Assembly: GCA_019261985.1 (NCBI GenBank)
Contig: JAFAQY010000134.1
Coordinates: 1 to 37,319, forward strand
DNA: 37,319 bases
From: Bryobacterales bacterium
GTDB taxonomy: Bacteria; Acidobacteriota; Terriglobia; Bryobacterales; Bryobacteraceae
Direction of reading: 5' to 3'
A program made the position numbers and the translations under genes. This document shows, piece by piece, positions 1 through 37,319 of the stretch; position 1 is the stretch's first letter; every line of letters starts with the position of its first letter. The notes below the pieces were generated by a model. It did no database searches. It worked only from the letters and a program-made list of their open reading frames with translations, and was not told the DNA's origin.

Positions 1-1
1 A

Positions 2-157
2 ACCACCGGAAACGAGATCATGGCGCTGTTCGCCCGCCTGCATAAACAGGGCAACACCATCGTGCTGGTGACGCACGAACACGATATCGCCATGCACGCG
101 CATCGCGTCATTCACATTCGCGACGGCAAGGTCGAGCGCGATGAGCGTGTCCGATAA
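2..157 (+). CDS. ABC transporter ATP-binding protein, C-terminal end (partial)
   Basis: Only the last 51 codons lie in the window; the gene begins upstream. The visible end contains the switch (H-loop) histidine in [10 protein letters not shown], followed by the typical C-terminal strand pair ending in IRDGKVERD. This is the pattern of LolD/MacB-type ATPases that energise FtsX-like permeases. Walker A, the signature motif and Walker B must lie upstream and cannot be checked. The protein would bind and hydrolyse ATP at the inner membrane face. The following gene is not an obvious transporter part, so the partner permease is probably upstream. The family call is good; the exact substrate class is inference. 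Confidence 0.85.
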
Positions 158-310
158 CCGTTAACATCTCCGCCCGTTAGCCCGCATTAACCGGAAGGTT
201 CACAGATCGTCTCTTTATCAAGAATTTTCAAGCAGTTATGCTTTGGCCGCAGGCGTGCATTTTCCAGACGCGTTCCGAAAGGAAACGGAAAGAGACGAAG
301 GACACCCACC

Positions 311-727
311 ATGAAAAAGACTTTGAATTCGCTGCTGATTACCGCCGCCGGTTTTGCGCTGAGCGCTGCCGCGGCATATGGGCAAACCCGTTTAATCGCG
401 AATGTCCCGTTCGAGTTCCACACCGCAGCCGGCGTGCAGCCCGCGGGCGAATATACGGTTTCGCCTGCAACCTACGACGGATCCGTCGCGCGCTTTCAAA
501 ATATGCGCACCGGGCATTCCACGATCACCGGGCTGGGCGCGCAGAACGCCAATCCGAATGACACGATGCCGCAGCTCCTGTTCCGCTGCGGCAGCGAAAG
601 CGGTTGCGCGCTGGTGGCCATGAAAATGGGCGATGGCCGCGGCTGGACCTATAAGGTTCCCAAGATGAAGCCCTCCGAGGCGGAGCGCATTTCAGTTGTA
701 TACATGGGATCCAATCAGGCTGAGTAA
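311..727 (+). CDS. small secreted protein of unknown function
   Basis: 138 aa. A clear Sec signal peptide (MKK, then an Ala-rich hydrophobic stretch, cleavage near AYGQ at residue 25) precedes a compact domain of about 110 residues. The first mature strands read IANVPFEFHTAAGVQPAGEYTV, a pattern I associate with small exported acidobacterial proteins of unknown role. Two Cys residues (RCGSESGC) could form a disulfide. An AAGG-type ribosome-binding site lies about 9 bases before the ATG. The gene stands alone, 153 bases after the ABC ATPase, and is closed by a strong intrinsic terminator, so it is probably monocistronic. No enzymatic motif is visible. Confidence 0.8.
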   Translation: MKKTLNSLLITAAGFALSAAAAYGQTRLIANVPFEFHTAAGVQPAGEYTVSPATYDGSVARFQNMRTGHSTITGLGAQNANPNDTMPQLLFRCGSESGCALVAMKMGDGRGWTYKVPKMKPSEAERISVVYMGSNQAE

Positions 728-754
728 CGCAAATCCGTAGGTTCAGGAGGCGAA

Positions 755-787
755 GGGCGGCGGTCCACGTAGACCGCCGCCCTTTTT
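755..787 (+). terminator. intrinsic terminator after the secreted-protein gene
   Basis: A perfect 11-bp GC-rich stem (GGGCGGCGGTC / GACCGCCGCCC) with a six-base loop CACGTA is followed directly by five T residues. It starts 28 bases after the stop codon of the 311-727 gene. This is a textbook Rho-independent terminator. Confidence 0.95.
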
Positions 788-803
788 GGCGTGTGCCGGA
801 TCC

Positions 804-845
804 GTGGGGCCGGATGCCATCCGGCGCGCGGTTGCCAACCGCGCT
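804..845 (+). repeat. modular double-hairpin repeat, copy R1
   Basis: Begins GTGGGGC, then hairpin CCGGATGCCATCCGG, then hairpin GCGCGGTTGCCAACCGCGC. It belongs to the dispersed family described in the findings. It lies between the terminator of the upstream gene and the 3' end of the convergent gene at 898-1914. Confidence 0.85.
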
Positions 846-897
846 GTCCGGGGCTGGTCAACAGATCCTATCGGCGCAGGACCCGCGATTTCATGTA

Positions 898-1914
898 TCA
901 CTTAAAGGTGATGCTCGTTTCTGCTTCGAACCGCCGGTGATTTTTGTACTCGACGCTCACATGCCACGAATCTCCGGAGCCGAAAATTAACTCGAAATCC
1001 ACACTAACCGGGAGCAAATGGGAATCATCTCCGATTTTGACGTAGTCCCATACAATTGTTTGCTGGTATGAACGGCCGGGAAAATCCTTGGGATAGCCGG
1101 TTGTTTTTTCTTCGTATTGAATCAGGCTTCCACCCGGATTCTCTAGCAGCACTCGCCCAGCTCTGCCGGCATTGTAGCGTTTGCGCCCCCACTGCCACCA
1201 ACCCCAACAGCCATCGGGCGGGGATGTGAAAGCATACGCCAGCAACTGCTTGCCATGTGCCTCCTCACGCCCCTCAAAGGCGAGTTCGGTGGGGCACTGC
1301 GGATCGAAGACCATCTTGATTTCTGATCCAAAGAACGGACTCCAGTTAACGCCGAAAAGTTGAGGTTTGTTCAACGGCTTGCCGTTGATTCGAATGCGTT
1401 CGCGGGTTGGCTCGTCGCCTTTGAAGACGATGTCGGACTCAACAATGTCCACCAGTTTCCATTTCGGAGAATCCGCGGATCGACGGCTGGTATAGCGTTT
1501 CGCGATTTCATCCGCTATAAAGGATGGCATATGTTTGGCGTGATCCAGATTAACCTGGCGCACGCGCTCCAATTCGGCGTCCGGCGGACTGGAAGGAGCC
1601 GGCGATCCAAGGACTAGAAAACGCTCCTTCGGGGTGGGTGCCCGAAGGTAGCGGATGCTCTTCAGCTCCGCGCAATGCTCCGGGTCCTTTGGCCTGCAGG
1701 TAATTTGAATTTCATCGGCCAAATGAAATTGCGCGCTGAGTGTTTCGGCGGACAGGGTGCCCGTTTTCGGAAGGTTGGCGGCGACCCGATCTCCCTTGGC
1801 GAGCCGGATCTGGATCGAATCCTGAGCCATGCGGTCCAGGCCGCCAATGAATTCGAGATCCGCCGCAAACCCGGCAAGCGGAACGAAGCAAGCGGCGACT
1901 AAACTCCGCCGCAT
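898..1914 (-). CDS. secreted protein of unknown function, third gene of the padR-ADOP operon
   Basis: 338 aa with a short signal peptide (MRRSLVAACFVPLAGFAADLEF). I do not recognise a named domain. The N-terminal part reads like a beta-rich exported domain (about residues 20-100). The C-terminal part (about 170-338) has repeated strand-like segments and an unusual Trp-rich patch GCWGWWQWGRKRY near residue 236. Its ATG directly abuts the TAG of the ADOP permease (TAGATG), so translation is almost certainly coupled and the protein should be made with the transporter. A periplasmic or surface accessory of that exporter is a reasonable inference, not a demonstrated role. Confidence 0.75.
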   Translation of the reverse strand: MRRSLVAACFVPLAGFAADLEFIGGLDRMAQDSIQIRLAKGDRVAANLPKTGTLSAETLSAQFHLADEIQITCRPKDPEHCAELKSIRYLRAPTPKERFLVLGSPAPSSPPDAELERVRQVNLDHAKHMPSFIADEIAKRYTSRRSADSPKWKLVDIVESDIVFKGDEPTRERIRINGKPLNKPQLFGVNWSPFFGSEIKMVFDPQCPTELAFEGREEAHGKQLLAYAFTSPPDGCWGWWQWGRKRYNAGRAGRVLLENPGGSLIQYEEKTTGYPKDFPGRSYQQTIVWDYVKIGDDSHLLPVSVDFELIFGSGDSWHVSVEYKNHRRFEAETSITFK

Positions 1915-4656
1915 CTATTCGGCCCTGAGCGCTACATTCGGGTCCACGCGAGCGGCACGCCGCGCCGGCAGGTAGGCGGCAACAAGCGTTATTACGAATA
2001 CCGCGACCACCAGAATCGTGAACGCCTCATGCCCGAAGTGCTCGGTGCCTATCTGGATGCTCATCTGCCCTCCGCCATTCGGTTCCGGCGGTTTTGGATC
2101 GCCGGAAGCGTTTGAGCCAACGCCCAGGAGCGCAAACATGAGCCTCTCGGCTCCCCAGTCGAGGGCGGCGCCCGCTCCGACACCGCACACTGCCAGCGCC
2201 ACGCCGTACCGCAGCACCATCCGCACCACTGCGCCCGCTCGCGCCCCCAGCGCCATGCGGATTCCGATTTCGCGCGTGCGAGAGCCGACCTCATAAGCGA
2301 GCAGTCCATACAATCCCACCAGCGCCAGCAACAGTCCGAGCACGCCCATCGCGCCCAGCGTGTCGAGGCTTAGCATCGCCCCTCTCAGGAAAACGCCATA
2401 CGTGTTCTGCCAAGTGTGAGCGTCGGGCATCGCTTGATCCGGGTCGAGATCGTGGATCAACGCGCGGATCGGCTCCACGAGACCGCGCGGATCTCCCGTA
2501 GACCGGGCCGTCAGCATCACCTCGCGGCCCTTCGGCGTCCCGTAAGGCAGGAAGATCGTGTCCATGGGTCCCGTGCCGAAAGCCATGAACGCGTTGATTC
2601 GGGCGACGCCGATTATGCTCACCCACTGGCCGGCTTTTAAGCGGATCTGTTTTCCGACGCCGTTCTGACCGGGCCAGTAACGGCGGACGAGCACGTCGTT
2701 CACTATTGCCACCGCCGGCGAGGGTCCGAAATCCGTCGCGCGAAAGGCGCGCCCCTCAATCAGCGGAATCCCGAACGTATCGAAAAAACCTTCATCGACC
2801 CACACGCCAGACACTTTCACGTCATCCCGAGCCGCGGGGCTTTCCGGGCGAATCACGGCGACGTCTTGATAGATCAAAGCGGCCCCCTTTACCCCTTTCG
2901 CCGAGCGCACACGCCCGGCTAGTTCCTTGAAGAACTGTGCCGCACGCAGATCCTTCAAGTGCGTGATCGCGGGATCGAAATCGACTCCCACCAAACCGTC
3001 TACTTGGAATCCAGGATTACGAATTGAAGTAACAAGCGTTTTGTAGACGCCCGCGTAAACAAAGCTGGTAATGGTCAACAGCAGCAAGGAAATCGCCACC
3101 TGCCCTGCGACGAGAAGATTCCTTCCGCGAAACAGCTTCCTCACCCAGCCGCGACGTCGCGCGACCGTCCCTGCGCCCTTCATCACGCTCACAAGATCGG
3201 TATGCGTCGCCTGAAACGCGGGCATGATCCCGAACAGCACCACGCTGAATAGCGCAACAGCGGTGCTAAACGCCAGCAGCCGCATGTCTCCGCTTAACGG
3301 GAACAACGCGACCAGCTTTGGATCAAACTCCATGACCAAGCGCTTGCCCAGCGCGAACGGAATGTAGCCGATCAATATTCCCGCCACGCCTCCGCCCGCG
3401 GCAAGCAACAGGCTTTCGGTTAGCAACTGGCGAATCAGTCTCTGGCGTCCCGCCCCAATCGCAAGGCGCATTGCCATTTCCTGCGCCCGCGCCGGAGCGC
3501 GGCTGGTAAGGAGTCCCGCTACGTTCGCGCACGCGACCAGCAGAACCATGACGGCCAAGGTCATGGCGAGAGATGCGAGTGTGATTCCCGGGCCGCCGCC
3601 GGAACGGAACTCGATTATGCTGCGCACCGTCATCCCGCGGTCTCGATTCGTCTCCGGGTGATCTTTCTCCAAACTTCCGCCGATCGTCGCGACCTCGGCT
3701 CGCGCCCGCGGGAGTGGAACACCCGGTTTCAAGCGGCCGAAAACAGTAAGCGATCGCCGCTCTCGATTTTCCAGCAGGTCCGGCGCATTTCCCACGCGAG
3801 GGGCGGCGCCGATCGGCAAATAAAAGCTCGGTTCGTCATCGGAAAGACTGTCGTCCACGTCCGTGAACCGCGCCGGCATCACGCCGGCGATTGTAAAGTC
3901 AGTTCCGTTGATGCGCGCCCGCTTACCCAGCACGCCGGAATCGCCGCCGAAACTATCTTGCCAGCAGGAATGGCTCAGAATCGTCACCAAATCGTTTCCC
4001 CGGACCCGTTCCTCCTCCGCCGAGAATGTGCGGCCGATCTCCGGCTGCGCGCCCAGAACGCTGAAGAAATTGCTTGTGACGAGCTTTCCGTCCTTCATGC
4101 GCGGGGTTTCGGCGGGATGCGCCGCAAAGCCGGCCGAAACAGCCGTGAACGCCGCCAAGGCTTGGAAGCTTTCACTGCGATCCCGCGCGGCGGCGTAGTC
4201 GGGATAGGAAACGGCCGACGCATTGGAGTCCTTCGCGGTGGAAACCAGTGCGACGATTTCGTTCGCATGCGGAATTCGCGGCGGCCGGAGCAGGCTGAAG
4301 TCCACGACGGTAAACATCACATAGTTCGCCGCCACGCCGATGCCCAGCGAAAGGATCGCGATAGCGGTAAAGCCTGGGCTTTTCGCGAACGCCCGTGCGC
4401 CATGGGTTACATCGCGCCATAAATCCTCGACCCATTGGAACCGCCAAGCCGCGCGCGAGTCTTCGGCGCTGCGTGCGCGAGAGCCGAATTCGCGCCGCGC
4501 GCGTTCGAGCGCTTCACGAACCGGCATGCCTTCGGCTTGCAGTTCCTCGGCGCGGCACTCGATATGGAATCGGATCTCGTCATCCAGTTCCCGATCGAAT
4601 TGCGAACGCCGGCGAAGGAACGCCGCGCGCCTCAGGATTTCATTCCAGGCCGGCAT
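1915..4656 (-). CDS. ABC transporter permease, acidobacterial duplicated orphan permease (ADOP/MacB-FtsX) type
   Basis: 913 aa. Residues 1-65 form the charged helical prefix (DRELDDEIRFHIECRAEELQ) typical of ADOP permeases. A transmembrane helix follows at about 95-122, then a periplasmic MacB-type core domain (about 125-340), a three-helix FtsX block (about 365-490, including VLLVACANVAGLL), a second periplasmic domain (about 520-720) and a second FtsX block (about 770-905) ending LPARRAARVDPNVALRAE. The two-fold internal duplication identifies the family. It probably moves a lipid or peptide, or does mechanical work, across the envelope with a separate ATPase. It follows padR with one base between TGA and ATG, and its stop abuts the next ATG. 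No frameshift or missing block is seen. Confidence 0.93.
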   Translation of the reverse strand: MPAWNEILRRAAFLRRRSQFDRELDDEIRFHIECRAEELQAEGMPVREALERARREFGSRARSAEDSRAAWRFQWVEDLWRDVTHGARAFAKSPGFTAIAILSLGIGVAANYVMFTVVDFSLLRPPRIPHANEIVALVSTAKDSNASAVSYPDYAAARDRSESFQALAAFTAVSAGFAAHPAETPRMKDGKLVTSNFFSVLGAQPEIGRTFSAEEERVRGNDLVTILSHSCWQDSFGGDSGVLGKRARINGTDFTIAGVMPARFTDVDDSLSDDEPSFYLPIGAAPRVGNAPDLLENRERRSLTVFGRLKPGVPLPRARAEVATIGGSLEKDHPETNRDRGMTVRSIIEFRSGGGPGITLASLAMTLAVMVLLVACANVAGLLTSRAPARAQEMAMRLAIGAGRQRLIRQLLTESLLLAAGGGVAGILIGYIPFALGKRLVMEFDPKLVALFPLSGDMRLLAFSTAVALFSVVLFGIMPAFQATHTDLVSVMKGAGTVARRRGWVRKLFRGRNLLVAGQVAISLLLLTITSFVYAGVYKTLVTSIRNPGFQVDGLVGVDFDPAITHLKDLRAAQFFKELAGRVRSAKGVKGAALIYQDVAVIRPESPAARDDVKVSGVWVDEGFFDTFGIPLIEGRAFRATDFGPSPAVAIVNDVLVRRYWPGQNGVGKQIRLKAGQWVSIIGVARINAFMAFGTGPMDTIFLPYGTPKGREVMLTARSTGDPRGLVEPIRALIHDLDPDQAMPDAHTWQNTYGVFLRGAMLSLDTLGAMGVLGLLLALVGLYGLLAYEVGSRTREIGIRMALGARAGAVVRMVLRYGVALAVCGVGAGAALDWGAERLMFALLGVGSNASGDPKPPEPNGGGQMSIQIGTEHFGHEAFTILVVAVFVITLVAAYLPARRAARVDPNVALRAE

Positions 4657-4657
4657 C

Positions 4658-4999
4658 TCAAGCTGTCCTCAATACCCGCTGAATCGAGCTCACCATGCGC
4701 TCGAAGCTTTCCGTTTCTCGTGCCAGTTGTTTGCGGCCCTCCGCGGTGAGGCGATAGAAGCGCGCTTTGCGGTTGTTTTCGGACGTTCCCCACTCGGATG
4801 CCAGCCACCCTTTGACCAGCATGCGATTCAACGCCGGGTATAGAGAACCGTCCTCGATCTCCAGGCCTTGCTCGGAAACGTCCCGGATGCGTTTGGCGAT
4901 TGCGTAACCGTGCAGAGGGCCTGCGCGGAGCGTCCTAAGGACCAACAGATAGAGCGTTCCGGGCAGCAGCTCCGGGTTCGCAGGCGGCATTTTTCCCAT
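4658..4999 (-). CDS. PadR-family transcriptional regulator
   Basis: 113 aa from the chosen start MGKMPPANPELLPGTLYLLVL. The winged-helix signature is complete: LRTLRAGPLHGYAIAKRI, then the wing and recognition region EDGSLYPALNRM, then a two-helix dimerisation tail ending IQRVLRTA. The reading frame stays open 14 codons further upstream, but that would place the promoter and the perfect operator palindrome (5006-5017) inside the gene, so the ATG at 4999 is preferred. With the -10 at about 5010-5017 the mRNA would be leaderless or nearly so. It is the first gene of the operon and presumably represses the permease and itself. Confidence 0.93.
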   Translation of the reverse strand: MGKMPPANPELLPGTLYLLVLRTLRAGPLHGYAIAKRIRDVSEQGLEIEDGSLYPALNRMLVKGWLASEWGTSENNRKARFYRLTAEGRKQLARETESFERMVSSIQRVLRTA

Positions 5000-5005
5000 G
5001 TCCCT

Positions 5006-5041
5006 ACTATATATAGTCTGGACAGGGGAAGAAGAAGTCAA
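5006..5041 (-). promoter_or_regulatory. padR promoter with overlapping palindromic operator
   Basis: On the minus strand TTGACT (5041-5036) serves as -35. A TATA-rich -10 falls within the perfect 12-bp palindrome ACTATATATAGT (5006-5017). The spacing is 18-20 bases depending on which hexamer is used. A regulator bound to the palindrome would block the -10 directly, which fits autorepression by the adjacent PadR protein. The binding assignment is inferred from position and symmetry. Confidence 0.75.
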
Positions 5042-5078
5042 GCCTGCGATTCGGAGAGCGCTGGACCGCCGTTCTAAT

Positions 5079-5150
5079 GTGGGGCGGGCTTCAGCCTGCG
5101 GCGGGCTTCAGCCCGCCTGAGCGGTTAGTGAAGTCTGCAATCAATCACTA
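5079..5150. repeat. modular double-hairpin repeat, copy R2 (long form)
   Basis: Begins GTGGGGC, with a hairpin GGGCTTCAGCCTGC and a hairpin GGCGGGCTTCAGCCCGCC. A further tail GAGCGGTTAGTGAAGT and CTGCAATCAATCACTA matches the tail of copy R4 at 13.7 kb. It lies in the spacer between lptD and padR, and its last bases form the lptD stop codon. Confidence 0.85.
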
Positions 5151-7505
5151 GAAGATCCGCTCCTGCCGCTTCAGCGTCCCGAACGTTGCAATGTTCGATA
5201 CCGCGAAAGAAACCAGGTACTGAGTTTCGTTGCGCGTGCCGAACGAGAACCGGCGGTACTGCGCGCTGATGCCGCAGCAATCGGTATTGTAGGTTGCCTG
5301 CACCAGCGTGTATTCAAGCTTCCCGATGCGGTAGTCGTAAAACGCGCTTGCGCCGTAATTCCAGCCTCGGCGGCTTTGATTTCCATAAGTCGCGGAAAAT
5401 CGCATCTGGTTTGAGTTTGGCGCCAGAACCGGATCGGTGCGGATGGCCGTATTCCCGATAGATGCCGACCACTTCCCGATATGCGCATCCACATTCACGG
5501 TGCTATTTACAAAACGGCGTTGAACCGGATCGTAATCCGTGCGCCACTCGATGCCGATTCGCGATTGATACCGCAACACGCTGGCGATGGGCGATTGATG
5601 GCGGGGCCCATCCAGGAACGTGAACCCGGTCATATCCGCGACGCTTTCCACCACGTTGCGCTGCCCCGCGATCACCGCGCCGCCGAAAGTGGGATCGAAA
5701 AAGCGCTTATAGAGAAGCTGCCAGCTCAGCACATCGCTTATGTTCCCGTTCTTATCTTTCGCGAGCAGGCGATTGGTGAGTGAAAACGCCACCTCATTGG
5801 TATTGGAAAGAATATCGGTTTGATCGAACCGGATAATGTTGTTGAAATTATCGATTCCCGTCACGTAACGGTACGAAATCCTTGGCTCGATCACGTGCTT
5901 TACTTTATCTCCCATCCAGGAGGGTGCGTCGAACACACGCGCCAGCGACGGCAGCACCCAGTCGAAATTGAAATCGCGAGCATTGCGCCACAGATTGTTA
6001 CCCGTAACCTGGCCGTTCACGAAGCTCGAATCGTAGAACGTCTCATGCAGCGTGAAGCTCGGCACAAAATCCATATCCAGCCAGTGAAACGCTGCGGTGA
6101 CGCGCGGCGCAAAATTGGTCCTGTCCACGAACTGCCGAGTCTGGAACTGCGGCTGGCTGCGATGCTCTAATCCATCGCTCGCTTCGAAAGAGAAATAAAC
6201 CGGCCAACTGTTAAATGCGTGTTCGCGCCTGGTGAATTGAAATTCCGGGAGTTTGCGAAGCAAAATTTGATCGCCCGGAGTCGTCGTTTGATAATTCACG
6301 TTCCGCTCGGCCACGAAATTAATTCCGTAATCGGACCAGTGTTTGGTCAAAAAGCCCACCGAATGTGTCTCTGAAAAGATGGCCTCGTTGATCGATTCCG
6401 AGAACTCCTGCCGGTAGAGAAACGACGACAGAATATCCAGATGACCGCGCGCCTCCCAGCCCTCCGGCAACTGCGATTTTCCGTCGAACAGAATCAGATA
6501 TCCTCCCCGCGAGACCGACGGGTTCGAGCTATGGTCGCTCAGCGCGTAAGCGGTCAGGTTGAAATCGGTGGTCTCATTTACTTTCCCGCGAAAATCGAGG
6601 ACATTATTGATCCCAACGCTCGAAAAATATTGAGCGCGGTACGTGAGGTCGTAGCTGCGATTAATCGCCCAAAAATATCCGAAGCCGGCCATCATGCCGC
6701 GCAAGGAGCTATGCCCGATGTTGGGAGTAAGAAACCCGCTGCGCCGCGGCTCCTTTTTCAGCGATTTATAAAGCGCCGGGGCATAGAACAGCGGTATCTT
6801 GCGCACGTAAAACCAGGATGAATGCGCGATCGCGTGGTCGCGAGGCAAGATGTCGAACTTCGGCCCCTGCAAACGCCACCACGGGTTCGGAAGATCGCAA
6901 TCGGTAATGAAACCGTTGTAAATGATGTAATGGCCCTCTTTGCGTTCCGCCCACTTGCCCTGGAAATAAAACGGGTTGGTTGTGGTCAGCAGCCCCGGCC
7001 TTGCCTCGATGCGCGATGGCGCTGTCCCGCTGACCTCGTAGAATTGGCCGGTTTCCTCCTGCGTGTTGTAATTAGCATGATCGCAGAACAACTTTTCACC
7101 GCTGACATAGTTCTCATAGTGGACGTGCCCGCGCGCCGAAGCCTCGCCCGTGTCCTGGTCGTAATCGACCTCATCCGCCGTTAACGACATCGTCGCGGTT
7201 TCGATTCTCACGAATCCGCGGAGATGAATCAGAGGACCCTCGTGGTCCTGTTCATTGGCAGTAATGATCTCCGCATCGCCTGGCCCCGGCGCGCCCTCGC
7301 GCGGCGGCGCTACCTTCTGGTTAGGGTTCGGGCTCACCAGAACCTGCGCCGGCGGAGGCGGCGGAGGTAAACCAGGACGGTAGGTTTGCGCTCTTAACCC
7401 GATGGATAGAAGGAACAAGAGTGCCAGCGCACCGAAAGAAAACGCGTGACAAAATAGCTTACTTGTGCTATTTAGGAGAAGGTTGGCGCTGCTTGGGGGG
7501 CTCAA
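5148..7505 (-). CDS. lptD: LPS-assembly protein LptD
   Basis: 785 aa from a TTG start; the exact start is uncertain. An N-terminal hydrophobic signal (about residues 20-39, ending LRAQ) is followed by a Pro-rich linker (PPPPPPA). The periplasmic OstA/LptA-like jellyroll comes next (about 75-200, with LTADEVDYDQDTGEASARGHV), then the large outer-membrane beta-barrel (about 230-785) ending in aromatic F. A Cys pair (C743-C744 in YNTDCCGISAQYRR) near the C-terminus corresponds to the conserved LptD disulfide cysteines, with partners likely at FCDHANY and ITDCDLP. The protein inserts lipopolysaccharide into the outer leaflet with LptE. It is divergent from the RDD gene, with about 45 bases between starts. 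Confidence 0.93.
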   Translation of the reverse strand: MSPPSSANLLLNSTSKLFCHAFSFGALALLFLLSIGLRAQTYRPGLPPPPPPAQVLVSPNPNQKVAPPREGAPGPGDAEIITANEQDHEGPLIHLRGFVRIETATMSLTADEVDYDQDTGEASARGHVHYENYVSGEKLFCDHANYNTQEETGQFYEVSGTAPSRIEARPGLLTTTNPFYFQGKWAERKEGHYIIYNGFITDCDLPNPWWRLQGPKFDILPRDHAIAHSSWFYVRKIPLFYAPALYKSLKKEPRRSGFLTPNIGHSSLRGMMAGFGYFWAINRSYDLTYRAQYFSSVGINNVLDFRGKVNETTDFNLTAYALSDHSSNPSVSRGGYLILFDGKSQLPEGWEARGHLDILSSFLYRQEFSESINEAIFSETHSVGFLTKHWSDYGINFVAERNVNYQTTTPGDQILLRKLPEFQFTRREHAFNSWPVYFSFEASDGLEHRSQPQFQTRQFVDRTNFAPRVTAAFHWLDMDFVPSFTLHETFYDSSFVNGQVTGNNLWRNARDFNFDWVLPSLARVFDAPSWMGDKVKHVIEPRISYRYVTGIDNFNNIIRFDQTDILSNTNEVAFSLTNRLLAKDKNGNISDVLSWQLLYKRFFDPTFGGAVIAGQRNVVESVADMTGFTFLDGPRHQSPIASVLRYQSRIGIEWRTDYDPVQRRFVNSTVNVDAHIGKWSASIGNTAIRTDPVLAPNSNQMRFSATYGNQSRRGWNYGASAFYDYRIGKLEYTLVQATYNTDCCGISAQYRRFSFGTRNETQYLVSFAVSNIATFGTLKRQERIF

Positions 7506-7510
7506 TCGAG

Positions 7511-7529
7511 CACACTAGCAGAGAGTGTG
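7511..7529. promoter_or_regulatory. inverted repeat in the lptD / RDD divergent spacer
   Basis: CACACT and AGTGTG are separated by seven bases in the short spacer between the divergent lptD and RDD-protein starts. The position suits a shared regulatory site, but six-base arms can occur by chance. Confidence 0.3.
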
Positions 7530-7550
7530 ACACGTAGTCAACCTGACCAT

Positions 7551-8399
7551 ATGGCGCAGATTCAGTGCCGGTATTGCGGGCTGGTCAATGACGCTCAGGA
7601 GCGCCGTTGCGTGCGGTGTATGCGGCGCCTGCACTTGGCCTCGCCGCGCCCCGCCCCGGAAACATACCCCATTGCTGGCGCTACCGCGCCCGTCCTGCAA
7701 ACGATCGCCGGCGCCGGAGCCGCTGCCGCTGCAGCGCCCGCACGCGAAAAAGAACCTGCGGGCTTACAGCAGCCGCTTTTTCTCGACGCTCCCCCGGCTT
7801 CGAAAGTGATTCCTATACCCACGCTGACGCCGCTTCGCCGGACTGCGCGGGAGTCCTCACCCGTCCGCCGCGTCGCGCCGAGGACTGGGGCGCCGCCGGC
7901 CCGGCGCGGCCCCGAGTTGCAGCGGGCGCTCGATTTTCAGGCTGCCTCCGCCGCCCCCGCGCCGCATGCAGACGGAATCTACTGCGATGCCCCTGTCGCG
8001 CTCCCGACGCATCGCATTATGGCCGCGGCTGTCGATATCAGCGTGGTGCTGATCGCGCTCGGCATCTTTGGCGTGATTTTGTTCTTCTGTGGCGGCGATA
8101 TTTCGGTTACGCGCCACACCACTCCATATTTTCTCGCCGTGATTTCCCTTACTTCGCTGTTTTATCGCCTGCTTTGGACATTGGGCAACGGGGATTCGCC
8201 CGGCATGCGCTTTGCGGGCCTGCGCCTGGTCGACTTCGATGGAAGGAAACCCACCCGCGAGCAGCGCCTGCGGCGTCAGCTTGTGAGCCTGCTCAGCGTC
8301 ATCTCCGCGGGTCTCGGGCTCGCATGGGCGTTGGTGGACGAAGAAAACCTTACCTGGCACGACCACATCTCGAAGACGTTCCCCACACCGGGAGCCTAG
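7551..8399 (+). CDS. zinc-ribbon RDD-family membrane protein
   Basis: 282 aa from the ATG at 7551; an in-frame GTG at 7527 would add eight residues. Residues 6-23 form a zinc-ribbon-like knuckle, CxxC-x10-CxxC (C6, C9, C20, C23). A long low-complexity Ala/Pro/Arg linker follows (about 35-145). The RDD domain comes last, with three membrane segments (about 155-182, 192-212, 243-262) and the conserved polar landmarks [17 protein letters not shown] and [11 protein letters not shown] proteins are integral membrane proteins of mostly unknown or ion-transport function. The cytoplasmic ribbon plus flexible linker suggests a protein or nucleic-acid contact. No Shine-Dalgarno sequence is obvious. Confidence 0.85.
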
Positions 8400-8411
8400 T
8401 ACCTGATTGCT

Positions 8412-8473
8412 GTGGGGCAGGCTTTAGCCGGGCTTTAGCCTGCGGCGGGCTTCAGCCGGGCTTCAGCCCGCCT
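8412..8473. repeat. modular double-hairpin repeat, copy R3 (internally expanded)
   Basis: Begins GTGGGGC. The first hairpin contains the CTTTAGCC word twice and the second contains CTTCAGCC twice, so each palindrome has been lengthened by one copy of its half-unit. It fills the spacer directly before nuoB and ends nine bases from the nuoB start. Confidence 0.85.
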
Positions 8474-8482
8474 CATGTCATA

Positions 8483-9043
8483 ATGAAAATCGTGGAAGAG
8501 ACCACATTTCAGCTAAGCCAGCCGCCCGAATTGTTCGCGCGCGTCGACCAGGAACCGGAAGAGGATTTGCTGGGCGAAGCGGTAATCACGACCACAATCG
8601 ATAAAGTGATCAATTGGGGACGCAAGAACTCCATTTGGCCGATGAGCTTTGGCTTGGCCTGCTGCGCGATCGAGATGATGTCGATGATCGCGTCGCGCTT
8701 CGATATTTCGCGCTTCGGCGCGGAGGTGATGCGCGGCTCGCCGCGGCAGAGCGATTTAATGATTATCGCGGGCCGTGTGTCAAATAAGATGGCGCCCGTG
8801 ATCCGGCGTTTGTATGAGCAGATGCCCGAGCCCAAGTGGGTCATCTCCATGGGCGCTTGTGCCACGTCCACCGGCGTGTTTTCGAACTACGCTCTGGTGC
8901 CCGTAAATCAAGTAATACCGGTGGACGTATACGTTCCCGGCTGCCCGCCGCGTCCGGAGCAACTTATCTACGCCATTACGCTCCTGCAGAAGAAAATCGA
9001 GCAGGACAAACACGTCCTGGCAAAAGTCTTAAACCTCGCCTGA
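8483..9043 (+). CDS. nuoB: NADH-quinone oxidoreductase subunit B
   Basis: 186 aa, normal length for NuoB. The four cysteines that bind the [4Fe-4S] cluster N2 are present: C60-C61 ([11 protein letters not shown]), C126 (GACATSTG) and C154 (VPGCPPRP). The quinone-site region [21 protein letters not shown] is intact. The product is a peripheral-arm subunit of complex I that passes electrons from N2 to quinone. No other nuo gene is in the window; it sits between an RDD gene and a STAS gene and is preceded by repeat R3. Either the nuo genes are split in this genome or this is a second copy. The start ATG follows CATGTCATA with no clear ribosome-binding site. Confidence 0.95.
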
Positions 9044-9064
9044 CTGTAGTACCATATACCGGAG

Positions 9065-9430
9065 ATGTTGGTCGAAATCGAGCAGCAGGGAGACATATGT
9101 GTTGCGCGTTTTAGCGGGCGTTTGTCCGCGGGCGCGGAACTTGAGTATTTGGGCGCGAAGGGCGACGAGATCAAGTCCTTGCCGAGCACCAAGCTGCTTG
9201 CCGATTTCAGCCACGTGCATTCGGTTGGGTCGACCGGCATCGGATTCGTAGTAGGTCTTTTTACCTGGGCGACGAAGAAGCCCGAAGGCCGGTTCGTCTT
9301 GGTAGGCGTCCGTCCGCGAGTGAAAGAAGTCCTGGATTTGACCCGCCTGAGTACGATTCTGCCGATGGCCGTAGACGTCCCCGCCGGACTGGCTTATCTG
9401 AACGCGCGCGACGCGGCGGCGACGCGATAG
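9065..9430 (+). CDS. STAS-domain protein (anti-anti-sigma factor type)
   Basis: 121 aa, essentially a single STAS domain. The phosphorylation loop reads HSVGSTGIGF, equivalent to the DSTGLG loop of RsbV-type anti-sigma antagonists. S56 is the likely phospho-acceptor and T57 follows; the usual Asp before the Ser is Gly here. Such proteins bind and sequester a HPK-like anti-sigma kinase when unphosphorylated. No kinase or phosphatase partner is adjacent. GGAG directly touches the ATG, so a TTG three bases later could be the true start. The last 37 bases overlap the convergent gene at 9394-10053. Confidence 0.82.
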   Translation: MLVEIEQQGDICVARFSGRLSAGAELEYLGAKGDEIKSLPSTKLLADFSHVHSVGSTGIGFVVGLFTWATKKPEGRFVLVGVRPRVKEVLDLTRLSTILPMAVDVPAGLAYLNARDAAATR

Positions 9431-10053
9431 TCGCGCTTCCGCCAGATCCATAAGACTCGAGCGAACAGCAGAAGCGCTGCCGCGCCAAGCATCCCTTTAG
9501 CGAGCGGCTCGGAAGCAACTCCAGCCTGCGAGTAGTCCAATTCGTAAACCGATTGCGAGTAATTTCGATTCTGCGCAATGACTCGGATGTCCGGATCGCG
9601 CGGGACGAGACAGTTTACCTGGTATGCGGCGATCCGGTCCTGGTGATGATTCTCGAAAGTGAGCCGCCTGTGCTGGCCCTCGCGAGGCAGGCCGGCATCG
9701 AACTCGATTTTGATCTGACCAATTCCTTCTTTCATGTCCTCGATGGTCGGGAATCGAGCTGAAACCATCCTTGGCGTCAGTGGATGACCGTCGATTGCGA
9801 GGTAAGCATCCCGCAGAACCCGTCCGGCATAGGCGCGCTGTTCCGCTTGTGAAATTACCCCGTCCGCATCCGTATCGATGCCGGCAAGCACATACCGATA
9901 CACCGCGATTCCCGGAGTCAGCGTAATCTCCACATGAACACGATTTTTTTCGATAGAGATGAGCGCGCCTTGAAGATACTCATCAAGCCTGTGCGCGCAC
10001 GCGGGGTACCCCGTGAGCAGAAAAATCGCCGCCATGATGGGGCCGGACTTCAT
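9394..10053 (-). CDS. secreted membrane-anchored protein with an EF-hand
   Basis: 219 aa from the ATG that overlaps the stop of the upstream DUF3500 gene (ATGA), the arrangement that fixes this start. A signal peptide (to about residue 20, YPACAHRLDEYLQ) leads an exported domain. A canonical 12-residue calcium loop DTDADGVISQAE occupies residues 60-71. A single membrane helix near the C-terminus (about 185-203, GMLGAAALLLFARVLWIW) with a basic tail orients the main domain outside the cytoplasm. The AHRLDEYLQ start recalls the extracytoplasmic part of some HupE/UreJ-like proteins, but that multi-helix domain is absent, so function is unknown. Its 3' end overlaps the STAS gene. Confidence 0.8.
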   Translation of the reverse strand: MKSGPIMAAIFLLTGYPACAHRLDEYLQGALISIEKNRVHVEITLTPGIAVYRYVLAGIDTDADGVISQAEQRAYAGRVLRDAYLAIDGHPLTPRMVSARFPTIEDMKEGIGQIKIEFDAGLPREGQHRRLTFENHHQDRIAAYQVNCLVPRDPDIRVIAQNRNYSQSVYELDYSQAGVASEPLAKGMLGAAALLLFARVLWIWRKRDYRVAAASRAFR

Positions 10054-11057
10054 TTTGCGGTGAGCTTCCCGCCGTAATCGTTCGTCGGATCGCGATACAT
10101 CGTGTGGACGTGCATGGCGGGATCGCCGCCCATCCGCTGCGGCGCGTATTCGATGACGAGGTGGGGTCCCTGAACGCGGTAATAGGCCGCGATGTTGGTT
10201 CCCGGAGTTACATTTATAGGCCCGCTCCACGCAAACCAGGTCTCGTTGATGTCGGCCTTAAGCTCAGCCATGCGGGCCGCGGCCGCGCTTTCGTGAATAA
10301 TGCCCGACCATTCCGAAATCAAATCGAGGAGCATGGCGCGTTGCCGCTCGTTCATGGCGGGCGCTTTCAATCCCTCTGGAGCGATCGTTTTGCCGTCCTG
10401 CCCGGGCCCCAACACGAGATCCGCCAGGCGGTAACTCAGGATGGCTCGTTTCTTCTGCCCGTCGTCAAGCGCGTTGAGTAACGCCACGGCTTTATCGCTT
10501 TCGCGGCCGAGCGGCCGCACCGTTTTTCCGTTGATCGTGTAAAGCGAAGGCTGAGCGCCGGTGAGAGTCGGCGTGAGCACTCCTCTGTCACCGGAAATCG
10601 TAATATTCAGCGCCAGATGATGGCCGCCGAACTGCAGCATCCAAGGCTCTCTTTCGGAAGGCGTGCCGAGGATGGAAATAAAATACAGGTCTTTGCCGAA
10701 CATTGGGTTGCCGCCCTCGTTCCGCTTCAGCGTTTCGTCTCCGTCCATGATCTGCTGGACTTTTTCGAATCCCGTTTTGCTCAAGGCGGAGGCAACTAAC
10801 GCCATCGCGGCGGAGCGCTGCGATGCATTCAGTTCTCCCATGCCCAGGCCGGAGCGAGGGACCATCGCAACCGGCAAATTCGACCAGCGCGCCCGTTGCT
10901 TTTCGTCGTCAAACGCGAACAGCAGCCGCTGCCGCTGCTTTTGATCGAGCGTCGCAAGAAATGAATTCGCGGCGCCCACCATCCGGGAGGTCGCCGTCTG
11001 CGCCATCGCGGCGCTGAATGAGAACAGGACCAAAGTTGCTATGCGGTTTGTGCTCAC
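10050..11057 (-). CDS. DUF3500 secreted protein
   Basis: 335 aa with a signal peptide (MSTNRIATLVLFSFSAAMAQ). The body matches the DUF3500 pattern: an early helix LDQKQRQRLLFAFDDEKQRARWSNLP, the central WMLQFGGHHLALN strand, and a C-terminal HVHTMYRDPTNDYG segment. His-rich motifs suggest a metal or ligand site, but no activity is established. It is the first gene of a two-gene operon with the EF-hand protein, coupled by an ATGA overlap, so both are probably exported together. The spacer to the next minus-strand gene upstream is 32 bases, so co-transcription with the quinone oxidoreductase is possible. Confidence 0.85.
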   Translation of the reverse strand: MSTNRIATLVLFSFSAAMAQTATSRMVGAANSFLATLDQKQRQRLLFAFDDEKQRARWSNLPVAMVPRSGLGMGELNASQRSAAMALVASALSKTGFEKVQQIMDGDETLKRNEGGNPMFGKDLYFISILGTPSEREPWMLQFGGHHLALNITISGDRGVLTPTLTGAQPSLYTINGKTVRPLGRESDKAVALLNALDDGQKKRAILSYRLADLVLGPGQDGKTIAPEGLKAPAMNERQRAMLLDLISEWSGIIHESAAAARMAELKADINETWFAWSGPINVTPGTNIAAYYRVQGPHLVIEYAPQRMGGDPAMHVHTMYRDPTNDYGGKLTAK

Positions 11058-11089
11058 ATCAATTCATGACGTCAAGTCCGGTGGGCAGA

Positions 11090-12103
11090 TTACTTCGTCA
11101 ATGGGCCGGGGGGGCTGCGGACCAATACTTTTCCGAGTGGGCCCTCGTCCAAGCGCCGAAAGGCGGCCTTTACTTCCTCAAATGGAAACACGGAGTCGAT
11201 GACAGGCTTCTGCCCGCTTGCATTCAAACGCGTTACGATTTCAGCCCAAGCTATTTGGGCGCTCTCGGGCGTGTAATCCGACACGGCGACGCCGCCAATG
11301 CGATTGCGGCGGAAGAATAGAGTCGCGGTATTGAACTGTGGGACCTCGCCGCCGCTGCGTCCAACGACACTGATTTTCCCGCCATACCCGAGCATCGCGA
11401 TTACCTGATTGAGCAATGCGCCGCCAACGTTATCCACCGCAAGATCGACTTTCTTGGGAGCGATCGCTTCCGATACGCTCCTGCGCAGATTCTTGTCCGC
11501 CGGATCGAAGGCAAAGTTCGCGCCCAATTTTAACAATTGAGCGCGCTTCTCTTCGCTGCGCGACAAGGCTACCACGGTCAGCCCCATCGATTTCCCAAGC
11601 TGCACGGAGGCGGTGCCCACGCCCCCTGATGCGCCGGTAACCAGCAGAACCGATCCTGGCGCCGGAGGCGCGGACGGCTCGCTCCACTGCGTCAACGCCT
11701 GCCATGCCGTCAAATACACTAGCGGCGCCCCCGCCATTTCTTCGAGCGACCACCCCTTCGCCACTGCAACTACGCTCGCGGCCGGTACGGCTACGAACTC
11801 CGCAAGCGTCCCCCAGCTATTCACTCCCGCCTCGCAGCGCAGAATGCCGGCCATGTCGCCCGTGCGGACGCTGCTTACATCTGCGCCCATGGCCGCAACC
11901 TCGCCAACGCCATCGCGTCCGAGTATATGCGGCAAAGCGGGCTTGGCGGGATACATAGCTTTCGCCAGGAAGGCGTCCGCGGGATTCAGTCCGGCAAATC
12001 GCAGCTTCAGCAGCACCTCTCCGGGTCCGGGTATTGGATCGGGCACTTCATCCAGCCGCAACTTTTCCGTTCCTTCATATGAGTCCATCAACCAAGCACG
12101 CAT
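11090..12103 (-). CDS. zinc-independent quinone oxidoreductase / enoyl reductase-like MDR protein
   Basis: 337 aa, full length for the medium-chain dehydrogenase/reductase family. The N-terminal GroES-like domain (about 1-125) lacks the structural-zinc Cys cluster. The Rossmann motif VTGASGGVGTASVQLG lies at residues 155-170, so NADPH binding is expected. Landmarks AGLNPADAFLAKAMYP and ILGRDGVGEV are those of QOR-type enzymes. The likely reaction is NADPH-dependent reduction of a quinone or enone in the cytoplasm. The substrate cannot be assigned. It is divergent from fliS across about 170 bases. Confidence 0.88.
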   Translation of the reverse strand: MRAWLMDSYEGTEKLRLDEVPDPIPGPGEVLLKLRFAGLNPADAFLAKAMYPAKPALPHILGRDGVGEVAAMGADVSSVRTGDMAGILRCEAGVNSWGTLAEFVAVPAASVVAVAKGWSLEEMAGAPLVYLTAWQALTQWSEPSAPPAPGSVLLVTGASGGVGTASVQLGKSMGLTVVALSRSEEKRAQLLKLGANFAFDPADKNLRRSVSEAIAPKKVDLAVDNVGGALLNQVIAMLGYGGKISVVGRSGGEVPQFNTATLFFRRNRIGGVAVSDYTPESAQIAWAEIVTRLNASGQKPVIDSVFPFEEVKAAFRRLDEGPLGKVLVRSPPGPLTK

Positions 12104-12271
12104 GAATTTTATGATCGCCGATCTTCGCGCCTGAGCGTCGCGTCCGGCCCGCCGGAGCCAAGCAGCCTGAAAGGCCGCGCTGGACGCAGACTAACGCTCC
12201 GGAGCAGGAATACGGGAAATCCCTACTGAATAAGTGCTCTGTCTGGCCGAAGAGATGAATTTAGAACACAA

Positions 12272-12694
12272 ATGATGAAATCCACTTACGACGCATACCT
12301 GGAAGCGGAAGTTTTGGGGGCCGACCCAGTCACTCTCGTGCATATGCTTTATCGCGGCGCAATAGAGGCCGTGGGGAACGCGCGGCGGCATTTGGCCCAA
12401 GGAGCGATCCGCGAGCGATCGCGCCAAATCACAAAAGCGTGGCAGATCATTCAGGAACTTACGACATCTCTCGACAAAGAACGGGGAGGGGAAATCAGCC
12501 GCCGCCTCCAGCCGCTTTACGCATATATGCAAACCAGGCTGCTCGACGGAAACGCTCGGCAGGCAGACGCTCCGCTAGCCGAGGTAGAGTCCTTACTCAG
12601 CACGCTGTGCGAAGCGTGGGAGGCTGCGAAACCCGCGCTGCCCGCGCCCCCGGCGGTGCAGGCGGACTATGCTCCCTTGAGTTGTAGTTTCTAA
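12272..12694 (+). CDS. fliS: flagellar export chaperone FliS
   Basis: 140 aa; an ATG one codon later (12275) is an equal candidate start. Residues 2-20 carry the family signature YDAYLEAEVLGADPVTLVHM with LYRGAI following. A second block, LTTSLDKERGGEISRRLQPL then YAYM, matches the helix-4 region that holds the flagellin C-terminus. FliS binds flagellin in the cytoplasm and keeps it unpolymerised for export. No fliC, fliD or other flagellar gene is nearby, so it is an isolated copy. The Pro/Ala-rich tail (PALPAPPAVQ) is an addition to the usual length. No convincing ribosome-binding site or flagellar promoter is visible. Confidence 0.85.
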   Translation: MMKSTYDAYLEAEVLGADPVTLVHMLYRGAIEAVGNARRHLAQGAIRERSRQITKAWQIIQELTTSLDKERGGEISRRLQPLYAYMQTRLLDGNARQADAPLAEVESLLSTLCEAWEAAKPALPAPPAVQADYAPLSCSF

Positions 12695-12813
12695 TGCACG
12701 CGCTCAAGCCGCCCCGGCTCCGTGCGACGCCTTCGATGAATCCAAAGAATGGCGCAGGTTAGCTATTTCCGATCACTGGCCCTTGGCGAGCAATTCTGGA
12801 TTATCATCAGGAG

Positions 12814-13665
12814 ATGAGGAAAGTCACCTTTATGCCCGTTGGATCGCGTTGTGTTTACGCGCTCTCGATAATTTTAGCCGGGGCGCCGGCATCGCTCTTC
12901 GCTCAATGGCTGGACTACCCGACTGCCGGAGTGCCGCGCACTGCTGACGGCAAGCCGAATCTCACCGCTCCCACTCCGCGCATGGCCGATGGAAAACCGG
13001 ACTTCTCGGGAATGTACGGATGGATAACCCGGGCCAATTGCGGCGCAAAGTGCAACGACACTCAGATCTCGCGCGAGTTTATCGATATCGCCGCGTCTTT
13101 AAAGGGTCCCGTGCCCTACCAGCCATGGGCGGCCGATCTGGTTAAGAAGCGCCGTGTGGAGCAGGGTCTCGATCCCAACGTGCACTGCATGCCCAGGGGA
13201 GCGCAGCGGATTTGGACGGACGACTACTACAAGCGAATCTTCATGGTCCCCGGCCGCATGATCATTCTGACGGAGCGCAACATCCAGTACCGTCAAATTT
13301 TCCTGGACGGACGGCCGCTCCCCAACGATCCGAATCCCACTTGGAACGGTTATTCGGTCGGCCACTGGGAGGGTGACACGCTGGTGGTGGAAACCAACGG
13401 TTACCGCGACGATCTGTGGCTGGATGCTATGGGCAAGCCGCTAACGGAGTCCGCGAGAACCGTCGAAAGGATTCGCCGGCCCAATTATGGCAACCTTGAA
13501 GTCGAGATCACGATCGACGATCCCAAGGCCTACACCGCGCCATGGACAGTAAAAATCGACCAGCCTCTGGTTTTTGACAGCGAACTTATCGACTACTACT
13601 GCCTGGAGAACGAGAGAGACTCCAAGCACATGCGCGAGCAGTCCCCGATCGGCACGCCGCAGTAG
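12814..13665 (+). CDS. secreted protein of unknown function, paralogue of the gene at 35663
   Basis: 283 aa from the ATG at 12814. A second ATG at 12832 has better ribosome-binding spacing (GAGGAAAG about 9 bases upstream) and would give 277 aa. A signal peptide ends near FAQWLDYP. The mature protein shows the repeated phrase GVPRTADGKPNL / RMADGKPDFSG, then VHCMPRGAQRI, and a highly conserved core RQIFLDGRPLPNDPNPTWNG followed by YSVGHWEGDTLVVETNGY. The same blocks occur in order in the gene at 35663-36709. Several Cys (CGAKC, C in VHCM, C in YYCLEN) fit an exported disulfide protein. I cannot assign an activity. A convergent gene follows, with repeat R4 between. Confidence 0.82.
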   Translation: MRKVTFMPVGSRCVYALSIILAGAPASLFAQWLDYPTAGVPRTADGKPNLTAPTPRMADGKPDFSGMYGWITRANCGAKCNDTQISREFIDIAASLKGPVPYQPWAADLVKKRRVEQGLDPNVHCMPRGAQRIWTDDYYKRIFMVPGRMIILTERNIQYRQIFLDGRPLPNDPNPTWNGYSVGHWEGDTLVVETNGYRDDLWLDAMGKPLTESARTVERIRRPNYGNLEVEITIDDPKAYTAPWTVKIDQPLVFDSELIDYYCLENERDSKHMREQSPIGTPQ

Positions 13666-13672
13666 GCCCCGC

Positions 13673-13758
13673 TGTGGGGCAGGCTTTAGCCCGGCTTTAG
13701 CCTGCGGCGGGCTTCAGCCCGCCCGAGCCGTTACGTGAAGTTCGCAATCAAGCCCTAG
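13673..13758. repeat. modular double-hairpin repeat, copy R4 (long form, expanded)
   Basis: Begins GTGGGGC, with a first hairpin expanded to two CTTTAGCC words and a second hairpin GGCGGGCTTCAGCCCGCC. The tail GAGCCGTTACGTGAAGTT and CGCAATCAAGCCCTAG matches R2. It sits between convergent genes, eight bases after one stop and fifteen before the other, so it could act as a bidirectional terminator. Confidence 0.85.
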
Positions 13759-13773
13759 CAATCCCTCGCGCGT

Positions 13774-14709
13774 TCATTGCGGATAGTAGCCGTCGCGCGT
13801 GCGAACAACCAACCCTTCGCGCAGAGTGGTCACCTTCACCCGCCGGTATTTTCCATCAATAGTCGAAGCGTCCGGTGTATATCGTATGCTGTATTGGTTG
13901 CGTAGCTCGTTTTCAATCTGCGTATAGATGCTGTCGATCGGCTGCGCTTGGGAAACTCTAAAATACGCCCCGCCAGTCTCGCGAGCCAGCCGCTCCATTA
14001 TTCGCGGACCGCGGTTTTGCCTCGGTCCGATCGCGACGTTAATGCCTCTTCCCCCGCGCGGCCCGAAACGGCTGTACAAAACCGAATAAATCAGCGTGTC
14101 GGCGCGTTGAGCGTATTCGATGGCGGTTCCAATGGAGGTGTCGTCCCGAAAGTCCAGCCCGTCGGACAACAGAATAACTGCCTTGCGTCCCACCCGGTTC
14201 TTCATGAGCGTTTCCGACGCGTCCCGGATCGATTCGTACAACAGCGTTCCTACCTGGCCCCGGGGAGGAATTCGAAGCCCATCCAGCGCGGACGCAAGCT
14301 TTTCCCGGGACGAAGTGAAATCCTGCAAGATCCCCACAGCGACATCGAAGTGGACGACGGCGGCAAGGTCGCGATCTTCGCGCAGGATCTGTTGAAGGAA
14401 GCGGTTGCTGGCCGCGCGCTCCGGCCCAAACACGGGACGCATGCTCTGGCTGGTATCCACCAGGAGCGCCAGCACAAGCGGAAGGTCCGACTCTTTCGAA
14501 AAATAACGGATGTTCTGCCGCCGCCCGTCTTCTTCCAGCCGAAAGTCGTCCTTCGAAAGGTCATTTACGATTGCGCCGGTGGATTTGTCGCGTACCGTCG
14601 CGAGCAGCGTAACCACACGCACATCCGATCGGTAAGACGGAGGGTCGCTTTGCGCGTACACGCAGGATGTTAGCGCCAAGCCGGCAATCAGCGCACGCCT
14701 GGAAAGCAT
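13774..14709 (-). CDS. VWFA-related acidobacterial domain protein
   Basis: 311 aa with a signal peptide (cleavage near VYAQ, residue 20). An N-terminal beta domain carries the family phrase VNDLSKDDFRLEEDGRRQNI. A von Willebrand A domain follows with a complete MIDAS start, DTSQS (D85, S87, S89). A short C-terminal beta segment ends RVKVTTLREGLVVRTRDGYY. This is the TIGR03436 architecture. The A domain should bind a metal-dependent protein ligand outside the cytoplasm. The ATG overlaps the stop of the DUF1501 gene (TGATG), so it is co-translated with the DUF1800-DUF1501 pair and may recognise their substrate or partner. Confidence 0.92.
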   Translation of the reverse strand: MLSRRALIAGLALTSCVYAQSDPPSYRSDVRVVTLLATVRDKSTGAIVNDLSKDDFRLEEDGRRQNIRYFSKESDLPLVLALLVDTSQSMRPVFGPERAASNRFLQQILREDRDLAAVVHFDVAVGILQDFTSSREKLASALDGLRIPPRGQVGTLLYESIRDASETLMKNRVGRKAVILLSDGLDFRDDTSIGTAIEYAQRADTLIYSVLYSRFGPRGGRGINVAIGPRQNRGPRIMERLARETGGAYFRVSQAQPIDSIYTQIENELRNQYSIRYTPDASTIDGKYRRVKVTTLREGLVVRTRDGYYPQ

Positions 14710-15950
14710 CAGGCGGATACAAGGCCGCGGAATTTCGGCTGATCGTAGCCGGGGAACACATCGACAATGCGCGGATTACCGAGGTGGCGGACTACCAACT
14801 CACTGAGCACATCGCGGAAATCGGTGGTGACATCCAGATCGCGCTCTTCGTAAAGCTGCTCGCGTTCCAGTCCAGGCCATTCGCCGTAGACTTTGCCGCC
14901 CTTGATGCCACCGCCGAACGCGAACATCACGTTCGCGTGGCCATGATCGGTGCCGCGCGCTCCGTTTTCCTTCGCGGTGCGGCCGAACTCGCTCATGGTC
15001 ACAACGGTCACATTCGCCATCCGATCGCCCAGGTCGGTATGGAAAGCCGCCAGGGCTTGCCCGAACTGCGCCAGTAGATTCGCAAGCTGTCCTACCGCGG
15101 GCTTCGCGCCGACTTCATTAACGTGATGATCCCATCCGCGAACATCCGTGAACGCGATCTCCAGCCCGATATCGGCTTTAATCAGCCGGGCGATTTGCAT
15201 CATTTCCTGCCCGAGTTTGCCTTCGGGATAGCGCGCGCCATTCGCCGGCGAGTACGGACGTTTTTGAATGGACTGCATTAGTTTCACCGCTTCGAAGGTC
15301 TCGCGGCCGGTGCCGTTTAGAACCTTGTCGTGCGTGCCCTCGTACATCTTCTCGAACGCCGCCGCGCCGGCCGCATTCCGCACTTGAAAACTATCCACGC
15401 TTGCCAACGCGATCGCGTCATTCGGCCCGCGCAGCGCCCGCGGCATCTCATCGCCGATGGCGACCGCCCTGACGCCGGAGCGCCGCGTCTCTTGTTTAAG
15501 CGCGCGGTTCAGCCAGCCATCGCTCGTCGACTTCGCGCCCGGCGTGCCGGATTCCATATAATCCTGCGCATCGAAGTGCGAGCGCGTCGGATCGGGCGAA
15601 CCGGCCGCGTGAACAATCGCAAGGTGTCCGGCATCGTAGATGGGCTTCAGTGCCTGCAATGACGGATGCAAACCAAAGAAACCGTCGAGATCTATGGCCG
15701 AATCGGGCGTTCCGTCCGGGCGGGGAATCGCGAGATTCGGTCGCAGATCGTAGTACGCCGCCTCGCCATGCGGGATCACGACGTTCAGTCCGTCCATCGC
15801 GCCGCGCTGGAAAATAGCGACCAGAATCTTCTTCCGGGGACTCCGCGCGTCGTTCGCGTAGAGCGTTCGCGAAAGCCAGGACGGACTCGATCCGATACCG
15901 ACCATTGCCAGGGCGGAGCTCTTCAGAAATATGCGGCGATTAGTTTCCAT
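14709..15950 (-). CDS. DUF1501 protein with Tat signal
   Basis: 413 aa from the ATG at 15950; the frame is open further upstream, but only this start gives a proper twin-arginine signal (TNRRIFLKSSALAM). The body has the sulfatase/phosphatase-like DUF1501 landmarks: QRGAMDGLNVVIPHGE, HFDAQDYMESGTP, RGWDHHVN, MSEFGRTAKENG and GTDHGHANVMFAFGGG. Asp/His positions in the last two resemble the metal site of alkaline-phosphatase superfamily members. The folded protein is exported by Tat, probably with a metal cofactor. It starts two bases after the DUF1800 stop. DUF1501 and DUF1800 pairs are common in Planctomycetes and Acidobacteria; their joint substrate is unknown. Confidence 0.93.
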   Translation of the reverse strand: METNRRIFLKSSALAMVGIGSSPSWLSRTLYANDARSPRKKILVAIFQRGAMDGLNVVIPHGEAAYYDLRPNLAIPRPDGTPDSAIDLDGFFGLHPSLQALKPIYDAGHLAIVHAAGSPDPTRSHFDAQDYMESGTPGAKSTSDGWLNRALKQETRRSGVRAVAIGDEMPRALRGPNDAIALASVDSFQVRNAAGAAAFEKMYEGTHDKVLNGTGRETFEAVKLMQSIQKRPYSPANGARYPEGKLGQEMMQIARLIKADIGLEIAFTDVRGWDHHVNEVGAKPAVGQLANLLAQFGQALAAFHTDLGDRMANVTVVTMSEFGRTAKENGARGTDHGHANVMFAFGGGIKGGKVYGEWPGLEREQLYEERDLDVTTDFRDVLSELVVRHLGNPRIVDVFPGYDQPKFRGLVSA

Positions 15951-15952
15951 AT

Positions 15953-17377
15953 CTACTTTCTTTGAAAATCGGGCGAGCCGAGAATCAACCCGATCAGGTC
16001 GGCCTTCGGCGGCGCTGGTTTTTTCTGAATAGAGTGCAGCGTCTGAGCGGAGGCATCGGCAAATAAAATCTGTTTCGCGGCCGCGGCCGGATCGTTCGAG
16101 AAACGGCTCGAATCCATCAACACGCCTTGTACATGGTTGCCGGCCAACTGAATCGCAAAATTCATTCGCGCCAGTAAAGCCGTTGAGCTGACCCACTCCG
16201 CATTGGCGCTTGAATAGCCGGTCGGCTCGATCTTGCGGTAGAGTGCCTCGCCGAGAACGCCGGTTTGATTTACCAGCCCCGCTTCGGATTCGACGCGCGC
16301 GCCGGTAGCGCGGGCCGCGCTGACGACGAGTTCTAGCGGCGTTTTGACTTTGGCGCGGTAAGCGCCTTGGGAGAAAAACTCGCGCGAGCCGAACATTGTC
16401 GCCAGAACCGCGCGGATATCGCCGCCGGTCGCCTGAAATGTTTGTGCCATGCGCGCGATCAGCGCCGGCGGCGGATCGTCCGCGACAAAACGTTCAGCCA
16501 GCTTCTTCGAAATGAACTTCGCGGTTGAAGGATGCCGGGCGAGAATATCGAGCACCGTCTCGCCATCGTCCATTCCGCCCCCGGCCGGAATCGTCACGCC
16601 GAGCACGATTTTTTCCGCCTTATCGTGTGTGCGCGCGTCGAAGCGGAACGTGCCTCCGCTATCTTGATTCGGCCGGTCGATAGTCCAGCCGGTGAAGCAG
16701 CGGGCGACTTCGATAATGTCGTGTTGTGTGTAGCCGCCATCCACCCCGAGCGTGTGCAATTCCATCAGCTCGCGCGCGTAGTTTTCGTTCAGGCCGCGCG
16801 TCGGACGCTTGGCGTTCGCTCGCCCGGTCTGCTCAGGGGCGACGCTCTGCCAGTTGTCGAGATAGAACAGCATCGCCGGGCTATGCGCGGTGGCGCCGAG
16901 CAGGTCGCGGAATTTGCCCAGTGCGTTCGGGCGAATCGCGTCGCGCTCATAAGCCGGCACTAGCCGCCGGTCCGCGCCTTTCGTCATATCGACGTTGAAA
17001 TGGTTGTACCAGAAATCCACCAGAACTTCTTCCAACTGGCGGTTGCTGTAAACAGCACGGTAAATCTTATCTTGCGCGTATTGCGCGGGCTGGACCTGCG
17101 CTGAGTTGCCGGCGGGAGATGGGCGAACGTCCAGCTGCGGCCGCTGGGCGATCCTCTCGGGGTGCAATTGCAGATCGATCCACTTCTCCAGTCCCATCTT
17201 CTTCACTGCGGCGATATCACCCGGACGCGGGCCGAACGTCAGCCGGTTGAGCGCATGCAGAATAGACTGGTCCTTCGAGAGCTTCTTTTCAAATTGACTG
17301 TAATCCGCACCCGGAGTCTTGATGTTTCCGGCCGGTAGACTGGCGGCCATACAAAACAGCGCCGCGAATTTCCACAT
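15953..17377 (-). CDS. DUF1800 secreted protein
   Basis: 474 aa with a signal peptide (MWKFAALFCMAASLPAG). The DUF1800 signature is complete: ALNRLTFGPRPGDIAAVKKMG, VDFWYNHFNVDMTKG, NENYARELMELHTLGVDGGY, VARCFTGWTI, and the C-terminal WVSSTALLARMNFA. The start is supported by GAGG about 8 bases upstream. It leads the DUF1800 > DUF1501 > VWFA unit, with a two-base gap to the next ATG, and lies 57 bases behind the LolA-like gene. Its molecular role is unknown; the invariant pairing with DUF1501 suggests a shared extracytoplasmic process. Confidence 0.93.
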   Translation of the reverse strand: MWKFAALFCMAASLPAGNIKTPGADYSQFEKKLSKDQSILHALNRLTFGPRPGDIAAVKKMGLEKWIDLQLHPERIAQRPQLDVRPSPAGNSAQVQPAQYAQDKIYRAVYSNRQLEEVLVDFWYNHFNVDMTKGADRRLVPAYERDAIRPNALGKFRDLLGATAHSPAMLFYLDNWQSVAPEQTGRANAKRPTRGLNENYARELMELHTLGVDGGYTQHDIIEVARCFTGWTIDRPNQDSGGTFRFDARTHDKAEKIVLGVTIPAGGGMDDGETVLDILARHPSTAKFISKKLAERFVADDPPPALIARMAQTFQATGGDIRAVLATMFGSREFFSQGAYRAKVKTPLELVVSAARATGARVESEAGLVNQTGVLGEALYRKIEPTGYSSANAEWVSSTALLARMNFAIQLAGNHVQGVLMDSSRFSNDPAAAAKQILFADASAQTLHSIQKKPAPPKADLIGLILGSPDFQRK

Positions 17378-17434
17378 GCTTTCGCCTCTACTGTTATTAA
17401 ACGCGACCAGAGAAAAAAAGTTGTGTGTCTAGTC

Positions 17435-18112
17435 CTACGGGTGAAGTTCTTTCACTCCGGGCGGCGTCTTCAGGATATAGGCCGAATCCGGCAGCGACGG
17501 ATTCAGTTTGGGATCCGAGTAGGTCACTAGATAATAATCCTTCGACGGTTTAGTGACCTTCTCTTGAATCGGATTCGCCTGTCCATCCGGGATCCAAAGA
17601 TCGATTTTCGTCACGTAGTTCTTTCGGATATCGGCCGATTTGGGAGTTAGCTCGAGGTGAGTGGTGTGAGCGGCTCCGATGGTTTCGTCGCCGGCGCGCT
17701 TTACGTCGTAGTCTTTGCGCAGCTCGGCGGTTGATACACCGAAGCCCAGAAGCATCATTCGATCCGCGGTCGTGGCCAGCTTGCCCGTATCGTAAATCTC
17801 GACCGTTTTCGCTCGGGGCGAATACACTCTCACCGTGCGGCCGCTGAAATAGATCGCATGAGGATTTGGCTCATCGAACTGCGTGAGCGCTTCCATGCCG
17901 TTCTTCGTTCGGCGCATGGCCATGGTCCCCGTCATCTGCTCGGACTCGTTTAGGACGGCTGTGTAATCGTTTCGCGTCAGCTTCGCGGTAAACGATTTGA
18001 AATCCTTCGCGGCGGCGTCCATTCGAGCGAGAACGTCGTCTAGCGAATCGGCGCGCGCCGCAATTGCGAGGACGGCAACCAAAATCGAACTGGAAAACGA
18101 CCGCATTCTCAA
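17435..18112 (-). CDS. LolA-like outer-membrane lipoprotein-sorting protein
   Basis: 225 aa with a signal peptide (MRMRSFSSSILVAVLAIAARADS). The mature domain has the LolA-type beginning LDDVLARMDAAAKDFKSFTAKL and a series of beta strands (GTMAMRRTKNGMEALTQF, VRVYSPRAKTVEIYDTGK) expected of the open-barrel lipid carrier fold. The role would be periplasmic transport of lipoproteins or another acyl ligand. Its ATG overlaps the stop of the small membrane protein upstream (ATGA), so the two are coupled. It may not be the housekeeping LolA; many Acidobacteria have several LolA-like proteins. Confidence 0.82.
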   Translation of the reverse strand: MRMRSFSSSILVAVLAIAARADSLDDVLARMDAAAKDFKSFTAKLTRNDYTAVLNESEQMTGTMAMRRTKNGMEALTQFDEPNPHAIYFSGRTVRVYSPRAKTVEIYDTGKLATTADRMMLLGFGVSTAELRKDYDVKRAGDETIGAAHTTHLELTPKSADIRKNYVTKIDLWIPDGQANPIQEKVTKPSKDYYLVTYSDPKLNPSLPDSAYILKTPPGVKELHP

Positions 18113-18450
18113 GGCCGCGCGTAGGCCATGTAGCCGATTACGTCCTTCTCGGCGGGCACCGGCTCCACGCGAGTGATCGTTTGCCGCGCTTTGAATTGGT
18201 GGTTCACCAGAGACGTAGCTTTCTCGATGCGGCCTTCCGGCGGTACGCCCTCAAGCAATTCGGCCGCGATCCAGTACTGCCTCACTCCCGGTTCCGATGG
18301 CAGAATCACCACATTCGCCGCACGCGGCTGATCCTGGAAAATGTCGCGGGGCGTGAGGAAAATAAACGCTAATATAAGCCCGACCATGACGTCGTACTGC
18401 CAGCTTCCGCGCGAAAAGTCCCAGAAGAGGAAGCGACCCAGGGTCCTCAC
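18109..18450 (-). CDS. small single-pass membrane protein of unknown function
   Basis: 113 aa. The N-terminus FLFWDFSRGSWQYDVMVGLI continues into one hydrophobic helix (about residues 18-34). A soluble domain of about 75 residues then begins TPRDIFQDQPRAANVVIL and has a mixed alpha/beta look. I do not know a named family. The ATGA overlap with the LolA-like gene indicates a coupled pair, so a role beside that carrier in the envelope is likely. It is the first gene of what may be a five-gene run down to the VWFA protein. Confidence 0.78.
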   Translation of the reverse strand: MRTLGRFLFWDFSRGSWQYDVMVGLILAFIFLTPRDIFQDQPRAANVVILPSEPGVRQYWIAAELLEGVPPEGRIEKATSLVNHQFKARQTITRVEPVPAEKDVIGYMAYARP

Positions 18451-18496
18451 CCCTTCAGTTTAACAGTCAGTAGGCCAATTAACAGATCGCGAAAGG

Positions 18497-18630
18497 TGGA
18501 GCAGGTTGCCAACCTGCGGCGGGTTGCTAACCGGGTTGCTAACCCGCCTAGCCGCTAGTTGTATAGGTAGCCCGGCGCGTTAGCAATCGCGCGCCGGACA
18601 GCATGCCGGATAGCATCCGGCCCCACAAAC
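18497..18630. repeat. modular hairpin repeat, copy R5 (two elements in inverted orientation)
   Basis: The left element has hairpin GCAGGTTGCCAACCTGC and a second hairpin expanded to two GGGTTGCTAACC words. The right element lies on the other strand and ends GGCCCCAC, the reverse complement of the family start. It has cores GGATGCTATCC and GCGCGATTGCTAACGCGC. The pair occupies the 260-base spacer between folE and the 113-aa gene; I see no gene in the remaining bases (18631-18711). Confidence 0.8.
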
Positions 18631-18711
18631 GGCGTCCATGCTCGTTAATGCGCCCCAGGCGCATGTTTCCGTCGAAGACCCAAAACACCGCGGACCAGAC
18701 ACCCCGCGCCA

Positions 18712-19308
18712 CTAAACATGCCGGCCCACCAATGCGAGAAACTCATCCCGCGTAGCCTTACTCGCGCGAAAAGCGCCGAGCATCGTGCTCGTGATCGTCC
18801 CCGAGTGCTGCTTCTCGACCCCGCGCATCATCATGCAGAAATGGCGAGCTTCAGCCATAACGCCAACGCCGCGGGGGGAAATAGCCGATTCTACGGCCTC
18901 CGCCACCTGCTGAGTCAGGCGCTCCTGCAACTGCATTCGCCGCGCATACATATTTACGATGCGGGGGATTTTGCTCAACCCGATGACCTTGTCCTTGGGC
19001 AAATAAGCGACGTGAATCTTTCCGAAAAACGGCAGCAGGTGATGTTCGCACATGCTGAAGAATTCGATGTCCTTCACGATCACCATCTCATCGCACTTCA
19101 CCGAAAATATCGCGCCGTTGACGATCTGCTCCAGGCTCTCTTCATAGCCGCGCGTCAGGAACTGCATGGCTTTTTCCCAGCGTTCCGGCGTGTGCCGGAG
19201 TCCTTCGCGCTGCGGATCCTCGCCTAACATGCGCAAAACGTCCCGGATATGCGAGGCTACAGACGGCCCCTGCGGCTGCAATACCTTGACTACCGCGTCA
19301 TTCTTCAA
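18712..19308 (-). CDS. folE: GTP cyclohydrolase I
   Basis: 198 aa, normal length. The zinc ligands are present as C87 and H90 in [14 protein letters not shown] and C158 in RHFCMMM. The catalytic His in CEHH and the substrate segment [15 protein letters not shown] are intact, as is HSGTITST near the C-terminus. It converts GTP to 7,8-dihydroneopterin triphosphate in the cytoplasm, the shared precursor of folate, tetrahydrobiopterin and 7-deazapurines. Its ATG overlaps the stop of the first PTPS paralogue (ATGA), placing it third in a pterin operon. The two upstream enzymes would use its product. Confidence 0.97.
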
Positions 19309-19715
19309 TTCCTGCCGACCTCCAGGTCAAACGCATTCCGATCGGTTTCCGAGATGCGCAAATGCGCCAGGCGCGCCGGCAGGTCCCAACCATCGAGCAG
19401 AAGATCGCGCACCAGGGACGCTAAATTCTCAGTGGTCGGGACCACGTGCGCAAACTCGGGCAGATCCTGATTCAGATTACGGTACTCCACGCGCGCAAGC
19501 GCATGCCGCCGCACCAGGCCGTCCAGAGCCGCTCGATCTACTAGCCGGCCGTCCGCGTTTACCGGGCCTTCCACAGTAACGTCGAGGATGTAATCGTGGC
19601 CGTGGCCGAAGGGATTGGCGCACTTGCCGTAAAGCCGGCGATTTTCTTCTTCGCTCAGCGCCGGCGTATGCAGCCGGTGCGACGCCGCGAACCGGTAACG
19701 GCGGGTAAGCCGCAT
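19305..19715 (-). CDS. 6-pyruvoyl-tetrahydropterin synthase / QueD family, paralogue 1 (Cys kept, Asp-His lost)
   Basis: 136 aa, full length. The zinc ligands are H13 (AASHRLH), H38 and H40 (FGHGHDY). The nucleophilic Cys is present, C32 in YGKCANP. The motif PTTEN and the C-terminal Glu (SET, E123) are present. The usual catalytic Asp-His pair (DHxxLN) is replaced by E77-Y78 (VEYRNLN). The family converts dihydroneopterin triphosphate to 6-pyruvoyl- or 6-carboxy-tetrahydropterin. It lies between paralogue 2 (one-base gap) and folE (ATGA overlap). The missing Asp-His suggests it is not a self-sufficient synthase; see findings. Confidence 0.93.
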
Positions 19716-19716
19716 G

Positions 19717-20127
19717 CTATTCGTCTCCTATGTCGACGTACAGATCCGCTGTCTCATACAGCCGCACATTGCGGAGCTTTGCGGTTTTGCCCCGAAGCCG
19801 CGGTTCCAGCCGCCTGCGGATCTCAACAGCGATGTTTTCCGTCGTCGGAATCACGCGATCGAATGGAGGCACTTCACGATTCAGAAACCGGTGATCCATC
19901 GGCTCCACCACCTCTTGATTCAGGATCTGCTTCAGCTCTCGCAAATCGAAGACCATGCCCGTGACCGGGTCCGGCTCGCCCTCCACCGTCACTTCGAGCA
20001 CGTAATTGTGCCCGTGTCCATTAGGATTCGCATCGGGCCCGTAGACTTTGCGGTTCTCCTCCAAACTCCAGGCAGGATTAGCGCAGACATGCGAGGCGGA
20101 GAATTCCGCCTTTCGGGTAATGAACAT
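19717..20127 (-). CDS. 6-pyruvoyl-tetrahydropterin synthase / QueD family, paralogue 2 (Asp-His kept, Cys lost)
   Basis: 136 aa, the same length as its neighbour and alignable without gaps through the first 48 residues. The zinc ligands H13, H38 and H40 (PNGHGHNY) are intact. D78-H79 in PMDHRFLN are the canonical catalytic pair. PTTEN and the Glu in YET (E125) are present. The nucleophilic Cys position is Asp (D32 in YGPDANP). It is the first gene of the operon. Alternatives are a PTPS-III-like enzyme, where the Cys is replaced by Glu and folate-type products are made, or one half of a composite enzyme with paralogue 1. C15 (ASHVC) is not at the catalytic position. Confidence 0.93.
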   Translation of the reverse strand: MFITRKAEFSASHVCANPAWSLEENRKVYGPDANPNGHGHNYVLEVTVEGEPDPVTGMVFDLRELKQILNQEVVEPMDHRFLNREVPPFDRVIPTTENIAVEIRRRLEPRLRGKTAKLRNVRLYETADLYVDIGDE

Positions 20128-20264
20128 GGACGGCTATTAGATGAGATCGTGCGCGTTCGCGATTCTCCGATTCAATGATATCGCGCGCCAATAGCGTGGA
20201 ATTGGGCTCAAGTCCGCTTTGCGGGCTCGTGCTCTTGGCTGAAAAGAATTACGCCGGTGCGGGT

Positions 20265-21644
20265 TTACTGCTTCTTCTTAGCTGCCGCCGTCCCTTTCTT
20301 TGCGGCGGGAGCAGCGTTCTTGCCGGTCCAACCGGTGAGCTGGTCCTTCTCGACATCGAACGTGATCGAGAAGGGCTCTTTCGTGAAGCTCTTTGCCGTG
20401 CCCTCGAATTCCAGCTCTTCGCCCGGCTCCATCTTGCCCGGCAGAGCAGTCTCAAACATCAGCTTGGCATCCGGCACGCCCGCTTTTTCAATAGCCAGAT
20501 TGACCTCTTTCGGACGCGCCGCGGGGGTCATTGACACAATTTTGCCCTTGAACTTCGAGACGCCATTGGCGCCGCCAGGCAGCAGGGTGCCTTTTACGTT
20601 CATTTCAAAGAACGCATCGCCATCCGGCTTGGTCAGATTCTCTCTGAGCGTCTTCACCCACAAGGTCAACATGGGGTTCTTGGCGGCCTCTTCGGCTTCC
20701 TTCGCCGCCTGCTCCTGGGCGATATCGGCCGTGCTCTTGATCTTGAAATCGGCGGGCGGGAAGGCATCGTTCTTAGCCAGCGCCAGCAACTGATCCAAGC
20801 CCTCGTTAGACCCGTGGTACTGCGGATAAACCTTCTGAAGATACGCCTTTACCTGCGTGCGGTCCTGTGCGGAAAGAGCGTTCGGGCCGTCATAGGCAGC
20901 CGCGCGAGCGTAATCGTAAAGCGCCAGCGGCTGTTCTTCGGGCTTTTGTTTCGCCTGCGCCAGGATCGTGCCCGCCAAGTCATAAGAAACCGCGCCTTCG
21001 GTCGGATCCATTTTGAGCAGCTTAGTCAAATCGGCTTCCGCGCGAGCGTTGTCTTTCGACTGGTCCTTGCGCTGGTCGATCACCCACTTCAACGTTGCGA
21101 CGGCGTAGGGTTTCGATTGCGTCTTCGCTTTCGCCCAATCGTCGTCCTTGACGCCCTCCGGTTTATTAGTCGGCGCGTAGACGGCATCGATATTGTTAAA
21201 GAGGTACGTCGCAGTCTTCTCGGCTAAATCCAGGTCGGCCGGCGCGGGCGGCTTCAGCGCCTGCACCGCCGCGAGAATCGCGGACAGCGCGTGGAAGTTG
21301 TTGGGTTTGTCTTTAAGGATGTCTTGAGCGGTATCGATCACCTGCCGCTGTTGATTCAGTTGCTGGTAGGTGGTCAGGATCATGTCCTTCCGCCCCTCGG
21401 CGAAATCGCTGCTGGGATATTGCTGCTTCCATTTATCGAGCTTCTCCAGCCGGGAGGTCGGGTTCTGATCCTTCACCGCCGAATCGTACAGATCGAACTC
21501 GGCGCGATCTTTCCACTCAGGTTTTTTATCCTGAGCGGCGAGAACGAACGTCAGCGCGAATGCTGCGAGCGCTGTAAAGGTGACAGCAAAGCTTTTTTTT
21601 GTGAACACCGCGAACCTCCGTGCAGGATGGAATCGGTTAACCAT
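20265..21644 (-). CDS. secreted helical-repeat protein of unknown function
   Basis: 459 aa from the ATG at 21644, chosen because it follows a good promoter and gives a signal peptide (basic start MVNRFHPARRF, hydrophobic core, cleavage near LAAQ). Residues 45-330 are a chain of amphipathic helices resembling tetratricopeptide-type repeats (LDKWKQQYPSSDFAEGRKDM, AEADLTKLLKMDPTEGAVSY). Residues 350-430 look like a beta domain with FKGKIVSMTPAARPKEVNL. The tail is Lys/Ala-rich (APAAKKGTAAAKKK). I know no named family. It is probably a periplasmic protein-protein interaction protein and monocistronic. Confidence 0.8.
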   Translation of the reverse strand: MVNRFHPARRFAVFTKKSFAVTFTALAAFALTFVLAAQDKKPEWKDRAEFDLYDSAVKDQNPTSRLEKLDKWKQQYPSSDFAEGRKDMILTTYQQLNQQRQVIDTAQDILKDKPNNFHALSAILAAVQALKPPAPADLDLAEKTATYLFNNIDAVYAPTNKPEGVKDDDWAKAKTQSKPYAVATLKWVIDQRKDQSKDNARAEADLTKLLKMDPTEGAVSYDLAGTILAQAKQKPEEQPLALYDYARAAAYDGPNALSAQDRTQVKAYLQKVYPQYHGSNEGLDQLLALAKNDAFPPADFKIKSTADIAQEQAAKEAEEAAKNPMLTLWVKTLRENLTKPDGDAFFEMNVKGTLLPGGANGVSKFKGKIVSMTPAARPKEVNLAIEKAGVPDAKLMFETALPGKMEPGEELEFEGTAKSFTKEPFSITFDVEKDQLTGWTGKNAAPAAKKGTAAAKKKQ

Positions 21645-21672
21645 AGTTATTGTGACTGCCTTATCTCTGCGG

Positions 21673-21702
21673 AGTATACCCGAAGCACCCTGCCAGTGGC
21701 AA
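21673..21702 (-). promoter_or_regulatory. sigma-70-type promoter of the helical-repeat protein gene
   Basis: On the minus strand TTGCCA (21702-21697) and TATACT (21678-21673) are separated by 18 bases. Transcription would start about 22 bases before the ATG at 21644. The fit to consensus and the distance are both good. Confidence 0.7.
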
Positions 21703-21789
21703 GGGGCCATCCGTTATACGTAGATGCCGGAAACGGAGGACTTGTTCCAGTCCTCACGGCACGACGGAGCCTGCCGCGGCGGGGTTGGG

Positions 21790-21815
21790 CGGCTTCGCGA
21801 AAAATTCGCGAGCCG
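21790..21815 (-). other. hairpin in the 3' spacer of the BACON/TIGR03437 gene
   Basis: CGGC-TTCGCGAA and TTCGCGA-GCCG pair with one bulged base around an AAA loop, about 50 bases downstream of the stop of the minus-strand gene at 21866. There is no following T run, so it may be an mRNA 3' structure rather than a true intrinsic terminator. The rest of the spacer (21711-21865) shows nothing else. Confidence 0.45.
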
Positions 21816-21865
21816 CGGCGACCCTTTGCCGCCTTCCAGCGAACACGGGGCTGGTTCCGCAGATC

Positions 21866-23986
21866 CTATTTTATCGTGAGCGGAACAGGCATGCTGCATG
21901 CGGTCGACGATGCTCCCATGGGCGTTGCACAAACGTACACGGCGGTCGTCATCGGCGGCAGATCCGATGGAATCGCCATGTCCACCTGTTGGATGCCGGG
22001 CAAGCCCGGAGCGGGGCCGGCGTAGTAGGGCAGCTCGATATCGCGATCATGGATGCGGCCGGTGATGGTTCCCGCGCCTGAGAATCCGGTGGCGAAGACC
22101 TGGATGATGCTGCCCGCGGTGGCCCCATGAGAGGCGTCGTTGGGCGTGTAATCCTGGTTCAGCACCCCGCCGGAAAAAATCGCCGGACCGAAAGCAGCCA
22201 CATTTACTGTGCTCGGCTGGCTGGCATTGCCGTCCACCGTCACTACAAGCTGAGAGGTCGCTCTTGAACCCAACGCGGGCGGCGCCAGCAGATTTATTTG
22301 TGTGGCGTCGGAATAAGAGATCGCGGCCGGAAGGCCGTCGAATGTGGCCGTGACATTCTTCCCGGCAAAATTCGTCCCCTTAAGCGTACTGAGGGATCCA
22401 GGCACAACGGCCGCGGCTACTAAGCTCGCCGCATTCAGTACCTGGCTGATCGCCGGCACGGGGGCCGTAACGTTAAGGGTGACGGTTACCGTTTTTGTCC
22501 CTACGTAAGGTCCGGCATCGATCGTGAGCGCCGATGTGTACGTTCCCGGCGCAAGATTTCCAGGGGTCACATACACGTACACCGGACTAGTGCCGCTGCC
22601 CTGCGTGGCGCTGAGACTAAGCCAGCTTGACGCCGCAGTGGTGATCTGCCACGGCATGCTGGTGATCCCCCCCGTCTGCAGGATGGAAAAATAATTCTGC
22701 TGCATCTTGCCGTTTGCCGCCGCCGTGAACTGTAGAGTCGTTGGAGTAACGATCAGGCTCGGAAGAGCGGTGGCGCAATCGCCAACGATCGTGCAATCGG
22801 GCTGCGGCGCGAGTGCGGCAAAACGCGGGATGGGCTCGGTTGGCGAGGCGTTTATCACCGTCGACTGAGGAGCAAGCAACAGCGCTGAAGACGTTTGCGA
22901 TGCGCTTCGGTTTCCGTTCGGGGCCAGGCCCAGGAACGCCGGGAATTGCGCGAACTCGATGGCGTTCGGATTCGCATCCACTACTTCGTACACCACGTAC
23001 GCCGAGCCATTCACCACCGGCGCCTGAGAAACCGTGTTGAACGCCACATTTCCGGAGCCGGTCGCGCCCGGCTGATACACCGGCGATCCGCCCGCCCCGT
23101 TTGCGTTCGCGCCCGCAACTCGCGCAAGTAGCAACGAGCCGGACGGGGACGGCGCATACACTCCTCCCGAAGCGGGGAATTCGAAGTCGCCGCCCGCGGT
23201 GGGTTGAATGGCGTCCGAGCCGGCGATCACGTCAGGCACGAAGATCTGAGCGTCCGAAGGAAACCCTGAATAGGTCACGATCACCCGCGTGCCGGAGTCT
23301 GCGTTAAAGTTTACGTCCGAAGCTTTCGGGGCAAACGCGTCCGCATATCCTTCGGTGAAGCGGGTGGTCGCGAAAGCCGTGTTGGCCTGGATCAGGTGAG
23401 CGAAGTCGATTGTGGCCGGAAGCGGCGACCCGTTTTGAGCGCAGATGAGCGTCGACACAAATGAAACGTATAGCCCCAACTGCGGCCGCCCCACCACGAC
23501 TTGGCTCATAGTCAACGCGAGCCCCGCTCCATTCACCGATATCGAGGCAATGATCGGATTATTGATAGGCAGGCCGTTCGCGTTCACACGAATATTCGCG
23601 ATATTCAATGCAACCGTGCCCTGCGCTGAAAGCGGAATGCCGACGCCATTAAATACGAGAGTGTTTGGGTTCAGCAGAAGGGGCTGAGATACGACCGCCT
23701 GCGGCCCGGAGCCGCTATCCACCGTGAAAACGAGGCCGGTGAGCAGATTGCCGGTGGAAATACGGTTCGAGACATTCGTGTTCACCGAAACCGCGATATT
23801 CGCGCTAAACACGGCGCTGGGCGTGCCGTTGCAGGTGATGTTGATATCGCCGACTCGTTCGGCTAAACCCTCTTTATGAACCACCGGTGGCACCGCGCTG
23901 GTTATGCACGTGGCTGACTGGGCGAAAAGACTTCCAGCGGATGCAAAAATCGACAAAAATAAAAGGTTGCGAGACACGGAAAGCAT
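21866..23986 (-). CDS. secreted BACON-domain protein with Solibacter-type C-terminal domain
   Basis: 706 aa with a signal peptide (MLSVSRNLLFLSIFASAGSLFAQS). Residues 25-400 are beta-rich and unassigned, with many VNTNVSNR-like segments. A BACON-like domain (about 410-505) carries ITTAASSWLSLSATQGSG then APGTYTSALTI. The C-terminal 190 residues match the TIGR03437 pattern: VLNAASLVAAAVVPGSLSTL, NVTATFDGLPAAISYSDATQ, IQVFATGFSG and VDMAIPSDLPP. Such proteins are exported, and the C-terminal domain may act in surface anchoring or sorting; function is otherwise unknown. The start is supported by AGGAAG just upstream and an extended -10. Confidence 0.88.
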   Translation of the reverse strand: MLSVSRNLLFLSIFASAGSLFAQSATCITSAVPPVVHKEGLAERVGDINITCNGTPSAVFSANIAVSVNTNVSNRISTGNLLTGLVFTVDSGSGPQAVVSQPLLLNPNTLVFNGVGIPLSAQGTVALNIANIRVNANGLPINNPIIASISVNGAGLALTMSQVVVGRPQLGLYVSFVSTLICAQNGSPLPATIDFAHLIQANTAFATTRFTEGYADAFAPKASDVNFNADSGTRVIVTYSGFPSDAQIFVPDVIAGSDAIQPTAGGDFEFPASGGVYAPSPSGSLLLARVAGANANGAGGSPVYQPGATGSGNVAFNTVSQAPVVNGSAYVVYEVVDANPNAIEFAQFPAFLGLAPNGNRSASQTSSALLLAPQSTVINASPTEPIPRFAALAPQPDCTIVGDCATALPSLIVTPTTLQFTAAANGKMQQNYFSILQTGGITSMPWQITTAASSWLSLSATQGSGTSPVYVYVTPGNLAPGTYTSALTIDAGPYVGTKTVTVTLNVTAPVPAISQVLNAASLVAAAVVPGSLSTLKGTNFAGKNVTATFDGLPAAISYSDATQINLLAPPALGSRATSQLVVTVDGNASQPSTVNVAAFGPAIFSGGVLNQDYTPNDASHGATAGSIIQVFATGFSGAGTITGRIHDRDIELPYYAGPAPGLPGIQQVDMAIPSDLPPMTTAVYVCATPMGASSTACSMPVPLTIK

Positions 23987-24022
23987 GACTTCCTACGAAA
24001 ATGGAAGGGCGCGGGTGCAACG

Positions 24023-24031
24023 ATAATACCA
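24023..24031 (-). promoter_or_regulatory. extended -10 promoter element of the BACON/TIGR03437 gene
   Basis: The minus strand reads TGGTATTAT, an extended -10, 37 bases before the ATG at 23986. No good -35 is visible. The 86-base spacer is shared with the divergent BON gene. Confidence 0.5.
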
Positions 24032-24072
24032 CAGCGCCTGAGAATTTTCCGCGCCGGAAGCACTAATTCTAG

Positions 24073-24468
24073 GTGGCGAGAATCTTCACAGCCATGATTG
24101 TCGCTGCCGCGCTTGCGGCTGCCCAGCCCAAAGCGCCGGTTAAGCCCAAAGCCCCGCCATCGCAAGGCGCCACAGCGCAGCAGGATAAAGAGATTGAGGC
24201 CGCGATCAAGGCCAAGCTGGCGAAATCCAAGATCCGCAAGGACGGTTTCACCGTGCGCGTGCAGGGAGGCATCGCTTACTGGGAAGGCACGACCAATGTC
24301 GTCCAGCATAAAGGCTCCGCCACCCGCATGGCCAAGACCGCGGGCGCAAAGGCCGTGATCAACCACATAAAAGTAAGCGACGCCGCAAAACAACAAGCGG
24401 CCTCCAATCTGGAACAAGGCCGCCGGCGCGCTCAGGTCAAAAGAAGCGAGCCGCGGACGCAGCAGTAG
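24073..24468 (+). CDS. BON-domain periplasmic protein
   Basis: 131 aa from a GTG start; an ATG at 24094 inside the signal region is an alternative. A short signal peptide (MIVAAALAAAQ) and a Lys/Pro linker (KAPVKPKAPP) precede one BON domain (about residues 38-105: QQDKEIEAAIKAKLAKSKIR, VRVQGGIAYWEGTTNVVQHK, KAVINHIKVSD). BON domains bind phospholipid or help attach proteins to membranes. The tail is basic and Gln-rich. It is divergent from the BACON gene and appears monocistronic. Confidence 0.82.
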   Translation: MARIFTAMIVAAALAAAQPKAPVKPKAPPSQGATAQQDKEIEAAIKAKLAKSKIRKDGFTVRVQGGIAYWEGTTNVVQHKGSATRMAKTAGAKAVINHIKVSDAAKQQAASNLEQGRRRAQVKRSEPRTQQ

Positions 24469-24530
24469 GTTTTAAGGAGAGCTGTTATCAGCGCTTTTAG
24501 CGATAAGGCAGATCACCAGTCTATCTAGTG

Positions 24531-24585
24531 AGTACGCCCGGCCGAGCCGCGACCGTAGTTAGTACGCCAGGCCGAGCCGCGACCG
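24531..24585 (+). repeat. 30-bp tandem duplication (1.8 copies)
   Basis: AGTACGCCcGGCCGAGCCGC plus GACCG at 24531-24555 recurs 30 bases later at 24561-24585 with one mismatch. It lies in the 384-base spacer between the BON gene and the Oar-like receptor, just upstream of the group II intron remnant. Read in one frame it would encode STPGRAAT twice, but nothing else supports translation. Confidence 0.8.
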
Positions 24586-24659
24586 CAAGGGAGCGGTGTT
24601 TGAGGTCCACCGGGTGCGGATGGTTCGCGGCTGACCTGCGTGGGCTGCGTATGAAGTCT

Positions 24660-24751
24660 GTCGGAAAGCCGGATGCGGGAAATCGGCACGTCCGGTTTCA
24701 TGAGAAGGGAGGGGAAACGGGCCTCGGTTCCGCGCCTCTCCTCGACTCTAT
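24660..24751 (+). mobile_element. 5'-truncated group II intron remnant (domains V and VI)
   Basis: Bases 24666-24698 have the domain V layout. An eight-pair stem, AAGCCGGA with TCCGGTTT, contains the G.U pair of the AGC triad. A two-base CG bulge follows, then an upper stem capped by GAAA. The next segment (about 24701-24751) folds as domain VI, GGAGGGG pairing with CCTCTCC. It ends CTCGACTCTAT, with an unpaired A seven bases from the end, as expected for a branch point and an AY-type 3' splice site. No reverse-transcriptase gene is present, and one upper-stem pair of domain V is disrupted. The 5' limit is uncertain; related sequence may begin near 24586. Read as protein it continues in frame into the receptor gene, which is an artefact. 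Confidence 0.75.
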
Positions 24752-24769
24752 CCGCTCGAAACTTGCCCC

Positions 24770-24799
24770 TTGACTTTGAAGCTGGATCCTGTCTAAATA
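24770..24799 (+). promoter_or_regulatory. promoter of the Oar-like receptor gene
   Basis: TTGACT (24770-24775) and TAAATA (24794-24799) are separated by 18 bases, about 54 bases before the ATG at 24853. It begins 19 bases after the predicted end of the intron remnant, so the insertion sits immediately upstream of this promoter. Confidence 0.6.
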
Positions 24800-24852
24800 G
24801 TTTGACTGCAAAACAAACTGCGCGTTGGCATGCAGTCTCTTTGGGGGGTCAG

Positions 24853-27800
24853 ATGAAAATATCTAACATTTTGTTGAAATTCGCGGTCGCGTTCACATCG
24901 ATCGCGCTTGCATACAATAGCGCCCAGGCGCAGGTGCTATACGGATCGCTTACAGGAAATGTGATGGATCCCAGTTCCGCGGCGATTCCGAATGCCAAGG
25001 TGGAAGCCACCAATACGGACACTGGCGCGACCCGCGCCGCCGTCACCGACTCGGCCGGGCTTTTTCTCTTTTCCAATCTTCAACCCGGTACTTACAAACT
25101 CACCGTGGCGGCCACTGGTTTTCAAACCACCACGGAAGAGAATATTGGCGTGGAGGCCAATCAGGTCCGGCGAGCCGATTTTCAAGTGCAGCTCGCGCAG
25201 GCGACGCAAACGGTGGAAGTCAACGCCGCCGCTGTCGCCTTACAAACCGATCGCGCTGACGTCAATACCACCCTGGAACGAGCGCAAATCGCGAATCTGC
25301 CGATTACCTCATCCGCGGGACGAAACTTCCAGGCCCTTTATAAGCTGGTTCCGGGATTCAGCCTTGTCACGGAGTCCAACAGCTCGGATGGCGGAAATCC
25401 ACAGCGGTCCATGGCCGGGTTCGTGAACGGAACCTCCCGTCAAAACAGCCTTACGCGAATTGACGGTACTTCAAACACGTATATGTGGCTGCCGTCGAAT
25501 ACCGCCTATGTGCCGCCTGCGGAGTCGATTGAATCTGTGAATATCGTCACGAATGCATTCGATGCCGAGCAAGGCAACGCCATGGGCGCGGCTGTGAACG
25601 TTGTGACGAAGTCGGGAACGAACGATTTTCATGGAGGCGCGTTCGAATACCACACCGACAACGCGCTGAAGGCCTTGAACCGCTTCAATCCGGCTGGATT
25701 CCGAAAGCCGAAATACATCATGAACCAATACGGCGGAAGCGTCGGCGGCCCGATCAAGAAAAATAAGCTGTTCTTCTTTGCGGATTGGGAGGCGACCAAG
25801 CGCCGCACGCTCGCAAGCAAAACCGCGACCGTGCCCAATCCCGCCGGAATCTTCGATGCAGCCGGCAATGCCGACCTTTCCGCGGCGATACCGGCCGGAA
25901 CTAACTGTAATGCGGCGCCGGTCGCCGGCTGTATTTTCGATCCGAATACCGGCAATGCCGATGGGTCGGGCCGCCAAGCCTTTCCAGGCAACATCATCCC
26001 GGCTAGCCGCATCGATCCAGTTGCCAAAATCATGCTGAGCCGCATTAACCCGGCGGGCTTTCTGAATAAAGACGGTGTAAACGCCAATAACAACTACAAT
26101 TCCACCGGCTCGGCCAAAATGGATCGCAATACCGTAGACACCAAGGTTAATTACAACCCGAACCAGCGGATGACGGTGTTCGGCCGGTACAGCATTTCCC
26201 CCACTACATTCTTCGATCCGCCGTTATTGGGCCAGGCCATGGGCGGCGCTACGGGCGGAGGCCAGGTGGGCACGGCGCCTTCGCGTATCCAGAATATCGG
26301 CCTCGGCAGCAACTTCGTCATCACTCCGAATTGGGTTGCGGATGTTAACGGCGGATATACGCGCCAGCGGCTGGGAGCGACGTATGCGCCTGATCTCGAT
26401 TTGGGTAATTACGGGCTTACCGGACTTCATATTCCGGGCACCAATGGCGATACCTACTTAGCCCAGGGCACGCCGGGTTTCAACTTCACGCAGACCGGAG
26501 CCGTGGTGGGCACCTGGAACGGAATCGGAAATGTCGATACGGGCAACCCATTTCTTTTTCGCGATAACCAGTACGTGGCGAACGCGAATATGAGCTGGAC
26601 CAAAGGCCGCCACAACGTCCGTTATGGAATCGGTTTCACGGATAACGGCCTGAATCATTTTCAGCCGCAGGGCGGGACCTTCCAGAGTCCACGCGGCGCG
26701 TTTCGCTTCACCGGTAACGTTACGGCGCTGCTGGGAGGGCCGGCCGGGGCCAAGGCGAACTCCCTCGCGGATTTCCTGTTGGGTCTTCCGAACGAAGTCG
26801 GCAAGGCGGTTCAGAATTCGAACCCGAATTCGCTGCGCTGGAGGACTTGGTCGTGGTATGTGCGGGACAGCTGGCAGGTGACCTCGAAACTAACTGTGAA
26901 TTATGGTCTGCGCTGGGAATTTTATCCAATGGCGACCACCGACCACGGTGGAGTGAAGCTCTTCGATCCCTCTACAGGCAACGTGCTTATTGGGGGAAAC
27001 GGTAATGTCCCTCTCGACGATGGCGTGAACGTGGGCCACGGAATGTGGCTTCCTCGAATCGGTCTGGCGTACCGGCTGGACGAGAAGACCGTAATCCGCA
27101 CCGGCTATGGCATCAGCTCGGACAGCAACAACTGGCGCTTTTTCCGCAATAACTATCCCGCCACGACCAATTCGGACACGTTGGGCGCGACGAACTTTCA
27201 GCCTGCCGCGAGTCTGACGGGCGAAACGCTCAATCCGTATCCGGGGCTGCCCGCGGGAATTCCGTTGGTATCGATTCCCGACATCAGCTCAGGCTCGATC
27301 CCTACTCCTAACGGCGTACAGCCCGGCAACACCGTGCCCTTTAATTTCCGCCGCGGCTACATCCATTCATACAACCTTGTGGTGCAGCGGGAAATCGGCA
27401 AAGCCGTCGCCGAAGTTGGCTATGTAGGCAACCGTGGCGTCCGCTTGTTGACGAATGAAAATATCAATTACGCGCCCGTTAACGGCGGTAATGCCGGTCG
27501 CGTGTTGTTTCCCGTCGCTAACAAAAATTGGGGCGACGTGAACAGCCTTGTCCCCGATGGGCCAAGCTGGTACAACTCGCTCCAAACCAAGCTCTCATGG
27601 AGGTGGCGCGGGAACACCGCATTCGGCGTCGTATATACCTTCTCCCGCGCTATCAACTGGACCGATAACGAAGAAGAGGCGACCGTCTTCGGCGGCCAGG
27701 GCGGCTATCTGTTCTGGACCTCCCCGAATCTGCGCAATCGCAACAAGGCTCTGGCGAGTTATGATCGAACCCATAACTTCTCCACCTATGGCAGTTACGA

Positions 27801-28383
27801 TTTGCCTTTCGGCAAGACTCAACGGTGGGCGAAAAGCGGAGTGGCGAATGCAATCCTGGGAGGATGGCAGACGAACTGGGTGCTCAGTTATCTGAGCGGC
27901 AGTCCCTTTTCGATTATCGGCGGAGGAGCTCAGGTGAATTCGCCCGGCAACGTGCAGACGGCCGATCAAGTTGGTCCGCTGAACATCCTTGGCGGTATCG
28001 GCCCGGCGCCGGTGACCGGAGCAAATCCAGTTTGCCAGCCGGCGGACCTTTCGTGTCATTACTTCGACCCATCCGCGTTCGCGCCGGTCCCCGGTGATCA
28101 GATCCGTTTCGGCAATACCGGGCGTAATATCGTGCGCGGGCCCGGTCTGTTCAACCTGGATGCCAGCGTCTTCCGTAATTTCAAAATGACGGAGCGCGTA
28201 AATCTACAAATCCGGGCAGAAATGTTCGGCGTAACCAACACTCCGCACTACAACAACCCGGGGACCGACCCGACGAATCCGGCCCAGTTCGGCGTGATCA
28301 CGCAAACGCTGAATACGGCGGGACGAGGCACGGGAACCGGCGGCGAGCGGCAGACGTGGTTCTCTGCCCGGGTATCGTTTTAA
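24853..28383 (+). CDS. Oar-like TonB-dependent receptor with carboxypeptidase-regulatory domain
   Basis: 1176 aa from the ATG at 24853, chosen for its GGGGGG ribosome-binding site and true signal peptide (MKISNILLKFAVAF..., cleavage near SAQAQ). Residues 30-118 are a carboxypeptidase-regulatory-like beta sandwich (GSLTGNVMDPSSAAIPNAKV, LFLFSNLQPGTYKLTVAATG). A plug domain follows (about 130-260: ERAQIANLPITSSAGRNFQA, NAMGAAVNVVTKSGTNDFHG). A long outer-membrane beta-barrel (about 270-1176) ends with a terminal aromatic (WFSARVSF). The family is large in Acidobacteria and Myxococcus (Oar) and is thought to import or export bulky substrates using TonB. The substrate is unknown. A 13-bp inverted repeat follows 11 bases after the stop. 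Confidence 0.94.
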   Translation: MKISNILLKFAVAFTSIALAYNSAQAQVLYGSLTGNVMDPSSAAIPNAKVEATNTDTGATRAAVTDSAGLFLFSNLQPGTYKLTVAATGFQTTTEENIGVEANQVRRADFQVQLAQATQTVEVNAAAVALQTDRADVNTTLERAQIANLPITSSAGRNFQALYKLVPGFSLVTESNSSDGGNPQRSMAGFVNGTSRQNSLTRIDGTSNTYMWLPSNTAYVPPAESIESVNIVTNAFDAEQGNAMGAAVNVVTKSGTNDFHGGAFEYHTDNALKALNRFNPAGFRKPKYIMNQYGGSVGGPIKKNKLFFFADWEATKRRTLASKTATVPNPAGIFDAAGNADLSAAIPAGTNCNAAPVAGCIFDPNTGNADGSGRQAFPGNIIPASRIDPVAKIMLSRINPAGFLNKDGVNANNNYNSTGSAKMDRNTVDTKVNYNPNQRMTVFGRYSISPTTFFDPPLLGQAMGGATGGGQVGTAPSRIQNIGLGSNFVITPNWVADVNGGYTRQRLGATYAPDLDLGNYGLTGLHIPGTNGDTYLAQGTPGFNFTQTGAVVGTWNGIGNVDTGNPFLFRDNQYVANANMSWTKGRHNVRYGIGFTDNGLNHFQPQGGTFQSPRGAFRFTGNVTALLGGPAGAKANSLADFLLGLPNEVGKAVQNSNPNSLRWRTWSWYVRDSWQVTSKLTVNYGLRWEFYPMATTDHGGVKLFDPSTGNVLIGGNGNVPLDDGVNVGHGMWLPRIGLAYRLDEKTVIRTGYGISSDSNNWRFFRNNYPATTNSDTLGATNFQPAASLTGETLNPYPGLPAGIPLVSIPDISSGSIPTPNGVQPGNTVPFNFRRGYIHSYNLVVQREIGKAVAEVGYVGNRGVRLLTNENINYAPVNGGNAGRVLFPVANKNWGDVNSLVPDGPSWYNSLQTKLSWRWRGNTAFGVVYTFSRAINWTDNEEEATVFGGQGGYLFWTSPNLRNRNKALASYDRTHNFSTYGSYDLPFGKTQRWAKSGVANAILGGWQTNWVLSYLSGSPFSIIGGGAQVNSPGNVQTADQVGPLNILGGIGPAPVTGANPVCQPADLSCHYFDPSAFAPVPGDQIRFGNTGRNIVRGPGLFNLDASVFRNFKMTERVNLQIRAEMFGVTNTPHYNNPGTDPTNPAQFGVITQTLNTAGRGTGTGGERQTWFSARVSF

Positions 28384-28394
28384 TTCCGCGGAGG

Positions 28395-28432
28395 CGGCTT
28401 TAGCCTGTCGTCGGAGGAGCAGGCTAAAGCCG
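28395..28432 (+). terminator. 13-bp inverted repeat after the Oar-like receptor
   Basis: CGGCTTTAGCCTG and CAGGCTAAAGCCG form a perfect 13-bp stem with a 12-base loop, 11 bases after the stop codon. The arms are built from the same CTTTAGC word used in the hairpin repeats (R6 of that family). There is no T run, so it may be a Rho-independent-like or mRNA-stabilising structure. Confidence 0.55.
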
Positions 28433-28633
28433 GGGCCTTCGCGCGCCATCATACGAATATGGATGTGCGCGTCGATGGTAGACATCAAGCAGGTGCTCCC
28501 CGTCGCCAACGAAAAGGCGGCCGAGATTCTCGCCGACTCGCCCGGTGCCGGCATCCATTTTTGTGCTTTCCGCCGCGACACTGTTCACGAAGAACCTCGT
28601 GCGGCGTCCTGCCCCACATTACTTACGGCCCGT

Positions 28634-28724
28634 GTGGGGCAGGTTGCCAAACCTGCGGCGGGTTGCCAAACCCGCCTGCCGGCCTTGTTACCAACACCAC
28701 ACAGCGGGATTGGCAATCGCGCGC
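28634..28724. repeat. modular hairpin repeat, copy R7
   Basis: Begins GTGGGGC, then CAGGTTGCCAAACCTG and GCGGGTTGCCAAACCCGC, in which both cores carry the same extra A compared with other copies. A degraded third hairpin, GCGGGATTGGCAATCGCGC, follows after about 25 bases. Confidence 0.8.
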
Positions 28725-28934
28725 ACAGCTCCACGATGCACGCGGGTTTCGTGGGCCTCTCCCTCAGTTTCCCCCTAACCGCCATCCTTAGCCTGCTGGC
28801 GCCAGGGCGCGCGAAAGGCACACATCCGCCTTCCACTCAGACGGCGGCAGCGGCAGCCCCATTGTCCCTACCTCTGTACGCGTCGGCATATTCGAGATGA
28901 ACTGAAGCGATATTGTATGTAGGAGCGCATAAAA

Positions 28935-29531
28935 ATGGGCCATCAGGATCGGCGTACGCCTTTGAGCGAGGACTACCTGCGGACGCACACGATAGGAGAA
29001 TTGAAACCATTGTCCGCCCCAATTCTCCTTGTTGCGTATGATCCAACATGGCCCGATCGGTTCCAGCATGAGGCTGAGAGAATCCGAAAGGCTCTTGGGG
29101 AGCAGGTATTGCGAATCGAACACGTGGGATCCACGTCAGTCCCGGGCCTAGCGGCCAAGCCGGTGATTGACATCCTTCTCGTCGTGGCCGACTCCGCCAA
29201 CGAAACGGAGTACGTCGCGGCGTTAGAGGGAATCGGCCATAAGCTCCGGGTCCGCGAGCCAGGTTGGTATGAGCATCGGATGTTCAAAGGTCCCGAGAAT
29301 GATGTCAATCTTCATGTCTTCTCGGTGGGCTGCCCCGAAATCGCACGGATGCTGGCGTTCCGACGAGCGTTACGGACAAACGAAGCCGATCGCGAATTAT
29401 ATGCCCGATCCAAGCGAGCGTTAGCGCAGCAGGAATGGAAGTACACCCAAAATTACGCTGACGCGAAAGCTCCCGTTATCGAAGAAATCATGTCGAGGGC
29501 CCGCGCGCGCGGGGACATTGTGGGCGAGTGA
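28935..29531 (+). CDS. GrpB family protein (UPF0157, nucleotidyltransferase-like fold)
   Basis: 198 aa with a good ribosome-binding site (GTAGGAG, 9 bases before the ATG). The family pattern is clear: VAYDPTWPDRFQHEAERIRK, the hallmark IEHVGSTSVPGLAAKPVIDI, ENDVNLHVFSVG and the C-terminal YTQNYADAKAPVIEEIM. The GST and D positions resemble the nucleotidyltransferase active site, but the biochemical role of GrpB proteins is not settled. The extra 25 N-terminal residues before the domain are unusual. It is an intact gene inside a decayed region, so it may have been acquired separately. Confidence 0.92.
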   Translation: MGHQDRRTPLSEDYLRTHTIGELKPLSAPILLVAYDPTWPDRFQHEAERIRKALGEQVLRIEHVGSTSVPGLAAKPVIDILLVVADSANETEYVAALEGIGHKLRVREPGWYEHRMFKGPENDVNLHVFSVGCPEIARMLAFRRALRTNEADRELYARSKRALAQQEWKYTQNYADAKAPVIEEIMSRARARGDIVGE

Positions 29532-29544
29532 CGCGCCACTCGTA

Positions 29545-30189
29545 CGCACGCTCGGCCGGCGCCTCGGTTTCCGACCTTGGTGTGAGCACCAGCACCGCTT
29601 GCCACCCGGCGCCACATCCCAATTTCCCAGTTGCAGGCCGCCGAGGTTCTGCGTCCATATTTGCGGATTCTCCCACTCAAACTTGTTCCCGTTCATTTTA
29701 TACTTCGCCACCATGATCTGATCGCCCGAATTGGTAGAACAGCTCGTTACTCTTTCGCGCTCCTGCAGCAGGCGTTTCGCATCCCCGATATCTCGCAGTT
29801 TCGCCAGTTCGAAATCCAGCAGTTTTACGATTCCCCCGGGTGTGACGTTCTCCAGAGCATCCGCAATCTGCAAGCGCGATCTTCCACGCATCCTCGAAGG
29901 GCTTCGGGCCTTTCGGCGATTCGCCCTCGACAAACTCCATCACGAGCGCGCGGTCCTCGACGCCATAGCATATGCGCGATGTCGGGATGATTGAGCAAAC
30001 CAGCACTTCGACCTCGCGCTGGAACGGAGCCATGCGGCCCGGATCGCGCGCGAAGGTGTCGGGGAGAACCTGAATCGCCACGTCCCGTTTCAGCTTGGTA
30101 TCGCGGGCGCGATACACTTCGCCCATGCCGCCCGCGCCAATAGGCGAGAGGATCTCGTATCGGCCGAGTTTGTCGCCTGCAGGAAGACA
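29545..30189 (-). pseudogene. Ser/Thr protein kinase with C-terminal propeller, degraded remnant
   Basis: The N-terminal kinase lobe is readable (GDKLGRYEILSPIGAGGMGE, VYRARDTKLKRDVAI). It has lost its start codon and carries Q in place of the invariant Lys (VAIQVLP instead of VAIKVLP). An extra base at about 29872 shifts the frame after EDAWKIAL. The next frame resumes LQIADALE but jumps directly to VTPGGIVKLLDFELAKLRD, so the HRDLKxxN catalytic loop is deleted and DFG is DFE. The text then skips to the far C-terminus of a TolB-like propeller (DQIMVAKYKMNGNKFEWENP, NWDVAPGGKR), implying a deletion of several hundred codons. A further shift follows (VLVLTPRSETEAP). Intact relatives are common acidobacterial membrane kinases. 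Confidence 0.88.
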
Positions 30190-30194
30190 CCCGC

Positions 30195-30341
30195 TGCAGT
30201 CCCCTCCTCCGCAACTCACCAACACCCGCATCTTCATACATATCCGCATTCAATCCACCACCCCGCCTCTCCGCTACCAAAAAATTCAGACGCCATCTGC
30301 ATCCGCCGGCCGCGCAGATGCCAAGAATCGCGCCGCTGACT
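30195..30341 (+). pseudogene. truncated second copy of the leader and 5' end of the gene at 33981
   Basis: From TGCAGTCCCC onward, the first 62 bases match 33882-33943 with about four differences, including CAACTCACCAACACCCGCAT. Similarity continues more weakly through the leader into the first codons of the coiled-coil gene (TPSASAGRADAKNRA here, TPSPSASRAATNRQNA in the intact copy). The start ATG is missing and a stop follows at 30339-30341. The fragment begins where the kinase remnant on the other strand ends, so this is a rearrangement junction. The following 220 bases (30342-30562) hold nothing I recognise. Confidence 0.8.
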
Positions 30342-30562
30342 GAGTTGCGTCGACGGCCACGGCATGTAAACTGGCTCGTGCGACTGGGAACGGGCGGTTC
30401 CGCGTTAATCCTGCCGCCTTGTTCGCGATGTGCCGCCATGTATGAGCCAGACGCAGGTACCGGTGGGACAACCCATGGCAGGCGGCTCGCGCGGATGACG
30501 AAAAGCGGCTTGCGTCCAGCCTGGTTCCTATCGCTCGTCGGCCTTTTCAAAGGCAGCCCCTT

Positions 30563-31556
30563 CTATCGCTCTGGCTTCGCCTTCAGAACAACATCGGCTT
30601 GCGCGCCAAAATACACGACCTCATCCGCCATTTGGCCGAGCGTCAGAGTGCTTCCCTGGAACACGCTCACGCAGGGGCCGCTGGCCCGCACTGGCGCCGA
30701 TTGGATCTTCCCCTTCGCCTGCTTAGGAACAACTCCTGCTCCGCGGCAGCGCACCAAGCCGCGGCCGAGGAACTCCTCGGCTGAGAAATCCCGGAAAGGC
30801 GATTGTTGTAGGGATATCAGCACCGGACGCACCGGCGTCTTTAGGGCGTCGTCGAACTTGCCATAGTCGGCCTCGGCGCTCCCGGGTGGCAAAGGGCGCG
30901 CCGGACCGCCCACTGGAATCACCGCGACGGTTCGCCCCGGATAATCCATTTCCAGCATCCTCACGATGCCGAATTCGTCGGCCGGACTAGGAGGGTAGGT
31001 GCGCCAAAAGTGCGCGTGGCCATAAATCACCAGGGCTTTTGCCGTGCTTCTGTAGCACCTGCTGCTTCAGAAAGGTGACAGCGGTCGTCTCCCCATTACG
31101 GCCAGGCTCGCCCTCGGCCCCGAAGACGCGAACCCGCGCGTCGGCGGGCAGCCTCGAATTCACGTCGCGGACCGCCGCGAAAAACGCGGGGTAAATGGAA
31201 GAGCCGCCGCCACCCACTTGTGTAGTCTTCCAGACCTGCTCCAGTTCCGCTCTGGGCACATCCTCGCCGCGAATGTAACGATCCAACATCGCCTGATGTG
31301 AGGCGCTGCCGAACTCGACCACGATGGAGCGGACCTTCTTCGCGAAGTCCGCATGTCGGACCAGAGCGATCCGCACATCGGAATCCGGTTTCCACTCGTG
31401 CTGCTCGCCTAACGCGACAATGTCGGCTTGATCGAACATGGAGACCAGCGCCGCCGCGATCGCCTCCACGCCGGCAGCTTCGTCAGGCAGGCGGAGATTC
31501 CGTGGTTGGCCAAGAAGAGCGGTGGCAAACAGCAGTGGGGCTAGCCAGGATTTTAT
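30563..31556 (-). pseudogene. secreted ChaN/Tiki-like protein gene, start codon lost and frameshifted
   Basis: Two overlapping frames make one protein. The first has a signal-like start KSWLAPLLFATALLGQ and the block DIVALGEQHEWKPDSDVRIA, then FAKKVRSIVVEFGSASHQAM and YPAFFAAVRDVNSRLP. The second frame resumes as ALVIYGHAHFWRTYPP and continues to FDDALKTPVRPVLISLQQSP and DEVVYFGAQADV. Removing one A from the AAAA run at 31037-31040 (minus strand) joins them as KHGKALVIYGHAH. The expected start codon is ATA (31556-31554) just after AGAGGG, suggesting an ATG to ATA change; a GTG far upstream is the only other start. The GEQH...E pattern suggests the ChaN/Tiki superfamily, which I hold loosely. 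A sequencing error could explain the shift but not both lesions easily. Confidence 0.8.
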
Positions 31557-31630
31557 GGGTCCCTCTTTCGCATATTTATTTATAGGCAACGATCTTTGAC
31601 GGTGGGTTAGCACCCCAGCGAGCTCGCGGA

Positions 31631-33412
31631 TTAGTTTTCCGAGGGCTTCTCTATGTGATCGATAACCAGCGTTTCCACCGGTCCTCTTCCCGCCTCGAGT
31701 CTGAGGCCGAGTTCTTCCTGCAGTGCGACGAATATCGAGGGAGGGTCTGTTGGGTCAGAGGCGGGACGCGGGTCAGAAGCGGGAGGCGGACCAATCAGCC
31801 GGACATAATCGGCCGCCAGCGTCGTTCCCTCTCGCGCGAACTTGATGCGAATATCGAACCGTCCGGTGATTCCGGTCTTGTCGATCACTGGACGGCCCAC
31901 TACCGTGCCGAGCGTCTTGGAAAATTCGTCGAGAGTCGCGCCTAGAGCTTCCACCGAGGAAGATATGAGGCTGATGATATTCGCGCAATATCGTGTGCCC
32001 GGCTCACGGGGCGGTGGCGGGACGGCCCAAGGCGTGCAGCTTCCTTCCCCGAACGGGTGTAGCTTTGGCCCACCGCGGGCGACGGTTAGGAAATAGACAG
32101 GGCCGTCCCTCGTTTCACGATGGATCTTCAGATGAAAACGATCTTCCAGGAGCCTCTGCAGCATCGGGCCCAGCATCATCGGAACGCTCGGATTTCCTTC
32201 CGCCGTTGCTTTGATCTCATAGGCGGCGGAACGGAGCCAGGACGGACCTCCCGTGATCGGAGCCCGTTCGCTATTGCGATTGAGACGGCCGTCAGCGTAC
32301 GTGGTATAGGCATTCCCAATGAGATTGAGCAACCCATGGCAATCCTCGACAAGCCTTCCAGGTGATGACTTGGGGGAAGGTCCATTGTTAGCCTCCTTAC
32401 AGGGCTTGATCGAGGCAACTTCGAATCTCGGCGTGTCCGCGGGAGGGCTTTGAGCGCGGATCACAGGCGCGGTCATCACGCCGATCAGGATAGGCGTCGC
32501 CAGCGCCGCCAGGCCAGCTAGTGCGAGAGCCGCCTTTCGCGCGCCGCTCAGCTCCGCGGCGATGGTTCCTGCGAGGATCGAGCGGAGGCGCCTTTTCACA
32601 TCGGCGCCCGTCACTCCGGACACGCATGGCAGCGGCGATTCCGTGTAAAAGCGGCAGACCTTCAAAATCCCCTCTACATACTCGGAGGGCTCGCAGCCGG
32701 TTCGCAGGACTTCTTCATCACAGGCAAGCTCGCGTTCCTCGAGCAAGCGAGATCCTACCCACCACACCAGCGGATGAAACCAGAAGATTGCTTCCACCGC
32801 CATATGTACGGCTGCGAAGAGATTGTCTCGGCGGCGCGCGTGGCAAAGTTCATGCGTGAGGATGGCGCCAAGCTGTCGAGGGTTCAGGTGCTCCAAGAGT
32901 TGCGCCGGCAGAACTAAAACCGGGCTCAAGAAACCAACGACACCCGGTTCCTCCGCGCCGGGCGTGATGACGGCCCGTACGGGAATCAGGAGTTCGACGG
33001 GCGTGCCGGCGCGGAGAGCTGCTCGAACCTTCAACCAACCGCGGCATCGCGCCAGTGTGATTGCAAGAACGCCGAGTGCCCACACAATGGAAATTGCGAT
33101 CGGCATCCAATGCATCGGGTTGTGTGCCTGAACAGCCGGACGGGGAGCCGGCGAAAACGGCTCCGCGATTTGTGCGAGCGTCGCCGGGAAAATAGGATCG
33201 GCAGCTGCCGCCGAGTGTGCAGTTGGCAGCGGGACCTGGTTGCCGAAGCTCACAAGTAACGCGAACGGGATCAGAAATTTTAGCGACGCGCTGAGCCAAA
33301 CCCAATAACGTATCTTTGGCGAATGGCGGCGAAGCGCGAATGCCAGCAAGGCCGCGAGGAATACGAACCAGGACGACTGCCACAGATGGTTCACGATGAA
33401 CGCAGTGCTCAT
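31631..33412 (-). CDS. BlaR1-like M56 metallopeptidase fused to a TIGR03435-type domain
   Basis: 593 aa. The N-terminal 330 residues form a BlaR1/MecR1-type M56 module. It has several membrane helices (about 12-27, 38-57, 102-122, 300-325), a zinc site H187-E188-x-x-H191 in ILTHELCHARRRD, and the downstream ERELACDEEVL. After the last helix, residues 335-590 match the soil-associated TIGR03435 pattern: PRFEVASIKPCKEAN, LLEDRFHLKIHRETRDGPVY, VIDKTGITGRFDIRI and VETLVIDHIEKP. In BlaR1 this position holds the extracytoplasmic sensor, so the TIGR03435 part may be the sensor here. The signal would activate the peptidase to cut BlaI. It overlaps blaI by ATGA. Confidence 0.92.
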   Translation of the reverse strand: MSTAFIVNHLWQSSWFVFLAALLAFALRRHSPKIRYWVWLSASLKFLIPFALLVSFGNQVPLPTAHSAAAADPIFPATLAQIAEPFSPAPRPAVQAHNPMHWMPIAISIVWALGVLAITLARCRGWLKVRAALRAGTPVELLIPVRAVITPGAEEPGVVGFLSPVLVLPAQLLEHLNPRQLGAILTHELCHARRRDNLFAAVHMAVEAIFWFHPLVWWVGSRLLEERELACDEEVLRTGCEPSEYVEGILKVCRFYTESPLPCVSGVTGADVKRRLRSILAGTIAAELSGARKAALALAGLAALATPILIGVMTAPVIRAQSPPADTPRFEVASIKPCKEANNGPSPKSSPGRLVEDCHGLLNLIGNAYTTYADGRLNRNSERAPITGGPSWLRSAAYEIKATAEGNPSVPMMLGPMLQRLLEDRFHLKIHRETRDGPVYFLTVARGGPKLHPFGEGSCTPWAVPPPPREPGTRYCANIISLISSSVEALGATLDEFSKTLGTVVGRPVIDKTGITGRFDIRIKFAREGTTLAADYVRLIGPPPASDPRPASDPTDPPSIFVALQEELGLRLEAGRGPVETLVIDHIEKPSEN

Positions 33413-33807
33413 TTCGATTTCCTCGTCCTTGCTTTCCGCTGCTTGGCGGCTTCCTCGGCGGCCTTCTCCATTTCACGAATGTCCTCAAGCGTCAGCTTTC
33501 CGGACTCGATGAGCTGCGCCATCATCGGCTGCGCCCGTCCGCCAAAAAAACTGAGGATCTCGTCGAGCAGGCTCTCGCGAGCCGCGCTCTTAGCGATTAA
33601 CGGTTCAAAAATGTCCGCGTTTCCGGCCTTCCGAACTCGCCGCACGGCTTTCTTCGCTTCCATTCGGTATATGGTGTTCGTGATGGTCGTGTACGCTGGG
33701 CGGGGCTCCGGAAACGCCTGCTGAATCTCTCGCATGGAGGCGCTGCCTTTTGCCCACAAGGCTTCGAGAATCCGAAGTTCCAATTTCGCAAGCTTAGGTG
33801 GCTTCAT
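33409..33807 (-). CDS. BlaI/MecI/CopY-family repressor
   Basis: 132 aa. A winged-helix N-terminus (about 5-75) starts KLAKLELRILEALWAKGSAS and includes YTTITNTIYRMEAKKAVRR. A helical dimerisation tail (about 85-120) contains FFGGRAQPMMAQLIESGKLT. The basic C-terminus KQRKARTRKSK is longer than in BlaI. The protein should repress this operon by binding the palindrome over its own promoter and be released by the partner peptidase. The ATG follows AAGGGGG by five bases. The operon is blaI-like then blaR1-like, coupled by ATGA. Confidence 0.93.
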   Translation of the reverse strand: MKPPKLAKLELRILEALWAKGSASMREIQQAFPEPRPAYTTITNTIYRMEAKKAVRRVRKAGNADIFEPLIAKSAARESLLDEILSFFGGRAQPMMAQLIESGKLTLEDIREMEKAAEEAAKQRKARTRKSK

Positions 33808-33821
33808 GTGCCCCCTTGGGA

Positions 33822-33850
33822 ATCTTACTATCAGATAGTAAGATCGTCAA
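33822..33850 (-). promoter_or_regulatory. blaI promoter with overlapping perfect operator
   Basis: On the minus strand TTGACG (33850-33845), a 17-base spacer and TAAGAT (33827-33822) form a near-consensus promoter. A perfect inverted repeat with 11-base arms, ATCTTACTATC and GATAGTAAGAT around one base (33822-33844), covers the whole spacer and the -10. Its TACTA...TAGTA core suits a BlaI-type repressor. Confidence 0.85.
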
Positions 33851-33881
33851 CCGAAAAATGAGGAGGAACTTGTGCAACGCG

Positions 33882-33980
33882 TGCAGTCCCCGCCTCCGCA
33901 ACTCACCAACACCCGCATTTTCATACACATCCTCATTCAATCCACGGCCCGGCCACTCTCTCGCCGAACAAAAATTTCAT
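33882..33980 (+). repeat. conserved leader repeat upstream of the coiled-coil gene
   Basis: About 100 bases that recur at 30195 in front of a truncated copy of the same gene. An AGGAGG motif (33861-33866) precedes a GTG at 33872, whose frame reads QSPPPQLTNTRIFIHILIQS through the repeat. Three of the four clear differences between the two copies are silent in that frame. It may be a translated leader peptide or a non-coding regulatory leader. Confidence 0.7.
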
Positions 33981-34718
33981 ATGACGCCATCACCATCCGC
34001 CAGCCGCGCGGCCACAAACCGCCAAAACGCAGCTCGTTCCACCGGCCCGGTCACGCCCGAAGGCAAGCGACGAGCCTCCCTCAACGCCCTTCGCCACGGG
34101 CTCACCGGCCTGACCGTCGTGTTGCCGGAAGAAGATCTCGCCGCGTATCGAAAACACTGCGCCCAATTCCACGCCGAGCTAAATCCGAAAGGTCTCCTGG
34201 AAACCAAAGCCGTCCAGACCATGGCCGATACCTACTGGCGCCTCGACCGCATCCGCGCCATGGAGAACAATCTTTTCTCGCTCGGCTTTCACGATCTCTC
34301 CAGCGAGATCGCCTCGGAAGATCCCACCATCCATTGCGCCCTCGCCCAAGCCAAATCTCTCGAGACCCGCGGCGACCTGCTCACCAAGCTCAGTCTCTAC
34401 GAGCAGCGCCTCAACCGTACCCTGGAGAAAGCGAAAACCGAGCTGAAACAGCTCCAACAAGAGCGCGCCGAGGCCCGCGACAAGGCCCTCGAATCCGCCG
34501 CCGAAATCCGTAACCTTAAGGAAGCACTGGAAGAGCCATGGGATCCCAAGCGCGCTGGCTTCGAATTTTCGAATCGCGAGCTCACCGATTGGATGGACCG
34601 CCGCGAGCTCATCAAACAGGCTCGCACCTTCGAATATCGCGGCCTTCTCCCCAAAACCAACAATGAAATCGAGGAAGGCGAGCCGTCCGAATCAGAGCCG
34701 GCCGTCCCGATAGAATAG
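33981..34718 (+). CDS. coiled-coil protein of a multi-copy acidobacterial family, unknown function
   Basis: 245 aa from the ATG at 33981; the frame is open further upstream through the repeated leader, so the start rests on homology with the truncated copy at 30.3 kb. The N-terminus has the phrase NRQNAARSTGPVTPEGKRRA then SLNALRHGLTG, which I associate with a frequent, often multi-copy family in Acidobacteria. A helical middle (LETKAVQTMADTYWRLDRIR) leads to a strong coiled coil (about 145-205: LTKLSLYEQRLNRTLEKAKT, ELKQLQQERAEARDKALESA). The acidic tail is EIEEGEPSESEP. No signal peptide or catalytic motif is seen. The STGPxTxEGK...HGL start may bind nucleic acid, but that is a guess. Confidence 0.85.
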   Translation: MTPSPSASRAATNRQNAARSTGPVTPEGKRRASLNALRHGLTGLTVVLPEEDLAAYRKHCAQFHAELNPKGLLETKAVQTMADTYWRLDRIRAMENNLFSLGFHDLSSEIASEDPTIHCALAQAKSLETRGDLLTKLSLYEQRLNRTLEKAKTELKQLQQERAEARDKALESAAEIRNLKEALEEPWDPKRAGFEFSNRELTDWMDRRELIKQARTFEYRGLLPKTNNEIEEGEPSESEPAVPIE

Positions 34719-34743
34719 CCCTCGCCGTTCTGATCATTGCACG

Positions 34744-34785
34744 GTGGGGCAGGTTGCCAACCTGCGCGCGATTGCCAATCGCGCT
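34744..34785. repeat. modular double-hairpin repeat, copy R8
   Basis: GTGGGGC, then GCAGGTTGCCAACCTGC, then GCGCGATTGCCAATCGCGC. It has the same layout as R1 and R10 with different stem sequences, and lies 25 bases after the coiled-coil gene. Confidence 0.85.
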
Positions 34786-34841
34786 GGTCGCCGAAGGTAG
34801 AGACGAGGAAGTGTAAACCAACCGCCGGAATTTAGCATACA

Positions 34842-34868
34842 GTGGGGCAGGCGGGCTTCAGCCCGCCT
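34842..34868. repeat. modular hairpin repeat, copy R9 (first hairpin lost)
   Basis: GTGGGGCAG runs straight into the single hairpin GGCGGGCTTCAGCCCGCC, as if the first hairpin had been deleted. It lies 27 bases before the CMD-fold gene start. Confidence 0.75.
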
Positions 34869-34895
34869 CCAATTAAGCACCAGGAAGGTGATCCC

Positions 34896-35534
34896 ATGAA
34901 GACAATTCGACTCTGCGCCCTTTTGCTAGCAGCACTTCCGCTAGCACCTCAAAACCAAACCCCACTCCCGCGAGACATCCATCCGGTGACGCTCTCGCGC
35001 CTCCCCCCGGTCACCGCGGCAGACCTGGACGAAGACGGAAAACGCCTTCTAGCGGCAAGGACCGATTTCACGCCGGCGCCGGGCCCCACTCACATCACGG
35101 TCTATAGCCCGAGGGACCTCGATCTAGGCATCCCGTCAGGCGAGAAAAGCCCGGTCGGCCCCCGCTACTTTCAGCTCGCGGTGCTGATCATCGCAAGGGA
35201 GATCGATCAACAATACGAATGGTCCTCGCACGAGCTGGCAGGCCGGCGGCAAGGCCTCGAGCAAACCGTGATTGACGTCGTCAAATACAACAGAGATGTC
35301 GCGGGCCTTTCCGACAAAGACGCCACGCTCATCACCTTCGGGCGCACGCTTTTTCGCGAACACCACGTCAGCAGCGAACTTTGGGAAAAGATGGTGGGCC
35401 ACTTCGGGCGTCAGCGTACAGTGCAGCTCATGATGATCATGGGCGATTATTTCCGGGTGGGCTTCATGTTGAACGCCGTCGATCAGCACCTTCCGCCAAG
35501 CCGCGAAGCGCTTCTGCCTGCATTGAAAAGATAG
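34896..35534 (+). CDS. secreted carboxymuconolactone decarboxylase-like (CMD/AhpD-fold) protein
   Basis: 212 aa from the ATG at 34896, preceded by AGGAAGG at good spacing. A short signal peptide (MKTIRLCALLLAALPLAPQ) is unusual for this mostly cytosolic family. The CMD core reads FQLAVLIIAREIDQQYEWSS then HELAGRRQGLEQTVIDVVKY, followed by FGRTLFREHHVSSELWEKMV and a C-terminal helix VQLMMIMGDYFRVGFMLNAV. The Cys-x-x-Cys pair of AhpD-type peroxidase partners is absent; the YEW...H residues of the other CMD subgroup are kept. The substrate is unknown. The stop codon shares a base with repeat R10. Confidence 0.85.
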   Translation: MKTIRLCALLLAALPLAPQNQTPLPRDIHPVTLSRLPPVTAADLDEDGKRLLAARTDFTPAPGPTHITVYSPRDLDLGIPSGEKSPVGPRYFQLAVLIIAREIDQQYEWSSHELAGRRQGLEQTVIDVVKYNRDVAGLSDKDATLITFGRTLFREHHVSSELWEKMVGHFGRQRTVQLMMIMGDYFRVGFMLNAVDQHLPPSREALLPALKR

Positions 35535-35575
35535 TGGGGCAGGATGCCATCCTGCGCGCGATTGCCAATCGCGCT
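35534..35575. repeat. modular double-hairpin repeat, copy R10
   Basis: GTGGGGC, then GCAGGATGCCATCCTGC, then GCGCGATTGCCAATCGCGC. Its first G is the last base of the CMD gene stop codon. Confidence 0.85.
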
Positions 35576-35662
35576 AGGCGGGCGTAACGAGAAGGTCGGC
35601 AGTCGGGCTGTCCCACTTTTGAAGAGATAATGCTAGCAGTAACCAACGACGGAGGACCCAAG

Positions 35663-36709
35663 GTGACCGCGCTTCGCATAGCAATCTTCGTGTCCTCGAT
35701 AAGCGTACCGGCCAGCGCCCAATGGCTGAATCATCCGACGCCGGGCATCCCGAGGACGGCGGACGGAAAGCCCAATCTTTCAGCGCCCGCGCCGAGGACC
35801 CCGGACGGCAGACCCGATTTGTCCGGTCTTTGGAGCATGGACGGAGGCAAATACATTGGCAATATCGCGGCGGAGCTGAATCCCGGCGATATACAACCGT
35901 GGGCGGATGCCCTTTTTAAGCAGCGGGCGGTGGATCTGGGCAAGGACGATCCCGCCGACATCCACTGCCTGCCGCAGGGGGCGCGAGCGAATATCTATCC
36001 TCTTCCTGAAAAAATCATTCAGACGCCCAACTTAATCGTGATTCTGATGGAAGATCTTACCTACCGGCAGATTTTCCTCGATGGCCGCGAGCTGCCCAAC
36101 GATCCGAATCCCAGCTACATGGGCTACTCCGTAGGGCACTGGGACAAGGACTCATTGGTGGTGGAGAGTAACGGGTTTAACGACCGCCTCTGGCTCGATC
36201 TCGCCGGGCATCCACATACCGAAGCCATGCGAGTTACGGAACGCTTTCAACGCACCGATTTCGGGCACATGCGGATCGATGAAACCATTGAGGACCCGAA
36301 GACATATAAGAAGCCCATCTCGATCCACGTCAACGCGAGTTACTATCCGGATTCCGAGCTGCTCGAGTATGTCTGCGCGGAGGGAGAAAAAGACAGCAAT
36401 CATCTGGTCGGCAAAGCGACCGATGACAAGCCCGTTGCCGTGAACGTGCCACAGGATGTGCTCGCGAAGTACGCAGGCACGTACGATTACCGTTTTCCCG
36501 AAAGCCCCAATGTGCCTGTTTTGATCCATATCACGCTTTCCGATGGTCAATTGCGCATGGACAATGCGCCATTAATACCGGTGTCGAATGCGGAGTTCGC
36601 CGCGCCCGGCGGACAGCAGGTCACATTCTTTATGAACAATCAAGGAACCGTTACTCATCTCACCAGGCCAAGCGTTGAGGGCGAAAACAGGGCGGCCCGA
36701 TTACCATGA
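35663..36709 (+). CDS. secreted protein of unknown function, paralogue of the gene at 12814
   Basis: 348 aa from the GTG at 35663, chosen because GGAGG lies seven bases upstream and the product then starts with a clean signal peptide (TALRIAIFVSSISVPASAQ). It shares with the 12814 gene the blocks GIPRTADGKPNLSAPAPRTP, IHCLPQGARANI, RQIFLDGRELPNDPNPS, YSVGHWDKDSLVVESNGF and VCAEGEKDSNHL. It adds a C-terminal domain of about 90 residues (LAKYAGTYDYRFPE, LSDGQLRMDNAPLIPVSNAE, QVTFFMNNQGTVTHL) resembling the small DUF3471-type barrel found after exported enzymes. The ATGA overlap with the dioxygenase gene suggests joint expression. Activity is unknown. Confidence 0.85.
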   Translation: MTALRIAIFVSSISVPASAQWLNHPTPGIPRTADGKPNLSAPAPRTPDGRPDLSGLWSMDGGKYIGNIAAELNPGDIQPWADALFKQRAVDLGKDDPADIHCLPQGARANIYPLPEKIIQTPNLIVILMEDLTYRQIFLDGRELPNDPNPSYMGYSVGHWDKDSLVVESNGFNDRLWLDLAGHPHTEAMRVTERFQRTDFGHMRIDETIEDPKTYKKPISIHVNASYYPDSELLEYVCAEGEKDSNHLVGKATDDKPVAVNVPQDVLAKYAGTYDYRFPESPNVPVLIHITLSDGQLRMDNAPLIPVSNAEFAAPGGQQVTFFMNNQGTVTHLTRPSVEGENRAARLP

Positions 36710-37319
36710 GCCCGCGGCCCGGCTCCGCTGCAGCCATTCCGGTCGGGAGCAGCCTCGGAACAGAACTTCTCGGCGTTGATTTGCGAAAGATCGACGATGC
36801 CGGTTTCGCGGCGATCCATCGCGCTTGGCTCGATGGTCTCGTGCTGCTCTTCCGGGGACAAAACCTCAGCGATGACGATCTGATCCGTTTCAGCCGGCGA
36901 TTCGGCGGCCTGGATTGGGCGCCCGTTCAGGAAACCGGACGGCGCTTCGTGGAAGGCCATCCGGAAATTTATGTTGTATCCAACGTGATGGAGCATGGCC
37001 AACCAATTGGAAGCTTGGGATCGGGCGAAGCCGTGTGGCACACCGACATGTCGTACCTGGAGATTCCGCCCAAAGCCAGCATGCTGTATGCCCTGGAAAC
37101 GCCTGCTGCCGGCGGCGACACTTACTTTTGCAACATGTACCTGGCTTTTGAATCGTTGCCGGACAAGATGCGAAAACGGATCTCGATGCTCGCGCTGAAG
37201 CATGATGCCACTTACAACAGCGGCGGTTATGTGCGCCAGGGACTAACCGCCATGGATGATCCTGTGGCGTCACCCGGCGTTTATCATCCGATAGTGGTCG
37301 CGCACCCCGAAACAGGGAA
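36706..37319 (+). CDS. TauD/TfdA-family dioxygenase (partial, cut by window end)
   Basis: 204 codons are present. The family N-terminus GTELLGVDLRKIDDAGFAAI, VLLFRGQNLSDDDLIRFSRR and FGGLDWAPVQ is followed by the iron-binding H112-T-D114 (EAVWHTDMSYLEIPPKASML). ALETPAAGGDTYFCNMYLAF comes next. The distal His and the 2-oxoglutarate-binding Arg must lie downstream. It would hydroxylate a small organic substrate using Fe(II), oxygen and 2-oxoglutarate in the cytoplasm. Its ATG overlaps the stop of the secreted-protein gene, so translation is coupled. Confidence 0.92.
   Translation, partial: MSPRPGSAAAIPVGSSLGTELLGVDLRKIDDAGFAAIHRAWLDGLVLLFRGQNLSDDDLIRFSRRFGGLDWAPVQETGRRFVEGHPEIYVVSNVMEHGQPIGSLGSGEAVWHTDMSYLEIPPKASMLYALETPAAGGDTYFCNMYLAFESLPDKMRKRISMLALKHDATYNSGGYVRQGLTAMDDPVASPGVYHPIVVAHPETG

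Follow-up and report, generated by a model that had tools for sequence, protein, structure and literature searches.

Two neighbouring PTPS paralogues as probable halves of one pterin synthase, with similar divisions of the active site in other bacteria

Two adjacent genes of the PTPS family, here called P1 and P2, probably encode the two chains of one 6-pyruvoyl-tetrahydropterin synthase, a hetero-oligomer in which each working active site would be a composite of both proteins. The catalytic residues are split between the two chains, the split recurs in other lineages, the genes are linked and fused versions exist; all of this is observed directly in the genomes. More broadly, PTPS is probably an enzyme in which the division of a shared active site between duplicated chains has recurred, arising independently at least twice and becoming locked, with steps of the process still alive in present lineages. 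If this is true, it offers a clean and testable example of mutual dependence arising between duplicated chains in a symmetric enzyme, and its intermediates survive in related bacteria. It is also a warning that motif-based annotation of individual PTPS genes breaks down here: neither gene alone resembles a working synthase, yet both are kept family-wide.

The window, meaning the whole 37,319-nucleotide stretch of DNA that was analysed, carries on its minus strand an operon with the gene order P2-P1-folE. P2 (19717-20127) is the first gene and encodes a PTPS-fold protein of 136 aa; P1 (19305-19715), whose start is separated from the P2 stop by 1 base, encodes a PTPS-II-type protein of 136 aa; and folE (18712-19308), which has a TTG start overlapping the P1 stop by 4 nt, encodes GTP cyclohydrolase I. 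The open reading frames of the two adjacent paralogues described in the earlier sequence-only reading were confirmed, and both proteins match the Pfam PTPS profile PF01242 over its whole length (P1 78.5 bits, P2 117.2 bits, cut-off 22.4). Both fall below the cut-off of 89.25 for the NCBIfam QueD (PTPS-I) profile (39.7 and 66.0 bits, respectively), and the PTPS-I motif CxxxHGH is absent from both. The subfamily motif definitions that we used (CxxxHGH, ExxHGH and CExxHGH) are those given in PMC5041015. Elsewhere in the window, overlapping DUF1501 and DUF1800 genes lie in tandem (14709-17377, minus strand) with a VWA-domain gene adjoining them (13774-14709), a BlaR1-type M56 peptidase domain is fused to DUF3738 (31631-33412, minus strand), and a large outer-membrane beta-barrel protein (24673-28383, plus strand) has a carboxypeptidase-regulatory-like domain and a TonB plug match below its cut-off.

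Residue-by-residue alignment of P1 and P2 with human and rat PTPS, with solved structures as the reference, spans nearly the full length of the proteins. The catalytic Cys of the mammalian enzymes aligns with C32 of P1 (codon 19622-19620, minus strand here and below) and with D32 of P2 (gat, 20034-20032). Their Asp-His pair aligns with E77-Y78 of P1 (gag and tac, 19487-19482, Y78 being 19484-19482) and with D78-H79 of P2 (gat and cac, 19896-19891); the codons of D32, D78 and H79 in P2 and of E77 and Y78 in P1 were checked by eye. The three zinc-binding His residues and the C-terminal Glu are present in both proteins. Alignment and codons together thus uphold what had been read from the letters alone, namely a reciprocal pattern in which P1 keeps Cys but has E77-Y78 while P2 keeps Asp-His but has D32, and alignment to the solved enzymes does the same for the zinc ligands and the Glu. 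C32 of P1 lies in the PTPS-II motif CxxxxxHGH, here CANPFGHGH; PTPS-II enzymes also have Asp-His in the same chain as the Cys, and it is this pair that window P1 has replaced.

The two genes are tightly linked in the window's taxonomic family (f1), of which 150 genomes were searched with P1. Some PTPS match was found in 146 and a P1 gene in 142, the other four matching genomes holding merely weaker paralogues or a piece. Eight genomes have no full P1: one (G018) has a cut operon and seven have neither gene, six of these carrying only other PTPS paralogues and one none. We examined the P1 locus in all 142 P1-bearing genomes, and P2 adjoins P1 in 141 of them; in the remaining one the contig ends inside P2. 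The order P2-P1-folE was found at 127 of 133 loci, three of these being overlapping pieces of the window, and at all of a further 10 (L134-L143). Of the six deviating loci, three run into a contig end, one has its folE frame split, one is an odd assembly and one is the genome's third paralogue. P1 is in pieces in two genomes, G020 and G073, perhaps through assembly.

Residues were counted over 141 P1-P2 pairs, leaving out L127, whose P2 is cut by the contig end; for Asp-His in P1 the sample is 139, leaving out G020 and G073, which are broken at that point. The catalytic Cys is present in 141/141 P1 proteins and in 0/140 P2 proteins with a letter at that position, so that P2 lacks the PTPS-II motif throughout. 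What stands there instead is variable (A 82, E 23, S 13, D 11, G 8, N 3, one gap), and such freedom argues that no new catalytic residue has appeared at this position. Asp-His is kept by P2 in 141/141; in P1 it is intact in 68/139 and changed in 71, the changed proteins showing 26 different forms, with 26 lacking both residues and 45 retaining one of the two. All three zinc His are found in 141/141 P1 and 139/140 P2 proteins, and the C-terminal Glu of P2 is E in 139 and D in 2. All 71 changed P1 proteins nevertheless retain Cys, the three His and R14, the Arg after the first zinc His (alignment column 13), and the C-terminal Glu is present in all 70 that have a letter there. Changed P1 proteins therefore stay under constraint as a catalytic half. 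Pseudogene decay of P1 is ruled out by the same retention.

These counts qualify the earlier picture of complementary loss in both paralogues. The split is real, but the loss of Cys from P2 is family-wide, and the exact loss seen in window P1 is confined to the window's genome: in the four other genomes of the genus that were examined (L005-L008) P1 has an intact Asp-His. Because 68/139 P1 proteins have the full set and many of the changed ones keep one residue of the pair, the heteromer need not be obligate everywhere, and about half of the P1 proteins in the family could, judging by their residues, still work alone.

The two residue sets also differ in their rates of change. On a P1 tree built without the Asp-His columns, the pair has changed at least 29 times, whereas the P2 tree shows no change; had P2 changed as often per unit of tree length as P1, approximately 16 changes would be expected (Poisson P of about 1e-7, a rough figure). 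P1 is the faster protein overall, with a tree length of 57.0 against 31.5 and a median column entropy of 1.51 against 0.94. By column entropies, constraint peculiar to P1 falls on K and C within the GKC loop and on the Arg that follows the first zinc His, and constraint peculiar to P2 falls on D, H and the next R. Given that P2 is more conserved overall and that the biggest differences in constraint between P1 and P2 fall outside the catalytic columns, we take this entropy split as supporting evidence only.

A search of the phylum with P2 covered 396 genomes, of which 271 gave a match, and the loci were then fetched. Several arrangements were found among its families. In f18 both copies are complete (4/4). 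In f2, which belongs to the window's class, the first copy is complete in all 27 cases read and the second has Asp-His in 18 of them, so a gene pair need not mean a split. The f15 genomes have one fused chain adjoining folE, and the five whole ones read all show the split, domain 1 lacking Cys and Glu and domain 2 having Cys and Glu but lacking Asp-His; a sixth (G513) is truncated where its contig stops. The single f8 case is a fusion beside folE with the same split. Two Pfam PTPS stretches are found in the f15 and f8 chains and three in those of f77, where Cys and complete zinc ligands occur in the last domain only and Asp-His in the first two (2/2). The three-domain chains of f77 type are L194 (G521:C190) and L258 (G503:C8), with open frames of 431 and 529 aa. 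The one f54 case, adjacent genes with a similar split, is weaker, its Cys chain having the QueD-like CxxxHGH spacing, and in f39 one copy is complete and the other dead.

In f35, f67 and f79 each half has a gene of its own and the two genes lie on different contigs (G325, G204, G247, G340 and G426), and the Cys chain lacks Asp-His in all five genomes that have both. The expectation that the two genes would always be neighbours is accordingly borne out in the window's family and not universally outside it. All five of the Asp-His chains read from these families keep Asp-His and have lost one or two of the zinc His, and their Glu is replaced in four and not alignable in one; lacking full zinc ligands or Glu, they can, on sequence grounds, hardly be enzymes alone. 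In a further f35 genome (G496, given as 96% complete) we found a Cys chain with Asp-Cys (L228, G496:C12) and no Cys-less partner; the gene lies 283 bp from a contig end. The partner is present on a different contig in the other three f35 genomes read (G325, G204 and G247).

In the phylum of a Poribacteria genome the fusion was matched in 76 of 84 genomes, three of these weakly, and 51 fusions were read (50 in one frame; that of G570, L405, in two). The N-domain has Cys in 0/51 and Asp-His in 51/51, and the C-domain has Cys in 51/51 and Asp-His in 12/51, with at least four changes, the split being clear in 39 of the 51 proteins. In three Poribacteria genomes that were searched with the whole family, the fused gene was the sole PTPS found. 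The predicted fold of one of these fusions (pLDDT 90.9, pTM 0.87) supports a model in which the domains lie side by side, as in uricase. Uricase itself is a ring of four, and extending this to two-domain PTPS chains is a guess. Beside a normal fusion, locus L409 (G579:C1) carries a second, diverged double PTPS-like gene whose second half has Cys and lacks Asp-His; this locus was left out of the Poribacteria set.

A scan of named genomes, taken as the best 80 loci of at least 588 matching stretches, revealed 25/25 complete lone genes in Ignavibacteria, Nitrospina, Dictyobacter and others, and a fully equipped first gene in 44/44 unfused pairs. Among the same best 80 loci, all eight fusions of Firmicutes, Armatimonadetes and Eisenbacteria have a complete domain 2 and a domain 1 that lacks Asp-His or both Asp-His and Cys. 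The fused double PTPS proteins of Paenibacillus, Bacillus, Metabacillus and Domibacillus (L291, L309, L312 and L324) have kept the Cys of domain 1 and lost the His of its Asp-His; in the Armatimonadetes and Eisenbacteria fusions L303, L308 and L322, domain 1 has neither Cys nor an intact Asp-His.

Taken together, 288/288 units of two or three domains (adjacent pairs, fusions and the five unlinked pairs, the named-genome part being the best 80 loci of at least 588 stretches) retain at least one Cys and at least one Asp-His. Strict complementarity, in which Cys and Asp-His never share a domain, is seen in 124 of these, and the other 164 have one domain that holds both. Among genes alone at their locus, 44/45 hold both; for the 25 named ones, flanks of 2.5 kb on each side were covered. 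The counts are not independent, as they include close kin, some species perhaps twice, and loci chosen by similarity. Once a partner had been found elsewhere in the same genome, ten genes of f35, f67 and f79 that stand alone were treated as five units, which makes the 45 'alone' genes a post hoc selection, and L257 (a piece in G513 consisting of the C-domain, 18 bp from the end of its contig) was left out of both units and singles.

The trees rest on 129 columns and many of their forks are open. In the phylum tree, built without the rat PTPS row, the P2 proteins of f1 and f2 form one clade (99/94) and their P1 proteins cluster along with one long f54 row (94/84), while the Cys chains of f35, f67 and f79 sit among complete single genes. 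In a wider tree, the first genes or N-domains of Poribacteria, Firmicutes, Armatimonadetes and the window's class cluster (99/94), and a second group (99/86) takes in most second genes or C-domains together with some other rows. These groupings point to one old tandem duplication followed by lineage-specific losses as the likely history of many of these units, and to a likely separate origin of the division in f35, f67 and f79. We propose that one-sided losses after a tandem duplication would have left the two copies dependent on each other. The stages may be represented in living lineages: from both copies complete (f18) to a second copy losing Asp-His (f2) and a first copy without Cys (the window's family and Poribacteria), with an Asp-His copy that also lacks full zinc ligands or Glu (f35, f67 and f79), fusion of the two halves (f15, f8 and Poribacteria) and a chain of one Cys domain and two Asp-His domains (f77) as further steps. 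An obligate heteromer fixed by duplication and complementary loss, as first suggested, is supported by the linkage, the fusions and the unlinked pairs with the same split; the part that did not stand is its symmetry, in that P2 lacks Cys throughout the family while P1 has lost Asp-His many times, and the pairing need not be obligate in every genome.

How would two such chains make one enzyme? Nar et al. 1994 are reported to assign Cys42 and Glu133 to a single chain and His89 to one belonging to the other trimer. More generally, PTPS is described as a dimer of trimers in which several chains contribute to each site (PMC7546909). In a mixed assembly the zinc site would come from P1, together with the catalytic Cys and the Glu that anchors the pterin, and the Asp-His pair from P2. 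Since the site is shared between chains, a P1 site facing P2 would be complete and a P2 site facing P1 dead, and roughly half of the possible sites would work. We infer this assembly, the number of active sites and the reaction from the residues and their context. FolE, from the same operon, would make the PTPS substrate, and the product of the pair is likely to be 6-pyruvoyl-tetrahydropterin, given the PTPS-II motif of P1 and the presence in the genome of a gene for a biopterin-dependent hydroxylase homologue (G000:C11). Such homologues occur in 40/101 family genomes, the window's included, so the pair cannot serve the hydroxylase alone everywhere, and another use of the product is likely in genomes that lack it.

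The composite-site hetero-oligomer is, in our view, the best reading of these sequences, as it also covers the fusions and the loss of zinc ligands from some Asp-His chains. It is unlikely that P1 and P2 are instead two separate enzymes of one pathway, P1 needing Cys without Asp-His and P2 Asp-His without Cys, which are neighbours through that pathway alone. P2 could have some activity of its own, having kept the zinc His (139/140) and mostly the Glu in the window's family, and other paralogues within the PTPS family have diverged to catalyse different reactions (PMC5041015). This idea sits poorly, however, with the f15 fusions (5/5) and four of the five f35, f67 and f79 pairs, in which the Glu of the Asp-His domain or chain is replaced, and with those five chains and f77, in which zinc His are lost and Asp-His is still kept. 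Nor does the variable residue at the Cys position of P2 look like a new catalytic one, and the Asp-His of P1 drifts through its 26 forms while the P1 Cys is invariant. We think it quite improbable, too, that P2 is a dead partner of prozyme type that stabilises or allosterically activates a P1 using its own substitute acid-base residues. Dead paralogues that activate a partner are known, for example in trypanosomatid deoxyhypusine synthase (PMC3663545), and 45/71 changed P1 proteins retain one of Asp and His; but no single substitute residue emerges in P1, and a mere scaffold would not keep Asp-His in 141/141. The main alternative in the sequence-only reading, that P2 is a PTPS-III-like folate enzyme replacing FolB, was rejected as highly improbable: no FolB match was found in the window's genome and FolB is above its cut-off in merely 12/101 family genomes, but P2 lacks the ExxHGH motif (PNGHGH in the window), the position of its Glu being Pro in 122/139 family P2 proteins and Glu in 2/139, and the genome has a better candidate for the folate step. 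This is its third PTPS paralogue, L001 (G000:C74:1843-2208), which reads CENVHGH; CExxHGH is the form described for PTPS-I/III in PMC5041015, and from its sequence L001 would be a better FolB replacement than the P1-P2 pair.

No heteromeric or split PTPS was found among the papers listed from the open-licence literature of PubMed Central, which is weak evidence of absence. The nearest solved relatives of P1 and P2 by sequence are the mammalian PTPS enzymes (PTPS-II; PDB 1b66 and 3i2b), which have the same zinc His, Cys, Asp-His and Glu positions as P1 and P2 taken together. Their active site is shared between chains, as we propose for P1 and P2, but the mammalian enzyme is a hexamer of identical chains, whereas in the window the triad is divided between two paralogues. 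QueD/PTPS-I and PTPS-III belong to the same protein family (PF01242), but both CxxxHGH and ExxHGH are missing from P1 and P2. Among tunnelling-fold enzymes of tandem build, uricase, GTP cyclohydrolase IB and bimodular QueF catalyse other reactions at about 7% identity and are not PTPS. Finally, trypanosomatid deoxyhypusine synthase is likewise a duplicated enzyme, and it works as a complex in which an impaired chain is paired with a dead one; it is unrelated to PTPS, and PMC3663545 describes its mechanism as allosteric activation.
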